Below the pieces are notes generated by a model. The model was not told where the DNA came from. It ran no database searches and saw nothing but the letters and a program-made list of their open reading frames with translations. From Olsenella profusa F0195 (GTDB lineage: Bacteria > Actinomycetota > Coriobacteriia > Coriobacteriales > Atopobiaceae), in NCBI RefSeq assembly GCF_000468755.1, contig NZ_AWEZ01000056.1, forward strand, positions 1-41,872: a stretch of 41,872 nucleotides of DNA. Direction: 5' to 3'. A program made the position numbers and the translations under genes. This document shows, one piece after another, positions 1 through 41,872 of this stretch (positions are counted from its first letter, which is position 1; every line of letters begins with the position of its first letter).

Positions 1-341
1 CTGCGGGTGGAGACGCCCGCGAGGCACATCTCCATCATCGCTTCCCCGGCCGACGTCTCCCGCCCGCGGTGGCGCTCAACCACCTGGGACGCAAAGGTCG
101 CGCCTCTCGGCTTGGGCACGCTGAGCTCGACCTTCCCGGAGATCGTGGTCAGGCCGTGCCTACAGTGCCCGGGCCCGTGCGCCTGCCGCTTGTCCGTGCG
201 CTCGTGGCACCCGGCGTTCGCGATCTGGTCGGCCTCCTCATCCAGGAGCCCGTTGAGCGTATCCTCGACGGTCTTCCTGACGAGCTCGCCGAGGTGCTCC
301 CTGAGCTTGGGTCCATCGAACGATACCATCACGTGTGGCAT
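1..341 (-). mobile_element. IS256-family (Mutator-type) transposase, N-terminal part, cut by window edge
   Basis: About 113 residues of a transposase reading leftwards and still open at base 1. The N-terminal order is typical of IS256 proteins: an LREHLGELVRKTVEDTLNGL helix, a block with Cys-His-Glu-Arg (AGCHERTDKRQAHG), then VPKPRGATFASQVVERHRGRE and MMEMCLAGVSTR, where the family has LPKLRG..F...I.ERYRRRE and EMYLAGVSTR. The DDE catalytic residues would lie beyond the window. I chose the ATG at 341 because GGAGG stands about 10 bases upstream; a second in-frame ATG is at 329. It lies near the end of the glycan locus, a usual place for insertion sequences. The family call is firm. Whether the element is intact cannot be seen. 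Confidence 0.88.
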
Positions 342-557
342 GGTCCCGCTCCTCCGGTCAATTGGTTCGCTTGGTCGCCTCCAATCGTGCTGGGGTGGGG
401 TCATGTCCCCTATGTGGCTACCCGGTTGTCAAAAGTGCGAAGGAAACTGTACGTCATCCACCCTCATAGGCCTTGCAAACAGGAAGGCGCTCAGGACGCT
501 GCCTCTGCCCACGACCAAGGAGCTCTATGTCTTTGAGGCGTGCGACGGCTAGCTACG
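342..557. other. Non-coding end of the IS256-type element and junction with the glycan locus
   Basis: No convincing gene. The stretch holds the transposase ribosome-binding site and presumably the element's outer terminus. A/T-rich TTGTCAAAAGTGCGAAGGAA at about 428-447 is the kind of sequence found at IS256-family ends, but the other end is outside the window, so neither the inverted repeat nor a target duplication can be confirmed. Confidence 0.3.
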
Positions 558-1613
558 CTACTCCTGCAGGTACCAGCCTGAGACCAGCCAGCGATACGTT
601 GCCTTGTGGCCATACCGTGCCAGGTAGAAGGCACGAGCCGCCCGCTTGCGCGCAGCGAGCGAACAACGGCGACCCCCCACCAGACTCAGCGCCAGCGCGC
701 GGTCTGCCGGTATCAGGTTCATAACCTTCACCTGATCAGGCGTCCAATACCTGCCCAGGACGTCTGCCAGCCCATCGGCGACGGCTGCAAAGTCGCCCTG
801 CGGAGCCCGCAGCATCTCCGTCAGCACGAAGTCGAGCGCCCAGCAGACCATCTCGGCACCATACCTGCCCAGCAGTGCCAGGCGCCGCCAGTCCGCAAGG
901 ATGTGGTCGACGATGTCCGCGTGCGCAAGCATCTTCCTGCGCGGATCGTTGTTCATGCGATCCATGAGCGACCCGGGACGCGCGGCCTTGTACTCGTAGA
1001 GCTTCTTCGAACAGAAGGCGATACGCTCGGCGCGAGGGTACACGGCAAAGCAAAAGACCTGGTCCTCACCAAAGGGCACGTCCTCGTCGAACCAGATCTC
1101 ATGCTCCGTGAGGAAGCGTGTCCTGCAGGCCATGCGCCAAGCAAAGGGACGGGACTTCTCCTTGAAGAGGACGTCCATCGAAAAGCCGTCATAGACGACG
1201 TCGCGCGGGGTCAGGACGTCGTCCAGCCAGGGAACGTTCGGCTCGGCGGGCACGTAGGTGGCACCAAAGGTCAGGACATCCGCCCTGGTGTCGGCAAGCT
1301 GCTGCACGATCGTCTCGCACGCCTCGGGCAGAAAGACGTCATCGCTGTCCAGAAAGCACACGAACTCGGAGGTGGCGACTCGGATGCCGGCGTTGCGTGC
1401 GGACGAGAGGCCACCGTTCTCCTTGTTGATCACCCTCACGCGCGAGTCGCGCGCGGCCCATGAGTGCAGGCGCTCCAGGGAGTCGTCCGTGGAACCATCA
1501 TTCACGCAGATGACGTCGATGTCCCTGAACGTCTGAGCCTCGAGGGACTCCAGACAGGCATCGAGGTAGGAGCCCACGTTGTAGACGGGAACGACAACGG
1601 AAAGCCTGCCCAT
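558..1613 (-). CDS. Family 2 glycosyltransferase (GT-A fold)
   Basis: 351 residues. It probably transfers a sugar from a nucleotide donor to a surface polysaccharide or teichoic-acid-like acceptor on the cytoplasmic face. GT2 hallmarks are in order: SVVVPVYN at residues 5-12, NDGSTD at 38-43, GGLSSARN at about 67-74, and the metal-binding LDSDD at 88-92. The C-terminal 200 residues are soluble with no clear membrane span, unlike the GtrB-type enzyme at 8050-9000. The start lies 3 bases after the stop of the preceding glycosyltransferase, so the two are translationally coupled. It is the last gene of the minus-strand glycan run and the closest to the insertion sequence. Donor and acceptor cannot be told from the sequence. 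Confidence 0.9.
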   Translation of the reverse strand: MGRLSVVVPVYNVGSYLDACLESLEAQTFRDIDVICVNDGSTDDSLERLHSWAARDSRVRVINKENGGLSSARNAGIRVATSEFVCFLDSDDVFLPEACETIVQQLADTRADVLTFGATYVPAEPNVPWLDDVLTPRDVVYDGFSMDVLFKEKSRPFAWRMACRTRFLTEHEIWFDEDVPFGEDQVFCFAVYPRAERIAFCSKKLYEYKAARPGSLMDRMNNDPRRKMLAHADIVDHILADWRRLALLGRYGAEMVCWALDFVLTEMLRAPQGDFAAVADGLADVLGRYWTPDQVKVMNLIPADRALALSLVGGRRCSLAARKRAARAFYLARYGHKATYRWLVSGWYLQE

Positions 1614-1616
1614 ACG

Positions 1617-2771
1617 CTATGCCTTGCCCTGCGCCTTGCGGGCGACCAGCTTGGCGATGCCACCGAGCCCGCCCGCATGCCAGTAGTTCTTGAAGGTGGC
1701 GACTTTGCCACCACCGGCGCGCGAGGCGCGCTGCGCGGCATAGAACTCCTTGTTATAGGCAACGTCCCGCAGCTCTTCCACCTGTTCCTTCCAGAAGTAC
1801 TGGAAGGGGGCGACATCAACGTCCTTGAAGACGGAACCGTCAAGCACGCAGGGCGGGATGGTGCCCCGCTCTATCTCCTGCCGCATCTCGGTGGAGAAGC
1901 GCTCCAGGAACTCGGGCTTGAACTGATCCGCCAGCCGGTCGTAGTTCCAGGCGTAGTTGAGGAACTTCACATAGGCACGTACGGGATCGAGCGCGGGCTT
2001 GAGATCGGGGCGATCCTCGTCGAGAAAGTGACTCATTTCGGCATGCTCGTCACAGGTGCAGTAGACCTTGCCCTTGGAGTTGACGGAGGAGTGCTCGTTG
2101 TCCTGGCGGTAGTGCAGGAAGGCGCGCTCGGAGTAGGCGATGCGGACGCAGCAGGAGAGCACCTTGAACGTGAAGCTGGAGTCCTGGTAGGAGGCGCCGG
2201 GCGTTGGCAGGAAGCGGATGTTGTTCTCATCCAGTAAGCTCTTGCGGTAGAGCGCGGACCAGATGGAGGCCTTGCCCCAGAACACCTGGGGATAGTCACG
2301 CGGCGCGTGCGGACCCATGCCCACCATCTCGGGCGACGAAAAGGGAAAGTAGACGTTGTTGCGATAGGAATACTCGGGTAGCCCGCAGGTCCAATGCAGC
2401 CAAAAGTTGCACTTGAAGACCTCGAGGTCCTGGGTCTCGGCGGCATCCACCATATAGGCAATGCCCTCCGGATCGAGGAAGTCGTCGGACTCAAGGATGG
2501 AGACGTAGGTGCCGCAGGCGGCCTCGAGGCCCTTGTTCATGGAGTCGCCGTAGCCACTGTTGGGCTTGTCGATGCAGGTAAAGCGGGAATCCTTGCTCAC
2601 AAAGCCGTCGATGATCGCCTTGGAGCCATCCGTGGAGCCATCATTGATGCAGATGACCTCGAGATTGTCATAGGTTTGGGTCACAAGCGACCCAAGGCAC
2701 TGGTCAAGGTAGCGCTCGACGTTGCAGATGGGTACGAGCACGCTCACCAGCGGCTGCTGTGATGAATTCAA
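1617..2771 (-). CDS. Family 2 glycosyltransferase with long C-terminal extension
   Basis: 384 residues from a TTG start at 2771, chosen because GGAGGT sits 5 bases upstream. The frame stays open to an ATG at 2855, but that would add 28 residues with no family features before the conserved SVLVPICN strand. GT-A motifs visible are SVLVPICN near residue 10, INDGSTDGS in the 40s and LESDD near 95. The middle part (around EYSYRNNVYFPF and QDSSFTFKVL) resembles GT2 proteins of wall-polysaccharide clusters, and the tail KNYWHAGG...LVARKA is basic. It is followed by another GT2 only 3 bases on and preceded by the YfhO-type membrane protein. Specificity is unknown. Confidence 0.85.
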   Translation of the reverse strand: MNSSQQPLVSVLVPICNVERYLDQCLGSLVTQTYDNLEVICINDGSTDGSKAIIDGFVSKDSRFTCIDKPNSGYGDSMNKGLEAACGTYVSILESDDFLDPEGIAYMVDAAETQDLEVFKCNFWLHWTCGLPEYSYRNNVYFPFSSPEMVGMGPHAPRDYPQVFWGKASIWSALYRKSLLDENNIRFLPTPGASYQDSSFTFKVLSCCVRIAYSERAFLHYRQDNEHSSVNSKGKVYCTCDEHAEMSHFLDEDRPDLKPALDPVRAYVKFLNYAWNYDRLADQFKPEFLERFSTEMRQEIERGTIPPCVLDGSVFKDVDVAPFQYFWKEQVEELRDVAYNKEFYAAQRASRAGGGKVATFKNYWHAGGLGGIAKLVARKAQGKA

Positions 2772-2948
2772 GTGAGACCTCCGAAGCACGACGCAGACCG
2801 GATGACATGATGCCACCGAGACCGGTTCAGTGTACCAAAAGGTCACAGGCCCCACTCCCCATATCTCCAGAGTGAGGAGAATGTCACGATGCGACAGCAG
2901 CTCAGTGCATGTATCTCGCCTCTCATGCCGTTCGTCGCTCCCATCGCA

Positions 2949-5720
2949 TCACTCGTGCTTGCCAGAAACACGCGCAAGCTTCTTGATGAATAGCTTGACG
3001 TATAGGAGTGCCAGCAGAAGCCCCGCCCCACTCACACAGGCCCCCACAGCAAGATAGGGCGTTTGGTACCTAAACACCACTCGATGCGATCCTTGACTCA
3101 GATGAATGGCCATGAACGCCACATCCGCACGATCAATGTCGACTGGCGTGTCATCAACCGTCGCCGACCATCCCCTCCCATAGGGAACGCGCACAAGGAG
3201 CGTACGTCCCTCAGCTGCGGTAACCTCCATTGACCCCTGCATGAGGTTACCGTCTTGAGAATCGAAGGCGAGATCGGTTGGGCCCTCATTGGCAAAGTCT
3301 CTCACAAGCTGGGCTGACATAGCCTCATTTTCAAAGACGGTCTCGATTGCCTGCAGGCCATACTGCCCGGCGTTACTGAAGGTAAGCACGATTGATGAGC
3401 GCTGCTGGGAGTCCGTTCCAAGGTCAATAACCCAATCATGCTTGTTGCCATACCACGTCTCGAGTGCATTGGCCTGCATGACAGACTCACTTGCCTGCCC
3501 GGATGTCACACGCACGAACGCATGCGCATCAAGGGCAGACCTTCCTTGGAAGGAGAGGCCGCGCAACATGAGATAGGCCTTCTCTCCGGCAGGGATGTCC
3601 ACCGGAAGCGTTACCGTTGCCCCACCGTCGGCAACGTCCACCTCGCCTTCCCCCACCACAGCGGTCTCAGATGGCTGGGAGGCCTCGAGAGCGATGGGTG
3701 TCGCATCGGAAATGCCCAGTGCAGGAACGCCGGGAGAGGCCGGAGCGACGGCACCTACCCCATGCTCAAGCACCACACCAGAAATCAGGAGGTTCTGGCG
3801 CTGCACCATATTGAGGGCATCATAGAGCGAGCGGGGGTACGTGACGGCATGCAGGGTGCCCAGGCGCACGGGGGCCTCGGCCTCGTAGCAGCCAAAGGTC
3901 TGTGAGCCACTATGGTAGGTATCCGCCTGACTCAGCATATAGCCTATGGCTGGATAGGGATAGCTGGAGTCCCCCACAGGCGCCACGAGGCAATCGACAC
4001 CACTCAACGCCTCGAGTCCAAGGCGCGCATCGAACCCAGTCCATGAGAAGTTGTTGGTGTGACTTATAAGGCCCAAAGAGCTCAACAGCTCGTCTGTCTC
4101 GTTGCTGTACAAGCTATTATAAAAGGTGTCACCTGGTGCCCCAACGATGACGCTCGTGTTTCTCTCTGGTCCCATCCCACGCAAGGTGTACCTATCACTG
4201 GATGACAGGTTCCTGTCACCTAGGAGGGAAAGTGGCGTATGGGCGTAGAGGCTCGGATAGGCACTGTTGAAGGGTATCGTCTGGCCATATCCCTCCGCCC
4301 AGAAGTACGGTCCGAAGAGGGCAAGACAGGAGGCAACCAACGCCCCGCACGTCATGACTCTCCTCACGAGCAGGCCCCGCGGCGGTTGGCACATAACCAC
4401 AAGAAGCGCAACCACCAGAATCAACGCGGCTATGAGAGGCCATGATGGCGCCCTATGCGTAGCCCACAGTGCCATGGCACCGTAGACAAGCCACAGGACC
4501 ACGAACCGAGCACGCTCCACCTGAGAGAGCCGTGGCAGCAGAGGCAGCACCAGCACCGTCACATAAGCCAGCAGGAGTGACACGGCCCATGTCCACCGCA
4601 AACTTGGGTAGGACATGCCATTGAGGACACTGCTCGGTACGGGAAAGAAGAGAACGATCATGAAGGCGATCGAAAGCACGCGAGCAACCCGTAGTTCGGC
4701 GTTGGCAGACGGATGCTCCCGTCGTCTGAGGGCAAACAGGGTAATGGCACACAAGGACGAAAGTGCCAGACCACCAATGGGGGTACCATCCACTCCCGGC
4801 CAAGAGACCGAAAGAAATGAGGTCACGAGCAGCTTGTAGTAGCCACGGGAGAACCAGAGAGACAGGGCCCTTTCCACGCCAAGCCTGGTTTGCCCCACGA
4901 TGCTCATGACGACGGGAAGGAAAAGTGCCATCCCTATCATGGCCCCCAAGACCAACGGAATGGCCACACGCATGAAAAGGAGGATAAACTCCCTAGGCGT
5001 ACGACGTGCGAAGGTAAGGGCAAACCTCACGCTGCAGTAGAGCACCAGCAGCAGGCACACCTGATATGAGAGGCTAATCGAATTGAGGAAGCAGAGGGCA
5101 GTAGCCACGATGAGCGTCACGGGACTCCTGCCATCTATCACCTCATCCACTCCAAGCAGGACAAGTGGTGCGGCCACTACCCATAGCAGAAAGGGTGTCT
5201 GTGTGTAGGCGTTTACCGAATAGCCCATGAAGGCATAGCTGAGCCCCCCGACCATGGCCATGAAACGGTCTTTGCCGTGATAGCGGCAAAGCCTGGTGAA
5301 GATACCGCTCGCACAGGCAAGCTGCAGGGGAATCGTTAGCGATAGGAGGAGCTCGCCATTCTCGGGAGTGGAGAACACGGAAATGAGGTAAAAGGGGTTG
5401 CCCGTATACGAGGAAAGTGCCGTGATGTAATCGGTTCCGTAGCCCAAGAGCATCGTCCACTGGGGCACTTGGAAGGTATGGAGAACGAAGACGTTGTACA
5501 GCAGGTTGCGCAACCACTCGCCCTCAAGCAGAAAGAAGGGGTACTGCTGGCTCGTCCCATCAATAGCGTAGATGAAGCCTCTGTGAACGACGAGGGCAGG
5601 GCCTGCAAAACAGAGGAACATGAGGGCAAACATGGCACAGTACACCATGATGTAACGATGCTTAGAAGTCGGATGTCTGACATAATGCAAAAGCCTCTTA
5701 CCGCAAGTCAACTGATTCAT
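2949..5720 (-). CDS. YfhO-family membrane protein (GT-C-like glycosyltransferase)
   Basis: 923 residues from the ATG at 5720, preceded by CGGAG about 8 bases upstream. A GTG at 5774 would add 18 residues without a ribosome-binding site. After an early span around residue 30 and an extracellular loop with YAIDGTSQQYPFFLLEGEWL, about a dozen hydrophobic segments fill the first 480 residues. A large extracytoplasmic domain of about 390 residues follows, then one final span near the C-terminus and a basic tail. That layout, with the D..Q.YPF motif in the first loop, is the YfhO type. Characterised relatives use undecaprenyl-phosphate-linked sugars to glycosylate wall or lipoteichoic polymers outside the membrane. 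With GtrB-like and ArnE/F-like genes upstream, it is the natural candidate for the final transfer step. Confidence 0.8.
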   Translation of the reverse strand: MNQLTCGKRLLHYVRHPTSKHRYIMVYCAMFALMFLCFAGPALVVHRGFIYAIDGTSQQYPFFLLEGEWLRNLLYNVFVLHTFQVPQWTMLLGYGTDYITALSSYTGNPFYLISVFSTPENGELLLSLTIPLQLACASGIFTRLCRYHGKDRFMAMVGGLSYAFMGYSVNAYTQTPFLLWVVAAPLVLLGVDEVIDGRSPVTLIVATALCFLNSISLSYQVCLLLVLYCSVRFALTFARRTPREFILLFMRVAIPLVLGAMIGMALFLPVVMSIVGQTRLGVERALSLWFSRGYYKLLVTSFLSVSWPGVDGTPIGGLALSSLCAITLFALRRREHPSANAELRVARVLSIAFMIVLFFPVPSSVLNGMSYPSLRWTWAVSLLLAYVTVLVLPLLPRLSQVERARFVVLWLVYGAMALWATHRAPSWPLIAALILVVALLVVMCQPPRGLLVRRVMTCGALVASCLALFGPYFWAEGYGQTIPFNSAYPSLYAHTPLSLLGDRNLSSSDRYTLRGMGPERNTSVIVGAPGDTFYNSLYSNETDELLSSLGLISHTNNFSWTGFDARLGLEALSGVDCLVAPVGDSSYPYPAIGYMLSQADTYHSGSQTFGCYEAEAPVRLGTLHAVTYPRSLYDALNMVQRQNLLISGVVLEHGVGAVAPASPGVPALGISDATPIALEASQPSETAVVGEGEVDVADGGATVTLPVDIPAGEKAYLMLRGLSFQGRSALDAHAFVRVTSGQASESVMQANALETWYGNKHDWVIDLGTDSQQRSSIVLTFSNAGQYGLQAIETVFENEAMSAQLVRDFANEGPTDLAFDSQDGNLMQGSMEVTAAEGRTLLVRVPYGRGWSATVDDTPVDIDRADVAFMAIHLSQGSHRVVFRYQTPYLAVGACVSGAGLLLALLYVKLFIKKLARVSGKHE

Positions 5721-5857
5721 GTGGTCTCCGCACACCACGTGTCCCCTCTGGAAGGCTATAGAGTCGCCAATCACTTTACAAGTAGCTTACCTCAGCTTGA
5801 GCTGGCAAAGGCAGGCGGATGAGATAGCATGATCCCTATACTGAGGTTTGCCTCTGC

Positions 5858-7000
5858 CTAACGAGGCGGCAGATAGGGAATCAGGTATCCAAGCGAAGGT
5901 GCACTCATGATGAAGAAGCCGCACCGCGACGAGCTGTCGGTAATCCCGTGATCGAACGCCTCGATACCAGACTCACGTACCAAAAGGCCTGAATCGTTCG
6001 CGCGAAGGCGCACGAGAGCGTCAAGATCGTCCTGCCCAACGACAAAGCGTATGGCCGCGAAACGCCCTGGGCGCGTAGGTGTCAAATCAGGCTCCCTGCC
6101 CATGGCCACATCAACGACGGCACCAACGAAGTCGATGCCACAAGAAAGCTGCACGAGATCAGAGCCGATGCAGTCCCCGCCCATGCGCGAACCAATCTCC
6201 ACGATGCGGGGATTACCTTGGACATCCACCATGATTTCGGAGTGCGACGCACCGTAGCGCACACCAAGGCCATCAAGCGCATGGGACACGACCACCTTGA
6301 TGCGCTCAAGCACATCAGGAGCAACCTGACCAGGTTCGATGTGTCCCGTCTCAACGAAGTGCGGGGCACCCGTCGTGAACTTCTTGGTCAACTGCAGGAA
6401 GTGATGTTCTCCCCTCCAGGAGATGAACTCAACGGAGAACTCCTCGCCCTCCAGAAACTCCTCCACCACGGCCTTATGCTCCCATGAACATTCCCATGCT
6501 GCCCCAAGGGCTGCGTGCAGCTGACCTTCATCGGTGATCTTCCGAATGCCGCGTGAGCCCGAGCGATCGGTCGGTTTCACGATGAGCGGGAAGCTCATGT
6601 CGGAGATATCAGGCGCCTCCTCTCCTGCTACAGCAAGAATGCTCTTGGGAGAGGGGTCACCATTGATAGCAAACGTCTCGCGCATGAGGTGCTTGTTGGT
6701 TGAGCGCAGCACTGCCTCATCGGAGTTGGCCGTCAGTCCTAGCCTGTTTGCCACATACGTAGCCGTGATGTTATTGAAGTCCGAGCCGATGGTCACCACA
6801 CCATCGACGCCGATCTCGCGGCACTTCTCGCAGATCAAATCCTTCTCTGCCGTGGAGATGGGATAGAAGACATCGGCCGTGCGCTCACCAACGTCACCGC
6901 ACTGCCAGGCAAACACATGTGTCTCGATGCCCTTTTCCTGCGCCTTGAGAATGAGGGGGTTCTGAAAGTCGTTTGCGCCAATGATGGCCAGCTTCTGCAT
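5858..7000 (-). CDS. ATP-grasp superfamily ligase
   Basis: 380 residues. ATP-grasp enzymes join a carboxylate, activated as an acyl phosphate, to an amine, thiol or similar nucleophile. An N-terminal Rossmann-like part (KLAIIGANDFQNPLILKAQ) is followed by IVKPTDRSGSRGI, the ATP-binding Lys and flexible Gly-rich loop, then VVEEFLEGEEFSVEF, and then metal-binding residues in SEIMVDVQGNPRIVEIGSRMGGD. The fold resembles PurK/CarB-like members. It sits 20 bases downstream of the epimerase in the glycan run. One inference is that it acylates the free amino group of the amino sugar made by the WecE-type enzyme. Another is that it makes an amide or amino-acid donor. The substrate cannot be read from the sequence. 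Confidence 0.85.
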   Translation of the reverse strand: MQKLAIIGANDFQNPLILKAQEKGIETHVFAWQCGDVGERTADVFYPISTAEKDLICEKCREIGVDGVVTIGSDFNNITATYVANRLGLTANSDEAVLRSTNKHLMRETFAINGDPSPKSILAVAGEEAPDISDMSFPLIVKPTDRSGSRGIRKITDEGQLHAALGAAWECSWEHKAVVEEFLEGEEFSVEFISWRGEHHFLQLTKKFTTGAPHFVETGHIEPGQVAPDVLERIKVVVSHALDGLGVRYGASHSEIMVDVQGNPRIVEIGSRMGGDCIGSDLVQLSCGIDFVGAVVDVAMGREPDLTPTRPGRFAAIRFVVGQDDLDALVRLRANDSGLLVRESGIEAFDHGITDSSSRCGFFIMSAPSLGYLIPYLPPR

Positions 7001-7020
7001 ATGCCACTCCTAGACGTACC

Positions 7021-8040
7021 TTACTCGATTCGGGAACCGGCAGAATCTTCGAGGTCGGACCAGCGGCCGCTCTCAAGTTCCTGTCTGTAGTCCCTCATCA
7101 TGTCAAGGTAGTTCGTATACTCAGGCACGAAACCAAAATCGCGCTTGGCCTTCTCCATGCTGAAGAGGAACGAGGGCGTATTGTTGGGCTTCTCCGGCCT
7201 ATAGACAATCTTGGATCCCTTGTCCTTGCCAAAGACCTCGATGACCGCCTTGGCTTGCTCCTCGAGATCAAGCTGTGTCCCGCTTGTCATATTGTATAGG
7301 CCGTATGTCTTGTCGCTCTCAAGCGCCATGCGAAACGCCCGCGCCACATCCTTGACATAGATGATGTCCCTTTTTATGTGAGGGTCACCCCACAGCTCGA
7401 TATCCCTTCCAGCCTCGGCGTTCTCAATAAACGTCTGAATGCCCGATTTGTATGGCTTGCCATTGACAAGGATGGTTCCGTGGGGACCCACCCCATAAAC
7501 CGGTGGGAAGCGAAAGCTCGCACCCTGCATGCCATGTTGCTGGTTGTAGTACTCAATCGTATCGTTGGCAGCGTTCTTCGTAATGACGTACATGGCATGG
7601 TCGCCCGCAAAGGAGAAATTACGCGGCTCGTCCTCGGTGATGGCATAACCCTTGCCCCACGCACCAGAAACGTCCCCATAGCTGCAGCTTGAGATAATCT
7701 TCCTGATGCCGTTCCTGCGGCAGTATTCAAGTACATGTACCGTACCTATGCAATTGATACGGAAGTAGTCCGCAGCGTTTTCGTGACTCTTGAGATCGGC
7801 CTTCGCATTTGCTGGCAGAAGCGCCGCAAGCAGGATGACTCCTTCCACATCCTCGGTAGGTAGCCTATCGAAATCCTCCGACTTGGTGATGTCAAGGTGC
7901 ACGAACTGGGCACCCATGTCCTCGAGCTTCACTGCAAGTGCATCGTTGCGGCCCGTCGCCACGACTTGCTTACCATTGCGTACCAGCTCGTCAACCGTGT
8001 ACATGCCAATGAAGCCCGTCGCACCAATGACGATGATCAT
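7021..8040 (-). CDS. NAD-dependent epimerase/dehydratase (extended SDR)
   Basis: 339 residues. It probably modifies the sugar moiety of a nucleotide sugar in the cytoplasm. The cofactor fingerprint GATGFIG is at residues 6-12, and the second-strand motif VVATGRND suggests NAD(P) binding. The active-site residues are SSCS at 117-120 and the Tyr-x-x-x-Lys pair at Y151/K155 (YVITK). The substrate-binding half contains FRFPPVYGVGPHG and DIIYVKDVARAFRMAL, as in UDP-glucose 4-epimerase and dTDP-sugar reductase relatives. It follows the GtrB-type gene by 9 bases and precedes the ATP-grasp gene, so it is cotranscribed with the lipid-linked-sugar genes. 4-Epimerase, 4-reductase and dehydratase cannot be separated by eye. 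Confidence 0.85.
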   Translation of the reverse strand: MIIVIGATGFIGMYTVDELVRNGKQVVATGRNDALAVKLEDMGAQFVHLDITKSEDFDRLPTEDVEGVILLAALLPANAKADLKSHENAADYFRINCIGTVHVLEYCRRNGIRKIISSCSYGDVSGAWGKGYAITEDEPRNFSFAGDHAMYVITKNAANDTIEYYNQQHGMQGASFRFPPVYGVGPHGTILVNGKPYKSGIQTFIENAEAGRDIELWGDPHIKRDIIYVKDVARAFRMALESDKTYGLYNMTSGTQLDLEEQAKAVIEVFGKDKGSKIVYRPEKPNNTPSFLFSMEKAKRDFGFVPEYTNYLDMMRDYRQELESGRWSDLEDSAGSRIE

Positions 8041-8049
8041 TGCGCCTCC

Positions 8050-9000
8050 CTATCCATCACGCTTGCCATCGAAGCCACCCGCATCATTAAGCACTCGAGC
8101 TACCACATAGAGCGGGCGATTCTTGGCCTCGTCAAAGATGTTTCCCACATAGAGACCAACGACGCCAACGATACCAATGTTGAGACCACTCAACAGGAAC
8201 ATGGCACCGATAAGGCTCGTCCACCCCACAGCCACGCCTGGCATCACTAGTTTGTAGATCAGAAGCACAATGAGAAACACGAGTGATATGCCAAAAATCA
8301 CGAAGCCTGTCCTCGTGGCAAGCTTGAGGGGCTTTGTTGATTGGGAGGTAATGAGCTCAAATGCCATGCGCAACTTCTTACGCATGGTATAGGAAGACTC
8401 ACCTTCAAAACGCTCATCACCTTCAACCTCAATTGCCGTCTGACAAAAGCCCAGCCATTTAATGAAGGTGGTGTAACCGCGATTGTGTTCCCTCAGTCTG
8501 CAGTAGGCATCGATGACCTGTCGCGAGGCGATAGAAAAGTTTGAAATCGTATTGTCGTAGGCCCCGTCAGTAAAGTACTCATACACTTTGTAGAACAATC
8601 GAGACAGCAACCTGGTGGAACCCTTGTCCTTACGATTGACGCGCCGTACGAACACGGCATCGTAACCTTCCTGTGCTTGGGCGTACAGCTGGGGAATCGC
8701 CTCGGGACGGTCTTGGAGATCGCAGTCCATAACCACGACCCAATCCCCCTTGCAAGCATCAAGACCACAGGTAATAGCGCGAATCTGTCCGAAGTTACGT
8801 GACAGGTGGATGCCAATCACACGTCGATCCTCACCACAGATCCGGACGATTTCCTCCCAGGAGTTCTGCGGGCAGCAGTCATCCACAAGGACTATCTCAA
8901 AGCTCCTGCCCATACCCTCAAGAGCATCGACGAGTCTGCGATGCAGCTCGGGAAGAGCTGCGCGGCAACCGTAGACAGGAATGACGACTGATATGTCCAT
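8050..9000 (-). CDS. GtrB/ArnC-type undecaprenyl-phosphate glycosyltransferase
   Basis: 316 residues from the ATG at 9000 (AGGAGA just upstream). The frame is open to 9105 but without homology features. SVVIPVYG at residues 4-11 and DCDLQD at 92-97 mark a GT2 domain of the DPM1/GtrB/ArnC class. Two membrane spans at about 231-250 and 259-285 close the protein, just as in GtrB, which loads a sugar onto undecaprenyl phosphate on the cytoplasmic side. ESSYTMRKKLRMAFELITS before the first span is the usual juxtamembrane region. The neighbours fit: two small EamA-type proteins and a WecE-type aminotransferase lie upstream. I infer that it transfers an amino-deoxysugar to undecaprenyl phosphate. 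The donor is not proven. Confidence 0.88.
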   Translation of the reverse strand: MDISVVIPVYGCRAALPELHRRLVDALEGMGRSFEIVLVDDCCPQNSWEEIVRICGEDRRVIGIHLSRNFGQIRAITCGLDACKGDWVVVMDCDLQDRPEAIPQLYAQAQEGYDAVFVRRVNRKDKGSTRLLSRLFYKVYEYFTDGAYDNTISNFSIASRQVIDAYCRLREHNRGYTTFIKWLGFCQTAIEVEGDERFEGESSYTMRKKLRMAFELITSQSTKPLKLATRTGFVIFGISLVFLIVLLIYKLVMPGVAVGWTSLIGAMFLLSGLNIGIVGVVGLYVGNIFDEAKNRPLYVVARVLNDAGGFDGKRDG

Positions 9001-9215
9001 TATTCTCCTAGCTCCGCCCATATTCGACCGGTGCCTGCAAGAATCCCAAGCATCGCACGGCGTCCACTGATGGGCAGCTGAAGCATACCACATACCCTCC
9101 AGCACACCCTCTCTGCATCATCGCCTATCATCCAGCTCAGTCAGTCCCAGACCGTGTCCACGACGTCAACGCAAAGAACAGACAGCATCGGGCAAGAAGA
9201 AACACGATGAAGATT

Positions 9216-9566
9216 CTATACCCCAAGCGCATACACGCAGATGCCACCAATGATGAGCGCCAAAGCGAGCACCTTGCGCCTTGAGACATGCTCCTTGAAG
9301 AACATGACGCCAAAGATGGTCACGTACACGTAGCTCGTTGCCTCGAGCACGGGCCCCAACGACAGTGGCACCACTTTGTAGGCAAAAAGTGTGCAGAATG
9401 TCGCCGCAAAAAAGATGACATAGCCCGTGACAACGAGCGGGTTGAGGTATTCCTTGATGGTGCTCTCATACGTCTTGAGTGCAGACTTCTTAAGAAGTAC
9501 CTGCGCAACGGCACTGATAAAGGTGCCAAAAAGATACAGGAGAGCATAGGGGATGAGCTCACTCAT
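9216..9566 (-). CDS. Half-size EamA/SMR-type membrane protein, ArnE/ArnF-like flippase subunit
   Basis: 116 residues from the ATG at 9566, or 117 with the ATG at 9575. Four hydrophobic segments occupy nearly the whole protein: LIPYALLYLFGTFISAVAQV, VVTGYVIFFAATFCTLFAY, VLEATSYVYVTIFGVMFF and VLALALIIGGICVYAL. Lys and Arg residues lie in the connecting loops. This is the four-span SMR/half-EamA design used by ArnE and ArnF, which together flip undecaprenyl-phosphate-aminoarabinose. Its start overlaps the end of the preceding gene, which encodes a second such protein, so the two are almost certainly made together as a heterodimer. About 215 non-coding bases separate it from the GtrB-type gene. 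A drug or polyamine exporter of the SMR family is the alternative, less likely here. Confidence 0.75.
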   Translation of the reverse strand: MSELIPYALLYLFGTFISAVAQVLLKKSALKTYESTIKEYLNPLVVTGYVIFFAATFCTLFAYKVVPLSLGPVLEATSYVYVTIFGVMFFKEHVSRRKVLALALIIGGICVYALGV

Positions 9567-9948
9567 GAATCTCATCCCCCTCTGTTCCATCAAGCGCATA
9601 GAGCACGATGCCCACGATGATGATGATGGCACCAGTCAACATGAGCGCTGTCACGCGCTCACCAAAGAACAGTGCCCCCCAAACGATGCCCCACACCACG
9701 GTGATGGCACGGTTGGCATATGCGAAGGTCAAGGGGAGGCGCTTGATTACCTGCTGCCAGGCAAGCGCATAGAATGCCAGAATGAGAAGCACTACACCGT
9801 AGAACATACAAAACGGCAGAGAGAGGAACTCCTGCCGCGAGGCAAGCTTGCTAGCCACACCCGAAAGCGAGAGCACCAGCAGCACACCATGCAGCAGGAG
9901 AAGCACCTTCGGTACGGCCTTGCGCCCGCCCGGGGCACCCTTTCCCAT
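9559..9948 (-). CDS. Half-size EamA/SMR-type membrane protein, partner flippase subunit
   Basis: 129 residues from the ATG at 9948, with AGGGAG 7 bases upstream; an in-frame ATG at 10023 lies inside the aminotransferase gene. Four membrane spans: VLLLLHGVLLVLSLSG, LPFCMFYGVVLLILAFYAL, FAYANRAITVVWGIVWGALFF and LMLTGAIIIIVGIVLYAL. FGERVTALMLTG near the end is the EamA signature region (FKEHVSRRKVLALALIIGG in the partner). The stop overlaps the start of the partner gene by 8 bases, and the start lies 13 bases after the aminotransferase stop. That tight packing with an aminosugar gene argues for lipid-linked-sugar flipping rather than drug export. Confidence 0.75.
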   Translation of the reverse strand: MGKGAPGGRKAVPKVLLLLHGVLLVLSLSGVASKLASRQEFLSLPFCMFYGVVLLILAFYALAWQQVIKRLPLTFAYANRAITVVWGIVWGALFFGERVTALMLTGAIIIIVGIVLYALDGTEGDEIHE

Positions 9949-9961
9949 ACCGTGCTCCCTA

Positions 9962-11092
9962 CTAGGCAAAATAACTCCTGATGGCATCGACAACCGTAGC
10001 GCGATCCTCCTTGGAAAGGCCATAGTACATGGGGAGACGTGTCAAACGGTTGCTCTCCCTGGTGGTGAACTCATCCATACCCGCAAAGCGCCCATAGTGC
10101 TTGCCTGCTGGAGAGCTATGGAGCGGGATGTAGTGAAACGTGGATTGCACGCCATGGTCCCGAAGGTAGGAGATGAACTCCGTACGCTGTTGGAGGTCTT
10201 CGAGCTTGACATAGAACATATGGGCGTTGTGCTCACATCCCTCAGGGATGAGGGGTAACTCCAGCTTGCCCCCTTCAGCCAATGGCTTGAGACCGTCCCA
10301 ATAGCTCCGCCACGTGGCCAGCCGATCCCGATTGATTGCCTCTGCCACCTCAAGCTGGCCCCACAGATACGCGGCATTGATGTCGCTTGGAAGATAGGAG
10401 GAGCCGTAATCCACCCATGTGTACTTGTCTACCTGACCGCGCAGAAAGCGCGAACGGTTGGTACCCTTCTCACGGATGATCTCAGCTCGCTCAACACATG
10501 ACGTGTCATTCACCAGGATGGCACCACCCTCGCCCATGGAGTAATTCTTGGTCTCATGGAACGAGTAGCAACCAAAATCGCCAATGGTCCCTAGGGCCTT
10601 GCCCTTGTAGGTGCTCATGACCCCCTGAGCGGCATCCTCGACCACCTTGAGGTCGTAATGATGAGCGATGTCCATGATCGTATCCATCTCGCAAGCCACA
10701 CCCGCATAGTGCACGACAACGATGGCGCGCGTGCGAGCGGTGATGGCTGCCTCGATCTTGGACTCGTCGATGTTCATGGTATCTGGACGGATGTCCACAA
10801 ACACGAGCTTGGCCCCTACAAGCACAAAGGCAGTCGCTGTAGAGGAGAAGGTAAAGCTCGGGAGAATGACCTCATCGCCCGGGTTGATGCCACACAGGAT
10901 GGCCGCCATCTCGAGTGCCGTGGTACCACTCGTCGTGAGAAGAGACTTCCTAGCGTTGAAATGCTCTTCGATCCATGCATCGCAGCGCTGGGTGAAGGGA
11001 CCATCCCCACAGATCTTATGGTTGTCCTCAACGGCTTCGCGGACATATGTCATCTCGGTGCCGACCAGTGGTGGGACATTGAAGTTGATCAT
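9962..11092 (-). CDS. wecE: WecE/RffA-type dTDP-4-dehydro-6-deoxyglucose aminotransferase
   Basis: 376 residues from the ATG at 11092, the same length as E. coli WecE; an ATG at 11134 would add 14 residues. PLP-dependent DegT/DnrJ/EryC1/StrS fold: TTSGTTALEM at 53-62, HYAGVACEMD near 128-137, the cofactor-contacting VED (D153), and the Schiff-base lysine K182 in SFHETKNYSMGEGG. Long WecE-specific stretches are kept, such as REKGTNRSRFLRGQVDKYTW and SSYLPSDINAAYLWGQLE. WecE converts dTDP-4-dehydro-6-deoxy-D-glucose with glutamate to dTDP-4-amino-4,6-dideoxy-D-galactose. It is the first gene of the minus-strand run and is followed by two flippase-like genes. No RmlA or RmlB is in the window, so the substrate must be made elsewhere. 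Confidence 0.9.
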   Translation of the reverse strand: MINFNVPPLVGTEMTYVREAVEDNHKICGDGPFTQRCDAWIEEHFNARKSLLTTSGTTALEMAAILCGINPGDEVILPSFTFSSTATAFVLVGAKLVFVDIRPDTMNIDESKIEAAITARTRAIVVVHYAGVACEMDTIMDIAHHYDLKVVEDAAQGVMSTYKGKALGTIGDFGCYSFHETKNYSMGEGGAILVNDTSCVERAEIIREKGTNRSRFLRGQVDKYTWVDYGSSYLPSDINAAYLWGQLEVAEAINRDRLATWRSYWDGLKPLAEGGKLELPLIPEGCEHNAHMFYVKLEDLQQRTEFISYLRDHGVQSTFHYIPLHSSPAGKHYGRFAGMDEFTTRESNRLTRLPMYYGLSKEDRATVVDAIRSYFA

Positions 11093-11348
11093 GTGCAGTT
11101 CCCCTCTCAGCTCAGACACCGCCCTTGGCAGCATAGATGGTACAGCTTCGTACGAGCTTACTGTACTTTTGATAATGATTGCGCCTTTGCGTCAGAGGGA
11201 CACATGAGGTGACACCCCCGTCATCGATACAAGCCAGCCACATCGGTTGGGACAAGACTGCATGAGCCCCGCTTGCACGTTTAGATGGCTCATGCACAAA
11301 TCGGTGGTGCTCATTCTCGCCCAGAATGACCATACGAGGAGGTCTTGT
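11093..11348. other. Divergent intergenic region between the glycan run and the DUF6541-like gene
   Basis: About 256 gene-free bases that should carry back-to-back promoters. An A/T-rich patch at about 11160-11178 (TACTTTTGATAATGATTG) is the likeliest promoter core for the minus-strand run, but no good -35/-10 pair stands out. A small dyad ATTCT-5-AGAAT lies near 11312-11326. A very strong ribosome-binding site, GAGGAGGT, is at 11336-11343 on the plus strand. Confidence 0.4.
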
Positions 11349-11405
11349 ATGATGGGCATGCTCTGTACAGGAATGCACGATGTCCTCCTGCAGCATGGCC
11401 GTTAG
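11349..11405 (+). CDS. Possible 18-residue leader peptide
   Basis: Reads MMGMLCTGMHDVLLQHGR and stops 17 bases before the ATG of the large membrane-protein gene. GAGGAGGT lies 5 bases upstream of its ATG, the best-looking ribosome-binding site in this region, whereas the large gene has only AAAGG at a long distance. The peptide may therefore couple translation into the membrane-protein gene, or the site may be an accident. There is no run of one amino acid that would suggest classical attenuation. Confidence 0.3.
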   Translation: MMGMLCTGMHDVLLQHGR

Positions 11406-11422
11406 AAAGGCATGTCCTACCT

Positions 11423-13438
11423 ATGTGGTCACTCTTCATGCTTGCACTGCTTGTCACTCTTGCGCTCCTTGTTGTTCCGGGGTTCCTTGCGGCTCGCATA
11501 CTCCCTGTGGACAGCAAGACCGCCCTTCTTGCCGCACCACCTATTTCACTTGCCATCTATGTGGTCATGGGCCTTGTCTGTACGCATCTACACGTAGACG
11601 CCACCCCCTGGAACATGGCCGTCTTGCCCAGCGGCATACTCGCGCTTGGGCTCCTTATCAAATCGAGAAGCCACAAAGCCACGTCAGCAAGGAACGGCGA
11701 TGCCGGGAAAGGCTGGCTGGGCTTCCTGGGCGTTCTTGCCCTGTACCTCATCGTGGGCATCGCAATGGGAGCATTCTTCTTCCTGAGGCTGCTGCCCTCC
11801 CCCGATGTCGCGGCCCAGGCGTACGACGTCACGGCACATTATGGCTCCGTACGCTCGATGGTCGAATCGCATGTGCTCGACCCCTTCCACAGCACCCTCT
11901 ATGTACTGCAAGACCAAGCATTCGACGTCATGCCATCGCCAGGCGGCTTTTATCCCAGCGTATGGCATCTCGCGTGCGCTCTTGTGGTCATGACGACCGA
12001 TGCCACCGTTGGGTGTGCCATCAATGCCGTCAACTTTACCTTTGCCTTCATGGTCTTTCCCATGGGCATGCTCCTGCTCCTCAAAACCATCGCTCCCGAT
12101 AACACCAGGGCCATCGTCTTTGGGTCCATCGGTTGCCTGAGCATCTTCTCGTTCCCATGGATTCTGTTCGTCTGGGGCCCCCTATTCCCCAATATGGCAG
12201 GCTTCTGTCTGCTGCCTACTGGTGTTGCCCTCCTTGTCACGGCCACAAGAGCCAATCAACAGTTGCGGCAACGCCTGGGCCATAGTACGCTCTTCCTGAT
12301 GTCCTGTGTGGGCATTGCCACCTTGCATCCCAACATAGTATTCTCTCTCGGTCTCATGGCAGTCCCCTGGCTAGCGCATCGCATGTTGGAGCAGAGGAGC
12401 TATCGTAGCTTCGCAGGTACCATTCCAAGCCCCATCTGTACCCTGGCCTTCTTGTTGTTGTGCTGTGCGGCATGGTTCTTGGCATGGAGGCTTCCCCCCT
12501 TGCAAAGTACCGTCACCTACGTCTGGCCACCCTATGCCACGCCTAGACAAGAGCTCATCAACATTCTCGAACTCTCCTACACCAAGGGCCATTACTATGT
12601 CCTGCCTGCTCATATCGTTCCAGCAGCGCTCGTAGCCATTGGAGCGGTCCATTGCGCCCACACCAGAGAGCATCGCTGGCTCCTAGTGGCATACCTGCTT
12701 GCCGCGCTACTCGTAACGGTCACCGCTACGGCCACGGGTACCTTACGTAGCCTGCTGACGGGCTTTTGGTATACGGACGCCTTCCGCGTCTCCGCCATGG
12801 CCGCAATCGCCGCCATTCCTCTCCTGTGCCTTGGCGCAGCCAGCACGCTGGCATTCGCTGAAAGGCGCCTCTCGCGGAGGCGCCTCGATGAGAGGTCGTA
12901 TCTGGTACCTGCCGTGTGCGGCGTGGCGTATCTTGCCCTCAGCTTGTATCCTGGCATATCGCTGCCGGGCAATCGTCTCGTACAATCCCCCCTGGCAGCA
13001 TTCGCCCCACCTGTGCAGGAGTCGTATCTCCCCAATCCCTATGAGGGCTTCTTGGCCAAGGTCTCGGCAGCCACGGGAAACGACCTCATCATCAACGATC
13101 CCTATGATGGCAGCATTGACACTTATGGCCTGTATGGCATGAGGGTGTACTACCGCTATTTCGCTGGCTACGGCACTGAGAAGGAGACGCCTGAGAGCAT
13201 CCTTATCCGCACTCGTCTTGACCAGATTGCCTATGACCCTGATGTGCGCGCAGCGGTAGATGCCGTTGGTGCAAGATATGTCATGGCACTCGACGAGAGC
13301 GGCGCATATGGCTCATTCACGCGTTCCGCACGCATTCCAGGTGGATGGGACGGCATCAGGCGCATCACCGACAAGACGCCAGGATTCACCCTTATGCTCA
13401 TGGATGGACCCTGTCGTCTCTATCGGATAGATGACTGA
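11423..13438 (+). CDS. Large polytopic membrane protein, DUF6541-like
   Basis: 671 residues from the ATG at 11423; the frame is open 26 codons further up without membrane-protein character. The first 520 residues hold about a dozen hydrophobic segments, with the extracytoplasmic stretch AYDVTAHYGSVRSMVES and QDQAFDVMPSPGGFYPSVWHL near residues 130-180. A soluble C-terminal domain of roughly 150 residues follows (VSAATGNDLIINDPYDGSID, then YFAGYGTEKETPESI). This is the pattern of the actinobacterial DUF6541 family, which lies beside wall-polysaccharide genes and has the layout of GT-C glycosyltransferases. The family name is recalled, not searched. It diverges from the WecE-led run and converges with the phosphatase-superfamily gene. 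It could transfer a lipid-linked sugar outside the cell. Confidence 0.65.
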   Translation: MWSLFMLALLVTLALLVVPGFLAARILPVDSKTALLAAPPISLAIYVVMGLVCTHLHVDATPWNMAVLPSGILALGLLIKSRSHKATSARNGDAGKGWLGFLGVLALYLIVGIAMGAFFFLRLLPSPDVAAQAYDVTAHYGSVRSMVESHVLDPFHSTLYVLQDQAFDVMPSPGGFYPSVWHLACALVVMTTDATVGCAINAVNFTFAFMVFPMGMLLLLKTIAPDNTRAIVFGSIGCLSIFSFPWILFVWGPLFPNMAGFCLLPTGVALLVTATRANQQLRQRLGHSTLFLMSCVGIATLHPNIVFSLGLMAVPWLAHRMLEQRSYRSFAGTIPSPICTLAFLLLCCAAWFLAWRLPPLQSTVTYVWPPYATPRQELINILELSYTKGHYYVLPAHIVPAALVAIGAVHCAHTREHRWLLVAYLLAALLVTVTATATGTLRSLLTGFWYTDAFRVSAMAAIAAIPLLCLGAASTLAFAERRLSRRRLDERSYLVPAVCGVAYLALSLYPGISLPGNRLVQSPLAAFAPPVQESYLPNPYEGFLAKVSAATGNDLIINDPYDGSIDTYGLYGMRVYYRYFAGYGTEKETPESILIRTRLDQIAYDPDVRAAVDAVGARYVMALDESGAYGSFTRSARIPGGWDGIRRITDKTPGFTLMLMDGPCRLYRIDD

Positions 13439-13489
13439 TATGCCTAGGCTCATCCATGGAGCCGTCTCTGGGCGGCGCGCGGTCGGTTG

Positions 13490-15682
13490 TTAGGTGGCCT
13501 GCCCGCCAGGATCCGGCACCTCACGCCAGTTGCCCATGACGCGCATGTCAGTATGCACTGCAAACCATACGCCTGGCAGGAAGGTCGTCCCGTTGTTGGC
13601 GCTGATGTCCCAGTCCCATGAAGCCAGGATGTACTGGTCGTGTGCATATTTCTCTGCATTAGAGATGGGCTTACCGGTAAAGGGGTTGGTGGGGTTGGAA
13701 ATCACACCCCGCGTAGCCATCGTCGGAACGTCTGACTGCGTCATGAAGCCTTCGTCTGTCGTGAACTCCGTGGCATCGAAGTCCTTCTCCATAAGCAGGG
13801 GAGCATAGAATTCCGTATCGTAGAGGCCATTGTTTCCCGGCAGAATGCGACTGGCGAGCTGATGCAGCGGACGACCATGATCGGAGCAGATGATAATGCG
13901 CGTATTGTCATACACGCCCTGTTCGCGCAGGTAGTCCAGCCAACGGCCAACTTGCATGAGCGCAGCCATGTTTGCCTGATAGTGCATGTACTGATCGCTG
14001 TTCTCACAGATGAGCTGCTCCCCATTCACGGTAAAGCGACCATGGTGTTGTGCCTCATATGCAGTGTTGTCCACATGCTGTGTCGGCGTGTAGGAGGGTT
14101 CCTGCAGAATCATGGGGTCGTGCGTGGCATCGTTCGCCATCATCAGGAACGAGCCGGTAATGGAATCGTCTATGCGTGTCATCGATGTCAGGTGGTTGAG
14201 CGCATAGTACGACTGTAGGAACGCATCCGTCCCGCCGTCTGCGGTCAATGCGTCATCGGACACCGTCTGGCCAGATGCTGTCGACACGTTAAGAGGTATG
14301 CCCGTCCCCGAAGCGTCACCGTCACCATACGTGTACGTAACGCCAGACGCGTACAAGGGCTGACGACACGGCAGCGGACAGACGCGCGCGACGGCCAGAT
14401 AGAACAGGTCACAGCTGATGCCCGTTATCTGTTGGCTGTCTGACGCCATGCCCGTAAAGTACCCCATGGTGTTATAGGTGTGGACATTGGGGTAGGGGTC
14501 ATAGATGGAGAGGTCAGGTTCCCACTGGTAGCCCGCATACGGAGGGTCGCATACCGTCACGTCATAGCCACCCTGGTCAAAGATGGCCGGCATCACCGTA
14601 AGTGCCTCGTCGTGCTTGTCCTGAAGCCTCTCGGTGCTACGCTTGTTCATCTCCACAGGCGTGTACTCATAGCCACCAAAGAGCGCTGGTACACCAAAAT
14701 TGGTGAAGCCGCCGAATGACATCGTGTTGGGATAGTACGTAAAGCCAGCAAACTGTTCTTTGAGCTCGGGCTTCTCGTTCATGATATAGGGAATGTACTC
14801 GCTCATTCCGCGATCGAGCATGAGGACCACTACGTTTTGACCCGTCTTGCTCAACGTGAACTGAGGCTGCTCGGTTTTCTGCGCAGCGACTTCGTCTTCC
14901 GCGGCTGCCAACTTGTCGGGAAGGGCAGTTGCATGCAGGATTGTTGATCCTGCCATAGCAGTGGTAGCCACAGTAAGGATACCGAGCGTAATCCGCGGGA
15001 ACCGGCGACTCAGGAACCCTGACACTACACAAGTGGCCAACACCGCAGCAATGTTGGCGACAATGAGCGTGAGATCCATGGCTGGCGTGAAGTCTGAGGC
15101 ATATAGCATCGAAACGGCTTCACCATTGGTACCAAAGAATCGATAGTCGATGATGGCAACGCAGGCAAGCGCCACCAGCATGACTTCCAAGAGACATCTA
15201 TGCCGCCTGCCAGGAAGTGCATAAAGGATGATGGGCCACAGCAGGAACGTGCCAAGCGCAAGACACAGGGGGCGTTCGACAAGCGCGAGTATCTGTGATG
15301 AGTCTGTGGCACTGCCAACGAACTTGACTGCTTGAGGCATGACCTCGATAAGGCCCACGGGTATGACCACGCCAGTCAACACCACGAGCACAAGGCAGCT
15401 CGCCAAGAAGATGACCCGGGATAGAGGACGACTTCCGCGATCGTGAGCTGGAGGCGTAGCATCTCTCTTCTTTGCTTGCACCTTCCTGATGGAGTCACCC
15501 GAATGCAGTACCCCCATCCTATGGAAGGTTCCCATGACCACCATTACCGCGATGGCCATACCAAGTACGAAGCAAAGAGCGATGGGGCTATGGATCAGTC
15601 GATTGAGGAGCGTTACACAGAGCACAAACGCCATTCGCAGTGGCTCAACGATTATGGCAAATGACACGTCAAGCAGACTCAT
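13490..15682 (-). CDS. Membrane-anchored alkaline phosphatase/sulfatase-superfamily enzyme
   Basis: 730 residues. Six to seven hydrophobic segments lie in the first 250 residues, then an extracytoplasmic catalytic domain. Family residues are visible: the metal-binding D290 in VVVLMLDRG, a probable nucleophile T327 in GGFTNFGVPALFGG (as the Thr of LtaS-type TN...PALF), and the metal-binding DHG at 601-603. Relatives include LtaS-type phosphoglycerol transferases, phosphoethanolamine transferases and sulfatases. The context suggests decoration of a surface glycan or teichoic-type polymer. The start at 15682 has only a distant AGAAGGG. The upstream stretch is gene debris, so the N-terminus may have been altered. 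It converges with the DUF6541-like gene 51 bases away. Confidence 0.75.
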   Translation of the reverse strand: MSLLDVSFAIIVEPLRMAFVLCVTLLNRLIHSPIALCFVLGMAIAVMVVMGTFHRMGVLHSGDSIRKVQAKKRDATPPAHDRGSRPLSRVIFLASCLVLVVLTGVVIPVGLIEVMPQAVKFVGSATDSSQILALVERPLCLALGTFLLWPIILYALPGRRHRCLLEVMLVALACVAIIDYRFFGTNGEAVSMLYASDFTPAMDLTLIVANIAAVLATCVVSGFLSRRFPRITLGILTVATTAMAGSTILHATALPDKLAAAEDEVAAQKTEQPQFTLSKTGQNVVVLMLDRGMSEYIPYIMNEKPELKEQFAGFTYYPNTMSFGGFTNFGVPALFGGYEYTPVEMNKRSTERLQDKHDEALTVMPAIFDQGGYDVTVCDPPYAGYQWEPDLSIYDPYPNVHTYNTMGYFTGMASDSQQITGISCDLFYLAVARVCPLPCRQPLYASGVTYTYGDGDASGTGIPLNVSTASGQTVSDDALTADGGTDAFLQSYYALNHLTSMTRIDDSITGSFLMMANDATHDPMILQEPSYTPTQHVDNTAYEAQHHGRFTVNGEQLICENSDQYMHYQANMAALMQVGRWLDYLREQGVYDNTRIIICSDHGRPLHQLASRILPGNNGLYDTEFYAPLLMEKDFDATEFTTDEGFMTQSDVPTMATRGVISNPTNPFTGKPISNAEKYAHDQYILASWDWDISANNGTTFLPGVWFAVHTDMRVMGNWREVPDPGGQAT

Positions 15683-15786
15683 GGAGTGGCAGCCCTTCTA
15701 CCATCGGGAACACAGTCTCGGTAGCACAATCACGCTTCAGGATAGCACCGTGTGCCATAGGGACATGCCCCACATCGCTGCCCTGA

Positions 15787-15858
15787 GACGCCACGTCCCA
15801 GATGAGCCTCATCGTGAACGACATCTTCGAGCAGCGCATGGCCAAGCACAACCTGTAG
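15787..15858 (+). pseudogene. Orphan C-terminal tail of a lost plus-strand gene
   Basis: Reads DATSQMSLIVNDIFEQ then RMAKHNL and a stop, with a TGA immediately upstream in frame, so no complete gene is possible. It looks like a true protein end because the stop is followed 13 bases later by a perfect 11-bp terminator-type hairpin. The protein it came from is not recognised. Confidence 0.3.
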
Positions 15859-15871
15859 GACAGGACCGCAT

Positions 15872-15910
15872 GCGAAGGGCCCCGGCCAGAGCGGGCAGGG
15901 GGCCCTTCGC
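15872..15910. terminator. Strong hairpin, probable bidirectional terminator
   Basis: Perfect 11-bp inverted repeat: GCGAAGGGCCC at 15872-15882 pairs with GGGCCCTTCGC at 15900-15910 across a 17-base loop. It lies between the orphan plus-strand tail and the minus-strand monooxygenase relic. No long T-run follows on either side, as is common in high-GC genomes. Confidence 0.7.
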
Positions 15911-15920
15911 GTCACGTGCC

Positions 15921-16117
15921 CTACTGCCTCAGGAAGCCCTGGTCCTTGGCGGGGACGCCCACCTCGTCCGAGACGTGGCGCTTGGCACGCATGTGCAGAT
16001 CGTGCTTGTCACGCAGCCTGGCAATCGCCTCCATCGCCGGCGAGGCGTGGTGGCGGTCAATGGCCTCCTAGCCGTGCCATCTGCGCCCCTGTAGTACAGG
16101 CTCATCGTGATGGCCAT
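15921..16117 (-). pseudogene. Relic of a putative quinol monooxygenase (ABM-domain) gene
   Basis: The N-terminus MAITMSLYYRGADGTAR is intact from the ATG at 16117. After a shift into another frame the sequence continues AIDRHHASPAMEAIARLRDK, then HDLHMRAKRHVSDEVGVPAK, and ends DQGFLRQ-stop. Both halves match the ends of small antibiotic-biosynthesis-monooxygenase-domain proteins of about 110 residues (MAIT..LYYTG..G.AR... and ...AIDAHHASPMM..IA.LR.KYDLHM...RYVSDE). The middle 45-50 residues, which hold the core of the fold, are missing, and the deletion leaves the halves out of frame. It lies just downstream of the Tat phosphoesterase gene and was probably cotranscribed with it. The family assignment is from memory but the match is long. 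Confidence 0.7.
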
Positions 16118-16154
16118 GCGTCATCCCCCGTCTCATCGCCCGAAGCGTCTGACA

Positions 16155-17228
16155 TTACGCAAACTGGTAGGTCGCGCCACCCAAGTCGTCCTCGAAGGAA
16201 CGCGTCAGGAAGTTGCGCAGGCGGAAGCGGATGCAGGACTCCCACACCGTCATCTCCCAGCCCAGGGAACCGTACGTGCTGATGTCGGCCGCCCCCGTGG
16301 TGTCGTCGTCGACGTTGTCGATGCAGTAGGCGGTCGAGCCGGTGCCCACATAGAGCGGTCCCTCTCCCTCAAGCTGCAGTGTGTCGGGCAACGCATGCGT
16401 ATGGCCCGAGAGGAAGACCACGTTGTCGTAGGCAGCGATGTGCTTGTGCAGGTTATCGTTGTCCTCGTCGGAAAGCGAGTCCGTGTGACCGAAGTCACCG
16501 GGCTCCGTGTTGCGTACCGTATCGTGCAGGGGCTCATGCAGAAGCACGAGCGAGACCTTCCCCGCGTCCCTGTCGGCATGCACCAGGCTCTCCAGCCAGC
16601 GAATCTGACCGCCCGACACGGAGAAGTTGTTCCAACTTCCCTTTGGGTAGCGGTCGGGACCCATCATGATGAGGTGGACGCCGCTGACCGTGCGGTCGTA
16701 GTAGGGATCGGGCTGATCCGCGATGCCCACCTGATCCCTGAAACGATCCGTGAGGTTGGAGACCGCCTCCTCGCTCTCGTTGGAGTCGTATTGGTCATGG
16801 TTGCCAATCACCAGCACGAAGTGGTCGGGATACGAGAAGCCCGCGGCCTCGGCCAACTCGGCGAACTTCTGATACTCCGTGAGCTCGCCGTTGTTGGTGA
16901 TGTCTCCATTGACGATGATGGAGGCGTTCTCGGGACAGAACTGGGAGATGTCCTCGAACGTGTTTTGCAGACGGTCGACATAGCCCTGTCTGTCGAGGTC
17001 GACGTGCGTGTCGCTGATGACCACGAACTTTGCCAGCGCCTCGGAGTCGTCTGGTGGGTTGTCGATCTTCTTGGCCTGGTTGAGGGGGCCGTTGTAGCGG
17101 GGGTATCCCCTCCTCTGCCACGGGAGGCCAGGGGACACGTCGCATCCCGCAAGCGCAGCCGCAGCAAGCGAGCCAACCGTGACCCCCGAGATCTTGATGA
17201 ACTTCCTACGATTCATGTCGTGTCCCAT
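16155..17228 (-). CDS. Tat-exported lipoprotein, calcineurin-like metallophosphoesterase
   Basis: 357 residues from the ATG at 17228 (GGAGG 5 bases upstream). The N-terminus carries a Tat motif (RRKFIK, residues 7-12), a hydrophobic stretch, and a lipobox LAGC at 26-29, so the mature protein is anchored outside the membrane at Cys29. Metallophosphoesterase motifs in order: D73-x-H75 (ISDTHVD), NGD at 107-109, GNHD at 142-145, LLHEPLHD and GHTH further on. Together these build the two-metal site. The substrate could be a nucleotide, phosphodiester or wall phosphate. It diverges from the aldo/keto reductase. Tat export fits a protein that folds with its metals in the cytoplasm. Confidence 0.88.
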   Translation of the reverse strand: MGHDMNRRKFIKISGVTVGSLAAAALAGCDVSPGLPWQRRGYPRYNGPLNQAKKIDNPPDDSEALAKFVVISDTHVDLDRQGYVDRLQNTFEDISQFCPENASIIVNGDITNNGELTEYQKFAELAEAAGFSYPDHFVLVIGNHDQYDSNESEEAVSNLTDRFRDQVGIADQPDPYYDRTVSGVHLIMMGPDRYPKGSWNNFSVSGGQIRWLESLVHADRDAGKVSLVLLHEPLHDTVRNTEPGDFGHTDSLSDEDNDNLHKHIAAYDNVVFLSGHTHALPDTLQLEGEGPLYVGTGSTAYCIDNVDDDTTGAADISTYGSLGWEMTVWESCIRFRLRNFLTRSFEDDLGGATYQFA

Positions 17229-17322
17229 CTCACCCTCCCATTCATGCCTTGGCGCCAGCAAATGTGCAGTTGAGCCCAGGTTTTGGAGATTATAGCGAAC
17301 GAATGGCCCCCGGGACGCTGGG

Positions 17323-17351
17323 TTGGACCACTCATAGCCGTTACGTATACT
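17323..17351 (+). promoter_or_regulatory. Sigma-70-type promoter of the aldo/keto reductase
   Basis: TTGGAC at 17323-17328 and TATACT at 17346-17351 with an exact 17-base spacer. Transcription would start near 17358, leaving a leader of about 30 bases that contains AGGAGGG at 17368-17374. Confidence 0.65.
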
Positions 17352-17386
17352 TGTCTCAAAACTCATGAGGAGGGTGGTATACGGTC

Positions 17387-18346
17387 ATGGACATCATGCA
17401 TCCCAAGATCGTCATTGGCACCAACTCCTGGGGATCGCCCCTGTACGAGCAGGTCGTGCGCGGCTCTGCCGTGGACGAGGGCACCCTCGCCGCAGCCGTC
17501 CAGGAGGCGCTCGACCAAGATGTCGCGCTCTTCGACACGGCACGTGCCTACGGCCTAGGCGCATGTGCCAAGATCATGGGCAGGGTGCTGCCCGACGAGG
17601 CGCATGTCTCGGCCAAGTTCACGCCCATCGGTCGCCATCGCGCGGGCAGGCTCATCGACTCCTTCGAGCGCGACGCGCGTGACCTCGGCCGCGACTACCT
17701 CGACGTCTATTGGCTGCACCTACCCAGCGACATCGAGGGCAACCTGCTCGAGGCCGTGGCGCTCAGGCAGGTGGGCCTGATCGGCCACATCGGCGTCTCG
17801 AACTTCAGCCTCGCGGAGTGCCAGCTGGCACAGGAGTTCCTTGCCCGCTTCGACGTTCCCCTCTATGGCGTGCAGAACCACTTCTCGCTCGTCTCGCATG
17901 GGCCCGAGGAGCTTCGGACGCTCGCCTGGTGCCAGGAGCAGGACGTCCGGTACTGGGGCTGGGCGACGCTCGAGGAGGGCCTGCTCGCCAAGGCCAGCCT
18001 TCGCCTGGCCTCCCTGAGGGACCGCGAGCAGCGGCTCGCACGGCTCTACAGCGTCATGGAGACGGTGGGCAACGACCACGGCATCAACCTGGCGCAGGTG
18101 GCCATCGCCTACTGCCGCACGCGGGGAGTCGTGCCGATGGTGGGGTGTCGCAGGCCCGCACACGTGCGCGAGGCTGCGGACGCTGCGCGTGTGGGGCTCA
18201 CACACACGGAGGTCGAACTGCTGGAACAGGCGGCCGAACTCTGCGGCGTGGAGGGCATCTCTGGATCGTGCGAGGTTTTCCGGCGGCTCATGTCTCGCGT
18301 GCGGACTGGGGCCGGTACGCGAGACGACCTCGGCAGGAGCGCCTAA
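17387..18346 (+). CDS. Aldo/keto reductase
   Basis: 319 residues, an NAD(P)H-dependent oxidoreductase of the TIM-barrel AKR superfamily. The catalytic tetrad is complete: D50 and Y55 (FDTARAYG), K77 (SAKFTP) and H111 (YWLHLPS). GHIGVSNFS and QNHFSLVSHGPEEL are the usual substrate and cofactor segments. ATG 17387 is the first start after an in-frame stop, with AGGAGGG 12-13 bases upstream, which is rather far. The last 27 codons, from about GSCEVFRRLMSRVRTG to the stop, lie inside the mirrored repeat element at 18264-18374. The natural C-terminus has therefore been replaced or extended by repeat DNA. The gene converges with the DUF4143 ATPase 26 bases away. The substrate is unknown. Confidence 0.9.
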   Translation: MDIMHPKIVIGTNSWGSPLYEQVVRGSAVDEGTLAAAVQEALDQDVALFDTARAYGLGACAKIMGRVLPDEAHVSAKFTPIGRHRAGRLIDSFERDARDLGRDYLDVYWLHLPSDIEGNLLEAVALRQVGLIGHIGVSNFSLAECQLAQEFLARFDVPLYGVQNHFSLVSHGPEELRTLAWCQEQDVRYWGWATLEEGLLAKASLRLASLRDREQRLARLYSVMETVGNDHGINLAQVAIAYCRTRGVVPMVGCRRPAHVREAADAARVGLTHTEVELLEQAAELCGVEGISGSCEVFRRLMSRVRTGAGTRDDLGRSA

Positions 18347-18374
18347 CCCGACTGGCAGGAGTCCTCGCACGATC
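18264..18374. repeat. Mirrored GTGCGAG repeat element, copy A
   Basis: Bounded by perfect 12-bp inverted ends: GATCGTGCGAGG at 18264-18275 and CCTCGCACGATC at 18363-18374. The core at 18291-18325 is an imperfect palindrome, TGTCTCGCGTGCGGACT facing GGTACGCGAGAC. The left end is followed by GTTTTC as in copy C. It forms the end of the aldo/keto reductase gene and overlaps the stop codon of the convergent ATPase gene at 18373-18375. Related to the elements at 21626-21777 and 39937-40068. Confidence 0.85.
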
Positions 18375-19743
18375 AGAGGGGTTCTGGCATGCCGCCCGTA
18401 GCGATGTGCTGGGCGGCATAGAGGGGGAGCCGCCTCACCTGCCTTCCATCGGAACTCGTGTCGCTGCCAAAATCGTTCTCAGAGAGCACGTAGGCATGGG
18501 GCGCGTGAGCCTTGTCCATGAATCGTGCTAGCGTCCGTGCCCTGATGTTGCGCGATGACTTGACCTCGATGGGAATGACTTCCGCACGGTTGGTCTGCAG
18601 AAGGAAGTCCAGCTCGCCATGCGTGTGCCATGAGGTGGGAGGCACCCAGTAGTAGGTGCGCGCATCGTGTGACGCAAGCGCCTGCATCACGGAATTCTCG
18701 GCCAAGGCACCCCGGAAGTCGGATGAGGCCATGATGGAGCGACGCTCCTCGGCATCGAGCCACAACCTGGGATCGACGGAAAGCTTGTAGAACATGATTC
18801 CCGTATCCGCCAGATACACCTTGAAGAAGCTGCCCTCCCCTTCGTCATAGGGCACGAGCGGGGGGTGCGTGCACGTGGTGAGGCCATGGATGGAGATGAC
18901 ACCCGCACCCTCCAGCCATTCGAGAGGCTCTATGAGCTTGGCCCTGCGACCGCCTCGCTCCACCTCCGCATACTTGAACTTCTTTGTGGAAGACCTCAGC
19001 AGCTGAGTGGAGATGCTCCCCCATATCCTGCGGGCCGCGATACCGCTGATGCCACTCTCGGGATCGCTCATGTCGGCCGTGTACGTCTCATCGATCTCTC
19101 GTTGCTGCACGCGCACCTCATCGAGCGAGCGGGTGTCAACGTATGCGGCAACGGCAGCGGGCATCCCACCAATCACCTGGTACAGCCTAAAGTATCTCAG
19201 CGCCTCCCGATGGGCAGCGTAGATCTCGAGGCTCTGTGCGTGGGACCGTATGGCATCGGCCATCTGCCGCTCGTCCAGTGCCCAAAGAAACTCCTCGAAG
19301 GTCATAGGGTGTAGGGTAAGCTGCTCGACCCCACTGGGAAAGGGCAGCTTCCTGTGACGCGTCGCGACGCCCAACTGGCTGCCCGTCGCCAGGATGCGCC
19401 ACCCAGACCCCGAGAAGAACCTCAGGGAATTGAGCGCGCGTTCGCATAGCTGCACCTCGTCAAAGAGGACGATGGCGGACTCCTTGTGAATGGGAACCCG
19501 CTTATAATCGGCAACACGCTGCATGATGCCGTCCACGTCATCGGTTGGACCATTGAAAAGCGGTGCGATGATGTCGAGGTCGGTCTGGAAGTCAAGCTTA
19601 ATGAACTCGTTGCCGGCGATACGGCGGCCCACCGACTCGGCAGCATACGTCTTGCCCACACGACGGGCGCCTCTGATGAGCAGGGGGCGTGCGTTGTGCT
19701 CCTGTATCCATTTCTCTATTGTAGACTCGATCTGCCTCTGCAT
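18373..19743 (-). CDS. ATPase of the AAA_14/DUF4143 type
   Basis: 456 residues from the ATG at 19743, chosen for AAGGAG 6 bases upstream; the frame runs on into the operator palindromes but is not coding there. Walker A GARRVGKT at residues 25-32 and Walker B IVLFDE ending at D95-E96 give a P-loop ATPase core with sensor region LATGSQLG. The C-terminal DUF4143 half ends with GELDFLLQ...VIPIEVKSS, a PD-(D/E)xK nuclease-like arrangement. Such proteins are very common and often mobile in anaerobes; their cellular role is not established. The gene stands alone behind two tandem palindromes, which suggests autoregulation. Its stop codon overlaps the tip of repeat copy A. Confidence 0.85.
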   Translation of the reverse strand: MQRQIESTIEKWIQEHNARPLLIRGARRVGKTYAAESVGRRIAGNEFIKLDFQTDLDIIAPLFNGPTDDVDGIMQRVADYKRVPIHKESAIVLFDEVQLCERALNSLRFFSGSGWRILATGSQLGVATRHRKLPFPSGVEQLTLHPMTFEEFLWALDERQMADAIRSHAQSLEIYAAHREALRYFRLYQVIGGMPAAVAAYVDTRSLDEVRVQQREIDETYTADMSDPESGISGIAARRIWGSISTQLLRSSTKKFKYAEVERGGRRAKLIEPLEWLEGAGVISIHGLTTCTHPPLVPYDEGEGSFFKVYLADTGIMFYKLSVDPRLWLDAEERRSIMASSDFRGALAENSVMQALASHDARTYYWVPPTSWHTHGELDFLLQTNRAEVIPIEVKSSRNIRARTLARFMDKAHAPHAYVLSENDFGSDTSSDGRQVRRLPLYAAQHIATGGMPEPL

Positions 19744-19760
19744 GTGTCGCTCCTTTTCAT

Positions 19761-19819
19761 ATTTCATGTACTCAGAGTACATGAAATTAATTATTTCGTG
19801 TACTCTGAGTACATGAAAT
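19761..19819. promoter_or_regulatory. Two tandem 25-bp palindromic operator-like sites
   Basis: Site 1: TTTCATGTACTC (19762-19773), central A, then GAGTACATGAAA (19775-19786), perfect, and one more pair outside. Site 2: TTTCGTGTACTC (19794-19805), central T, then GAGTACATGAAA (19807-19818), with one mismatch. The centres are 32 bases apart, about three helical turns. They lie between the start of the DUF4143 ATPase and recQ, and site 1 ends about 10 bases before the ATPase ribosome-binding site. This is the geometry of a dimeric repressor binding cooperatively. Confidence 0.75.
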
Positions 19820-19920
19820 ATGTTCATGGAGTGACGTTATGTTGGGGAGCGCGCACGTTTTGCCATAAGCTGCACTGAATGACGCGCGTTTGTGTACAGG
19901 AGGACCAGGAGGACGGACCG

Positions 19921-21531
19921 ATGGATGATGGAGGCCAACACATGAATGCGCCTTCTCGTCCCACCACCGCGTCACCGACGCCCGACGGTGCCCGTGAGGT
20001 GCTTGCCGAATGCTTTGGCTACCAGAGCTTCCGTCCCGGCCAGGAGGAGGTCATCTCCGCCGTGCTCGCCGGGCGCGACGCCCTCGCCGTCATGCCCACG
20101 GGTGCCGGGAAGTCCGCATGCTACCAGATACCGGCGGCGCTGCTGGGAAGGCAAGGCCTCACGATCGTAGTGAGTCCGCTCATCTCGCTCATGGGGGACC
20201 AGGTGCGCGGCCTCAAGGAGGCGGGCATACGTGGCTCGTACCTCAACAGCACGCTCACGCAGCGTCAGCAGGGGGTTGTGATGGCGCGCGCCCTCGCCGG
20301 CTGGTACGATCTCATGTACGTGGCACCCGAGCGGCTTGCCGAGCCGCACTTCGCGGAGTTTGCCGCCCAGGCGCACGTGCCGCTCGTCGCCGTGGACGAG
20401 GCGCACTGCATCTCCCAATGGGGGCAGGACTTCCGTCCGGCGTACCGTCGCATCGCATCCTTTGTCGATCACCTGCCCAAGCGCCCACCCGTGGTGGCAC
20501 TGACGGCGACGGCGACCCAGCGCGTGCGCGACGACGTGGTGAGGCTCCTGGGACTGCGTGACCCACAGACGGTGGTCACGGGCTTCGACCGGCCTAGCCT
20601 CACGCTGGCCTCCTTCGAGCTCACGCCCAGGCGACGCGAGGCCTTCGTCGTGGACTTCTGCCTCTCGCACCCCGACCAGTCGGGCATCGTCTATGCGCTC
20701 ACGCGCAAGGCGGTGGACCGCCTCGCGGAGGCACTGCGCAGCGAGGGCGTCTCGGTTGTCTCGTACCACGCGGGATATGACGCCACCGACCGCACGGCCG
20801 CCCAGCGCGCCTTCGTGAGCGACGACGCGCGCGTGATGGTGGCCACGAATGCCTTTGGCATGGGCATCGACAAGTCTGACGTGCGCTTCGTGCTCAACTG
20901 TGGCATGCCGCAGACGCTTGAGGAGTACTACCAGGAGGCCGGCCGTGCCGGACGCGATGGCGAGCCCGCCACCTGCATGCTGCTGTGGTGCAGAAACGAC
21001 ATCCGCACCTGCCATTACTTCATCGACAACGCCGAGTTTGCGCCGGAACTTTCGGAGGAGGAATGCCACACGCTCACGAGGCATCGCGAGAGCCTCCTGG
21101 GAGCCATGATCGGCTATGCGACGAGCGACGGCTGCCTGCACCAGCGCGTGCTCACGTACTTTGGGCAAGCGGGACAGGGCGATGTGGGCGCATGCGATGC
21201 CTGCAGCGTCTGCCTGGGACAGCGGGCGGCGGACTACGTGGGAGGGCACGCCCTGCGCGGCGCCATCGAGCGGCCGACCAAGCGCGCCAACCCCGGCACG
21301 CTTGCCTCCGACGAGGACGAGGCCCTGTTCCAAAGGCTGCGCCGCCTGCGCAAGGAGCTTGCGGACGAGGCCGGCGTGCCTCCCTACGTGGTCTTCTCGG
21401 ACGCCACGCTGCGCGGCATGGCCACCGCGCGCCCTCGCACCCGCGACGAGCTCCTGCAGGTATCGGGCGTGGGAAAGACCAAGCTCAGGCGCTATGGCGA
21501 CGAGTTCCTCTCGGAGATTCGAAGCGCGTAG
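19921..21531 (+). CDS. recQ: RecQ-family ATP-dependent DNA helicase
   Basis: 536 residues from the ATG at 19921 (AGGAGG 8 bases upstream); the ATG at 19942 also has GGAGG and is a real alternative. FGYQSFRPGQEEVI is motif 0, TGAGKS at 60-65 the Walker A, DEAH near 160 motif II, then TATATQRVRDD (motif III), TNAFGMGIDKSDVRFV (motif V) and QEAGRAGRDG (motif VI). Four cysteines (DGC...ACDACSVC) form the RecQ zinc site. An HRDC domain closes the protein (LRKELADEAGVPPYVVFSDA). Only about 35 residues separate the zinc site from HRDC, so the winged-helix RQC domain is missing. It unwinds DNA in repair and recombination. Confidence 0.95.
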   Translation: MDDGGQHMNAPSRPTTASPTPDGAREVLAECFGYQSFRPGQEEVISAVLAGRDALAVMPTGAGKSACYQIPAALLGRQGLTIVVSPLISLMGDQVRGLKEAGIRGSYLNSTLTQRQQGVVMARALAGWYDLMYVAPERLAEPHFAEFAAQAHVPLVAVDEAHCISQWGQDFRPAYRRIASFVDHLPKRPPVVALTATATQRVRDDVVRLLGLRDPQTVVTGFDRPSLTLASFELTPRRREAFVVDFCLSHPDQSGIVYALTRKAVDRLAEALRSEGVSVVSYHAGYDATDRTAAQRAFVSDDARVMVATNAFGMGIDKSDVRFVLNCGMPQTLEEYYQEAGRAGRDGEPATCMLLWCRNDIRTCHYFIDNAEFAPELSEEECHTLTRHRESLLGAMIGYATSDGCLHQRVLTYFGQAGQGDVGACDACSVCLGQRAADYVGGHALRGAIERPTKRANPGTLASDEDEALFQRLRRLRKELADEAGVPPYVVFSDATLRGMATARPRTRDELLQVSGVGKTKLRRYGDEFLSEIRSA

Positions 21532-21560
21532 GGTCCGGCACGGTGCTTTCAGGGGTCGAC

Positions 21561-21647
21561 ATGCCACGTTCGGACGGCGTCCTGTTCGCCGTTGCCCTCA
21601 CCCCCATCGTGTGGGGTGCCTTGTTGATCGTGCGAGGTCTCCTGTAG
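21561..21647 (+). CDS. Possible 28-residue single-span membrane peptide
   Basis: Starts 29 bases after the recQ stop with AGGGG 5 bases before the ATG. It reads MPRSDG then a continuous hydrophobic stretch (VLFAVALTPIVWGALLIVRG) and ends LL-stop. Its last codons run into repeat copy B, so repeat DNA supplies the end of this frame. It has the shape of a small membrane protein, but without comparison it could be chance. Confidence 0.3.
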   Translation: MPRSDGVLFAVALTPIVWGALLIVRGLL

Positions 21648-21777
21648 ACCGTGCGACCTTTTTCGGCTGATGTTGTCTCGCATGCGGACTTTAGTCAGCA
21701 CGCGAGACATTTGGGGCGATAAAACCTAGCACGATATAGGTGAGACCTCGCATAATCGCATGGGCCCTCGCACGACC
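21626..21777. repeat. Mirrored GTGCGAG repeat element, copy B
   Basis: Outer arms GATCGTGCGAGG (21626-21637) and CCTCGCACGACC (21766-21777). An inner pair, CCGTGCGACCTTTTT and ATAAAACCTAGCACGAT, flanks a 36-bp core at 21674-21709 made of TGTCTCGCATGCGGACT facing AGTCAGCACGCGAGACA. An extra half word CCTCGCATAATC lies at 21746-21757. It fills the gap between the convergent recQ and dehydrogenase genes. The core is nearly the exact reverse complement of the core of copy C. Confidence 0.85.
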
Positions 21778-21823
21778 AGGTGCACAACCGGCACACGGTC
21801 GCGCGAGCAATCCTCCTACGTGC

Positions 21824-22765
21824 CTACTTGCGGTAGTCATAGAAGCCCTTGCCCGCATTGACGCCCGTCTCGCCGGCGTCGATCTTCTCCTTGAGCAGGG
21901 CAGCGATCCTATGCTCGACGCTGTCGGGATCCTTGGAGGCCGGGCTCATGGCGGCAATGTTATAGGCGGTCGTGAGCCCCACGATGTCCAGGATGCGGAA
22001 GGGGCCGGCGGGTGCGCCGGTGCCCAAGGTCCACGCGAGGTCGATGTCCTCGGGCGTGCCCACGCCGTTGGCCCACAGGCCCTCCGCGGCGTTGAGGAAG
22101 GGGACGAGCATGGAGTTGAGGAGGTAGCCCGGCTGCTCCTTCAGGACGCGCAGGGGGATCATGCGGATGGCCGCGGCGAACTCGACGACCTGTTCGAAGT
22201 GGCGCTTGTCGGTGCCGGCATGACCCATGACCTCGCCGGTGGGGTTCTTCCAGATCTCGTTGGCAAAGTGCAGGGCCAGAAACTTCTCGGGACGACCGGT
22301 GGAGGCGGCGAAGCTGCTGGGCAGCAGCGTGGAGGAGTTGGTGACGATGACGGTCCTCTCGGGAATGTGCTTGGCCAGCTCCGTGTAGAAGGCGGTCTTG
22401 GCGTCGGGGGCCTCGGCGACAGCCTCGATCACGAGGTCGGCATCGCCAAATGCCTCGTCCCAGTCGGTGGTGAGCCTGAGGCTCCGGTAGGCAGCCTCGA
22501 CGCGCTCCTTGCAGGCGTCGAGCGCCTCGGGCGTGACGTCCTCCCTGGCGATGAGACCGTAGGCATAGGCCGCAGGATCGGTCTTCATGGCCTCAAGCGT
22601 ATCGAGATAGATCTGGTGCAGGCGGTCGACCTTGGGCTGGGCGCGGCCGATGGAGGCCTCGGTGCGCAGCCAGATGGTGACGTTGAGGCCACAGTAGGCG
22701 GCCTGGAAGGCAATCTGGCTTCCCAGCACGCCGCCCCCGGCGACGGTGATGTTCTTGAAGTCCAT
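21824..22765 (-). CDS. 3-hydroxyacyl-CoA dehydrogenase (HBDH family)
   Basis: 313 residues, about 30 longer than the classical 282-residue 3-hydroxybutyryl-CoA dehydrogenase. It oxidises (S)-3-hydroxyacyl-CoA to 3-ketoacyl-CoA with NAD(P), or runs in reverse in butyrate-type synthesis. The N-terminal Rossmann motif is AGGGVLGSQIA (residues 9-19). LVIEAVAE and NSSTLLPSSF follow, then the catalytic-His region HFANEIWKNPTGEVM, with the conserved Asn. KEQPGYLLNSMLVPFLNAAE and DIVGLTTAYNIA belong to the C-terminal helical domain. The tail GKGFYDYRK is typical. GGAG lies 6 bases before the ATG. It is 53 bases downstream of the FMN reductase and may be cotranscribed. No thiolase or crotonase is nearby, so the pathway is open. 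Confidence 0.9.
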   Translation of the reverse strand: MDFKNITVAGGGVLGSQIAFQAAYCGLNVTIWLRTEASIGRAQPKVDRLHQIYLDTLEAMKTDPAAYAYGLIAREDVTPEALDACKERVEAAYRSLRLTTDWDEAFGDADLVIEAVAEAPDAKTAFYTELAKHIPERTVIVTNSSTLLPSSFAASTGRPEKFLALHFANEIWKNPTGEVMGHAGTDKRHFEQVVEFAAAIRMIPLRVLKEQPGYLLNSMLVPFLNAAEGLWANGVGTPEDIDLAWTLGTGAPAGPFRILDIVGLTTAYNIAAMSPASKDPDSVEHRIAALLKEKIDAGETGVNAGKGFYDYRK

Positions 22766-22818
22766 GGGATGCTCCTTCGTGTTGCACGCTGAATGGATGT
22801 GTGGTCTGCCCCCTGATG

Positions 22819-23373
22819 CTATGCGATAAACGCCAGGAAGTCACTCACCTGTCGCCGAACGCGGGCGCGCTGCCCGTCGTCCAGCTCCACGACGCCGGAG
22901 CCCCATGCCGCCGGGGCAAGCGAGAACCCCTCGCCCGTTGCCTCGGCGCCGCCCATGACGTCCGCACCCACAAACGACAGCAGCGAGCCCAGCTGGGCGC
23001 GCATCTCGGCCGTCGCGGTGCGACCACCGATGCCGCTCAGAGTGACCTTCTTGTCCTTGATGACCGTGGCGGCACTCCCCTGCCTCACGGGACGGCTCAT
23101 CCAGTCGACGAAGTCCTTCACATAGCCGGGATAGCTGCAGTTGTACTGGGGCGAGACGATCCAGAGGCCATCGGCGCCCTCGATCACCTTGCGTGCGTCG
23201 GCAACCGCCTCGGGGGTCGGCCACTCGAGGTCCTGGCTCATGCGCGGCAGCTTCTGGGCATCGAGGTCAACGATGTCTGCCCTCCCCGCAAGCTCGTCCT
23301 TGATTACCGTCATGAGCTGGGCGTTGAACGAGCCCTGCCTGTTGGAGCCCAAGACGAATGCTATCTGCTTCAT
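22819..23373 (-). CDS. NAD(P)H-dependent FMN reductase / flavodoxin-like oxidoreductase
   Basis: 184 residues with a flavodoxin-like fold. GSNRQGSFN at residues 9-17 binds the FMN phosphate, and SPQYNCSYPGYVKDFVDW is the characteristic NADPH-dependent FMN reductase segment (SPEYN.S.PG.LKN..DW). The C-terminal part, SGIGGRTATAEMRAQL, is as in the YhdA/chromate reductase group. AGGAG lies 7 bases before the ATG. It reduces FMN, quinones or similar acceptors in the cytoplasm. It lies upstream of the hydroxyacyl-CoA dehydrogenase on the same strand. No direct partner is evident. Confidence 0.9.
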   Translation of the reverse strand: MKQIAFVLGSNRQGSFNAQLMTVIKDELAGRADIVDLDAQKLPRMSQDLEWPTPEAVADARKVIEGADGLWIVSPQYNCSYPGYVKDFVDWMSRPVRQGSAATVIKDKKVTLSGIGGRTATAEMRAQLGSLLSFVGADVMGGAEATGEGFSLAPAAWGSGVVELDDGQRARVRRQVSDFLAFIA

Positions 23374-23803
23374 ATGTCACTCCTACTATAGCAATTTTCG
23401 GTCACGTCATTCCTACCCGTCGCGTCGTCGGCCATGCGGGGAGGGAAGCTTTTGAGACCGCACCACCACAGATGCACCACGGGACATGGGCGTACGGATC
23501 ACCGACCGAAGGCCGATTGCCGGGGATGTCACCACATCCAGGCAGACAGCTTCCCCGCCGCACTGGCGACGGCGATATCCTTCATCGCGGCTACGACGGC
23601 ATCGTCGGCAGTGGCACCGATGTGCCAGCGGGCAACCTGCACCACGACCTTATCGACAGTGGACACGGCCACGGAGTTGGGCACGGCCCCAAGCATGCCG
23701 AGCGTTCTCCTACCACAAGCGACACATGAACGTCATCTCCGTGGCGAGCGGCGCGCTGCGGACTCGAAGGAGGCCCCACCCGGCACGAGGCCCTCCCAAA
23801 GGG
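23374..23803. other. 430-base gap between the FMN reductase and the ABC transporter
   Basis: No well-supported gene except the 55-residue minus-strand frame listed separately. Base composition stays high in G+C. TATAG near 23387-23391 is too close to the FMN reductase ribosome-binding site to serve as its promoter. No terminator with a clear stem was found for the ABC gene that ends at 23804. Confidence 0.35.
23529..23696 (-). CDS. Small unrecognised frame, 55 residues, possible relic
   Basis: Begins at an ATG with GGAGA about 9 bases upstream and reads MLGAVPNSVAVSTVDKVVVQ, then VARWHIGATADDAVVAAMKD, then IAVASAAGKLSAWMW-stop. The amino-acid mix (Ala/Val-rich with amphipathic helices) is protein-like, and its bias to G/C in third positions matches neighbouring genes. 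No family is recognised. It may be a small protein or the remaining piece of a degraded gene. Confidence 0.25.
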   Translation of the reverse strand: MLGAVPNSVAVSTVDKVVVQVARWHIGATADDAVVAAMKDIAVASAAGKLSAWMW

Positions 23804-25246
23804 TCATTCTGCCGAGGACGGTCTCGGCCATTCCTCGCGCCGCGCAGGGCCAAGCCGCACTGGAGCCGCATGGAGTAGCTCCACGTCACCGGACACATGC
23901 GAGGCCACGAGCAGCGTGCGCCCGCCGAGGTGGCGCGTGACGAAGGCAGCCGCGGCCTCATGCGAGACAGCATCGAGTGAGGAGAAGGGCTCGTCCAGCA
24001 CGACGGCCGCGCCGGGATGCGCGAGCGCCCGTACCAGCTCTACCCGCCTGCGCTGCCCACCGGAAAGCTCCGCAACAGGCCTGCCCAGCGCATCCTCGGG
24101 GAGAAGCTCCGCCAGAAGCGCATGCGCCTCGCCCCCAGAGAGCGCCCCCGCCGAGCAGAGCAGGACGTTTTGCTCGGCAGTCATAGCCTCTACCAGCCGG
24201 GAATCCTGGAACTGCACGGAGAGCCCGCCCCAGTCCGGTGCCAAGACCCGTCCAGCAAGCGGGGCAAGAAGCCCGCACGCGGTTCGTATCAGCGTGGTCT
24301 TCCCTGCCCCGGACGGGTCGGCGAGCACCGCGCGCGACCCCGGCGCCAGCACCAAATCGCAGGTAGCAACAGCGACATCGCCGTAGCCCAAGGTCACGCC
24401 CTCAAGAGCAATCCCCGCTGGCACAGGTGCCGCGACCCTGCGCCGCTCGCCCGCAGCTCGTGGCACGCTGGCGCCAAGCGCCCAACAACCCGTGGAGCGA
24501 AGCCACGCGAGGAAGGCCCTCTCGCACGCCCACGAGAGCGCCACCACCACGATGGTCCACGCAAAGAGGTCGCCTGTCTCAAGCAGGAGCTTTGCCTGGT
24601 AGATGCGCTCACCCATGGAGCCGCGCGGGCTGCCGATAAGCTCGGCGGCAACGCCGGCCTTCCAGGCCATGCCACAGGCGTTCCTGCACGTTGCCACAAG
24701 GTATGGGAGGAGCTGCTGCCACGTGTCTGCCAGGAAGCGCCGCCAGCCAGGCACGCCCATCACGCGCAGAAGCTCGCCCAGGCCGGGGTCGGCCGCGCTG
24801 CGCCCCTCAAGCACGCTGAAATAGATTGCCGGGAACACGGCGAGAAAGACGGCAATGGCCGATACCCTCACCGAACCCACCCACATGAGCAGCAGCACGA
24901 TCACGCAGACGATGGGCACGCTCTTGAGAAAGCTCACCGCCGGGGCGAGAAGTTCGGCTAGGGTGCGCCAACGGTGTGCGAGAAGGCCGAGCACCAGGCC
25001 CAGCACAAACGCCACGGCAAAGCCTGCGGCTATCCTCGCCAGCGAGAAGCCCACGGTGGACCAGAAGCCCGCCGTGGACATGAGCTCCACCAGCCGCACG
25101 AGAACTGCCATGGGGCCGGCAAGCAGCAGCTCGGAACCCACGGCCATGCTCGCCAGCTGCCACACCACGAGCCAGAACGCCACGGCACCCGCGCGGCGCA
25201 GCACGCCGTGCGGGGTCATGGGTGCATTGCTGCTCTCGCCTGCCAC
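23804..25246 (-). CDS. ABC importer: permease and ATPase fused in one protein (SsuC-SsuB/TauC-TauB type)
   Basis: 480 residues from a GTG at 25246 (an ATG at 25219 is possible). Residues 1-255 are a BPD-type permease with about six spans and an EAA-like loop (GMAWKAGVAAELIGSPRG, 192-209). Residues 278-480 are a nucleotide-binding domain: Walker A ADPSGAGKTT (309-318), Q-loop Q345, signature LSGGQ (394-398), Walker B VVLDEP (415-420) and H-loop His in ASHVSGD. In most bacteria these are separate proteins. Asp310 replaces the usual Gly at the start of the P-loop. It lies 12 bases after the solute-binding lipoprotein, so the two genes form a complete importer. Nitrate/sulfonate/taurine-type or pyrimidine/riboflavin-precursor uptake are possibilities; the substrate is not evident. 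Confidence 0.88.
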   Translation of the reverse strand: MAGESSNAPMTPHGVLRRAGAVAFWLVVWQLASMAVGSELLLAGPMAVLVRLVELMSTAGFWSTVGFSLARIAAGFAVAFVLGLVLGLLAHRWRTLAELLAPAVSFLKSVPIVCVIVLLLMWVGSVRVSAIAVFLAVFPAIYFSVLEGRSAADPGLGELLRVMGVPGWRRFLADTWQQLLPYLVATCRNACGMAWKAGVAAELIGSPRGSMGERIYQAKLLLETGDLFAWTIVVVALSWACERAFLAWLRSTGCWALGASVPRAAGERRRVAAPVPAGIALEGVTLGYGDVAVATCDLVLAPGSRAVLADPSGAGKTTLIRTACGLLAPLAGRVLAPDWGGLSVQFQDSRLVEAMTAEQNVLLCSAGALSGGEAHALLAELLPEDALGRPVAELSGGQRRRVELVRALAHPGAAVVLDEPFSSLDAVSHEAAAAFVTRHLGGRTLLVASHVSGDVELLHAAPVRLGPARREEWPRPSSAE

Positions 25247-25258
25247 GCCTACGTTGGG

Positions 25259-26329
25259 CTAGCTCACGTAGTAGAAGTCGTCGCCGGGGAGGGCACCACC
25301 CACCGAGGAGGCGTCGGCATCGTAGAGAACCTGCAGGTAGCCGGAGAGTGCGGAGCGCATCTCCTCCCCCGTGGCGCACACGATGTTGCACTTGGGGATG
25401 GCCTTCTCGGCGATGGCCTCGCTGGCCACGATGCCGGCCTTCACCACGAGCGGCGCCGCGGCGGCAGGGTCGCCGTTCACGGCAGCGACGGACTCTGCGT
25501 GACGCGAGAGGAAATCGGCAACGGCCGCGGGGTGCGCGTCCACAAACTCGGAGCGGGCGATGGTCACGCCCATCACGAACTGGCTGCCCGAGCCGCCGGC
25601 GTAGCGGTCCCAGACGTCGGTGAGGCTCACGGGCGCGGAGAGCGAGGGGTCCTTGGCCAGCGTGGCCGTGGTGAAGGGCTCGGGCAGGATGGCGACGGCG
25701 GTGGGGTCTGCCTGGATGGCCGCGGCGCACTCGCTGTGCTCGCTCTTGAACTCGACGGTCACCTGGTCCTTGATGCCGGCCTGGCCGAGCAGGTAGTTGA
25801 GCGTGTACTCGGGGCTTGCGCCCTGGCCGGAGAGGTAGACGGTGTGGCCGGCGACGTCCTCGAACTGCCCGACCGTGGCATCGCCGGTGACAACGGAAAG
25901 CACGCCCAGCGTGTTGACGTCGATCACGCGCACGCCGCCCTGGGTCTTGTTGTAGAGGACGGAGGCCACGTTGGAGGGCACGAGGGCGATGTCCGTCTCG
26001 CCTTGGATTACCAGCGGCAGGACCTGGTCGGCGGCGCCGGAGATGGTGTAGGAGTACGTGATGCCGGTCGAGCCCTCGGCGGGCTCGGTGGGGGTGTCCT
26101 CGGTGGGGACGCCGGAGGTGGCGTCCATCATCGAGACCAGGCCGATGGTGGTGGGACCCTTGAGCGACGCCACGCGGACGGTCACGTCCTCGCTGGCGGC
26201 GGAGCTCGTGGCGGTGGCGTCGGTGGACTGCGTCTGGCTGGTTCCACAGGCGGCGAGCGCGAGGCCAGCGGTGATGGAGCCAAACGTGGCAAGCGCCTGA
26301 CGACGGGTGATGTTGCTGTTCCTGAGCAT
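25259..26329 (-). CDS. Solute-binding lipoprotein of an NMT1/TauA-type ABC importer
   Basis: 356 residues from the ATG at 26329, preceded by GAGGAG; the frame is open further up but the signal peptide fixes the start. Arg9-Arg10 in ITRRQALATFG look like a Tat motif, and the lipobox LAAC ends at Cys28. A Ser/Thr/Ala-rich linker follows. VRVASLKGPTTIGLVSMMD begins the mature binding domain, and GETDIALVPSNVASVLYNKT and SLTDVWDRYAGGSGSQFVMG are typical of COG0715 binding proteins for nitrate, sulfonate, thiamine precursors and related ligands. It captures a ligand outside the membrane and hands it to the fused permease-ATPase encoded next. The ligand cannot be assigned. Confidence 0.85.
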   Translation of the reverse strand: MLRNSNITRRQALATFGSITAGLALAACGTSQTQSTDATATSSAASEDVTVRVASLKGPTTIGLVSMMDATSGVPTEDTPTEPAEGSTGITYSYTISGAADQVLPLVIQGETDIALVPSNVASVLYNKTQGGVRVIDVNTLGVLSVVTGDATVGQFEDVAGHTVYLSGQGASPEYTLNYLLGQAGIKDQVTVEFKSEHSECAAAIQADPTAVAILPEPFTTATLAKDPSLSAPVSLTDVWDRYAGGSGSQFVMGVTIARSEFVDAHPAAVADFLSRHAESVAAVNGDPAAAAPLVVKAGIVASEAIAEKAIPKCNIVCATGEEMRSALSGYLQVLYDADASSVGGALPGDDFYYVS

Positions 26330-26649
26330 GGCTTTCTCCTCACATGTTGTCGACGCTGCAAGATGCCGGCGCCTCTCGTCTGTGGTGTGGCCGCTGTCGC
26401 ACGGCCGACTGAGGGCGCCCTCCGTCCGGCCGGCTTTGCGACCTTGCGTTGGGCCACCCATTCTAGCTGACACGGCCGGCCTGCACGCGGACACGCCGAC
26501 GCGCTCCTTCCCCTTCGGGGCCACAGGCGTCCCCGCAGGCCGCCGCATTTCCCGCAGGCGCCTCCAAGCGATCCTCCGCCGGCATGGCGCAGGGGCGCAA
26601 CTCATCACAGCACGCCTCTGCGGAGCGCTTCAACTACCCCATAGGCGGC
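26330..26649 (-). other. GC-rich leader upstream of the ABC operon
   Basis: About 320 bases with no supported gene, rich in short dyads such as GGCCGGC, GGGCGCCC and CCTTCCCCTTCGGGG. It could hold a structured leader, but no known riboswitch consensus is recognisable. The CTGAGA core of a thiamine riboswitch is absent, although a THI5/NMT1-like binding protein might suggest one. Confidence 0.3.
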
Positions 26650-26974
26650 TAGGGTGGCACGGATGGTTGCCCCGGGCGGGGCGGACGGCGGCGCGCTCAT
26701 CTGCGGCACCGACGTGGGTATCAGCCTCGCGGCCAACAAGGTGAGGGCATCCGTGCCGTGGTGCGCTCGGGGCCCTACCCCGCCCGCCTCAGCCGCCAGC
26801 ACAGCGACACTGACGTCGTAGCCCTCGGCGCGCGCGACCGGCATGGAGATCGCAAGGGACATCGTCGACGCCTGGCTGGGCGCCACATACGAGGGCGGGT
26901 GCCACCAGGCGCGCATCGAGACGATCTCCGAGATCGAGGAGACTCAGCGTCTCAGGGTGGTCAATGGGGCCTAG
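26650..26974 (+). pseudogene. Degraded RpiB/LacAB-type sugar-phosphate isomerase
   Basis: Three reading frames together give the C-terminal two thirds of an RpiB/LacB protein. Frame 1: GGALICGTDVGISLAANKV, with the catalytic-Cys motif LICGT. Frame 2, from about 26735: GIRAVVRSGPYPARLSRQHS then DTDVVALGAR. Frame 3, from about 26842: MEIARDIVDAWLGATYEGG, CHQARIETISEIE and a stop at 26972. RpiB has ICGTGIG...ANK..GIRA, then R.HNDANVL.LGAR, A..IVD.WL...FEGGRH..R. and I. in that order. The first 50 or so residues are lost and two frameshifts break the rest. It is convergent with the DeoR regulator and is probably a dead paralogue of lacA/lacB at 37.8-38.9 kb. Confidence 0.8.
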
Positions 26975-26997
26975 AGGCGAATCCACATGTCTGATGC

Positions 26998-27777
26998 CTA
27001 CTCCAACATCAGGCGCGTACCCGACCCTTTCAACGCTGCCGCAACCACGCCCTCGGGATCCACGTCCATGACGACGGCATCGAAGTCCACAAGCCCCGCG
27101 AAGCGGATGAGGCCGCTCGCCCCGACCTTGCTGGCGTCCATGAGGCAGTACCGCCTGTCGGCCGCCCCGAGCATCGCGCGCTTCAGCTCCGCCATCGCCT
27201 GGTAGTCGGTCATGAGGCCACGCCCCGGCACGAAGCTGCTCGGGCACACGAAGACCTTGTCCGCGTGTAACTCGGCCAGCGCCGCCATGGCGAGGGGGCC
27301 GGTGGTGTAGCGGTGCGCCTTGCGCAGCATCCCGCCCAGCATCACCACGTCGCAGCTGGGCATGGCGCGATCGATGTGCTCGGCGATGGTGAGGTCCGCC
27401 GTCACCACCGTGAGCCCCTCGCGCAGCGAGAGGGCGCGTACCAGCTCGAGGGTCGAGGTACCCGAGTCCACCAGGAGCGTGTCCCCGTCCCCCACGAGCT
27501 GGGCGGCGCGCGCCGCTATGACCTGCTTCGCCTTGGCGTTCACGTTCACGCGACGGTCCTGCACCGAGACCGTGAGCCTGCGCGAGAGCGACGCGGCGCC
27601 GCCATGCGTGCGCCGCAGCTTGCCGTCGCGCGCCAGGGCATCGAGATCCGCCCGCGCCGTCACGCGCGACACGCCAAACGCCTGGGCAAGCTGGTCGACG
27701 CGCACGGCAGACTCACGTTCCAGAAGCTCCAGGATCGCCCTCTGCCGCTCCAGCGCCCCAAGGTGCGTGACTGCCAT
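26998..27777 (-). CDS. DeoR-family transcriptional regulator
   Basis: 259 residues from the ATG at 27777 with GGAAGGA 5 bases upstream; the frame is open to 27963 without family features. The N-terminal winged helix-turn-helix reads ERQRAILELLERESAVRVDQ LAQAFGVSRVTARADLDAL, followed by GKLRRTHGGA, the DeoR signature (residues 53-61). The C-terminal sugar-phosphate sensor domain shows VDSGTSTLELVRAL, the ligand-binding D-S-G-T-S motif, and GGMLRKAHRYTTGPLA. These proteins usually repress sugar operons and are released by a phosphorylated intermediate. It diverges from the aldolase gene across 286 bases, so control of that gene, and perhaps the gat-type PTS, is likely. It is distinct from LacR at 36992. 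Confidence 0.9.
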   Translation of the reverse strand: MAVTHLGALERQRAILELLERESAVRVDQLAQAFGVSRVTARADLDALARDGKLRRTHGGAASLSRRLTVSVQDRRVNVNAKAKQVIAARAAQLVGDGDTLLVDSGTSTLELVRALSLREGLTVVTADLTIAEHIDRAMPSCDVVMLGGMLRKAHRYTTGPLAMAALAELHADKVFVCPSSFVPGRGLMTDYQAMAELKRAMLGAADRRYCLMDASKVGASGLIRFAGLVDFDAVVMDVDPEGVVAAALKGSGTRLMLE

Positions 27778-27837
27778 ATCCGTCCTTCCGACGTCCTCCG
27801 ACCTGTGCCCGATGCCCCGTGCCATTGGAATTGTGTT

Positions 27838-27865
27838 GCTTTTATCTTTCTTTCTCGCAAGTATA
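27838..27865 (-). promoter_or_regulatory. Probable promoter and operator of the DeoR-family gene
   Basis: Read on the minus strand, TATACT (27860-27865) is a near-consensus -10, followed at the expected transcript start by GAAAGAAAGATAAAAG (27839-27854), an A/G tract of the kind many DeoR-family repressors bind. A similar tract, AAAGGAAAGG, lies at about 27879-27888. The -35 is weak. The stretch lies between the divergent regulator and aldolase genes, so one repressor could control both. Confidence 0.4.
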
Positions 27866-28063
27866 CGGCAATGCAGTTCCTTTCCTTTTGCGTTTCGAGA
27901 TGATCCTGTCCTCCCCAATTGGAGGTGAGAAAAGCACGTGTAAGGGGAATTCTGTCTCTTCATACCTTATACCTGCCTGTTTTATGCCTTTTCTAAAAGA
28001 CAAGTCTCTCGCCCCCTGCTTACGCTGGGGCCACGTTACGACCCCAGCAGAAGGGAGCACCAC

Positions 28064-28915
28064 ATGTTTGTCACCACCAAGGACATGCTCGAGCGGGCAC
28101 AGGAGGGCCACTACGCCGTCGGCGCGTTCAACGTGGAGAATCTCGAGTTCGTGATGGCCGTCATCAGGGCCGCCGAGGAGAGGAGGTCGCCGGTCATCAT
28201 GCAGACCACGCCGGGCACGGTGAGGTACGCGAGCCTCGACTACTTTGTGGCCATGGCCCGCGTTGCGGCCGAGGACGCCTCCGTGCCCGTGGCGCTGCAC
28301 CTCGACCATGGCGACGGCTTCGACCGCTGCGTCCAGGCCATGCGCGCCGGCTACACCTCCGTCATGATCGACGGCAGCCACGTCCCCTTCGAGGACAACA
28401 TCGACCTCACCGCCTCCGTCACCAAGGTCGCAGCCCCCATCGGCCTGCCCGTCGAGGCGGAGCTGGGCAAGGTGGGCGGCAAGGAGGATGACGGCCCGGC
28501 CGTGGAGGGCGAGAGCCCCTACACCGATCCGGACGAGGCCGTCGAGTTCGTGGCGCGCACGCGGTGCACGTCGCTGGCCGTGGGCGTGGGCACCGCCCAC
28601 GGCGTCTACACGGGCACCCCTCACATCGAGCAGGGCGTCCTCAAGGAGATCCGCAGGAGGGTTGACGTGCCGCTCGTGCTGCACGGCACCTCGGGCGTCC
28701 CGGACGACCAGGTGGCCGAGGCCATCCAGAACGGCATCTGCAAGGTGAACTATGCCACCGAGCTGCGCCAGGCCTTCATGCGCGGCTTCATGGGACACAT
28801 GGCGGAGAACCCGTCGTGCTTCGACCCCAAGAAGCCGTCGATCCCCGGCATGGACGAGATCCAGGCCGTCGTCGAGAGCCACATGGACAACCTGGGGTCC
28901 ACGGGCAAGGCGTAG
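28064..28915 (+). CDS. Class II fructose/tagatose-bisphosphate aldolase, GatY/KbaY-like
   Basis: 283 residues, the size of E. coli GatY. Zinc and catalytic residues are in HLDHGD (His79, Asp81, His82). VEAELGKVGGKEDD and TSLAVGVGTAHGVY carry the next metal-site residues, and VPLVLHGTSGVPDDQV the last His. GICKVNYATELRQAF binds the substrate phosphate. These stretches match GatY closely, so cleavage of tagatose-1,6-bisphosphate to glyceraldehyde-3-phosphate and dihydroxyacetone phosphate is likely; fructose-1,6-bisphosphate is the alternative. GAAGGGAG is 7 bases before the ATG. With lacA, lacB and lacC present and no class I lacD in the window, it plausibly supplies the last step of the tagatose-6-phosphate route. 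Confidence 0.9.
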   Translation: MFVTTKDMLERAQEGHYAVGAFNVENLEFVMAVIRAAEERRSPVIMQTTPGTVRYASLDYFVAMARVAAEDASVPVALHLDHGDGFDRCVQAMRAGYTSVMIDGSHVPFEDNIDLTASVTKVAAPIGLPVEAELGKVGGKEDDGPAVEGESPYTDPDEAVEFVARTRCTSLAVGVGTAHGVYTGTPHIEQGVLKEIRRRVDVPLVLHGTSGVPDDQVAEAIQNGICKVNYATELRQAFMRGFMGHMAENPSCFDPKKPSIPGMDEIQAVVESHMDNLGSTGKA

Positions 28916-28942
28916 GCCACGAACGACACGCACGGACCAGCG

Positions 28943-28962
28943 GCGGGCACCACGGTGCCCGC
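28943..28962 (+). terminator. Hairpin terminator after the aldolase gene
   Basis: GCGGGCAC (28943-28950) pairs with GTGCCCGC (28955-28962) around a 4-base loop, 27 bases after the aldolase stop. It is followed directly by the mirrored GTGGGTGC array. Confidence 0.65.
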
Positions 28963-28967
28963 TGTGC

Positions 28968-29154
28968 CGTGTGGGTGCCTTTCTGTGGGTGCGATTCTCA
29001 TCCATGTGGGTGCCTTTTGCTGCGTGTGGGTGCTTTTCTCCCGGAGAGGGTCGACAAAACCGCAGGTCACGAGAGGCCAAGCCGGGAGATTGACACCCAC
29101 ATGAATCGATTCGCACCCACACGGGTGGAGGATCGCACCCACAGCACCCACACG
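28968..29154. repeat. Mirrored GTGGGTGC array: long inverted repeat with eight short words
   Basis: The left arm, 28968-29044, contains GTGGGTGC four times (starts 28971, 28985, 29006, 29026). The right arm, 29082-29154, contains the complement GCACCCAC at 29113, 29135 and 29144 and a one-base variant ACACCCAC at 29093. The arms align over about 75 bases, beginning at the centre with CCGGGAGA and its complement TCTCCCGG and ending with the complement pair CGTGTGGGTGC and GCACCCACACG. A 37-base unrelated spacer lies between. Words are 5-13 bases apart. It fills the gap between the convergent aldolase and DUF4867 genes. Two direct copies of GTGGCGATCG follow at 29154 and 29178. Confidence 0.85.
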
Positions 29155-29246
29155 TGGCGATCGACGGATCCTTATGCGTGGCGATCGGCGGCCCCGTCCG
29201 CTCAGCCGCCCCCCCATCACGGCTGGCGGACCTGACCCAGCGAAGC

Positions 29247-29909
29247 CTACCGAACGTCCGCCAGCGCCTCGCTCACGTCGATGTTCTCGCCCATGAGCCC
29301 CACATGGGCGCCCTGCCGCGCCTTCCTTGTGCTCTCGTGTGTGATCACCCACTTGTTGGCGCCCCAGAGCAGCGCAGCGTCGCCATAGCGTGGCGCATCA
29401 GCGGGACGTGGCCCATTGGTTCCCTCGGGCAGCGCCACCAGCATCCTGAAGCCCCGGTCGGCATGAGCGTGACAGGGCGTGTAGTGCAGGGTGTCCGCAT
29501 ACACCTCGATGAGCGTTCCGGCAGGGACCAGGAAGGCCCGTACGAGGGACGTGTCCAGGCAGAAGTCGCCATCCAGCTCCTCCCGCTTGGCAAGGAGCAG
29601 CACCACATCGTCCGTCGGCAGGTTGAACTCGCTCGAGCGGTGGTATTCCAGGCTGTTCAGCTTGGTGTTGTGCCCACAGACGCACCCCAGCTCCGTGGGC
29701 AGCCCCGCAAAGAAGAGGAGCTCCAGGTCGTGCGCCGCAGGAACCCCGTGCAGAGCGGGAACGTCCGCCACGTACGCGGTGCCCTCCTTGGGAAGCGGCA
29801 CGCTCTCCCTGAGCGCCGCGACCATCTGGTCGCGCACCTCATAGGGTATGTCATCCCACACCCCGCCATAGCGCGCGAAGCTGGGATCGGTGACTGGGGC
29901 GACATTCAT
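29247..29909 (-). CDS. DUF4867-family protein, cupin-like
   Basis: 220 residues. The sequence resembles the DUF4867 family, which I recall as a companion of lactose, tagatose and galactitol PTS genes and which has no proven function. Cupin-like features are seen: SLEYHRSSEFNLPTDDVVLL near residues 86-105, and VPAGTLIEVYADTLHYTPCHAH at about 131-152, with His residues placed as in metal-binding beta-barrel isomerases and lyases. AGGGGAG is 6 bases before the ATG. It is the last gene after EIIA-EIIB-EIIC of the galactitol-type PTS, separated from EIIC by a hairpin. A sugar-phosphate isomerase or epimerase role is an inference from context. Confidence 0.65.
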   Translation of the reverse strand: MNVAPVTDPSFARYGGVWDDIPYEVRDQMVAALRESVPLPKEGTAYVADVPALHGVPAAHDLELLFFAGLPTELGCVCGHNTKLNSLEYHRSSEFNLPTDDVVLLLAKREELDGDFCLDTSLVRAFLVPAGTLIEVYADTLHYTPCHAHADRGFRMLVALPEGTNGPRPADAPRYGDAALLWGANKWVITHESTRKARQGAHVGLMGENIDVSEALADVR

Positions 29910-29927
29910 GGCAATCTCCCCTCGACG

Positions 29928-29961
29928 GAGGAGACGCGCCCGGACAGGGGCGCGTCTCCTC
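29928..29961 (-). terminator. Perfect 13-bp hairpin between EIIC and the DUF4867 gene
   Basis: GAGGAGACGCGCC (29928-29940) pairs with GGCGCGTCTCCTC (29949-29961) across an 8-base loop. There is no T-run. It stands 29 bases after the EIIC stop and 18 bases before the next ATG, so it may end part of the transcripts or protect the 3' end of the PTS message. Confidence 0.65.
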
Positions 29962-29990
29962 GCATACCGTGCCTCTCCACACCTCGCCGG

Positions 29991-31472
29991 CTACTCGGGC
30001 GAAGCCTCGGTACCGGTGTCGGAGTCACCCGCAGCCGCGGCAAACGAGCCCGTCACCAGGCGGTCGGGCATGCAGATGCCCGCCTTCACGTAGTCCTCGG
30101 CGTTGCGCCTCTGCATCTCGCGGCGGTACCACATGAAGAGCAGGAAGTACGCCGCGAGGGCGAGCACGAAGAACAGCAAGTACTGCAGGTTGGTGCAGCC
30201 ATTGCCCAGCAGGAACGCCAAGAACTTCTCCACCGGCCCCTCCATGGTGGTATCGGAGATGAGCTGCCCCGCGGTAAGGCCACTGGGGAACGCCCCTACC
30301 TGCAGGGCCATCTGCGTGACAAAGGGCGCGACGAGCGTGCCCGCCCAGAGGAACACGGGAAGCACGATGGTGCCGATGATGATCATGCGCAGCATCTTTC
30401 CGCGTGTGACCACGAGCAGGGCGGGCGTGAGGCCCATGGCGATGATGCCGCCTAGGGGCAGCAGACCATTGCCCGGCAACACCAGTGACTCAAGGAGCAT
30501 GATGGGCGCGAGCACGTTGGCTGCGGCCCAGATCTCCGCTCGGCCCGCGAGGAACGGCCAGTCGAGGCCCACGTTGAACGCGCGGCCCTGGAGCCGTTCG
30601 TTGGCAAAGTTCGAGATGCCCTGGGAGAGTGGCTCAATGGCCTCGATGAACCATGTGCCGATGAGCGAGAACAGCTCCAGGCAGACGGCAGCGGTAAACG
30701 CCAGCGTACAGATGCTCTTGATGTCCTCGTGCGCGAGCAGGCCCACAAAGATGCCCAGGTAGATGCCAATGGAGAACTTGGATCCCCAGAAGCCCACCCT
30801 CTCGTTGAGCTTGGCGGCGTCAAAGTCATACTTGTCAAGGCCCGGCAGGAAGCGATCGAAGAACTTGTTGAAGACCATGATGATGGGATTCATCATGTAG
30901 TTCATGTGCGTGGTGGTCATGGGGTTGCCCGGCGCGTCGATGAGGTCGTTGAACGTGGGGCGCATGACGTCGGAGTTCATGATCTTGAGGATGCCGATGA
31001 ACACCACGAGCAACGTGGCCACCCACAGCGGCGCACCGAAGTACATGCACGCCAGGCCCACGAAGGCCAGATGCCAGATGTCGAACACGTCCACGTCGAT
31101 CGTGTTGGTCCTGTCCAGCACGATCATGACGATGTCGACGAGTACCATGATGAGCAGGAAGAACAGGGTGTAGGGAGAGCCCCAGGTGATGGTGGCCAGA
31201 GGCGCCCAGCCAAGGTCGGTGATGGTGAGCTGGATGCCCGTGGAGGCCACGAACTTGGTCATGGCATCCGAGAAGGCCGTCGTCAGAAGGCCGATGACGG
31301 CGCTGATACCCGTGATGGCGATGCCCAGTTTGAGGCCGCCCATGAGAGCCTCGGAGAACTTGACCTTGAAGCAGCAGGCGATGACGGTGAGGATGATGAC
31401 CATCATCGGCGCGGCGCCCATGTTGATGATGGGCGTGAAGACCGCGTTGGCAAAGCCGATGATCTGATCCAC
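29991..31472 (-). CDS. gatC: PTS galactitol-type EIIC component
   Basis: 493 residues from a GTG at 31472, fixed by AAAGGAG 7 bases upstream; the frame continues to 31628 but overlaps the end of the EIIB gene. About ten to twelve hydrophobic segments form the sugar channel. GatC-family stretches include HMNYMMNPIIMVFNKFFDRF, LNERVGFWGSKFSIGIYLG, AIEPLSQGISNFANERLQGR and DWPFLAGRAEIWAAANVLAP. It takes up a polyol or sugar with phosphorylation by the adjacent EIIB. The C-terminus ends in a basic helix and an acidic tail. It is third in the EIIA-EIIB-EIIC order. No GatD-type dehydrogenase is in the window, so galactitol is not assured as substrate. Confidence 0.88.
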   Translation of the reverse strand: MDQIIGFANAVFTPIINMGAAPMMVIILTVIACCFKVKFSEALMGGLKLGIAITGISAVIGLLTTAFSDAMTKFVASTGIQLTITDLGWAPLATITWGSPYTLFFLLIMVLVDIVMIVLDRTNTIDVDVFDIWHLAFVGLACMYFGAPLWVATLLVVFIGILKIMNSDVMRPTFNDLIDAPGNPMTTTHMNYMMNPIIMVFNKFFDRFLPGLDKYDFDAAKLNERVGFWGSKFSIGIYLGIFVGLLAHEDIKSICTLAFTAAVCLELFSLIGTWFIEAIEPLSQGISNFANERLQGRAFNVGLDWPFLAGRAEIWAAANVLAPIMLLESLVLPGNGLLPLGGIIAMGLTPALLVVTRGKMLRMIIIGTIVLPVFLWAGTLVAPFVTQMALQVGAFPSGLTAGQLISDTTMEGPVEKFLAFLLGNGCTNLQYLLFFVLALAAYFLLFMWYRREMQRRNAEDYVKAGICMPDRLVTGSFAAAAGDSDTGTEASPE

Positions 31473-31506
31473 GAAACACTCCTTTCTGACGCGAGGGGAC
31501 GCGAAC

Positions 31507-31812
31507 CTACTTGAGGCCCCGCTCCTTGATGGTCTGCTCGATCCTGTCGTACACGGGCTTTGCCATGGCGGGCACGCGATACAGGATGGGACCGCAGTCG
31601 ATGACGGGAATCTGGGGGGTGAAGGCAAACTTGGTCTTGGCGATCTGTGCGAAGATGTCGTAGTGCGCGAGCATCTCCTCCGTGATGTCCTTGATCATCA
31701 CCGCGTCGCAGCTCACCTCGTAGCCGCGTGCCTTGAGCTCCTTCTCCAGGGCGTTCTTGATCTGGTGGCTCGAGTTGACACCAGCTCCGCACGCCGCAAG
31801 GATCTTGATCAT
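31507..31812 (-). CDS. gatB: PTS galactitol-type EIIB component
   Basis: 101 residues from the ATG at 31812, which has GGAG 7 bases upstream; the ATG at 31818 is too close to it. The phosphocysteine is Cys8 in ILAACGAGVNSSHQIK, the usual P-loop-like site of small GatB/SgaB-type IIB proteins. The rest (YEVSCDAVMIKDITEEML..YDIFAQ) keeps the four-stranded sheet pattern. It accepts phosphate from the EIIA encoded upstream and passes it to the sugar carried by EIIC. 34 bases separate it from EIIC, and 113 separate it from EIIA. Confidence 0.88.
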   Translation of the reverse strand: MIKILAACGAGVNSSHQIKNALEKELKARGYEVSCDAVMIKDITEEMLAHYDIFAQIAKTKFAFTPQIPVIDCGPILYRVPAMAKPVYDRIEQTIKERGLK

Positions 31813-31925
31813 TTCCATGCTCCTATCTGGGGACGTGCCCCTCCAAGACCCGCCCATGCGGGTCGTTTGCCGACAGAGCGCAGCGCCCGCGCGTGGGCCC
31901 AGCCCAGGCGGGCACCTCGATCCAA

Positions 31926-32414
31926 CTAGACGGAATGCGACACGAGGAAGTCGTAGATGCGACCGGGGTCGTCCAGGGCAAAGAAGTCGACCAGCTCGTC
32001 TGGGTCGTTGCTGTTGATGAAGTCCATGACCACGGCGAGCAGACCCGCCTCGCTGCTCTTGTCCACGTTGAGAATGGCAAAGAGGAAGCCCACCTCGAAG
32101 GTCCTGTCCACATCGATCATGTCGTGCCAGGTGACGGGGTTGACCAGCTTCACGGGTACAAGGCAGGTGCACGTCGAGTACTCCGTCTCGGTGTGCGGCA
32201 CGGCGATGTTGGGAAAGCGCGGGTCGACAGGGGCCATGCTCAGCCCGGTGGGATAGGTCGCCTCGCGCCTCTTGACATGGGAGAGGTACCCCTCCCTCAC
32301 GAGTCCGGCGGCCATCAGCCGTTCACCCAGCTGGTCGAACACCTCTTCCTGGCTCTGCGCGTCGATCACGTAGACCGCGTCACGCAGGAAGAGCTCGCCA
32401 AATGCACTTCCCAT
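31926..32414 (-). CDS. gatA: PTS EIIA component, fructose/mannitol/galactitol (EIIA-2) type
   Basis: 162 residues from the ATG at 32414 (AGGAG 8 bases upstream; GTG and ATG codons at 32423 and 32420 are too close to it). The phosphorylated histidine is His74 in FPNIAVPHTETEYS, the standard EIIA-2 site. VTWHDMIDVDRTFEVGFLFAI then LNVDKSSEAGLLAVVMDF follow as in GatA-like proteins. It receives phosphate from HPr. It is first in the minus-strand EIIA-EIIB-EIIC-DUF4867 run and follows lacG after a terminator and about 350 bases, so it has its own promoter. Confidence 0.85.
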   Translation of the reverse strand: MGSAFGELFLRDAVYVIDAQSQEEVFDQLGERLMAAGLVREGYLSHVKRREATYPTGLSMAPVDPRFPNIAVPHTETEYSTCTCLVPVKLVNPVTWHDMIDVDRTFEVGFLFAILNVDKSSEAGLLAVVMDFINSNDPDELVDFFALDDPGRIYDFLVSHSV

Positions 32415-32762
32415 GCCCATCACTCCTGCCCCCTGCGCCGTGAGCGCTGCCGGATGGCGTCCTCACACCTCGAACGGACGTGCGAACCCCTCCACAAACG
32501 GTCCGTCCATGTCCACACGACCCATGCTCGTACGACATGGCACACCCACAGACCTGCACCGATGCTGTTCGTGGGCCAAACGCGTGAGGCCAGCGTGCCA
32601 TGGCTCGGGAACGACGCACGCGCTGGTACCAGCCAGTGACGGCACGCGCGGTTCGTGCGGCAAACAGGGCGTGCATACAAAGCGCACGGACGGGCGGACC
32701 CCGTCGCTGCATACCCGACGGTCACAGGGGACGTCGGTACCCGAAGGCGTCTTGCCCACAGA
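32415..32762. other. Upstream region of the gat-type PTS operon
   Basis: About 350 bases without a supported gene. It should hold the promoter and operator of the EIIA-led operon. The only clear dyad is CCATGTC (32507-32513) facing GACATGG (32534-32540) across 20 bases. A dyad built on a related word, CACATGG/CCATGTG, lies upstream of lacF, so both could be sites of one regulator. No good -35/-10 pair was found. Confidence 0.35.
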
Positions 32763-32797
32763 GCGGCGCCACCGGCCCCAAGGCCCGGCGGCGCCGC
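32763..32797 (-). terminator. Terminator hairpin after lacG
   Basis: GCGGCGCC (32763-32770) pairs with GGCGCCGC (32790-32797), with further pairing of GGCC/GGCC inside the loop, 24 bases after the lacG stop. It separates the lac and gat operons. Confidence 0.65.
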
Positions 32798-32820
32798 CCC
32801 CCTGCGATGCGTCTACGTGC

Positions 32821-34242
32821 CTACGTATCCAGGAAGCGCTCCTGGGCCACCTTGGCGTACCAGCGCGCGGAGTCCTTGGGAATGCGCTCCTGCGTGTCAA
32901 AGTCCACGTAGAAGAGGCCATAGCGCTTGTTGTAGCCATTGTTCCAGCTGAAGACGTCCATGAGCGACCACACGAAGTAGCCCCGCAGGTGTGCGCCCTC
33001 GGCGATGGCCTTGAGCGCCCAGCGCAGGTGCTCGCGGATGTAGTGGATGCGCTCCTCGTCGTGCACCGCCCCCTCCTCCAGCCGGTCCTTGGAGGCCATG
33101 CCGTTCTCGGTGACGTAGAGCTCCTTGTAGTGGGGCCACTGACGACAGATGCGCATCACCAGATCGTAGAGTCCCTGGGGATAGATCATCCAGTCCCAGT
33201 CGGTGCGCGGGATCTCGGGGCGTGCCACGTACTCGCCGATGCCCTGGAGCGCATGGCGCTCCGTGCCCTTCTCGCCGGTGGAGTTGTGGTGGCAGTCGTT
33301 GGGACCGTCGTATGCCTTGAGGAAGTTGCTCTGGTAGTAGTTGATGCCCAGGCAGTCGTTGTGCGGCGCCGCGGCAGCGAGCTGCTCGAGGTCCTCGGGC
33401 AGAAACTCCAGCCGCCCGCCCGCAAGGGCGGCGAGCCTGTTGGCACAGTCCAGCGTCTCCTCGGAGTACCTTCCGTCAAACGTGGCCTCCAGCAGGAACT
33501 GGTTGTTGAGCACGTCGTCGATACGGGCCGCCTCGACATCGCCCGCTGCTGCGGGGTCATCCGGGTACTTGGTCGAGAGGGCATGGACGACGCCGATGGA
33601 CCCGGGATGGCCCAGCTCCTCGAAGGCGAGCACGGCACGAGCATGGGCGACCATCATGTTGTGCATGGCCTGGAAGGCCAGGTCGAGCCGATAGCGCTGG
33701 CCACGCGGCCAGGTGCCCTCGATGTACATGTTGGACACGACGGCCCAGATCTCGTTGAACGTGAACCAGTGCGTCACCTCGGGATACTCCGCGAAGCAGA
33801 AGCGCGCGTAGCGCTCGAAGGCATCGATGGCATGTTGGTTGAGGAAGTCCCCCTCACGGTAGAGCGCATCCGGCGAGTCAAAGTGGTGGAGCGTCACGTA
33901 CGGCTCCACGCCCCGGGAGCGACATTCCGCGAAGAGCCGATGGTAGAATGCCACGCCCTCGGAGTTGGGCACGGGATCGTCCCCGTTGGGGAAGATGCGC
34001 GACCATGCGATGGAGACGCGGATGCCGTTGATGCCATACTCCTGGCAGAGCCGCAGGTCCTCCGGATAGCGGTGGTAGAAGTCACTCGCCGGGTCGGCGG
34101 AGAACAGGCCCTTCTCGTCCAGGTAGTCGTCCCAGGCAACCTTGCCCTTGCCGTGCGTGCGCGTCTCGCCCTCGCACTGGTAGGCCGCCGTCGCCGCGCC
34201 AAACACGAAGTCCTTGGGAAAGCGTGCGTCCTCCTGCGTCAT
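32821..34242 (-). CDS. lacG: 6-phospho-beta-galactosidase (GH1)
   Basis: 473 residues, close to the 468-470 of streptococcal and lactococcal LacG. It cleaves lactose-6-phosphate to glucose and galactose-6-phosphate in the cytoplasm. The acid/base is Glu164 (TFNEI) and the nucleophile Glu379 (VTENG). LacG-specific segments are kept almost word for word: GATAAYQCEG, YGINGIRVSIAWSRIFPNG, ECRSRGVEPYVTLHHFDSP and VFSWNNGYNKRYGLFYVDF, the last forming the phosphate pocket with S, N, K and Y. These separate it from BglA-type phospho-beta-glucosidases. GGGAGG is 8 bases before the ATG. The start lies 1 base after the stop of lacE, so the two are coupled. Confidence 0.93.
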   Translation of the reverse strand: MTQEDARFPKDFVFGAATAAYQCEGETRTHGKGKVAWDDYLDEKGLFSADPASDFYHRYPEDLRLCQEYGINGIRVSIAWSRIFPNGDDPVPNSEGVAFYHRLFAECRSRGVEPYVTLHHFDSPDALYREGDFLNQHAIDAFERYARFCFAEYPEVTHWFTFNEIWAVVSNMYIEGTWPRGQRYRLDLAFQAMHNMMVAHARAVLAFEELGHPGSIGVVHALSTKYPDDPAAAGDVEAARIDDVLNNQFLLEATFDGRYSEETLDCANRLAALAGGRLEFLPEDLEQLAAAAPHNDCLGINYYQSNFLKAYDGPNDCHHNSTGEKGTERHALQGIGEYVARPEIPRTDWDWMIYPQGLYDLVMRICRQWPHYKELYVTENGMASKDRLEEGAVHDEERIHYIREHLRWALKAIAEGAHLRGYFVWSLMDVFSWNNGYNKRYGLFYVDFDTQERIPKDSARWYAKVAQERFLDT

Positions 34243-34243
34243 G

Positions 34244-36019
34244 TCACTCGCCTCCCTTGAGGGCGTCGGCGACGAAGCGCAGTGACTTCTCGCCATCGCG
34301 CGTGAGGTCGATGTACTCCTTGCCCCCACAGGCCGCCGTGGCGACGCCCATGCGCGCGGCGTCCTTCTCGAGGTCGGGCAGGTAGGAGGCAACCTGCGGC
34401 GCCAGGATCACGAGGTCGTAGTCACCCATGATGTCCAGGTGCGCGCCATAGGCACCGGCGGCCGCCTCAAGGTCCACGCCATGCTCCTCGGCCGCCTTGG
34501 CAAGCGCGTTGGCCAGCAGGCCCGACGTGCCGCCACCGGCGCAGAGCACCAGCACGCGCTTGCCGTCGAGGGATGCGCCCGCAGCCGCGGGAGCGGCGGG
34601 TGCGGGAGAAGCGGTGGGCGCGGGGGAAGGCGCGGGGGCGGGAGCCGCCTCCTCGCGTGCGGGAGCGGGCGTTGCGCCCTCGGCTGCCGGCGCCTCCCCA
34701 CGTGCCGCCTCGAGCGCCGCCTCGTCGGCGTCCTCCTGGTCGAGCAGCTGGCGGTCATACACGCGGAAGAACGGGTAGTACACCACGAAGTCGACGCCAA
34801 GGGCCACCGCGACGTAGAGCAGCGAGAGTGGCTGCATGGCGCATCCCAGGAAGATGCCCAGAGGCGCAGGGGTCACCCAGGGAAGCACGTAGGTGAAGCT
34901 GTTCATGCCCAGGACGTCCACGAAGACCTTGAAGACCCACACGTTGAAGACGGGCGCCAGCACGAACGGAAGGAAGAACACGGGGTTGAGCACGAACGGC
35001 GCGCCAAAGAGTATGGGCTCGTTGACACCAAAGAGCACGGGCACCGCGGAGGCGCGGCCGATGGCCTTGAGCTGCTGGGAACGTGCCATGAAGGCGATCA
35101 TGAGCGTGATCATGAGCGTGGCGCCCGTGCCGCCCATGGTGACCACGAAGTACTGCGTGCCAGGCGTGATGACGCTGGAGGCATGCTGCCCCGCCTGGAC
35201 GAGCGTGAGATTGTTGGCCACGTTGTAGAACGCGATGGCGCCGATGGCCGGCTCCACGATGGAGGGGCCGTGCACGCCCACGAACCAGAAGAGGCCGATG
35301 GCGCCGTAGATGACCGCCAGGCCGGCATAGGTGTCGGCGGCCGAGAAGAGCGGCTGGAAGGCACGAATGACGCCCTCGGCGAAGCAGAAGCCGAACACCC
35401 CATGGAAGAGGTGGTCGAACAGCCAGAACACGATCGTGGTGGCAGCGAACGGGATGATGTCCTTGAACGTCTGGGCGATGTTGGGCGGCACCTGCTCGGG
35501 CATCTTGAGCGTCACGTTGTTCTTGATGAGCACCTTGTAGATGCCACCCACCACAAACGCGGTCAAAAAGGCCGTGAGCAGTCCCTTCGAACCCAGATAG
35601 GAGGTGTCGAGACCCGTGAGGGACGTGCCGTCCGCCAGCTGCTGCACGATGTCGCCCGACGCCAGGATGGCAAAGCCCACGACGGACGCGAGCATCGTGG
35701 AGACCGAGTTGATCTGGTTGGTCTTGGGCATCTCGCGGTTGAGGCCGTCGGTGAAGTGCTTGGCCGTGGTTGCCGCGACGAGCAGGCCCACGATGCCCAT
35801 GGAGTAGTTGTACGGCTTCATGAGGAAGTCGTTGACCTCCTGGGGCCACTGGTAGCCAAAGATGATGGGGATGTTGGCTATCAGCAGGAAGAGCGACGAG
35901 AAGATGATGATTGGCATGACCGAGATGAAGCCGTCGCGAATGGCCTTGAGGTACTTGTTACGTGCGACGGCGTCAAAGAAGGGCTTGCCCCTCTCAATGA
36001 GCGCGATCAGGCGTTCCAT
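34244..36019 (-). CDS. lacE: PTS lactose-specific EIICB component
   Basis: 591 residues from the ATG at 36019 (AAAGGA 5 bases upstream). The EIIC domain of residues 1-430 has eight to ten spans, with typical segments GLFWFVGVHGPSIVEPAIGA and PVLFGVNEPILFGAPFVLNP, the sugar-binding His and Glu. A linker of about 40 residues (440-482) consists almost only of Ala, Pro and Glu. The EIIB domain of 484-591 carries the phosphocysteine Cys493 (VLVLCAGGGTSG). It imports lactose as lactose-6-phosphate, with EIIA from lacF. The linker is longer and more Pro/Ala-rich than in Firmicutes proteins, as expected for a high-GC host. It lies between lacF and lacG. Confidence 0.93.
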   Translation of the reverse strand: MERLIALIERGKPFFDAVARNKYLKAIRDGFISVMPIIIFSSLFLLIANIPIIFGYQWPQEVNDFLMKPYNYSMGIVGLLVAATTAKHFTDGLNREMPKTNQINSVSTMLASVVGFAILASGDIVQQLADGTSLTGLDTSYLGSKGLLTAFLTAFVVGGIYKVLIKNNVTLKMPEQVPPNIAQTFKDIIPFAATTIVFWLFDHLFHGVFGFCFAEGVIRAFQPLFSAADTYAGLAVIYGAIGLFWFVGVHGPSIVEPAIGAIAFYNVANNLTLVQAGQHASSVITPGTQYFVVTMGGTGATLMITLMIAFMARSQQLKAIGRASAVPVLFGVNEPILFGAPFVLNPVFFLPFVLAPVFNVWVFKVFVDVLGMNSFTYVLPWVTPAPLGIFLGCAMQPLSLLYVAVALGVDFVVYYPFFRVYDRQLLDQEDADEAALEAARGEAPAAEGATPAPAREEAAPAPAPSPAPTASPAPAAPAAAGASLDGKRVLVLCAGGGTSGLLANALAKAAEEHGVDLEAAAGAYGAHLDIMGDYDLVILAPQVASYLPDLEKDAARMGVATAACGGKEYIDLTRDGEKSLRFVADALKGGE

Positions 36020-36085
36020 GACAATCCTTTCCTGTGACGGTGAGTGGGGGGCGGACACGCGGCGCATGTCCGCCCCAGAGCTGTG

Positions 36086-36397
36086 CTAGCGGGTGCGATA
36101 GATGTCCAGAAGCGTGTTGATGATGTCTGCCAGGAGCATCGTGGTCATGAGGTGGTCCTGGGCGTGGACCATGATGAAGCCCAGCTCCGCGCTCTCCCCC
36201 TTGGCCTCGCGGCTCAGCAGGTCAAACTGCGACTTGTGCGCGTCGTTGAGCAGGCCCTTCGCCTCCTCGACGAGAGCGTCCACCTCGTCAAACTTTCCCG
36301 CCTTGGCATCCTTGAGCGCCAAGAGCAGCTTGGTCCGTGCATCACCTGAGTAGGCAACGATCTCGAACCCGATGTTGGCAACTTGCTCCTTGTCCAT
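36086..36397 (-). CDS. lacF: PTS lactose-specific EIIA component
   Basis: 103 residues, the usual length of LacF. This all-helical trimeric protein carries phosphate from HPr to the EIIB domain of LacE. The active histidine is His78 in FIMVHAQDHLMTTM, and Asp81 is the metal ligand at the trimer axis. FEIVAYSGDARTKLLLAL and LNDAHKSQFDLLSREAKG are standard. GAGAGGAG precedes the ATG. It is the first gene of the lacF-lacE-lacG run and diverges from lacR across 594 bases. Cellobiose/chitobiose EIIA (CelC) is the closest alternative, but the lacE and lacG neighbours settle it. Confidence 0.92.
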   Translation of the reverse strand: MDKEQVANIGFEIVAYSGDARTKLLLALKDAKAGKFDEVDALVEEAKGLLNDAHKSQFDLLSREAKGESAELGFIMVHAQDHLMTTMLLADIINTLLDIYRTR

Positions 36398-36564
36398 ACG
36401 AACTCCTCTCTCGTGCGTTCAACTCCTGCTATGTGAGACGGTCGTCCCCTCCCGGTAGGGGCCTTCCGCTGATCCCCGACTAGGCCACGGATGTGGTGGT
36501 AAGCCACAGGTAGCGTGCGGTGATATGCGGTTTTCTGTTTGCTGCGAACATCCTCGCGCGCGAG

Positions 36565-36587
36565 AGCACATGGTGGGGCCATGTGCT
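36565..36587. promoter_or_regulatory. Dyad AGCACATGG-5-CCATGTGCT, candidate operator
   Basis: Perfect 9-bp arms: 36565-36573 and 36579-36587 around TGGGG. It could bind a dimeric regulator such as LacR or form a small RNA hairpin. It lies about 170 bases upstream of lacF, and its word recurs in part upstream of the gat-type operon. Confidence 0.45.
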
Positions 36588-36939
36588 GCGCTGATCGAAC
36601 GAAAGGCCCAAACGCACAGCGCCGCCCACGGGAACGGGCACGAAGGGAGCCGCCCCGTTCGGAGGGGCAACAGGGCCGTCACCATCATTCCACGAGGGCG
36701 GGAAACCCCGCGCATGCGCACGCAGGCTGGGGCGACAGGGTCGCGGGTGCGCGGGGTGAGGCGCCAGGGCCCCACCCCATTTTCCAGGTGTCACGGACAC
36801 GGGAGATGGTCCCCGGACGGCAGCGCGCCCTGTTCGTTTGCATGGTCGGTTCGAACAGGATCCGCGTTGTCAGAAGCAGCCAACTGTTCACTCGACTGAC
36901 AGTCGCCCCACGTCTGGGCCACACGCTCCCTCCCAGACC

Positions 36940-36968
36940 TTGCGCGCACGCGTAACCATCGGTATCGT
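36940..36968 (+). promoter_or_regulatory. Possible lacR promoter
   Basis: TTGCGC (36940-36945) and TATCGT (36963-36968) with a 17-base spacer, 23 bases before the lacR ATG. Each hexamer matches consensus in four of six positions. AGAGGAGG follows at 36979-36986. Confidence 0.4.
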
Positions 36969-36991
36969 TCGCGCAAACAGAGGAGGACGCC

Positions 36992-37759
36992 ATGCTCAAG
37001 ACCGAGAGACGCGAAACCATCTGCAAGCTGGTGGACAAGCGCAACACCATCACCACGGTGGAGCTCGCCAGCGCGCTTGCGGTCTCGGAGATGACGGTCC
37101 GACGCGACCTCGCCGACCTTGCCCACATGGGACGGATCGTGCGCGTCCATGGAGGGGCACGCAGCGTCCTGGGCGCACGGGGGACGGCGATCCCGCGCGA
37201 GTTCGCCCACCATGAGAAGATGAGCGCACACGAGCATGAGAAGGCGCAGGTGGCGAGTGCGGCGCTCGCCTACATAGATGAGGGCGGCACCATCTTCCTT
37301 GGTACGGGCACGACCGTGGAGCTGCTCGCCCGGCTGCTGCCCCTCATCCGCCTCAGGGTGATCACCAACAGCCTGCCCGTCGTCGATGCGCTCTGCAACC
37401 GTGAGGGCATCGACCTCTGCTGCATCGGCGGCACCTACCGGCCCAGCACCGGCGCCTTCGTTGGCGCCATCGCCGAGGACGTGCTCTCTCATCTGGGAAT
37501 CGACGCCGCCTTCATCGGGCTCAACGGCATCTTCGACCACACCGCCTCCACCTCCAACACCCAGGAGGGCAGGCTGCAGCGCATCGCACTCGACCGCGCC
37601 AACCTCCGCTATCTCCTGGCCGACTCCAGCAAGCTGGACCGACGGGACTTCTATGGGTTCTACGACCTTGTCAACGTGGACGCCCTCATGACCGACCGAC
37701 TCATCACCCCCGAGCAGGAGGCCGACCTCTCCCAGTACACCAAGGTCGTGACGGGATAG
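36992..37759 (+). CDS. lacR: Lactose/tagatose-6-phosphate operon repressor, DeoR family
   Basis: 255 residues. The N-terminal winged helix-turn-helix reads RRETICKLVDKRNTITTVEL ASALAVSEMTVRRDLADL with the signature GRIVRVHGGAR (residues 47-57). The sensor domain contains FLGTGTTVELLARLLP, where most family members have D-S-G-T-T; here the first Ser is replaced (LGTGTT), as in LacR proteins. CCIGGTYRPSTGAFVG and DSSKLDRRDFYGF follow. LacR of lactic bacteria represses the lac operon and is released by tagatose-6-phosphate. GAGGAGG is 5 bases before the ATG. It leads the lacR-lacA-lacB-lacC run and diverges from lacFEG, so control of both arms is likely. Confidence 0.9.
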   Translation: MLKTERRETICKLVDKRNTITTVELASALAVSEMTVRRDLADLAHMGRIVRVHGGARSVLGARGTAIPREFAHHEKMSAHEHEKAQVASAALAYIDEGGTIFLGTGTTVELLARLLPLIRLRVITNSLPVVDALCNREGIDLCCIGGTYRPSTGAFVGAIAEDVLSHLGIDAAFIGLNGIFDHTASTSNTQEGRLQRIALDRANLRYLLADSSKLDRRDFYGFYDLVNVDALMTDRLITPEQEADLSQYTKVVTG

Positions 37760-37842
37760 CCGCCCTCGCACAACTCCCCACCGCGCATCCCGGACGTGCG
37801 CGAACGAGCATCTGACAGCAAAGACAGAGAAGGGAAGGCACG

Positions 37843-38265
37843 ATGAGAGTCGTACTGGCCTCAGACCCCGAGGGCTCCGCCCTCAAGGACGACATTGCGG
37901 CATACCTCGAGGAGCAGGGCCACGAGGTGGCCGACGAAGGCGAGCAGGCGGATTGCGTGGACGCCGCACTGAAGGTTGCCCACGCCGTCCTCGACGACCC
38001 CGCGAGCAGGGGCATCGTGGTCGATGGCTATGGTGCGGGAAGCTACATGGCCGCCAGCAAGGTCAAGGGCATGATATGCGCCGAGATCTCCGACGAGCGC
38101 TCCGCCTACATGACCCGCCAGCACAACAATGCCAAGGTCATCTGCCTTGGCGCCCAGATCGTGGGACCGGGGCTTGCCAAGAGCATCGCCCGCGAGTTCC
38201 TCGCGGCCGACTATGACGGCGGCCGTCACCAGATCCGCGTGGACATGCTCGACAAGATGGCATAG
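37843..38265 (+). CDS. lacA: Galactose-6-phosphate isomerase subunit LacA
   Basis: 140 residues (typical LacA 141-142). It belongs to the RpiB/LacAB fold and forms a mixed complex with LacB that turns D-galactose-6-phosphate into D-tagatose-6-phosphate. Diagnostic stretches match Lac[41 protein letters not shown] and [18 protein letters not shown]. As in other LacA subunits, the catalytic cysteine of RpiB (ICGTG) is absent, replaced by VVDGYGAG, so the active site depends on LacB. GAAGGGAAGG precedes the ATG. It is 83 bases after lacR and 62 bases before lacB. Confidence 0.94.
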
Positions 38266-38327
38266 CGCCACGCTCGAAACCATCCCATCACCAGCAGCTG
38301 GGGGCATCCCCCAGAGAAGGGAGCACC

Positions 38328-38852
38328 ATGGCTACAAAGATCGTCGCCATCGGTTGTGACCACATCGTCACGGACACCAAGATGCACCTGTCCGACTCAC
38401 TCAAGGCGCACGGCTATCAGGTCATCGACTGTGGCACGTACGACACCACGCGCACGCACTACCCCATCTATGGCAAGAGGGTGGGCGAGCTCGTCGCCTC
38501 CGGGAAGGCGGACGCGGGCATCGTGCTGTGCGGAACGGGCATCGGCATCAGCGAGGCCGTCAACAAGGTGCCCGGCGCGCGCTGCGCCCTCGTGCGCGAC
38601 ATGACCTCCGCACTCTTCGCCCGCAGGCACCTGGGCGCCAACGTCTGCGGCTTTGGTGGGCGCATCACCGGGGAGTTTCTCATCAACGACATCGCCAACG
38701 CCTTCCTCGAGGCAGAGTACGAGCCCACGCCACAGTCCGATGCGCTCGTCGCCAAGATCGATGCCGTCGAGCACGCCGACCCCAACCAGTCCGACCCCCG
38801 CTTCTTTGACGAGTTCCTCGAGAAGTGGGACCGCGGCGAGTACCACGACTAG
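38328..38852 (+). CDS. lacB: Galactose-6-phosphate isomerase subunit LacB
   Basis: 174 residues (typical LacB 171-172). It keeps the RpiB-type active site that LacA lacks: Asp11-His12 (AIGCDHIV) and the catalytic Cys68 in [31 protein letters not shown] and the tail of [20 protein letters not shown] with RGEYHD are hallmark LacB features. Together with LacA it makes tagatose-6-phosphate. GAAGGGAG is 5 bases before the ATG. lacC begins 9 bases after its stop. Confidence 0.95.
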
Positions 38853-38861
38853 GGCACGACC

Positions 38862-39800
38862 ATGATACTCACCGTTACCCTCAACACCTCCATCGACAAG
38901 GCCTACCAGCTCGACGGTGCCCTGGAGGCGGGCACCGTGATGCGCGTCGCCCGCTGCTCGAACAGCGCTGGTGGCAAGGGGCTCAACGCCTCGCGCGCCG
39001 TCGCCTCGTGCGGGGCGACCGTACTGGCGACGGGATTCGTCGGCGGCCACAACGGGAGCCTGCTCCTGGACCTCCTGGGGCGGGATGGCATTCCCCAGCG
39101 CTTCGTGCGCGTGGGGAGCGAGACCCGCTCGTGCATAAACGTGCTCGAGGGCCAGGGGCGCTCGACGGAGTTCCTCGAGCCTGGCGCCTCCGTGACCGGC
39201 GAGGAGTTTAGGCAGCTCGTCATGCTCGTCCGTGAGGAGGCGGGGCGTGCCGGCGTGGTCACCATGAGCGGCAGCGTCCCCGCGGGCCTTCCCAAGACCG
39301 CCTGGGCAGAGCTCGTGTCCACCGTGCGCGCCGAGGGCGTGCCCGTGATCCTGGACAGCTCGGGCGCATCCCTGGAGCGCGCCGTGCGTGCAGCCACCAA
39401 GCCCACCGTCATCAAGCCCAACGTCGACGAGATCTCCCAGTTGGTCGGCCATCGCATCGCGTCGATCCCCGAGGTCGTCGATGCGGCACGGCGCCTGCAC
39501 GGCGAGGGCATCCGCGACGTCATCGTCTCCCTTGGCGCAGACGGGGCCGTCCTCGTCACCGACGAGGGGGCGTTCCGTGGGTCGTCGCCCTCCATCACGG
39601 TGCTGAATCCCGTTGGCTCGGGCGACACGCTCGTCGGCGCCTATGCCGTGGCCATGGAGCGTGGGCTCCCTGCCCCGGAGCGCCTGCGCTATGCCATGAG
39701 CAGGGCAACGGCCAACTGCCTCTCCCCCGAGACGGGACGCTTCGATGCCGACACCGCAGACGACCTGCTCGCCCGGACGGTGGTGGAACCCGTCCGCTAG
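38862..39800 (+). CDS. lacC: Tagatose-6-phosphate kinase (PfkB family)
   Basis: 312 residues (LacC 310). It phosphorylates tagatose-6-phosphate to tagatose-1,6-bisphosphate with ATP. The N-terminal sugar-binding motif is SAGGKGLNASRAVASCG (residues 35-51, GGKG at 37-40). The C-terminal PfkB signature VGSGDTLVGAYAVAME contains the catalytic Asp. MILTVTLNTSIDKAY is the usual family start. 1-Phosphofructokinase (FruK) is the nearest alternative, but the lacA-lacB-lacC order decides. The ribosome-binding site is poor (GGGCACGACC), consistent with coupling to lacB 9 bases upstream. Two hairpins follow the gene. Confidence 0.92.
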   Translation: MILTVTLNTSIDKAYQLDGALEAGTVMRVARCSNSAGGKGLNASRAVASCGATVLATGFVGGHNGSLLLDLLGRDGIPQRFVRVGSETRSCINVLEGQGRSTEFLEPGASVTGEEFRQLVMLVREEAGRAGVVTMSGSVPAGLPKTAWAELVSTVRAEGVPVILDSSGASLERAVRAATKPTVIKPNVDEISQLVGHRIASIPEVVDAARRLHGEGIRDVIVSLGADGAVLVTDEGAFRGSSPSITVLNPVGSGDTLVGAYAVAMERGLPAPERLRYAMSRATANCLSPETGRFDADTADDLLARTVVEPVR

Positions 39801-39820
39801 GATCATCCTCGTGCCCTCTC

Positions 39821-39880
39821 GCAGGTCCCGTCCCGTTTTGGGCGGGGCCTGCGGCCATCCTGGGGCAACCCAAGCCCCAG
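39821..39880 (+). terminator. Tandem hairpins ending the lacRABC transcript
   Basis: First: GCAGGTCCCGTCC (39821-39833) pairs with GGCGGGGCCTGC (39841-39852) around CGTTTTG with one or two imperfections. Second: CTGGGGC (39860-39866) pairs perfectly with GCCCCAG (39874-39880). The first begins 20 bases after the lacC stop. Confidence 0.65.
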
Positions 39881-39936
39881 AGTTGGTCGTGCAGGCACAG
39901 GGGGCCGAAGGCGTGACGGCGGACGCCACCCGATCC

Positions 39937-40068
39937 GGTCGTGCGAGGCTCCCCTCCCGTCGTGCGAGGTTTTCTCGCCAAAACTGCCTCGCGTGCTGAC
40001 TTGAGTCCGCATGCGAGACAATATCGGCCAAAAAACCTAGCACGATGGGTGGGAAACCGAGCACGACC
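39937..40068. repeat. Mirrored GTGCGAG repeat element, copy C
   Basis: Outer arms GGTCGTGCGAGG (39937-39948) and CCGAGCACGACC (40057-40068). Inner arms TCGTGCGAGGTTTTC (from 39960) and AAAAACCTAGCACGA (to 40045). The core at 39985-40020 is CCTCGCGTGCTGACT facing AGTCCGCATGCGAGACA, nearly the reverse complement of the copy B core. It lies between convergent lacC and the transposase gene, inside the non-coding stretch 39801-40184. Confidence 0.85.
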
Positions 40069-40118
40069 GGAGGGCGCCCGTCACCTTGGTACAACCTGAC
40101 TTTGGCAGTAGGGGGAGG

Positions 40119-40148
40119 CCGTTTGCCCTGTATGAACTGGGCAAACGG
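40119..40148. terminator. Perfect 10-bp hairpin near the end of the IS1634-type element
   Basis: CCGTTTGCCC (40119-40128) pairs with GGGCAAACGG (40139-40148), followed on the plus strand by CATCTTTTCC. It may stop transcription from the lac side into the element, or lie inside the element's non-coding end. The element's boundary cannot be set because the other terminus is outside the window. Confidence 0.6.
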
Positions 40149-40184
40149 CATCTTTTCCAGTGACACTCCCTGTAGTGCAACAGC

Positions 40185-41872
40185 CTAGTTACGCGGCTTC
40201 TTCACAACCGACATCACCTTGTTCATCTGGGACTTCGTCATGGCCTCGCGGGACAGGTCGATCCCGACCGCGCCGCAGAGAGCGTCGGTGAGGTCGGTGC
40301 GGTAGTCGAAGTGGTAGACGTTGGCGTCCAGGCGGTGGCCGGTCATGTTGGAGAGCGCCTCGGCGACCGCTTCGGCCGAGGGCCGGGTTCCCGTCATGCG
40401 CTCCACGTCGGCCTGCATGAGGCGCATGATCGTGAGCGCGACGTAGCAGACGAGGAAGTGCGCCCGGATGTGCGGCTCGGTCCACACGTAGACGGGACGC
40501 GCATCCATCGTGCCCTTGAGCACGCGGAACGAGTCCTCTATCCTCGCCAGCCCCCGGTAGGCCTCGATGATCTCCTTCTCTGCCCACTCCTGCTCGGAGG
40601 TCACGATGCAGTAGTAGCCGTCCATGGCCGCGTCGGCCGCTGTCCTCCTCTCGTCGAGAACCCAGTTGTGGTCGGCCTTCTCCCCGGTCGCCCTCACCAC
40701 GGGCACGTCCTTGGCGTATTTGACCGAGCTGCGGGAGGCGGCGCCGGAGCAGTCGCCGCGCTCGATGGCGGCCCTCGACCTCTCGACCACCTTGGCGCGC
40801 TCGCGGCGGCTCCTCTCAAAGAAGTCGCGGCTCCAGAAGGCGACCTCCTTGACGGGCACCATGACCCGCCTCCTCTTTCCGTCCTCGCCCGTCACGTAGA
40901 CGGCCTTGTCGGCGATCCTGCTCTTGACCTTGAAGCGCCCGGATCCGCTCTCCTTGTAGCCCTCGTCGTCGAGCACCCAGGCCCTGAGCCCCCTGGTCGC
41001 CCTGCGCACGGACTGGCTGAACACGAACCCGTTCCCGTCGAGCGTGCAGGCGGCGATGTTGCTGGAGGTGTCGGGCCCCTTGTCGGCCACCACGACCACG
41101 CGCCCCCCGTCCGGGTCGGACGCGTCGCGAAGGCCCGCCTTCCCCATCATGGGGAGCATGGTCGACATGTCGTCGGCGTTGCCGGGGAACAGCTCGTAGC
41201 CGAGCGGGACGCCGCCCGCGTCGAGCAAGAGCCCCATCTGCACGATCGCCTCGGGGCGGTGCTCCTTAGACACGCCCCTCTTGCGCAGCCCCTCTTCGTC
41301 CTCGCCGTCGATCTCGAACCAGTAGTTCGTGACGTCGTAGTACAGCCGCGTGCGGTCCCTGGGGCCGCGGGCGGCCTCGATCGAGGCGTTCATGTGCCTG
41401 ACCAGCGCGTCGGCCCTCTCGGCGAGGTAGTCGAGGCTGCGGTAGACGTCGTCGAGCGTGAAGGCGCACCTCCTCGGGAACGCGTCCCCTGCCTCCCACG
41501 CCGCCGACTTCGAGGAGGGGTGGGCCACCCTGTCCCACACGAGCAGCTCGAGTATCCTGCACGGGTCGAAGGCGAAGCCGCGCGCCGTCCTCCTCCTCTC
41601 GAAGAAGTCCCATATCCCCAGGTCGCGGTGGAAGTAGGCGCTCGGCACCGCCGCCCCCATCTCGACGCGGCTCTCCCGGCGCTTGTCGATCTTCCTGAGC
41701 GGGCGCAGCGTCACCGTCATGGGCGCCACTTCCGCCCGCGCGGCCCCGTTCTCGGCCTCCACCTCGGCCTTGAAGTGGACGATCGGGTCGTCGTAGAGCT
41801 TCTCCAGCTCGTCGAGGTAGCCCAGCGACCGCACGTGCCTGGACTTGGACCTGCCGTTCTCGTCCCGGTATC
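40185..41872 (-). mobile_element. IS1634-family (IS4 superfamily) transposase, N-terminus cut by window edge
   Basis: At least 561 residues, open to the right edge: upstream of the GTG at 41834 the frame continues as YRDENGRSKSRHVRSLGYL, a usual start region of these proteins, so the true start is beyond the window. DDE-type landmarks: YYDVTNYWFEIDGEDE with the first Asp, VVVADKGPDTSSNIAA with the second, and the C-terminal ARIEDSFRVLKGTMDARPVY with the third acidic residue, followed by VWTEPHIRAHFLVCYVALTI. No stop or frameshift is seen, so it may be active. It is placed just after the lac island, which suggests a role in mobilising or bordering it. Confidence 0.88.

What the first reader, a model, noticed from the sequence alone, without database searches (positions are those of the whole stretch)
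28968..29154. Long inverted repeat with eight GTGGGTGC words in mirror order
Four words on the left arm and their complements on the right arm (one with a single change), joined by a 37-base spacer; the arms align over about 75 bases. The words are far better conserved than the bases between them (spacings 5-13), which suggests selection on the word itself, as in a multi-site protein-binding array, and not only on RNA pairing. It has the same building plan as the GTGCGAG elements but with a different word.
Basis: seen in the sequence. Interest (0 to 1): 0.72.

Follow-up and report, generated by a model that had tools for sequence, protein, structure and literature searches.

The report
Mirrored-word hairpin repeat family
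The eight mirrored words are one copy of a long hairpin-shaped repeat found at about three dozen places in this bacterium, mostly between genes; its tip recurs in hairpins with quite different arms across the same bacterial order, and a jumping gene has landed in that tip.

Summary
The array is real and beyond chance: 7 exact GTGGGTGC words plus one with a single change, mirrored around a 37-nt spacer. It is one of at least 36 loci in this genome with two or more exact words, usually 20 nt apart around a centre of nearly fixed length. Words are near-invariant; most bases between them vary and pair between arms less often than in shuffled sets. Outside the species the core lies in long hairpins with other arms: 32 of 44 sampled core loci have strong inverted repeats against 1 of 880 control positions, in 14 arm clusters; in a draw from the phylum, 12 of 13 genomes with hits are of the same order. 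One pair of the stem around the core's GACCT loop covaries. An IS110 element sits in the core at two loci and carries two guide-like matching segments. Best reading: a REP/BIME/BOX-like family of interspersed hairpins, probably spread by an unidentified trans-acting enzyme; no jump was observed. Protein binding to the words is possible but untested.

The parts
28971..29151 (.). whole element: mirrored word array with central core
   Evidence: one of at least 36 loci in the genome with two or more exact words
28971..29033 (+). left arm: four GTGGGTGC words (28971, 28985, 29006, 29026)
29093..29151 (-). right arm: four words on the minus strand (29093 with one change; 29113, 29135, 29144)
29038..29044 (+). 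5' side of inner stem CTCCCGG
   Evidence: columns 40-46 of 56 copies paired in 338 of 392 cells
29082..29088 (+). 3' side of inner stem CCGGGAG
29049..29069 (-). asymmetric core TGACCTGCGGTTTTGTCGACC
29060..29072 (-). possible apex mini-hairpin: short stem round the GACCT loop, followed by TTTTGT
   Evidence: one pair of this stem covaries over 95 cores; letters checked
28064..28915 (+). left neighbour: class II fructose-bisphosphate aldolase
29247..29909 (-). right neighbour: DUF4867 protein, convergent with the aldolase

Best explanation
One copy of a lineage-specific, dispersed, mostly intergenic hairpin repeat that behaves like a non-autonomous mobile element of the REP/BIME/BOX/MITE sort. 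Shown: at least 36 loci; modular 20-nt units in both arms; a centre of nearly fixed length with a core that recurs across the order; gain or loss of units and in-place inversion between strains; an IS110 element in the core at two loci. Inferred: the single strand (DNA or RNA) folds into the hairpin; the apex (GACCT loop plus TTTTGT) and the words are what a trans-acting enzyme reads when it copies the element; copies persist where they do no harm. That enzyme is not identified and no jump was seen. The element also serves as a landing site for an IS110 and as a recombination joint.
For: At least 36 loci with two or more exact words; 72 paired-word matches against 0 in the control; near-fixed centre and near-invariant words in 56 distinct copies. 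Same core elsewhere in the order: 85 of 147 genomes at E<=0.01 (rows used to build the model match by construction, and one or two chance genomes are expected at this cut-off); 32 of 44 distinct sampled core loci outside the species lie inside strong inverted repeats against 1 of 880 control positions; 14 arm clusters among 37 elements. Apex: pair 10/18 stands in 69 of 95 cores against 48.0 expected, 0 of 2000 shuffles reach it. Neighbouring genes in all orientations: 7 convergent, 6 divergent, 14 tandem among 27 G000 copies with both neighbours called by my own simple caller (counted; two divergent copies share one intergenic region). Strain differences: inner units and core of the window copy are inverted in G154; a 20-nt unit is missing at another locus. 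IS110 in the core at two loci of G154, one of them shared with G000, with AAAACCGCA and GACCTG 35 nt apart in its non-coding end. No array with two words on each side in the viral contigs fetched and no plasmid match to the 301-nt window stretch.
Against: No occupied/empty pair was found: wherever both flanks of a G000 copy align in the fetched parts of G154 (27 stretches, not the whole genome), G154 has an element too; L011, L020, L033, L034 and the left side of L035 could not be placed. So no target duplication or recent jump is shown. No RAYT-type transposase (PF01797) in the genome, and no other mobiliser identified. Between the strains the core is not conserved more than its surroundings: 18/1415 substitutions against 384/64154 in flanks (p 0.005, faster, not slower). 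Congeners lack the element at the aldolase locus, but what follows the aldolase also differs there, so that is no empty site. Only one of the apex pairs covaries convincingly in both sets, and related sequences inflate the count. Exact core 20-mers also occur outside the order: 7 of 12 stretches, four of them from one Myxococcales MAG.
Confidence: 0.6

Rival explanations
1. Protein-binding array: a host DNA-binding protein, for example a nucleoid-associated or chromosome-organising protein, binds the words on double-stranded DNA, on one face because the period is about two helical turns; the mirror order gives a symmetric complex.
For: Near-invariant words with mostly variable bases between, 20-22 nt phasing in 127 of 141 spacings, a second word family with 21-nt period, and pairing of inter-word bases below shuffled level.
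Against: Words not found in three congeners and replaced by other arms in relatives that keep the core; this model gives no role to the core or the covarying apex pair; words do not evolve significantly more slowly than spacers between the two strains, nor than flanks.
Confidence: 0.2
2. Structured RNA: the elements are transcribed as parts of neighbouring transcripts or as small RNAs and bind an RNA-binding protein, set mRNA ends or act as weak terminators.
For: A covarying pair beside a conserved loop, long stems with different sequences but kept pairing, arm-specific preferences in non-pairing columns. In some copies the apex stem is followed by TTTTG, as in a weak terminator.
Against: Divergent intergenic regions are used too (6 of 27); no Rfam family at gathering score in the window and 20 loci; the inner CTCCCG stem is followed by AAA on either strand in the consensus. 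No transcript data and no terminator scan were made.
Confidence: 0.15
3. Plain inverted repeat made and kept by replication template switching, without function or mobility.
For: Inversion and unit-number changes between strains are typical of recombination in close inverted repeats (recalled).
Against: Inter-word bases pair less than in shuffles, the opposite of what template-switch correction would give; at least 36 dispersed loci and a core shared across the order need copying or selection.
Confidence: 0.05

Closest known systems
REP/BIME/REPIN elements (RAYT-mobilised)
   Same: Dispersed extragenic palindromes, paired inverted units, mosaic arrays, species-specific families, targets of specific IS elements (abstracts of PMC2817692, PMC3733652, PMC3116915, PMC1525189).
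   Different: Mirrored elements well over 100 nt rather than 20-40 bp units; no PF01797 transposase in the genome; a shared internal core with lineage-specific arms; word arrays phased at 20-22 nt.
Pneumococcal BOX elements
   Same: Modular interspersed hairpin repeats with a variable number of internal units, thought parasitic, with slow current turnover (PMC3049150, passages read).
   Different: Here the repeated units lie in both arms in mirror order and the shared part is the centre; other sequences.
MITEs
   Same: Short, non-coding, inverted repeat, multi-copy.
   Different: No target-site duplication and no parent IS with matching ends shown.
IS621/IS110 insertion into REP elements by bridge RNA
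   Same: An IS110 element sits in the centre of a palindromic repeat, with guide-like segments matching the target.
   Different: A different IS and repeat family; the guide role is inferred from sequence only.

Membership tests
REP/BIME (GTAG or CGTC tagged) | 20-40 bp palindromic unit | tested here: not met
   the inner part alone spans 131 alignment columns; definition from the abstract of PMC3733652
REP/BIME (GTAG or CGTC tagged) | unpaired GTAG or CGTC tag at one end | tested here: inconclusive
   no GTAG or CGTC in the consensus; the outermost feet vary and were not searched one by one
REP/BIME (GTAG or CGTC tagged) | RAYT (Y1 transposase) in the genome | tested here: not met
   PF01797 search of own genome: no match; it rings in 5 of 14 control genomes; assembly 99.4% complete in 73 contigs. 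CGTC REPs are said to lack a dedicated transposase
REP/BIME (GTAG or CGTC tagged) | dispersed, multi-copy, extragenic, both orientations | tested here: met
   at least 36 loci; both core orientations; one of the copies (L038) overlaps a called ORF
MITE | inverted repeats bounding a short non-coding element | tested here: met
   in relatives
MITE | target-site duplication on insertion | tested here: inconclusive
   no empty site found between strains or congeners
MITE | ends match an autonomous IS in the same genome | not tested
   no genome-wide search for an IS bounded by the words was made
BOX-like modular repeat | internal module in variable number between strains | tested here: met
   20-nt units differ in number at orthologous loci
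Known Rfam RNA family | match at gathering score | tested here: not met
   0 matches in the window and in 20 chosen loci

The most novel reading that the evidence does not exclude
An order-wide class of mobile folded hairpins whose shared apex (short stem, GACCT loop, TTTTGT) is read by an enzyme not of the RAYT type, while each lineage evolves its own arm code (long perfect stems or mirrored word arrays) as the specificity part: a new route for spreading non-coding hairpins.
Probability: 0.25. Interest if true: 0.82.

Novelty: new variant of a known kind. Interest (0 to 1): 0.6.

Why it matters
It describes a superfamily of interspersed hairpins, not found described in my searches, in the order of Collinsella, with an unusual anatomy: shared apex, lineage-specific arms, phased mirrored words. 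The missing mobiliser is a concrete open question. The element is also a further natural setting, besides REPs, in which an IS110 appears programmed to a host repeat, and the words offer a testable case for telling protein recognition from hairpin folding.

Tried and rejected
Terminator as the general explanation: the inner stem is followed by AAA in the consensus and copies also lie between divergent genes; no terminator scan was run, and the apex stem plus TTTTG remains a possible weak one. Known RNA family: no Rfam match at gathering score. RAYT mobilisation: no PF01797 in the genome. Phage or plasmid origin: the exact core 20-mer is in 4 viral contigs, with arm scores of 15-21 at two points per matched base and no control run; the word scan gave 25 contigs, none with two words on each side in the positions printed; no PLSDB match to 301 nt of the window. 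Other IS110 elements entering the core: matches at E<=1e-40 in 27 of 118 genomes, 30 loci looked at for core halves, none outside this species with both halves at plausible ends by inspection. Two of the one-mismatch core hits (L045, L049) look like terminators after tRNA genes (by eye), so the 29 of 297 genomes include chance hits.

Rows dropped or limits. One search keeps only alignments of at least 96% identity and 800 nt; the window locus and L009, L012, L024 and L025 have no row in it; 95 cores were taken by a pattern that itself favours GA[C/A]CTG and TTTTG, so the loop's conservation is partly by construction (the covarying column 10 is free); a few spurious rows (second frames in L047, L052, L115, L148; also L120, L127) and one own-species row counted as other (L040) were left in; 48 fetched loci of the hits (not all hits), one dropped at an edge (L125), three merged as repeats; several come from one genus. 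clusters by any shared 9-mer. The listing was capped, so 36 loci is a minimum. The shuffle test uses words chosen after seeing them and keeps base content only.

Papers: outlines with abstracts of PMC1525189, PMC2817692, PMC3733652, PMC3116915; passages of PMC3049150 and PMC11208160; everything else as listings; one search returned nothing.

Full report
Observation. The window holds four GTGGGTGC words at 28971-29033 and four complements at 29093-29151, one of them with a single change, around a 37-nt spacer. The exact word occurs 8 times in the window against 3.05 expected; 0 of 100 shuffles had as many. The array lies between convergent genes for a class II aldolase and a DUF4867 protein.

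The family in this genome. The word-gap-word pattern gives 72 matches in G000 and 0 for the pattern read backwards. Fetching the surroundings gives 36 loci with at least two exact words; three of them (L014, L024, L035) show only one side, L024 because a transposon splits it. In nearly all complete copies the innermost words lie 67 nt apart start to start (exceptions L023 with 66 and L032 with 72). Neighbouring words lie 20 nt apart in 92 of 141 spacings of at most 30 nt, 21 in 16 and 22 in 19. G001-G003 of the same genus have no match at E<=0.001; G154, a complete genome of the same species, has 61 word pairs.

Anatomy. Fifty-six distinct copies from G000 and G154, oriented by the core, give a consensus whose left half is CGTGTGGGTGCC[A/T]TTTGCTGCGTGTGGGTGCcTTTCTCCCG, followed by gacggGCCTCCgGCGACCTGCgGTTTTGTgGGCC and then CGGGAGAAAGGCACCCACACGaAtCGATtGGCACCCACA. 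Word columns carry 1.8-2.0 bits in the inner word and about 1.4-2.0 in the outer word, less in their last letter. Columns between words mostly carry 0.4-1.2 bits, with one exception of 2.0 (column 26), and prefer different, non-complementary letters on the two arms. There 300 of 560 cells pair, against 329.8 in sets with the 3' halves shuffled among copies; 0 of 1000 shuffles are as low. Outer-word cells (446 of 504 Watson-Crick against 427.6) and the CTCCCG stem (338 of 392 against 326.4) pair slightly more than shuffled, 0 of 1000 as high each; the inner word does not clearly (487 of 504 against 483.8; 75 of 1000 as high).

The core. The spacer contains GCGACCTGCNGTTTTGTYGGC or close variants, in either orientation. 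A 43-nt sequence model finds it at E<=0.01 in 85 of 147 genomes of the order, with 26 hits in G000, 25 in G154, 18 in G141 and 7 in G033. In 298 genomes drawn from the phylum, 13 have a hit at E<=0.001: 12 of the same order, G000 included, and one of the same class. An exact scan of named genomes gave 12 stretches: four of Collinsella (three C. aerofaciens, one C. intestinalis), one uncultured Coriobacteriaceae, four contigs of one Myxococcales MAG and one each of Spirochaetales, Actinomadura and Rhodobacteraceae. The C. aerofaciens MCC370 stretch has the same letters and contig position as the hit in G128, a genome of 'the same order', so the window's order is taken as Coriobacteriales (that Collinsella belongs there is recalled).

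Arms differ, plan stays. Of 44 distinct core loci sampled outside the species, 32 have an inverted-repeat score of 14 or more between the 90 nt on each side; 1 of 880 control positions in the same loci does. Thirty-seven elements with such arms fall into 14 clusters by shared 9-mers, with arms such as AACTCGTTTCGGTTTTATGCAGTTA, CGGAAGTGCGG or TGGCA...GTTTGGTACG. In the last cluster the middle bases differ between copies while the stem stays paired. The GTGGGTGC array is one lineage's version of the arms.

Apex. Around the GACCT loop one pair of a short stem covaries: it stands in 69 of 95 cores against 48.0 expected, as G-C in 45 and C-G in 20, and 0 of 2000 shuffles reach it; it holds in the own-species set (32 of 43 against 21.4; 2 of 2000) and in the others (37 of 52 against 26.5; 4 of 2000). 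The next two pairs are weak (8 and 41 of 2000 over all, not clear in either set alone), and the closing pair hardly varies. Relatedness inflates such counts, so this favours single-strand folding without proving it.

Dynamics. At the window locus G154 has the inner two units and core inverted while outer units and flanks are kept; at another locus it lacks one 20-nt unit. About 5.6 kb between two arrays of G154 (1264.6-1270.3 kb) is missing at the matching place of G000. Substitutions between well-aligned orthologous copies: words 7/1088, inter-word 13/1070, core 18/1415, flanks 384/64154. Words against inter-word bases is not significant (p 0.18); inter-word bases and core change faster than flanks (p 0.017 and 0.005). 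So recent purifying selection on words or core is not shown inside the species. No empty site was seen.

IS110. A transposon with an IS110 transposase (PF01548 and PF02371) splits the core at two loci in G154, one also in G000...ACAAAACCGCA | IS | CAGGTC.... Cut out, it is 1645 bp; the non-coding stretch beyond the end of the transposase gene carries AAAACCGCA and, 35 nt on, GACCTG on the transposase strand, and 0 of 20000 shuffles contain both in order within 60 nt. One segment would pair with one target strand and the other with the other, as bridge-RNA guides do (PMC11208160, passages on the donor loop; the order of the target guides is recalled). That specific IS elements enter REPs is known (PMC1525189, abstract). 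The guide role here is inferred.

Second family. GTGCGAG elements have the same plan with 21-nt period and a different centre: 12 distinct places in G000 match the copy at 21600-21800, itself included, and none in the 8 other genomes searched, three of them congeners.

Judgement. It works most like an interspersed hairpin repeat of the REP/BIME/BOX kind, but fails two tests of tagged REPs (unit size, RAYT) and is not filed as one. How it spreads is inferred. A protein on the words remains a live rival at about 0.2.

Noticed in passing
window 21626-21778, 39934-40071, 18265-18375: Three copies of a second mirrored-word family (GTGCGAG, period 21), dispersed over 12 places in the genome and not found in three congeners.
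   Followed up: partly
L092 (G154 1588518-1590162), L084, L093: IS110 element inserted in the core of the repeats, with guide-like segments matching the core in its non-coding end.
   Followed up: partly
L062, L066, L069, L070: One Myxococcales MAG carries tandem repeats of about 42 nt containing CGACCTGCCGTTTTGTTGGC, in some units followed by an A run as in Collinsella copies; chance or shared recognition unknown.
   Followed up: no
L025 4297-4318 against L087 (G154 1264.6-1270.3 kb): About 5.6 kb between two arrays in G154 is missing in G000, as if lost by recombination between arrays.
   Followed up: no
window 19758-19822: A 30-nt inverted repeat, 97% complementary with a 5-nt loop, unrelated to the words.
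   Followed up: no
G154 whole chromosome: Word-pair clusters are unevenly spread: 27 clusters leave 0.78 Mb (about 1.71-2.49 Mb) empty; 56 of 20000 random sets have as large a gap.
   Followed up: partly
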